DNA from: Mycoemilia scoparia | Taxonomy: Eukaryota > Kickxellomycota > Kickxellomycetes > Kickxellales > Kickxellaceae | NCBI GenBank assembly: GCA_027575805.1 | Contig: JANBPU010000244.1 | Location: 1 to 24,045 of the forward strand | Length of the DNA stretch: 24,045 bases | Reading direction: 5' to 3' | Part shown: piece by piece, positions 1-24,045 of the stretch | How the letters are laid out: every line of letters begins with the position of its first letter | Numbering within the stretch: position 1 is the first letter of the stretch | Notes under the pieces: model-generated | Told to the model about the DNA's origin: nothing | What the model saw: the letters and a program-made list of their open reading frames with translations, nothing else | Database searches by the model: none | Made by a program: the position numbers and the translations under genes

Positions 1-875
1 CCTTATTCTCAAGGATTGGATTGGATCTAGTTGAATGGCCAGAATCAGAAGAAGGATATTGGCTATTGGCAGTTGCTCGTGATGATTTATCAGGATGGGT
101 AGAAGCAAAACCCTTAAAAGACAAGCGATCTATTACAGTTTACAAGTTCATTTATGAGAACATTATTACACGATTTGGGATCCCTGGTGAGATTCTATGT
201 GACCGAGGAGAGATGTGGGGTCATATAGCATCCTATGCTAAGAGTGATGGAATTACCTTGAAATTTACTACTGCTTATCACCCTCAAACGAATGGAATGG
301 TAGAAAGGGGACATGCAGAACTAAAGAAGATAATGAGTCGGATTTTGAAAACTGAAGATTGGAAAAATTGGCCTAGTTATCTGGATGCAGTTTTATGGGC
401 TGACCGAGTTACCACACGTAGTGCAACTGGATTTACACCATACAGAATGTTATATGGGATGGAATGTATCCTACCTTTAGATCAGAGGGATTTTACTTGG
501 ATTGGAATGGACTGGGATAGAGTCAAGACTCGAGAGGATCTACTTGTATTAAGATCACAGCAATTGATGTATCATGGAAGGATTCGTGAAATTGCAGGAT
601 TGAGACTAGATGATGCCCGAGTGATAAATAAAGTATACTATGATGCTAGAAGCAATGTCAGGAACCAACCCTTACAAATAGGACAAAAGGTATTATTATC
701 AAATACCAAATGGAGGAAGTGTGTAGCTAACAAGTTCACGAACAGATGGATTGGACCATTCATCATTGGAGATAACCCTTCACCTAATGTCTACATTCTC
801 AGAGAGCTGGATGGAACATATAGAAAGGACAAGATTACTGGGAACCGTCTTAAACCATTTTATGAGAGGATATGA
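1..875 (+). CDS. Ty3/gypsy retrotransposon integrase, 3' part of pol (partial)
   Basis: The reading frame is open from the left edge (frame of base 3), so the 5' part of pol lies outside the window. The protein is the integrase end of a Ty3/gypsy polyprotein. Catalytic DDE residues are visible: D in RIGLDLV (codon 24-26), D in LCDRGE about 59 residues later, and E in QTNGMVERGH, 33 residues after the second D (usual spacing is near 35). AYHPQTNGMVER is a hallmark of these integrases. After the core comes a GPY/F-type module, RWIGPFIIGDNPSPNVY, ending LKPFYERI and a TGA stop. No frameshift or internal stop is seen over about 290 codons, so the copy may be young. The strand transfer enzyme would act on retroelement cDNA in the nucleus. 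Gag, protease, RT and RNase H are not in the window. Confidence 0.9.
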   Translation, partial: LFSRIGLDLVEWPESEEGYWLLAVARDDLSGWVEAKPLKDKRSITVYKFIYENIITRFGIPGEILCDRGEMWGHIASYAKSDGITLKFTTAYHPQTNGMVERGHAELKKIMSRILKTEDWKNWPSYLDAVLWADRVTTRSATGFTPYRMLYGMECILPLDQRDFTWIGMDWDRVKTREDLLVLRSQQLMYHGRIREIAGLRLDDARVINKVYYDARSNVRNQPLQIGQKVLLSNTKWRKCVANKFTNRWIGPFIIGDNPSPNVYILRELDGTYRKDKITGNRLKPFYERI

Positions 876-1327
876 GAGTTCAAATTCTAACTACCAGAAA
901 CAGTTTCGCTCTGATAGCTTCAAGTCAGAGGGAGTTACCTGTCATGGTATTTGATGGAACCATGAACAAGTTGGCATATTCAGCTACTTTGTTGGAATAA
1001 TTATAAACAAACTTACAATGTTGTTATAATGATCCATTATTTCCTTTATTATTATAAATATAAACAACTCTGTAGCCACAAACATTGTACCAGCTACAAA
1101 CATTCTCTATGAGGAGAAGACTTTTCACTATATAACAGATACTTTTTCCATAGCTGACTTTACAATAACTGATTTCTCTGAATTCTAACTATTAAATAAA
1201 GCCTTTTATTATTAACCATCTGTTAAAGTTTATTCTGTTAAAACTATGTCTAAGGAGTCATCTAAAGCACTCGCTGAACCTAGTATCTCTGGCACTGGTG
1301 GAGACACAACTGTGTTACAAAAGAAAA
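876..1327 (+). mobile_element. Probable 3' untranslated region and LTR of the gypsy element (ends unresolved)
   Basis: This stretch follows the integrase stop and carries no gene. A short purine-rich run (AGAGGGAG, about 927-934) precedes a TGTCATGG at 941, and another LTR-like start, TGTTGGAATAA, is at 990. A polyadenylation-like AATAAA lies near 1195. A possible TG...CA end is the TTACA at about 1315-1319, only 8 bases before the tRNA. No matching second LTR is available, so the limits cannot be fixed. A 28-codon frame from an ATG at 1245 was seen but is too short to interpret. Confidence 0.4.
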
Positions 1328-1407
1328 GGTGAGATGGCCGAGTGGTCTAAGGCGCCACGTTAAGGCCGTGGTCCGAAAGGGCGTGGGTTCGAATCCCACT
1401 CTCATCA
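1328..1407 (+). tRNA. tRNA-Leu, anticodon AAG
   Basis: The sequence folds as an 80-nt class II tRNA. The acceptor stem GGTGAGA pairs with TCTCATC (one G-T), with discriminator A. The D arm contains the A-box TGGCCGAGTGG. The anticodon stem CCACG/CGTGG holds the loop TTAAGGC, giving anticodon AAG (read as IAG, Leu CUU/CUC). An extended variable region TCCGAAAGGGC fits Leu. The T arm GTGGG-TTCGAAT-CCCAC carries the B-box GGTTCGAATCC. There is no intron and no encoded CCA. It follows directly after the tail of the gypsy element. Confidence 0.95.
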
Positions 1408-1408
1408 A

Positions 1409-1414
1409 TTTTTT
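1409..1414 (+). terminator. RNA polymerase III terminator of tRNA-Leu
   Basis: A run of six T residues starts two bases after the discriminator base, the standard eukaryotic Pol III stop signal. Confidence 0.85.
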
Positions 1415-3258
1415 ATTGTGCTTTATTATTTTACTCTGAAGCTCATTAAAAGAATATTTTAAGTTTACTCTATTCAAAATTTTTGTCTTTTCTATTTGGT
1501 TTTAGCAAAACTTTTCTAGTAATCAAATATTTATTAGTCAGGAGTAGATCCTCACTTCTTAGTTCAATTATAAGTCATTGTATATGTGTTATTTGCTCTA
1601 AGTTCACAGTGATTAGAGCAAAATGGGCTCTCAGGATGAATCATATGGATTGACTTGTGATTGGGTGCAAAATTTGCGGGCTCATTTCTGACTACTACCA
1701 TAGATTCGATCCCTAGTGAAACCCTCACATTTAACCTATCGGACAAGTTTTAAGACATTATTTCGATTATATCCTGAAGTGTGCGATGATAACTCCAAAG
1801 TCCCACAAATCCACCAGCTTCTTCACTATACGTCAATATTGTATTTGAGTGGAGATGGTCTGTGTTCTGATCTGTGTTTCTGGTGATGCGATCACTAAAC
1901 TTGATCACCAAAAAGATCAAGAAAAAAAATAAGAACCAGCCAGTTAAATTTGAGGATCAGCAATAAAGCTGAGTATTACCCTTCAATTCAATCAATAGTA
2001 CAAAGTAAAAAAGTTCAGATTTATTCATCAACGAGAGGTCAGGGGATCCTTCTTCATTCTCAAGCCAGAAAAAAAAAGATCATAGTGAAAAAAATAATGA
2101 TCGAATCTTTGTTTAATAGTGAAGGGTATACTTGTTCATTGACTGCACAACGCATACATTCATAAAATATTAGAATCTTACACTAGCATAGCAAAGGAAG
2201 GTCAGAGAACATTGGGGTCAATATTTTAGTCCAAGACTTGCAACAAAAAAAGTCCAGTTAATATTATTGTTATTGCTTAGCGTTAGTCATTAGTCTCACC
2301 AAGCTGTCTATCTCTGCATGCTTGTTTTTCTTTTTTATAAACATCTTGTTAATATCTTTATTTCCCTTTCTTGTTTGGTTGGCTATTTTACATAATCTTA
2401 ACCAGCGTATTGGGTTGTTTATGTGGTCTGTGGGCATATAATAACCTGCCTCCTACGTAATAATAGCTATAATTATATTATAGCTATCTCATCACACAGA
2501 CACACACACAAAATCTTCATAACGGCCACTGCCAATATCAGCATCGTTATTGTTAATATAAATCAAAAAGTATTTCTACGACAACAACCATCACTTCCTA
2601 CTCGTACATTCCGAATTGAATTACAGTTGCCAGTTCCAAATCGCCTTGAAACAAACACCTATATTGTCTTTTCTCTGTCTCTAACTTCAGGTTCCGACTA
2701 GCAACATCATAAGATACATACATTAAACAGGCATATACGCATATGAAATAATATTTAACCTATCTTAATAGAGAACAGTGACGAGGAATCCTTCTAAGCT
2801 AAGCACGAAATATAATATTTGTAGCTTCAACACATAGTATTGGCCACCGTTTATCATTGAATCGTAAGTAGCATAATAAATAGTGCATCCCTAGCATATG
2901 TGGACAGTAATGGCCTGCCTGTTGACTTTACTTGTCCTATAATAGCCATGCTAGTATTTGTTCAAATGAGTCTATATGAATCAGTTTGTGATCAAGAATT
3001 TATTCCAAACCATGTGGAATAAGCTTGATCAAAGCATTAATACAAAAGCAGATACAAACATGCTTGTTGGATCCGCATTTAATATTAAAAAATTGTAGAT
3101 CCACACATGTATTCTTATTTGCCACCATATGTATACGCATACTTATTTTTAAAGAAAAATAAAGAAGATGTGGTGGATAACTTAAGTGCACGTTTATGCA
3201 TGCGTATTTCTGCCTGTCTATATATATCTAAATAGATTTACTAATGATTTAAAATCCG
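1415..3258. other. Gene-poor interval, includes upstream region of the zinc-finger gene
   Basis: No reading frame here has protein-like composition. It holds one copy of a dispersed element (1601-1731), a short CA-rich tract near 2500 and, just before the downstream gene, a TATATATAT run at about 3218. An in-frame TAA at 3250-3252 precedes the ATG at 3259, which fixes that start as the first in frame. The region probably contains the promoter and 5' UTR of the transcription factor, but no specific site can be named. Confidence 0.5.
1601..1731 (+). repeat. Dispersed element D, copy A
   Basis: This is alignable by eye with 12400-12498 and 16273-16416. Shared blocks are GTTCACA, GCAAAATGG, CATATG-GATTG, TGATTGGG, CTCATTTCT and CTACTACCATAGATTCGA. 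All three copies have the same orientation. A B-box-like GATTCGATCC is present at its 3' part. The class of element is unknown. Confidence 0.6.
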
Positions 3259-7758
<4,500 letters not shown>

Positions 7759-7782
7759 TAATAACGACAATATGTATCATTA

Positions 7783-8151
7783 TTTTTGAAGGGTGCCATT
7801 TGGCTGCCAGTGATTATTATAGGGGCAATTCCAGCCAAATGGCAAGCTCTCCATCAAAAGGAAGCAGATCGGTACCCTCGTACATTCCCTGCAAGTCGGC
7901 CCATAAGCCATAATGCGCTTTGGCTGGAGCCTGACGGGTCATTGGCTATTATCAAGGGTATTCTTCTGGCACACCTTCAGAGGAGATTCTGACAAAGGAG
8001 TGGTAATTTTTGAAGGACTACTGATTTTTACCAGTAGGCCGATTTCAACTTGCATATTGGCATGTATTGTCGGCTTTCAGCCCTTCAAAAATAGCTACAG
8101 CCAAATGAGTGACCACCATTTGTTAGCAAACATAGTCACCCTTCAAAAACA
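7783..8151. mobile_element. Composite MITE M1 (nested copies)
   Basis: The outer ends are inverted: ATTTTTGAAGGGTG on the left at 7782 and CACCCTTCAAAAAC on the right at 8137-8150. The left half (GGGGCAATTCCAGCCAAATGG) and the right half (GACCACCATTTGTTAGC) match the two halves of copy M4 at 20537-20641. An inner unit at about 8004-8092, with ends TTTTTGAAGG and CCTTCAAAAA, matches copies M2 and M3, so one element appears inserted in another. It lies in the 3' flank of the zinc-finger gene. No transposase is coded. Confidence 0.6.
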
Positions 8152-8484
8152 ACTGTCCATATTCGTTCATTTAAAAATTGTTGTTTGCATTGGCGTTTTA
8201 GTAGAAAAAAGATTTACAATTATTTATTTATTATTTATCCTTTAAATTTTTCATATTTGCTCTTCTTGTGTGTAGTGCCTCCCCCTCCCTCCTTTTCCCA
8301 GTAGTAATAAAACTAAATGTACAGATTCTTGTCTCTCTCTCTCTCTCTCACTCCAATTCCCGAATCAAGTCAGAATGTTTAATATTTTATTGCAATGTAT
8401 ATTTATGTGTGAAATAATAATAGAATATAGCCAGAACACAGCGAGTGGAGTGGCTGGCTGATTTATTTGGAAAACTTTCAAAGC

Positions 8485-10032
8485 TTAGATATTGATGATT
8501 CTTGAAAGAGCTTGGATCCGATTAAGCAGCTCATCTCCCTTCTTGACAACGCCCTGATACTGCTGGTTCTTAACATCCGGTCTGTTATTAACCACTGTGC
8601 CCTTGACTTTATCAATTGTAAAATGTAAACGGCCGGCCGTGATGAATTTGGCCAAATCATTTTCAATAAACTGCTCAGAGACACCAAACTTTTGTGCAAC
8701 ACTCTCCAACTTAATAAACCGATACGACTCAAGCAGCTGCGTATACGCACGAATCCTCATTTCGCGGACATAGAAATTCATGTGCGGATACCAAAACTGT
8801 CTAACATTCAGCACTTTGGTTTCAACATCAGCCAACGCCACAAAATACTTGTCATAAAGACAATAGTAGAAATTGCCCAGCAGCGCATCCAAATAGGGCC
8901 TGTTCTTTGCCTCCTTGGTAAATTCCGGTGAATCAATAACCTTCTTTTTCAACAGTGGTCGATCGAGTGCCAATGCGCAAGCCAATGACCCGTATTCAAT
9001 AAACTCGCTAAGGGGCATCAACTCTTCGCTCTCATAAGTGGCAATAGTTTCCAAAAACAGCTTTGAAGCACCCTCATAATCGCGCTGCCAAACCTTCCAA
9101 ATACACTGATAGGCACGAAGTCGATTGCGTCTATCCCAATCTCCCTTCTTATCAATCAGCGTTTGGGCTTTTTCAATCCACGTCTTCATTATCAGCCCTT
9201 CCTTTCTCAATGCCGGATTCTCAATTGGCACCAACGACCGATTAGCCAGCGGTTTCTGACTAGTATAGAACAATCCGATCAAAAGCAGCCCAAATGTCGC
9301 ATACATCTGCTGGTCAATCATTGTCCTTGGATCCTCAACCACTTCCTTATACAGCCCTATGGCCCGTTTATAATCTCCAATCTGAGCATGTGTCACCGCC
9401 AAATAAATCTTCAAACGGCGATACTCATCTTCATCGTTTTCCTGTTCCTCATCCATTTCTTGCTGCTGCTTCTCGATCTGTCGGGTGTTAGCTTCAGCCA
9501 ATTTTGTATACAATTCGTCTATACTCTGAACTTGATTGCCATCCAGGACCAATCCATCATGCCACACATTCTTTTTCTTCTTCTTCTTTATATTGTTGGT
9601 GTTGGTGGTGGCGACGTTTTGGGTGGGATCCTCATCCTTATAACCAGAAATTGCTTGCCTAAACAATAGTCCCAGCTTATCGGCTCCCATCAGCGCTTCA
9701 AGTTCTTGATGGACGTGTTGAAGATACGGCGCCATTCTATATCTGGCTATACTGTGAAACAATTTCTTTGCCGATTCAACCAGCTCCTTTTCAACTCTCC
9801 TCTGTACTTCATTCTGGTAGTTACCACCGCCGGTGGAGGAGGCGCTTAATTCCTCAAGTGTCTGGTAATGTACTTGGACAGCAAAAAAGGCCTGGGAAAT
9901 TGGCAATTCCGGTACTTTGGGTACAGAAGTTTGAAGAATCTTTTTCCGACTACTGCCTCCGCTTGTTGACGACTTGGCCTTGCTATTATCTGCAGTTGTA
10001 GCTGAAGAAGAGGGTGGGGGATTTGCTGGCAT
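8485..10032 (-). CDS. RPN7: 26S proteasome regulatory subunit Rpn7 (PSMD6), lid PCI protein
   Basis: A single uninterrupted frame codes 515 residues, longer than the human (389) and yeast (429) proteins. Rpn7 is a structural subunit of the 19S lid, which carries deubiquitination on the proteasome in nucleus and cytoplasm. Family signatures are clear: IGLFYTSQ, the KKGDWDRRNRLRAYQ block, VREMRIRAYTQLLESYR from about 421, then the PCI winged helix (VAQKFGVSEQFIENDLAKF, TAGRLHFTIDKV) and the C-terminal helix KKGDELLNRIQALSRIINI. The extra length is an N-terminal Ser/Ala-rich extension with a Lys/Arg patch, a lysine run (IKKKKKKN), an acidic Gln/Glu segment and a roughly 10-residue insertion before the GDWD block. 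No splice signals are needed. It is divergent from RPN6, which starts 580 bases away. Confidence 0.95.
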   Translation of the reverse strand: MPANPPPSSSATTADNSKAKSSTSGGSSRKKILQTSVPKVPELPISQAFFAVQVHYQTLEELSASSTGGGNYQNEVQRRVEKELVESAKKLFHSIARYRMAPYLQHVHQELEALMGADKLGLLFRQAISGYKDEDPTQNVATTNTNNIKKKKKKNVWHDGLVLDGNQVQSIDELYTKLAEANTRQIEKQQQEMDEEQENDEDEYRRLKIYLAVTHAQIGDYKRAIGLYKEVVEDPRTMIDQQMYATFGLLLIGLFYTSQKPLANRSLVPIENPALRKEGLIMKTWIEKAQTLIDKKGDWDRRNRLRAYQCIWKVWQRDYEGASKLFLETIATYESEELMPLSEFIEYGSLACALALDRPLLKKKVIDSPEFTKEAKNRPYLDALLGNFYYCLYDKYFVALADVETKVLNVRQFWYPHMNFYVREMRIRAYTQLLESYRFIKLESVAQKFGVSEQFIENDLAKFITAGRLHFTIDKVKGTVVNNRPDVKNQQYQGVVKKGDELLNRIQALSRIINI

Positions 10033-10612
10033 TTCCTTGTACTTTTGAAATCTACAATTCTTTTTTTTCTATTACCGAATGCCTGCGCGCGTGTATATAT
10101 ATATATAAATGTATGTATGTGTGTATGTATGTTTTTGTGTGAAATGTAAAATATGAAAGCAAAGAAACAGGCAGTTTGGTGAGTGCGTTCCAAATATTTG
10201 TAAAAATAATAATGAAAAAGGAATACACTTAAAGTACCTTAGTTTATAGTATTGTTCAAAACCTGTGTTTAATGCTAGGAGGAGATGACGAATACCCAAG
10301 GCTGTGATCAGATTAATGAATCAAAGCCAATGACGCAAGCCTTTGCAATCACATTAGCAACTTTACTTTGAATGAATTATTTATGCTGGGCGAAACAAAC
10401 TAACCCTTAGCAAAGACTTACGTGTGTGTTTATTTCAACTATCTGTTCTGTTCTTAGAGGATCATACGCAAGCACTTTTTATTAGAATTTATCTCTGGTC
10501 GCAGTCTGTGCTATCTACTATTCAATCCTAAATAACCTTTTTATACTTTCTTTCAATTCATCGACATTTTTATAAACTCTTCTCTGCATACTCTGTATAT
10601 TCTTTTTGAAAA
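10033..10612. promoter_or_regulatory. Shared intergenic promoter region of RPN7 and RPN6
   Basis: These 580 bases separate the two divergent start codons. Visible elements are a TA/TG microsatellite (about 10094-10135), a CCAAT box at 10327-10331 overlapping TGACGCAA (CRE/AP-1-like) at 10331-10338, and TTTGCAATCAC just after. A TATA-like TTTATAAAC lies about 45 bases before the RPN6 ATG. The yeast PACE motif GGTGGCAAA was looked for on both strands and not seen. Confidence 0.6.
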
Positions 10613-12189
10613 ATGACTCAGACATCAGCTGAATTGCTACAACAAAAAGAAAAGGAACATATCTCTATTATTGAAAGTTATCAGCCTCCGGCCACCACAA
10701 CAGCAGATAATGATGGCAATGCCACCAGAGGTAAACCAGCACCGCATTTATTTTATACCCATAGCAATAATAAAACTGTCCAACAAAACCAAACCACATA
10801 ATTAATTTAGTAGAAGACGATTCGAATGCGCCTGTTAGCGAAGGTCCAACTCTTGAACAAGTCGAAGCCGCACTGTACGGCCTCTGGATCCTATACCAAA
10901 CAAATAACTATGGGCCAGGCTTCGACTACCTAATCGAAAAATTCAAACCAATCTTGGCCACCAAGTATAAGACCAAATCCGACCAAATTCTTTTGAAATT
11001 AATGAGCCAGGTAGTTCGAATTCCCCGCAAAATAGCCTCCCCCTCGTCTTCTTCAGAAGCTGCCGCTGCCTATGAGACTGAGCCCCAACTTGCTCTGCTT
11101 GACAAAATGATCAAAGAAGCCACCCAAAATGGTCGTACTCAACTGCGTCAAAAACTCCAAATCCAACTCATGGACTTTTGTGTTGTCCAAAAGCCCCAAG
11201 CCGATCTCGACGACATGATCAAAAACTTGCTAAAAGAAATGAAGAAGCTTGATGACCAATTGCTGAGTACTGAAATCTTTTTGTTACAGAGCAGATTGTA
11301 TTTTGGCGTTGGGAATATGTCTGAATCCCGGACTTCAATGACTAACGCTAGAACTGCCGCTAACCAGACTGGTGTTCCCCAGATTTTGCAAGCAGATTTG
11401 GATTTGCAGTTGGGTATTCTGCATTGCGAGTCACAAGACTTTGCCAATGCCAGTTCGTGTTTCATGGAATCATTGGAAGCCTTGGCTAGAGAAGAGGATA
11501 GAAGACGGAAAGTATTTAATCAACATGAAGCAGCCGATAATGAATCTCAACGCCAAAATAACGATGAGGGCCACCATAGTGAGTTGGAGAAGGCTATGGT
11601 TGATTTCGAAAGAATGGAGACTGAATTCCTTTTGGCCAAGATTGTTCAGAAGCAATTGGAAAGCGTGGTTTATTTGTTATTATGTAAGATCATGTCTCAT
11701 GAGCCTGATCAGGTCAACAAAGTGTTGGAGAAGAATCCTCGTGCCTTGCCATTCAAAGACCACAAGATTGTGCAGGCTTTGATTAAGATCTCAGAAGCAC
11801 AAAAGAAGCGCGAATTCAAGACTTTTAATGAGACATTGGCTCATTTCCAGTTGGAAATTGGTGAATATCGTTTGCTGGATAAGCAAGTCCGTTTGCTTTA
11901 TAATGATATGATCGAAAAGAATTTGTTGCAAGTATTGAAACCCTATTCATCGGTCGAAATCCAGCATGTTGCTAATTTGGTCGGATTACCTATTTCGCCA
12001 GTTGAATCGTATCTTTCGAAAATGATTTTGGACAAGACGTTGTCAGCCATTTTGGATCATGATAAGGGCCAATTGCAGATTTTGGATGTTGGAAAGGCTG
12101 ATCAGTCGTATTCTACAGTGTTGGAAACGATCGAGAATATCAATGGAGTTGTTGATTCGCTTTATAATAAGGCTTCTAAGCTTGCCTAG
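10613..12189 (+). CDS. RPN6: 26S proteasome regulatory subunit Rpn6 (PSMD11), lid PCI protein
   Basis: There are two exons, 10613-10730 and 10811-12189, coding 498 residues. The 80-base intron has donor GAG/GTAAAC and acceptor TTTAG, with split codon G|TA (Val). Rpn6 is a helical-repeat lid subunit that clamps the 19S particle to the 20S core. Family blocks are LLSTEIFLLQSRLYFGVGN, SMTNARTAANQ, LQLGILHCESQDF, VYLLLCKIM, and the PCI/winged-helix end RLLYNDMIEKNLLQVLKPYS, VESYLSKMILDKTLSAILD and GVVDSLYNKASKLA. The last matches the conserved C-terminal helix. Differences are a long acidic N-terminus and an insertion of about 50 charged residues (REEDRRRK to EFLLAK) before the LLCKIM helix. The start ATG has the context GAAAAATGA and is followed at once by the expected N-terminal region. 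Confidence 0.95.
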
Positions 12190-12727
12190 ATTAGTTTTTG
12201 TTGGGTTCATTTGTCACAATATTATTATTATTACTATTACTATTACTGCTATAGGTATCATCCTGAATGAATAAATTTGGAGGGATTTGGAATTATCAAA
12301 GAAATTGTAATCAGTTGCGAGAAGTTGTGGTTGGTTTATTTGGTAACTAAAGAGGAAGGAAGACCAGAGGTTATTAGGATTTTATAGAGATATGATTAGA
12401 GTTCACAAGGCCTTAGGCAAAATGGTTTCCCAGAAGCTACATATAGAATAGCTGATGATTGGGCCAAAAGACGAGAACTCATTTCTTCCTGTATATGCTT
12501 ATTCCTAAATGAAATCTCACCATTTATCTATTTGGCCCAAGTTGTTTTTGAATTGTTCTTTTTTCTTTTTTTTTCTCAATAAAACCTGTCATTCACAAAC
12601 TACTGATACATGATTATTAATAATAACAAATTGAATGGTGATTGATGGATTTATTTCTCAAAAAGATATTATTGGTTGAAATGCTTTCTCCGCCATCAAA
12701 AACAACCAAATTATACTACTACAACTA
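12190..12727. other. Intergenic region between RPN6 and the CAP-like gene
   Basis: It holds the 3' UTR of RPN6 (AATAAA near 12271 and 12580), copy B of the dispersed element, and the 3' flank of the converging gene. No gene is seen. Confidence 0.6.
12400..12498 (+). repeat. Dispersed element D, copy B (3' truncated)
   Basis: It begins AGTTCACAAGGCCTTAGGCA, almost identical to copy C, and continues with ATGATTGGGCC and ACTCATTTCTTCCTG. It stops before the CTACTACCATAGATTCGA block found in copies A and C. Confidence 0.6.
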
Positions 12728-13336
12728 TTATTGTTCGCAATTTAATGGCAAGGTTTGAATTTCTGTCTTATTATAGGCGGTATAATAGTTGACAACAAGA
12801 GATGTTTTATAACGACCAACGCTAGCCACCGTCATAGCTGGATGCATTAGGAATTGTACTTTCTTGTTAACCTTTGGGTCTAACCAATTATCCAAAACCT
12901 TCTCAGGGCTTAGATTTTTATTTTTTGCTGTGTATGATTCAGTAAAATATGCTGTCATAGGAACTCTATTGCCATTGGGCAATTTATCGCCATAGCCATA
13001 CCATTTTGTGGTATAACCATTGCTTGGGTTATACAGTATTTTGGCAAGCGAATCGGCAATATAGGACAGTGCAGAGTGAGTTGCAAGGGGCGGTAGGCCA
13101 ATTGATCGACGCTTCTTGTCAAGTTCACATAAAAAGCTCTTTTCCCATGAATCCAGTGGTATTTTATTGCTACTACTACGCTTGTTGATGCTAGATCCTG
13201 CTGCTGCCGGGTCAGGGTGTTTCGAAGAGGCGGTGGGGTTTATTTTGGCTGCGTTAGCGCCAATATTGGTATAGAGGGCTACTGATAGGCAGAGGAAGAC
13301 GAATAGCTTGAGAGAACTAAAACTGGTTAAAATCAT
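12728..13336 (-). CDS. Secreted CAP/SCP-like protein (divergent)
   Basis: The frame could start at 13426, but the ATG at 13336 is preferred: it begins 202 residues with an immediate signal peptide (MILTSFSSLKLFVFLCLSVA, cleavage likely after GANA). The longer start would put a CT-repeat-coded SLSLSLS segment in front. A pro-like segment ends in NKR, a Kex2-type site, before the domain. The domain opens FLCELDKKRRSIGLPPLATH, resembling the first helix of CAP (PR-1/SCP) proteins. It ends with a region like the family's HxxMTxxxxG strand (LMHPAMTVASVGRYK, LVVNYYTAY). Two Cys, near the domain start and at the NCEQ end, could pair. The central catalytic-like His/Glu set of classical CAP proteins is not clear, so the assignment is tentative. 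Likely exported to the cell wall or medium. A TATAAATA on the same strand lies near 13550. Confidence 0.6.
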   Translation of the reverse strand: MILTSFSSLKLFVFLCLSVALYTNIGANAAKINPTASSKHPDPAAAGSSINKRSSSNKIPLDSWEKSFLCELDKKRRSIGLPPLATHSALSYIADSLAKILYNPSNGYTTKWYGYGDKLPNGNRVPMTAYFTESYTAKNKNLSPEKVLDNWLDPKVNKKVQFLMHPAMTVASVGRYKTSLVVNYYTAYNKTEIQTLPLNCEQ

Positions 13337-13346
13337 CACTTGTGCG

Positions 13347-13354
<8 letters not shown>

Positions 13355-13378
<24 letters not shown>
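13355..13378. repeat. AG microsatellite
   Basis: An (AG)n run of about 24 bases lies just upstream of the preferred start of the CAP-like gene. On the coding strand it is a CT-rich promoter or leader tract. Confidence 0.9.
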
Positions 13379-13426
13379 TATGTGAGAAGATGTGGTGATG
13401 GGGGGTGATGGTTGATGTATCTGCAA

Positions 13427-14877
13427 GTTAGACTGATGGTGACTATAAAAGATGTTGAGATCTTGGCCGTAAAACTCGAGATATCGTTTTAATAGAAAAT
13501 GGTAGAGAATTAAGATTACCGGGAATAAAGACGAAATGTGATGTTGTATTTATACAAACTGGCAATTTCATTTAAGCTTAATGAAAGGAATAGTAATAAT
13601 AATAATAGCAATAATAATAAAATAGGGTAAAGCAGGGAGGATACATGAACTTTTGGTGGTAGTGATGCAGCAAGCCTGCCACTTGTTTTTAGCCACAAAG
13701 ACATGCACACAAAAAGCAAATTCGGGCATTTAATTATCTTTGTGACCTAAAGAAGGGATTTTCAAGCTCAACATGAACAACAAAATCTCTTCATTCACTT
13801 TTGTTGGAACAAAGAGAGAGATTTCGTCATGGTATTGGAAGCATTTGTAAAATGAGTAGCAGAACAAAGAACATACTAGGAGCTATTCTTTCGTAGTCGC
13901 ATGGCTGGTATGTTTTCATTTACTTTATTTACCTCACAATCAATCCTCTACAGGCACTTTGTAAGCTTCTTAACCCCTTCATGAAAAGGAAATGGAGAAA
14001 GCAAATATATATACAAATGGCCGCATTGAGCATGATTTTTAGAAAAAGATGTCAAGCTGAGCCTAAATATATTCATAAAAGTGACCTGGAATGGGACGAG
14101 ATTTGCCAAAAAAACATATTTTTACATCAATGAAGTAACCGGAAAATCTCCGATAACAAACTTCCTTTAAACAACATAATGGCAAAGAAAACCATCTTAA
14201 ATTAAATTATACACATGCATATTTCCTGCCAATGGCCTATCGTTTCTGAAAATGACCAAATGTGATGGTCTTTTTCAATTACTTGTAGGAAAGGTAAATT
14301 TCAAGTTTCTTGTAAATCCAAACATTTTAATACCAACCACTTTAAAATTACTTTAAAGAGCATGGAACGAGATACATAGGCTTTTATCTCCTTCAATCTT
14401 CACGCCTATTACCTACATAGCCTAAACTAAAAAACCACTATTTCAACATTTGCCCAGGTTTCTCAAGGCTTTAGATAAAATACTACCCTATTGTTATTAT
14501 TATGAAGACAACAAAGGATGGGTTATTTATATTCATTAACATTGCGATTGTCTATTCTAAAAAAGTAAATCGTAAAAACATCAACGATGTCGCGTTTGAA
14601 ACGGAAAATACTTCATGTCCCTTTTCTATTTGAACTCAAAGTCTCATCCCCCCAAACCACTATTCAATTGCACAAAGCCAGCTTGGTCTTGTATTTTCTA
14701 TTCCAACTCTAACTTGCATCTTATATCCTAATTCTTTTTTTACAGTTTCACAGTCATTGTCATCTTGAAATTTTGCTCTCTCTCTCTCTCTCTTTCTTTC
14801 TCTCTTAAAATCCACTTACACACACTAAATATTACTCCTGTCCTTCCATTGAGCTATTCTACGCTCTGCTAATAAGG
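13427..14877. other. Intergenic region, no supported gene
   Basis: This is AT-rich sequence with short spurious frames only. A 43-codon frame at 14502-14633 and a 50-codon frame starting at 13981 have no recognisable features. A CT microsatellite sits at about 14775-14805, upstream of the weak candidate at 14878. Confidence 0.5.
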
Positions 14878-15048
14878 ATGAGCTTTGACAGCAAAGCATT
14901 ACTAATAATCTACATAGTCACAGCTTCAATAACACCTCTGCTGATAATAACCTGTAAATCTATGCCCATACAATTAATCCCAGCCGACTGTCCACCACCA
15001 GCATCAGTCACAACCTCATCCTGTATCCCAGCTTTTCCAGCTCGATAG
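14878..15048 (+). CDS. Possible small secreted protein (56 residues)
   Basis: This short frame starts MSFDSKALLIIYIVTASITP, has a hydrophobic stretch through LLIIT resembling a signal peptide, and ends with a Pro/Ser/Thr-rich tail containing three Cys (at 26, 38 and 49). A fungal-style CT-rich tract lies 75-105 bases upstream. It lacks the CxCxxCxC motif of the neighbouring family and is on the opposite strand. The function is not recognised, and the frame could be chance. Confidence 0.35.
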   Translation: MSFDSKALLIIYIVTASITPLLIITCKSMPIQLIPADCPPPASVTTSSCIPAFPAR

Positions 15049-15225
15049 AGTTCTAAGGCACAAAGAGCTATTAACTTGTAACATTCACATTAATCGTAGT
15101 AACTTTTTTAAGTAAATAGTTGATATTGTTTATACTGTTGACAATATGTGTTGGTTGAATAAAAAGAATTACAAAAATATAAAATTATTAATGGTTTGTG
15201 TCCTAAGCTGGTGGTATAAAGGACT

Positions 15226-15633
15226 TTATTGTTCAACATCAACATCAACATCAACATCATCATTATCATCGTTATCAGCGCCGTTATTGTTATCGGGATT
15301 GCTACCATCATCATTATCATCGTCATCAGCGCCGTTATTGTTATCAGGATTGCTATCATCATCATCATCATTGTCATTACCACTACTGCCGTCATTGATG
15401 CTGGTTGGGATAGGAATAATATCTGGATCATTTATAAGAGTAACATCATAAGGAGGTAGACCCCAGTACCAAGGACCGCACCCACAATCAATACACATGC
15501 AATATGCGAGTTCAGTGTTATATGGATATTTTAGGAGGATTCGGGCTGGGAATCCGAGTACCAGCAGAAGAGATGGAACCAGGGTTCCAGCCAGCAATGT
15601 TGTGGCAATAGTGGGATAAGTTGTAGCTTTCAT
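15226..15633 (-). CDS. Small secreted CxCxxCxC protein 1, with acidic repeat tail
   Basis: The 135-residue protein has three parts. First is an N-terminal hydrophobic signal segment (MKATTYPTIATTLLAGTLVP onward). Next is the family signature AYCMCIDCGCGPWYW (C44, C46, C49, C51) followed by a Pro/Tyr patch. Last is a long Asp/Asn tail. The tail holds two copies of a 17-residue unit (SNPDNNNGADDDDNDDG), coded by a 51-base tandem repeat, and ends VDVDVDVEQ. No known domain is recognised. Four closely spaced Cys could bind metal or form disulfides, and the acidic tail could bind cations; both ideas are inference. A TATAAATAA on the coding strand lies at 15729-15721, about 90 bases before the ATG. 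It is the only family member with the acidic tail. Confidence 0.7.
   Translation of the reverse strand: MKATTYPTIATTLLAGTLVPSLLLVLGFPARILLKYPYNTELAYCMCIDCGCGPWYWGLPPYDVTLINDPDIIPIPTSINDGSSGNDNDDDDDSNPDNNNGADDDDNDDGSNPDNNNGADNDDNDDVDVDVDVEQ
15237..15375. repeat. Tandem repeats coding the acidic tail
   Basis: A CAACAT hexamer array (about 15237-15258) is followed by a 51-base unit repeated about twice and then ATC triplets. All are in frame with the minus-strand gene and code Asp/Asn-rich sequence, so copy number could vary without frameshift. Confidence 0.85.
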
Positions 15634-15720
15634 GACTATTTATTTAAAATACGATATGAAGGGGATGGTTGTATTTGTATTTTGTTTTATCGTGGTGTTA
15701 TTTTTGAAGAATGCGTGCCT

Positions 15721-15729
15721 TTATTTATA
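15721..15729 (-). promoter_or_regulatory. TATA box of secreted protein 1
   Basis: TATAAATAA on the minus strand, about 90 bases upstream of the ATG at 15633. Confidence 0.55.
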
Positions 15730-15733
15730 CAAC

Positions 15734-16272
15734 AAAGCACCTTACATTGGCCCATTTCTCTCCCTCTCTCATTCTATGGCATATTCCTATTTTAAAACTA
15801 GAAGTAGGGCACATCCACAAAAATATACTCTAACCTCCTTATTTTCCAGCTCATCGTTACTACTGCCTTCATTTGATTGAGTTATCATTCGTTCATCGAC
15901 TTGTATACAGACAGACGGACAAAGCAAAGATTTTTGGACGTTATGATCGAACTCTTTCTACAACGGGATTTACTGCATTTTACAACTATACTGACGACAA
16001 GTCAATCCTACTACTGCTGTCAGCATTTATATTTCTTTTTTTTCCATGATAGACAAATAAATTTCTGGAAATCTTATTTAAGGCCCTGATGTTGTGTATT
16101 ATGTTTACAATTGAAATGCGCACACTTGGACGCATTCATATATTTATCAAATGTAGTTTATACTGATTGTAAAAGAGCCGATATATTATATTTACCAGTA
16201 ACCACCACTACTCTGAAACTGATACATTTCTAAAAAGAAGTCTTGGTGCTAAGACGGTCAAAGGTATGGCCA
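15734..16272. other. Intergenic region, no supported gene
   Basis: This lies upstream of secreted protein 1 and downstream of the KR-type peptide gene. Frames of 60-80 codons on the plus strand have no family resemblance or coding-like composition. Confidence 0.5.
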
Positions 16273-16416
16273 AAGTCCACAAGGCCTTAGGCAAACTGGG
16301 GCCACAGGCACTGCATATGAAATTGAAATAGCTCATGATTGGGTCGAAATCTGATGAGGACGCACTATTTCTGCCTACTACCATAGATTCGACCACTAGT
16401 GGAGCCTCAGCATATA
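16273..16416 (+). repeat. Dispersed element D, copy C
   Basis: The most complete copy, from AAGTCCACAAGGCCTTAGGC to the GCCTCAGCATAT end, including CTACTACCATAGATTCGACC and the 10-base palindrome CCACTAGTGG. It ends about 15 bases from the stop codon of the adjoining minus-strand peptide gene, so it probably lies in that gene's 3' UTR. Confidence 0.6.
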
Positions 16417-16431
16417 TAAATCACCTCGATA

Positions 16432-16599
16432 TTAGCAGCTGATTCCACAAGGACATTTCTTACTATTACCACGCACGCACATGCGTTTCCCAAACCCATA
16501 TCTCGCAACTTTTGGTTCTGGAAGTGCTGGCGGTAGAGCCAAAGCCATCTTCATCACAACAACAGCCAAGGCGGTTAGTACCAAAGTAAATTTTATCAT
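16432..16599 (-). CDS. Peptide precursor: signal peptide, KR site, 16-residue four-Cys peptide
   Basis: The 55-residue frame reads MIKFTLVLTALAVVVMKMALA (secretory signal), then a short pro-segment (LPPALPEPKVARYGFG), then KR at 38-39, then MCVRGNSKKCPCGISC and the stop. The layout is that of a Kex2-processed secreted peptide such as a defence or signalling peptide; no known family is recognised. Spacing of the cysteines is C-x7-C-x-C-x3-C. It lies among the CxCxxCxC genes on the same strand and shares with them small size, a signal peptide and a CPC pair (compare GCPCDP in member 4). The length is below 60 residues, so standard gene callers could miss it. What it does is unknown. Transcription is not shown. 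Confidence 0.6.
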   Translation of the reverse strand: MIKFTLVLTALAVVVMKMALALPPALPEPKVARYGFGKRMCVRGNSKKCPCGISC

Positions 16600-16639
16600 C
16601 GCTTAGAACCAAAGTGACTGTATATAGTTAGTATCGGAG

Positions 16640-16938
16640 ATCGAAGAAGAATAAAAGAGTGCGTGTGAGTGGGCGGATGAGCGAGGAGATAAAGGATACT
16701 CATATACCTGTATACACGCCTAAAGGCCTGTAAAGTGGTTAATTGGTTTAGGGATTCTCTATCAATATGCAGACTTATTCTAACCCTTTGTTTTACTATA
16801 GAGTTGCATACATAAATCGCATATAATATGAAGCAGAGCGCAATTCATGGCTTAAGTTAGAGTTTCGAAATTTAATCATGATATTGATTTAAACCACTAC
16901 ACTTGACTAATAAATTATCAAAAAGCTTAAAACTTGCT
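16640..16938. other. Intergenic region, no supported gene
   Basis: Upstream of the KR-type peptide gene. A TATATGAG on the minus strand near 16700 might be its TATA element. No coding frame is credible. Confidence 0.45.
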
Positions 16939-17163
16939 TCAGCTGATCGTTGCTGATGTAGTGTCTTTATCAAGAGAAGGTAGATACAGCGGTGGTTTGC
17001 TTAGCCACGGACCAGGATTGCATTCGCAAGGAATGCAAAAGCAGTAAAGGAGAGCTTGTTCTGTGGCCACATCTTTTGGTATCGGCGAAGCAAATGTACA
17101 GGTTGTAGTAATTGCTGAAAGACCAGCAATAATAGCGATAACAATAGTGCCAAATAGTTTCAT
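16939..17163 (-). CDS. Small secreted CxCxxCxC protein 2
   Basis: The 74-residue protein begins MKLFGTIVIAIIAGLSAITT, a clear signal peptide, with likely cleavage after TFA (before SPIPKD). The signature is LLYCFCIPCECNPGPW (C41, C43, C46, C48), followed by a Pro/Leu/Tyr patch (KPPLYLPSLDKD) like that of member 1 (LPPYDV). It then ends in Thr/Ser. One extra Cys lies at the end of the signal region. Its TATAAAAG is 83 bases upstream at 17246-17239. There is no recognised function; the four-Cys cluster suggests metal binding or a compact disulfide knot. The single exon, size and layout match the other members. Confidence 0.75.
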   Translation of the reverse strand: MKLFGTIVIAIIAGLSAITTTCTFASPIPKDVATEQALLYCFCIPCECNPGPWLSKPPLYLPSLDKDTTSATIS

Positions 17164-17238
17164 GGTTTAATGAAGAATAAATATATAGATATATAAATCT
17201 TTTGAAAGAAACCCACCCACTCCCCCCAAAAACCACCA

Positions 17239-17246
17239 CTTTTATA
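17239..17246 (-). promoter_or_regulatory. TATA box of secreted protein 2
   Basis: TATAAAAG on the minus strand, 83 bases upstream of the ATG at 17163. Confidence 0.6.
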
Positions 17247-17249
17247 CTT

Positions 17250-17624
17250 TATAGAGGTTTATCGCAGAGACTAATATAGTGTCTCTTTTGCTATAAATTC
17301 CAGAATTTAAATCGGAATTCTCTTTATCACAAAACGTTAATCCACTACTATTATTTCTGTTACCATGACACCAATAATAAAGGCTTTTGGTACTTGTATT
17401 GTCCATCGAAAAGTGCAAAGCAAGTAATCAAATAAAGAAGCGAAGAATAAAAGTAACCATGGGCTGAAGCAGTATATGGTATCGAATTTCTATAGATCTC
17501 TAACAAAATAAGGCCGCAAGCCCCACATCTGGAATGTCTCCATCTTATACTTGACAAGAAAAAGGCCAATCGCACAACAGTATCCACATATCAAACAAGC
17601 AATAGGGTCGAAGCTGCCATTAGA
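17250..17624. other. Intergenic region, no supported gene
   Basis: Upstream of secreted protein 2 and downstream of member 3. A 75-codon minus-strand frame at 17360-17587 has scattered Cys but no signal peptide and no family motif. Confidence 0.45.
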
Positions 17625-17843
17625 TTACATTGCGCCTCTACCATCACAGCCACACTCAACACACATACAAAACTCCTTTCTAGGCTTAGGATGCTCTTCG
17701 TCTTGTCCTGTGGGATGCGACGGATATAGCTGTGGATTGGCCGAATCTAATGGCGGAGTGCTTATTACGCCCAAATGTCCCAAAGCCGAGATAACAGCAA
17801 CGGTGGACATCCACACAACAAAAACCAAGCCGACACAACGCAT
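17625..17843 (-). CDS. Small secreted CxCxxCxC protein 3
   Basis: The 72-residue protein starts MRCVGLVFVVWMSTVAVISA (signal peptide), followed by a Pro/Ser/His-rich linker (STPPLDSANPQLYPSHP), a PRK basic step and the signature KEFCMCVECGCDGRGAM at the extreme C-terminus (C59, C61, C64, C66). The aromatic before the first Cys is Phe rather than Tyr. It lacks the Pro/Tyr patch seen after the motif in members 1 and 2. A minus-strand TATAAATA at about 17983-17976 lies 133-140 bases upstream. Function is unknown, but the motif position and gene layout place it in the family. Confidence 0.7.
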   Translation of the reverse strand: MRCVGLVFVVWMSTVAVISALGHLGVISTPPLDSANPQLYPSHPTGQDEEHPKPRKEFCMCVECGCDGRGAM

Positions 17844-18010
17844 CTTTTATAATATGCAGATTTCCAACTAAAATACTATATAATAAGGAAAAATAAAGCG
17901 AAAAGATGGTAGTAATAATTTGTTGCTCAAAAAAAAACACCCCCCTCAAAGAATAAAAGGAAAAGAGGGCTGAGATATTTATACAATCCTAATCTTCAAG
18001 GGAAGGACAC

Positions 18011-18105
18011 AGCTTGAAGGGCCAAATTAATATTATCAATGATAATATAGCCTGGCCAGTATGCATGATAAAACTACTGACCTACTGGTTAAAAAAAATC
18101 ACCCA
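18011..18105 (-). mobile_element. MITE copy M3 (inverted relative to M2)
   Basis: Read on the minus strand it matches M2 at 19353-19475. Shared blocks on the plus strand here are GAAGGGCCAAATTAATATTA, GATAATATAGCCTGGCCAGT and the ACTACTGACCTACTGGT end. It contains the small palindrome TATTATCAATGATAATA. It has no coding capacity. Confidence 0.65.
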
Positions 18106-18543
18106 TATTTTCCTTTTTAAGTTCCATAATAAACTCCACATGTAAACAAGGCTTGAGCAGCCATATTGTATTATAGTTCTTGCATTGCTGCAGCCGCCTC
18201 AAATAACGCCACACATATATTTGGGTGCTTTTTTTGTGCTCAAGATTGTCCCAGTGGGGCTCTATAAAAATGGACATTCCAGAAACTCCGAATCTATTTA
18301 TAACATCAACAACTAAAACAATAGAGCAATTTTATTAAGTATTTGAAATAGAAAGAATATTATCAAAAGCAAGGTTATTAAAGGATTTCTTATCAGCAGC
18401 AGCTACATTATTACTATGGGCCAGACACGAGACTACGAATACATGAGTTGAAGAAAGAGAAGACGGCCAGCCCACTCCCAGAACATCGTCGTCATAGTTG
18501 TTAGTTATTATCAGCGAGAGAGCCATGAAGAAGCCAGATTGGT

Positions 18544-18759
18544 TTAGTTGGCGGGTAGTTGGTTTAGATGATCAGAGTAGTTTGGGTCGCAAGGACATCC
18601 ATAGCACATACAATAATATACTGGTGGCTTCTGGATAGGCCTGGGCACGCGAGTCGGCAAGGGGCGGGAACCAGCTGGCGTGGCAGCAAGTGGCGAGGCT
18701 ATAGTAGAGATGCAAACAACCAGAGAAGCAGCTGTAGCAGTGACAATCGAAAACTTCAT
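18544..18759 (-). CDS. Small secreted CxCxxCxC protein 4
   Basis: The 71-residue protein opens MKFSIVTATAASLVVCISTI with probable cleavage near ASPLA. A Pro/Arg-rich linker (RPLPTRVPRPIQKPP) follows, then the signature VYYCMCYGCPCDPNYSDH (C50, C52, C55, C57) and a short tail ending QLPAN. The MCxxC core with an aromatic before the first Cys is shared with members 1-3. The linker's basic sites could be protease targets. A CTATAAATAG on the minus strand at 18875-18866 lies about 110 bases upstream. Function is unknown. The gene sits between the inverted MITE copies M3 and M2. Confidence 0.72.
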   Translation of the reverse strand: MKFSIVTATAASLVVCISTIASPLAATPAGSRPLPTRVPRPIQKPPVYYCMCYGCPCDPNYSDHLNQLPAN

Positions 18760-18865
18760 TTTGCGAGGGAGTATATAGGACGAACGTGCGTATCTGGATA
18801 TTTAAGCTTAAAAAGAAAAGAGAGAAACTGGATGGCTATATAAACTTGGTTCAGCGGAAGGAATG

Positions 18866-18875
18866 CTATTTATAG
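18866..18875 (-). promoter_or_regulatory. TATA box of secreted protein 4
   Basis: CTATAAATAG (minus strand), about 107-116 bases upstream of the ATG at 18759. Confidence 0.6.
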
Positions 18876-18879
18876 CTAA

Positions 18880-19352
18880 CCCTCATGCCTTATTCAGTGT
18901 TCTGGAAGCACCGGCCTGCGTGCTGAAATATATGCTTACCTATTCGTCTCTTGCACCAACACCAGAAGCAAAAACAATAGAAGCAACCCCAAAAGAGAGA
19001 TGAGGAGTGAATAGGACACTAGCACAGGGCAAGACCCATGTGAGGAATCTCCAATAATGTTGTTGGCCCCACAGCCTGAAATACCAGATTATTATACTTT
19101 GTAGCAACTGCGACTGTGTTTGTACCACATGTCGGCCATTATTCTCCAAGTGCCCTGCACAAATCGCTGCTGGGGACAAAGATTTCTTTAAATTCATGCA
19201 TGCAAATAATAATGCAAATCCCCTGTCTCTCTCCCTCTCTAGCAAAAAATAGGGGACTGTGCTATATCTCCACTTCAAACGTTTTTAAAGTCGGTTAAAT
19301 TCAAGTTAATATTCCTGGTATTTTTGCTGTTACTAGTAGATAAATGTGGGTG
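18880..19352. other. Boundary between the secreted-peptide and zinc-finger clusters
   Basis: No supported gene. A plus-strand frame around 19098-19130 codes a Cys-dense string (CSNCDCVCTTC) but has an upstream stop and no ATG. The switch from minus-strand to plus-strand genes takes place here. Confidence 0.45.
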
Positions 19353-19475
19353 TAATTATTTTCGAAGAGCTGCTGATTTTTACTAGTAGGCTAGTGGTTT
19401 CAACTTGCATACTGGCCAGCCTATATTATCACTGATAATATTGATTTAGCCCTTCAAAAGTAGCTACAGCCAAAT
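19353..19475 (+). mobile_element. MITE copy M2
   Basis: It begins TAATTATTTTCGAAGAGC, continues GATTTTTACTAGTAGGC and TTTCAACTTGCATACTGGCC, and ends CCCTTCAAAAGTAGCTACAG. This matches the inner unit of M1 (8004-8110) and the reverse of M3. It carries the palindrome ATATTATCACTGATAATAT. Confidence 0.65.
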
Positions 19476-19835
19476 CATTCAATTCGGCTCGATTCAATTT
19501 TTAGGGGAAATTAATAGATAAATTTTATAAATCTTTGTCACCAGAGTATCGGGCCTTCTGAAACCTCTCATAGTATAGATTGATAAAGGGATACTTTACA
19601 TCTGGCATTCACATGCTTTAGAATTTCAACCATTTAAATTTATAACCACAAATGGTATTAACAACAAAGTTTGTGACACCACTTTGAACACAGCTAACAA
19701 AGGTACATGTGTTAGACATACAATTCTGGTGTATGAAATGCCGGTTTTTCGTGATACTCTTTGAGTCTGGAATCAAATGAATCTTACTAGCATCTGAAAG
19801 TCGCCCTTCCTCCTACCTTCGAATTTTTGAAATCG

Positions 19836-19843
19836 TATAAAAG
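19836..19843 (+). promoter_or_regulatory. TATA box of zinc-finger microprotein Z1
   Basis: TATAAAAG, 85 bases before the ATG at 19921. Confidence 0.65.
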
Positions 19844-19920
19844 CCAACACAAGATAATTTACATTTGCTACCAAATTTATCCAACATCCCATCGATAATC
19901 CCAAAAAACCTAATCAAAAA

Positions 19921-20133
19921 ATGTATTCTAAAGAAGACACGGTTAGCATCTTCCAATATGAGGATACTGTAATGGACATCAATGAACGACCTCCAAGTAG
20001 AACGAAAATAGAACCCCTTTCTTCTGACGATGACGATGATTATGATTATAGATCCTTAAGATGTTTTGAATGTGACAGGCTTTATGACTGTCCTATAAGA
20101 TTTTATTATCATATAATCCAATGCATAAGGTAA
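19921..20133 (+). CDS. Single-finger microprotein Z1 (C2HC)
   Basis: The 70-residue protein starts in a good eukaryotic context (CAAAAAATG). It has an acidic middle (SSDDDDDYDY) and one zinc-finger motif at the C-terminus: RCFECDRLYDCPIRFYYHIIQC, which reads C-x2-C-x12-H-x3-C. There are no other domains, no signal peptide and no transmembrane segment. One finger alone rarely gives specific DNA binding, so a role in protein contact, dimerisation or RNA binding is as likely. It heads a row of four such genes on the plus strand. The stop overlaps an AG/GTAAAT sequence, so a splice here extending the protein is possible but not needed. Confidence 0.7.
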   Translation: MYSKEDTVSIFQYEDTVMDINERPPSRTKIEPLSSDDDDDYDYRSLRCFECDRLYDCPIRFYYHIIQCIR

Positions 20134-20536
20134 ATGCAAAAAACAGGGACAACTATTACAATATAAATTCAAATTGCAATATATAGACCCCACCACTTTC
20201 CAACAGAATCATTTGCTTTTAATCGAACTGTTCATTCTTTGCTTCTTTTTTAAATAAAGCTTTAGCTTATAGTAACGCAGCATAAATGTTGTTATTCACT
20301 TTTTAAATTCTGCAAAAGACACGTCCCTAAAACATGTAGATTACTACACTATTGATGGCGGACGTCAAGTTGATAACAAAAACAACAGCTCTAAAAACCT
20401 CAATATATAAAAGAACAGATGTCAATTTAGAATGATCAAAGAAACATCATTCTATAAAAAGTTTGATTTATTCATACCTCTGATGCCACGACTTTCAATA
20501 TCAAATTCCAAAGATCATAAAACAATATGGGCAAAT
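20134..20536. other. Intergenic region, no supported gene
   Basis: 3' flank of Z1 with an AATAAA at about 20253. Nothing else is seen. Confidence 0.45.
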
Positions 20537-20641
20537 ATTTTTAATGGGCAACCATCATTAGCTAACAAATAGTGGTCGCCCATTTGGCTGTGGTTACCCC
20601 TATAATGAATCATTGACCACCAAAAGATACCTTTCAAAAAT
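20537..20641 (-). mobile_element. MITE copy M4, compact form
   Basis: A 105-base unit with inverted ends: ATTTTTAATGGGCAACC on the left and, read backwards from the right, ATTTTTGAAAGGTATC. Its two halves correspond to the outer left and right parts of M1 (GGTTACCCCTATAATGA, CCATTTGGCTGTGG, GCTAACAAATAGTGGTC), so it looks like the uninterrupted element. Confidence 0.65.
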
Positions 20642-20725
20642 TATCACCTACATCGCCATTGTGCTGCGTATTTCATCACCATTATCACTGCCCAACATGA
20701 TGTCAGAATCAAGCTTCCAAACTAC

Positions 20726-20734
20726 TATAAAAAG
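20726..20734 (+). promoter_or_regulatory. TATA box of zinc-finger microprotein Z2
   Basis: TATAAAAAG, 111 bases before the ATG at 20837, and about 85 bases after the end of MITE M4. Confidence 0.6.
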
Positions 20735-20836
20735 AAGCACGGTGTTGAGCAGCCTCGACAGGATCCATCCCCATTCAACTATTCCCCCCATCTAACCATC
20801 ATCACAACAATCATTCTACAAGCTACTCTCTGAAAA

Positions 20837-21037
20837 ATGCTCTCCAGATATTTGTCGTCAGTCAAAAAGAATAACGATACCCCCATTTCCTTAGCCAATT
20901 CTCGCAATTCAGATGTTGCTGACCCAGATAATCAAATTACCCCATTTACCACAAACCATAGAAAGTGTCCCAAATGTGGTTTGGTTTTCTCTAAACCCGA
21001 AAATGTAATAATGCACTTGTATCGATGCAAGGCATAA
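20837..21037 (+). CDS. Single-finger microprotein Z2 (C2HC)
   Basis: The 66-residue protein starts at GAAAAATGC. A polar N-terminal two-thirds without recognisable domain is followed by the finger KCPKCGLVFSKPENVIMHLY-RC, a C-x2-C-x12-H-x3-C arrangement with the conserved Phe four residues after the second Cys, as in C2H2 fingers. The protein ends two residues after the last ligand. The layout is the same as in Z1, Z3 and Z4, but N-terminal sequences are not alignable by eye, pointing to an old or fast-evolving duplication. Function is unknown. Confidence 0.75.
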   Translation: MLSRYLSSVKKNNDTPISLANSRNSDVADPDNQITPFTTNHRKCPKCGLVFSKPENVIMHLYRCKA

Positions 21038-21183
21038 AAGAGTTACCATGCCCATGCAAAGCAGCAGCAAAAACTGATGATGATGATGGCAGTGGCGTCA
21101 ATCTGATAGGAGTCATTCTCATAATTGTCAAGGAATCATCGTCAAAGTCACAAAGCAATAGTTGATGTTGCTATGGTGACGCC

Positions 21184-21191
21184 TATATATA
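21184..21191 (+). promoter_or_regulatory. TATA box of zinc-finger microprotein Z3
   Basis: TATATATA, 182 bases before the ATG at 21366. Confidence 0.5.
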
Positions 21192-21365
21192 CTTTACCCA
21201 GCTTCATTATTTCTTTCTAAGCCGAATTTAAAACCCTTTTACAAAAACGAGTAACAGAGAGGGTCACAAGAAAGTTATTTAAACCGGCAACAACATTCAT
21301 AGCTACATTATTTATCCATTTCTTTTCTACTGCCATTCATTAATAAACTTACCACCGTCAAAAAA

Positions 21366-21566
21366 ATGCTCACTAAAAACAAACCAAATTATCATCCGGT
21401 GCCATTCGATAATGATGATGCTGGCTTGGTTATCGATCATCACCCTACCGCAGACAACAATCCAGAGCAAAAGCTCTATAAGGATGGCTTGTGTTGCATC
21501 AAATGTGGGGAGATTTGTGACAGCGGGACGGAATTTATACGGCATTTAAATGAGTATGAACATTAA
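21366..21566 (+). CDS. Single-finger microprotein Z3 (C2H2)
   Basis: The 66-residue protein starts at AAAAAATGC, with the same A-rich leader as Z1 and Z2. The N-terminal part is acidic (DNDDAGLVIDHH). The terminal finger is LCCIKCGEICDSGTEFIRHL-NEYEH. Ligands fit C-x2-C-x12-H-x5-H, a spacing slightly longer at the end than usual, and the conserved Phe after the second Cys is replaced by Cys (GEIC). The motif is therefore the most degenerate of the four. There are no other features. It lies 328 bases after Z2 in the same direction. Confidence 0.68.
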   Translation: MLTKNKPNYHPVPFDNDDAGLVIDHHPTADNNPEQKLYKDGLCCIKCGEICDSGTEFIRHLNEYEH

Positions 21567-22670
21567 GTTATGTTGGCAGCTCTAATACTTTCACTATAAA
21601 ACTCGCTTTAAGGGTTCACCAATGCTATATCATTAAATTCTACTTTCATTTCTACAAATAAACTACATATTTCATGAAAATAAAATAAATTGAAAACTAA
21701 AAACATGTTTAAATGATCTGATATCCCCAAACCAATGCCACTCTTGTTACAGCAGTGGGCTGTAATGAGAATAGAGTACTTACCCACATGACATTATAAG
21801 AATTCAAACTTGATTTTGCTCTTCTGGCTCCAAAAATGCACACTCACCCACTCTCCTCAGCCTTTAAATGCAAAAAAGTACCCCCCTCCTCCTCCCAATT
21901 TCTAGCTACTGATACCACCCAAGTGTTCGAGTTTTGTAATAAAGGCTTAGAATTATTTAATAGCAAATACAAGTTGAGCAATGATTAACCCTTTGACTAC
22001 TTTATAGCCTTGACAAATACGTTCTTTATATTAAACTTAAAAGAATCAAAATAATGTTTATTTTTGAATATGGATGATAATTTTTGAAGGGTACTACCTC
22101 CTTTTGGTGGCTGCCATACAAATGTCAAACTAATAAGGAATTTTTTACGGATTTAGAATGTGTAAGGACGCTCATCAATTCATTACAGCCAATAATAAAA
22201 TATCATGTAATCCGCAACCTTTTTTTGTTCCCAAACAACAAATGTCAAATTTTCATCATTTTCTTTCGGATTTAACATTTGACGACCTTTAATTCCAAGT
22301 TCACAAAGATCACACCCTTAAAGAAAACAAATCGTGCCAAACTAAGAGTCACCTTACCCCTGTCCGTCAAAGAATTGTTAAATGTATAACATTAATACGA
22401 TACAATAATATCAACACAAAAAACCCTTTACCGCCCCCTCCCCATTACTTTACAACCAGAACTTAAACTTCTAGAATTCCATAAAAAGAAAGACCCCAGT
22501 ACCTGCTCTCTTCATTTACCTCTTCCATACAGATTCATTACAATCACAACCAAGCCTTTCCCTTATCTAAACAATATTTACAACCACCGGTGCATATGTG
22601 TGCGTGGGTTTACCAACAACAACAACAACAGCAGTCCACCTACTCACCAAAAAACAAATAAAAAGCAAAG
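21567..22670. other. Long intergenic region between Z3 and Z4
   Basis: About 1.1 kb with no supported gene. It holds the partial MITE M5 and the upstream region of Z4, with a TATA-like CATAAAAAG at about 22480, roughly 190 bases before the Z4 ATG. A direct and inverted ACAAATGTCAAA motif (about 22118, 22238 and, reversed, 22274) is visible but unexplained. Confidence 0.5.
22071..22125 (+). mobile_element. MITE fragment M5 (one end only)
   Basis: GATGATAATTTTTGAAGGGT followed by CTTTTGGTGG matches one terminus of M4 read in reverse. The opposite terminus is not found nearby, so this is a remnant. Confidence 0.5.
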
Positions 22671-22865
22671 ATGTATCTCAAAGATAAATTCATTTACTCG
22701 TACAGTTCTTGTGACGAGACATCATCGTATCTAGGAAACACAGATTGTATCCCTCAAAGTTATTATGAAAACTCCTTTTCAAAAAACTTTTTAATCTGTC
22801 CCAAATGTAAAAGAACTTTCTATAATAATATGGAATTTTATTTACATTCGTCAAGTCATTGCTAA
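22671..22865 (+). CDS. Single-finger microprotein Z4 (C2H2)
   Basis: The 64-residue protein starts at GCAAAGATGT. The N-terminal region is Ser/Tyr-rich (YSYSSCDETSSY), then comes the terminal finger ICPKCKRTFYNNMEFYLHSSSH followed by a final Cys: C-x2-C-x12-H-x3-H. The CPKC and Phe-x8-H layout closely matches Z2. No second finger, nuclear signal or secretion signal is evident. It is the last member of the row; 22866-23333 holds no further copy. Function is unknown. Confidence 0.72.
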   Translation: MYLKDKFIYSYSSCDETSSYLGNTDCIPQSYYENSFSKNFLICPKCKRTFYNNMEFYLHSSSHC

Positions 22866-23333
22866 GCACAATGCAAGTTCAACCCCCACCACCTTCTTTT
22901 ATTTTTGAGTAAGCGCAATGTAGTAGCAATCTACAATATTATATCATACCAAATCAAGACTCTTGGGATTCTTTATAATGAATTTTTTTTGAATACAAGG
23001 TGAATTTTATAACTAATATCATTTCACTAATGGCAGTATTTATGTTTAAAATACTACTATATTGGAAATTGAAAATATGATCAATGAAATATCTGATTAT
23101 TACTTGTAAAGAAACTTCTCCTCCCCCCCCCCACACACACACACAAAAAAAAATTTCCATGAGACAACCATGATGTAGGCAGTTAGATAAATTAAAAAGC
23201 AAGGGCACTACACATCCTTTGGGATGCCATGACTTGGAGACATGATCAACTGTTGGTCTAATGTAGAAGCCAATAAACTGATACGAACTAATGGGGGGTT
23301 GGTTGGTTGACAAGGTAGAAAGAGTATATCAAG
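22866..23333. other. Intergenic region, no supported gene
   Basis: It contains a poly-C/CA/A tract near 23125-23155 and no credible frame. It ends at the LTR boundary. Confidence 0.5.
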
Positions 23334-23751
23334 TGTTGAACAAGGGAGAAAGGAGTAGACAGCCGGTTTCTTATTAATAAAAGAATAGGAGACTTGCTAG
23401 CTGGAGACAACAAGCCAAGAAAATATGAGACTATTTTTTTACATTGGTTGAAGTTAGGCTATAGTGTTTATTATTTGGGATCTGGTTATTTATATTTAAC
23501 CTTTTGTTGCTCCTTAGTCACTAGATTCGCGCTGCAGCAAGAAAGACATGAAATTGTTTTTGTAGGATGCTGGTAGGGCACTAAACCTTGCTGGTCACAA
23601 GATAAGATACTCTAGTCATAAGGCTATTGAAAACTAATTCACACTAAGCTTTCTGTCTTCCTTTTATAGATATACCCAGCACCTTGTTGCTTCTTCTTGT
23701 GGGCAACGGGAATAGAACATTGCTCCCTATGTAATGGGTTAACTCCCAACA
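23334..23751 (-). mobile_element. Probable 3' LTR of a minus-strand LTR retrotransposon
   Basis: Read on the minus strand, a TGTTGGGAGTTAACCC start at 23751 comes directly after a purine-rich tract (GGTGGAGAGAAGGG), as expected for a polypurine tract next to a 3' LTR. The unit ends TTGTTCAACA at 23334, giving TGTTG/CAACA termini and 418 bases. A TATAAAAGG on the minus strand near 23663-23671 fits an LTR promoter. The other LTR is outside the window, so this cannot be confirmed here. Confidence 0.55.
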
Positions 23752-24045
23752 ACCCTTCTCTCCACCTCACTGCTTGACTGAGACAAGTAAAACGTCTCAG
23801 ATATAAAGAGAACAACTTCTGAACATACCGATCTCCTTGAATGTCATTACAATTACTTGATATTGATTGAAATAAGCAGGAAGATATTACTATTATTACA
23901 ATGATAAAGGAAAAAGTACAAAATGGGATTGATAAAAATAGCAAATATTACAACAGTTTGGGTTTGCTGATGAGGAATGAGTTGCAGAGACAAGAGTTGA
24001 TTAAATACAGATCGGGAATAGCGGGCTTCAAGTGCCATCATGCAG
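23752..24045 (-). mobile_element. Internal end of the right-hand retroelement (partial)
   Basis: This is the sequence upstream (minus strand) of the probable 3' LTR, including the purine tract. A minus-strand frame near the edge (starting MMALEARYSR at 24041) may be the tail of a coding region but has no domain that can be recognised. The element continues beyond the window. Confidence 0.4.

Follow-up and report, generated by a model that had tools for sequence, protein, structure and literature searches.

Four short open reading frames (ORFs), here called g1 to g4, lie on the minus strand within 3.5 kb of the window, the 24,045-nucleotide stretch of DNA analyzed here, and each is open from its ATG to its stop codon. 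The first, g1 (15226..15633), encodes 135 amino acids with a hydrophobic N-terminus, the cysteine-rich core YCMCIDCGC (15478..15504) and an acidic Asn/Asp tail that is encoded by a 51-bp tandem repeat (15255-15377). It is joined by g2 (16939..17163; 74 aa), whose core YCFCIPCEC (17020..17046) is followed by NPGPW, by g3 (17625..17843; 72 aa), with the core FCMCVECGC (17646..17672), and by g4 (18544..18759; 71 aa), which has a Pro-rich linker and the core YCMCYGCPC (18589..18615). The initial annotation had described four minus-strand ORFs sharing the pattern [YF]-C-[MF]-C-x2-C-x-C, and all four were indeed present. The core begins 43, 39, 57 and 48 residues from the start in g1 to g4, respectively, and is followed by 83, 26, 6 and 14 residues before the C-terminus.

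A TATA box had also been claimed upstream of each gene, and TATAAA was found on the minus strand for all four: at 15724..15729 for g1 (96 bp upstream of the ATG), twice within 17241..17253 for g2 (90 and 83 bp), at 17978..17983 for g3 (140 bp) and at 18869..18874 for g4 (115 bp). The chance of such a site per gene is about 5.7% in a 58-bp window and 13.6% in a 150-bp window, the width having been fixed after the sites were known.

Kyte-Doolittle hydropathy bore out the hydrophobic N-terminus of each product, with peak nine-residue means of 2.67-3.24 near the N-terminus (hydropathy only), and all four proteins begin with M-[KR]. Among 263 ORFs of 50-150 aa, taken from the window and 14 further loci, 43 reach a hydropathy of 2.6, a cut-off chosen after the members had been seen; six of the 263 reach it and also begin with M-[KR] and, by their values, g1 to g4 are four of these six. 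Three members have an extra cysteine (C22 in g2, C3 in g3 and C16 in g4), in each case within the putative signal peptide, provided for g2 that cleavage occurs at or after residue 22; its candidate site lies after residue 25. The putative mature part of every member thus contains exactly four cysteines, all in the nine-residue core. From their sequences, we consider the products of g1 to g4 to be probably secreted.

All four cysteine columns of the core vary between TGT and TGC without a single replacement among g1 to g4, and this synonymous variation points to selection on the protein. Sequence outside the core had been described as diverged, and in local alignments with the core masked (g1 being trimmed to 82 residues) five of the six pairs scored no better than shuffles; the g2-g4 pair was borderline, its score being reached by 20 of 500 shuffles. 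Since similarity outside the core is near chance, homology of the four genes rests on the nine-residue core, the common layout and the tandem position. The same near-chance similarity would also suit g1 to g4 being no genes at all, with a Cys-rich string shared by accident among short ORFs of AT-rich DNA. This explanation gains from the 59 ATG-initiated ORFs of at least 50 aa in the window and from codon usage, by which g1 to g4 could not be separated from junk ORFs; the synonymous Cys codon variation counts against it.

A fifth minus-strand ORF, g5 (16432..16599; 55 aa), lies between g1 and g2 and likewise has a secreted look, with a hydrophobic N-terminus and a KR site, after which comes MCVRGNSKKCPCGISC, a 16-residue end with four cysteines whose spacing is unlike that of the core. 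We rejected g5 as a full member on account of this spacing and of its masked similarity to g4, which was reached by 46 of 500 shuffles. It is possibly a diverged member of the array, though membership is not supported.

Searches for known relatives agreed with the earlier statement that no described family was recognized, with the reservation that such searches are weak for proteins so short. In Pfam, g1 to g5 gave nothing above the curated cut-off and one weak row, GPHR_N, at the g2 N-terminus (E 0.073); a PDB profile search gave no match, and a set of 5.8 billion proteins, searched twice, yielded g1 itself and nothing else. It should be noted that the search led by the 135-aa g1 excluded proteins of 74 aa or less through its length rule. 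The g2-led search, with 55 candidates scored, also returned g1 alone; g2, g3 and g4 were missing and apparently have no gene call in that protein set. Their absence suggests that such small ORFs are poorly represented there, and may also be counted in favor of their not being genes. Given the huge database and the very short proteins, weak relatives would also miss E 10. Protein searches of the organism's own genome (with the first 78 residues of g1, and with g2, g3, g4 and g5) found the query itself and nothing further at E ≤ 10. Since they missed even the neighboring paralogues, absence from the genome is not shown by protein searches; the pattern scans described below do bear on it. A literature search returned no papers on secreted cysteine-rich proteins of Kickxellomycotina.

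The genome was scanned at the DNA level (21.16 Mb in 466 contigs, one of which, C162, is the window in full) with the strict pattern [YF]CxCxxCxC, in which the codon of the fourth x may not begin with T, a condition that removes most CTG/TTG repeats. This pattern occurs at 38 places, four of which are g1 to g4, compared to nine for the reversed control pattern. Only three of the 34 strict places outside the cluster (C69, C322 and C334) have M or F as the x of the first CxC, so that four cores of this form lie in 3.5 kb vs. three in the rest of the genome. About 0.0005 would be expected in 3.5 kb under the M/F limit, a restriction derived from the members themselves, and about 0.006 without it. 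The open pattern occurs at 200 places vs. 33 for its control, many of those listed being simple repeats by eye; in Markov-simulated windows its mean was 0.005 vs. 5 observed, under a model that ignores repeats. The fifth open-pattern match in the window (18953-18979, YCFCFWCWC) was set aside as chance or a relic because its frame has no Met or signal.

We then compared the members with other frames that contain CxCxxCxC. Of 240 distinct frames from the window and the loci read, in five the motif is preceded, at a distance of 22-120 residues, by a Met with a hydrophobic stretch, a filter that a signal peptide on a separate upstream exon would escape; these are g1 to g4 and one frame in locus L045, which by eye is unlike a secreted protein. 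The combination of core and secretory-like N-terminus is therefore found in 4/4 members vs. 1/236 other frames (Fisher P 3.7e-8). Outside the cluster, 31 of the 34 strict places were inspected with their flanks (C356, C409 and C418 were left out). One of the matches, YCFCIKCSC in C334, was set aside as a 37-residue open frame without Met that is apparently, by eye, antisense to a mitochondrial peptidase-like gene. A relaxed scan without the Y/F position gave 67 places vs. 35 for its control. With the four members and five previously read places set apart, 58 relaxed places remained, among them C322, which had been read as well; 52 of the 58 were stop-free. Most of these 52 were left unread, and none of the six that were read passed the filter. 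The match CFCAECGC in C188 was also rejected, as its 57-aa frame, running from stop to stop, contains no Met, though an upstream exon is possible.

Among 31 of the 34 strict places outside the cluster and a minority of the relaxed ones, the genome yielded no further secreted-looking ORF with the core, and on such evidence there is one local array. The proposal that a small, probably secreted family has expanded locally stood as far as motif, architecture and position are concerned; recurrence at a second genomic site was not seen among the places inspected. The nine-residue four-Cys core is real and locally expanded. With the concentration of strict cores in 3.5 kb, and with each of the four lying in an ORF that starts with M-[KR] and a hydrophobic stretch, we regard it as highly improbable that g1 to g4 are chance ORFs.

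The four-gene set is an orphan family of a known kind. Like the known small secreted cysteine-rich orphan families of fungi, its members are short (71-135 aa) with a hydrophobic N-terminus in 4/4 (the signal peptide being putative and based on hydropathy), a Cys-rich mature part, clustered paralogues and divergence outside the cysteines. An even set of mature cysteines, as looked for in such proteins, was also found in all four, given cleavage of g2 at residue 22 or later. Unlike those families, g1 to g4 have only four cysteines, within nine residues, and the core is their sole clearly conserved part.

The reading we prefer, to which we give somewhat less than an even chance, is that g1 to g4 are tandem paralogues for secreted proteins with a nested-disulfide core hairpin and fast-evolving tails. 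Once in the secretory pathway, the products would have their four core cysteines oxidized, with a C2-C3 disulfide nested inside a C1-C4 one; the outcome would be a cystine-ladder hairpin (CxC...CxC) of very short length. Such a hairpin might protect or present the variable tails in the wall or extracellularly. Tandem duplication would have produced the cluster, and later divergence would have spared no more than the core and the layout. Disulfides are preferred because the cysteine set is even and self-contained, the route is secretory and the neighboring residues are hydrophobic or aromatic; these neighbors (Y/F and M/F), with no Lys, suit a structural turn. Protegrins and theta-defensins are cystine-ladder hairpins with paired CxC motifs. 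The core would resemble them in having paired CxC on two strands, but only two residues separate its CxC pairs and the proteins are not notably cationic. The cross-strand geometry of a two-residue turn may disfavor the assumed disulfides. An AlphaFold model (mean pLDDT 49, a sole helix at 3-21 and no strands) was too poor to bear on the hairpin.

The same four cysteines, if they stayed reduced, could instead form a single metallothionein-like module that binds Cu(I) or Zn in a secreted or wall-bound protein, an alternative that we think unlikely but that deserves to be weighed. Metallothioneins are Cys-rich along the whole of a short chain and have few aromatics. The CxC and CxxC clusters typical of them are found in all four members; the mature proteins, in contrast, have four cysteines in about 45-110 residues and an aromatic at -1 in 4/4. 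According to PMC1808422, CXCXXCXCCK is an elementary unit of the Tetrahymena metallothioneins, with a Cys spacing, C-x-C-x2-C-x-C, identical to that of g1 to g4; the two papers found to contain the literal CXCXXCXC both concern metallothioneins. Tabulated Cys-rich domains of plant MT2 contain this spacing as well. Extracellular fungal precedents are offered by Mmt1 of Magnaporthe, a metallothionein placed in cell walls by one of two reviews (PMC9036806 and PMC12089313), the other describing its role as not fully characterized, and by the small secreted metallothioneins of Uromyces mentioned briefly in PMC2441471. The long acidic tail of g1 would also fit a metal binder. The Tetrahymena blocks, as described in PMC1808422, carry Lys adjacent to Cys, whereas g1 to g4 have no Lys in the core (0/4), no block repeats, a probable secreted precursor, and aromatic or hydrophobic neighbors, including the M/F inside the first CxC.

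Metal binding is ranked behind disulfides on the grounds of the single four-Cys module per protein, the aromatic neighbors, the core without Lys and the secretory pathway, which oxidizes thiols. A more specific form, in which g1 to g4 encode lineage-specific extracellular single-module metal-thiolate peptides, made as secreted precursors with variable tails and acting as a metal scavenger or wall-bound metal buffer, seems to us quite doubtful. If the core does bind metal outside the cell, metallothionein-like chemistry would extend to secreted precursors. As the core is fixed while nearly all else diverges, it offers a short synthetic target by which the disulfide and metal roles could be separated.

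CxC and CxxC are also known redox motifs, and the central C-x-x-C, flanked by CxC pairs in 4/4, might make each product a small redox peptide that exchanges disulfides in the wall or the ER. Its inner residues differ from member to member (ID, IP, VE and YG) and no Pfam match, thioredoxin-like or other, lies above the cut-off; we consider such a role very unlikely.

We also compared the family with the Y/F/WxC candidate effectors of powdery mildews, which PMC3582587 presents as small secreted proteins in expanded families. Both groups are small and secreted (probably so for g1 to g4), expanded, and marked by an aromatic-plus-Cys signature, which in g1 to g4 is [YF]-C-x-C and goes with no known plant host. 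An aromatic-x-Cys within the first 30 mature residues, by which those effectors are defined, is not a feature of the family, literal [YFW]xC occurring in 1/4 only, as YYC in g4. A filing as plant effectors was rejected on these two grounds, the literal YxC in a single member and the lack of a known plant host. Spiromycetales (Spiromyces and Mycoemilia) are generally regarded as saprophytic, according to PMC13276500.

Two further features of the window deserve mention. For an RPN7 proteasome gene (8485-10032), the closest among the best 120 of 462 matches is from Spiromyces aspiralis, which covers 99% of the query at 52% identity; Coemansia comes next, with 44-46% identity and roughly two thirds covered. 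The DNA thus most likely comes from a Spiromyces-like fungus of the Kickxellomycotina. Adjoining the array, four plus-strand ORFs of 64-70 aa (19921-22865), a further local group of very small proteins, each encode one zinc-finger-like Cys/His motif by eye, and two of the four match Pfam zf-C2H2, both below the cut-off.

Next to g1-g4, the four genes that share a cysteine core, inspection by eye suggests another local array of tiny proteins, encoded on the plus strand between 19921 and 22865. Its four ORFs (19921-20133, 20837-21037, 21366-21566 and 22671-22865; 64-70 aa) each carry a single zinc-finger-like Cys/His motif toward the C-terminus and, again as judged by eye, are dissimilar apart from this motif. 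Pfam zf-C2H2 matched two of the four, both under the cut-off, and a search of the genome with the second ORF (20837-21037) returned only the query itself.

Within the g1-g4 array, g5 (16432-16599, minus strand) encodes a secreted-looking 55-aa peptide with the C-terminal end KR-MCVRGNSKKCPCGISC, possibly a processed four-Cys peptide. The Asn/Asp-rich acidic tail of g1 is encoded by a tandem repeat (15255-15377; 2.4 copies of a 51-bp unit).

A 202-aa ORF with a hydrophobic N-terminus (12728-13336, minus strand) resembles CAP/PR-1 proteins by eye; it had no Pfam match at E 1. Two proteasome lid genes, RPN7 (8485-10032, minus strand) and an RPN6-type gene (11002-12189, plus strand), adjoin each other. 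At 515 aa, RPN7 exceeds most of the matches listed (best 120 of 462) in length, and the alignment with the 468-aa Spiromyces match covers 99% of it. At 213-875 (plus strand) lies a fragment similar to the C-terminal part of a retroelement integrase (Pfam rve_3, weak, below the cut-off).
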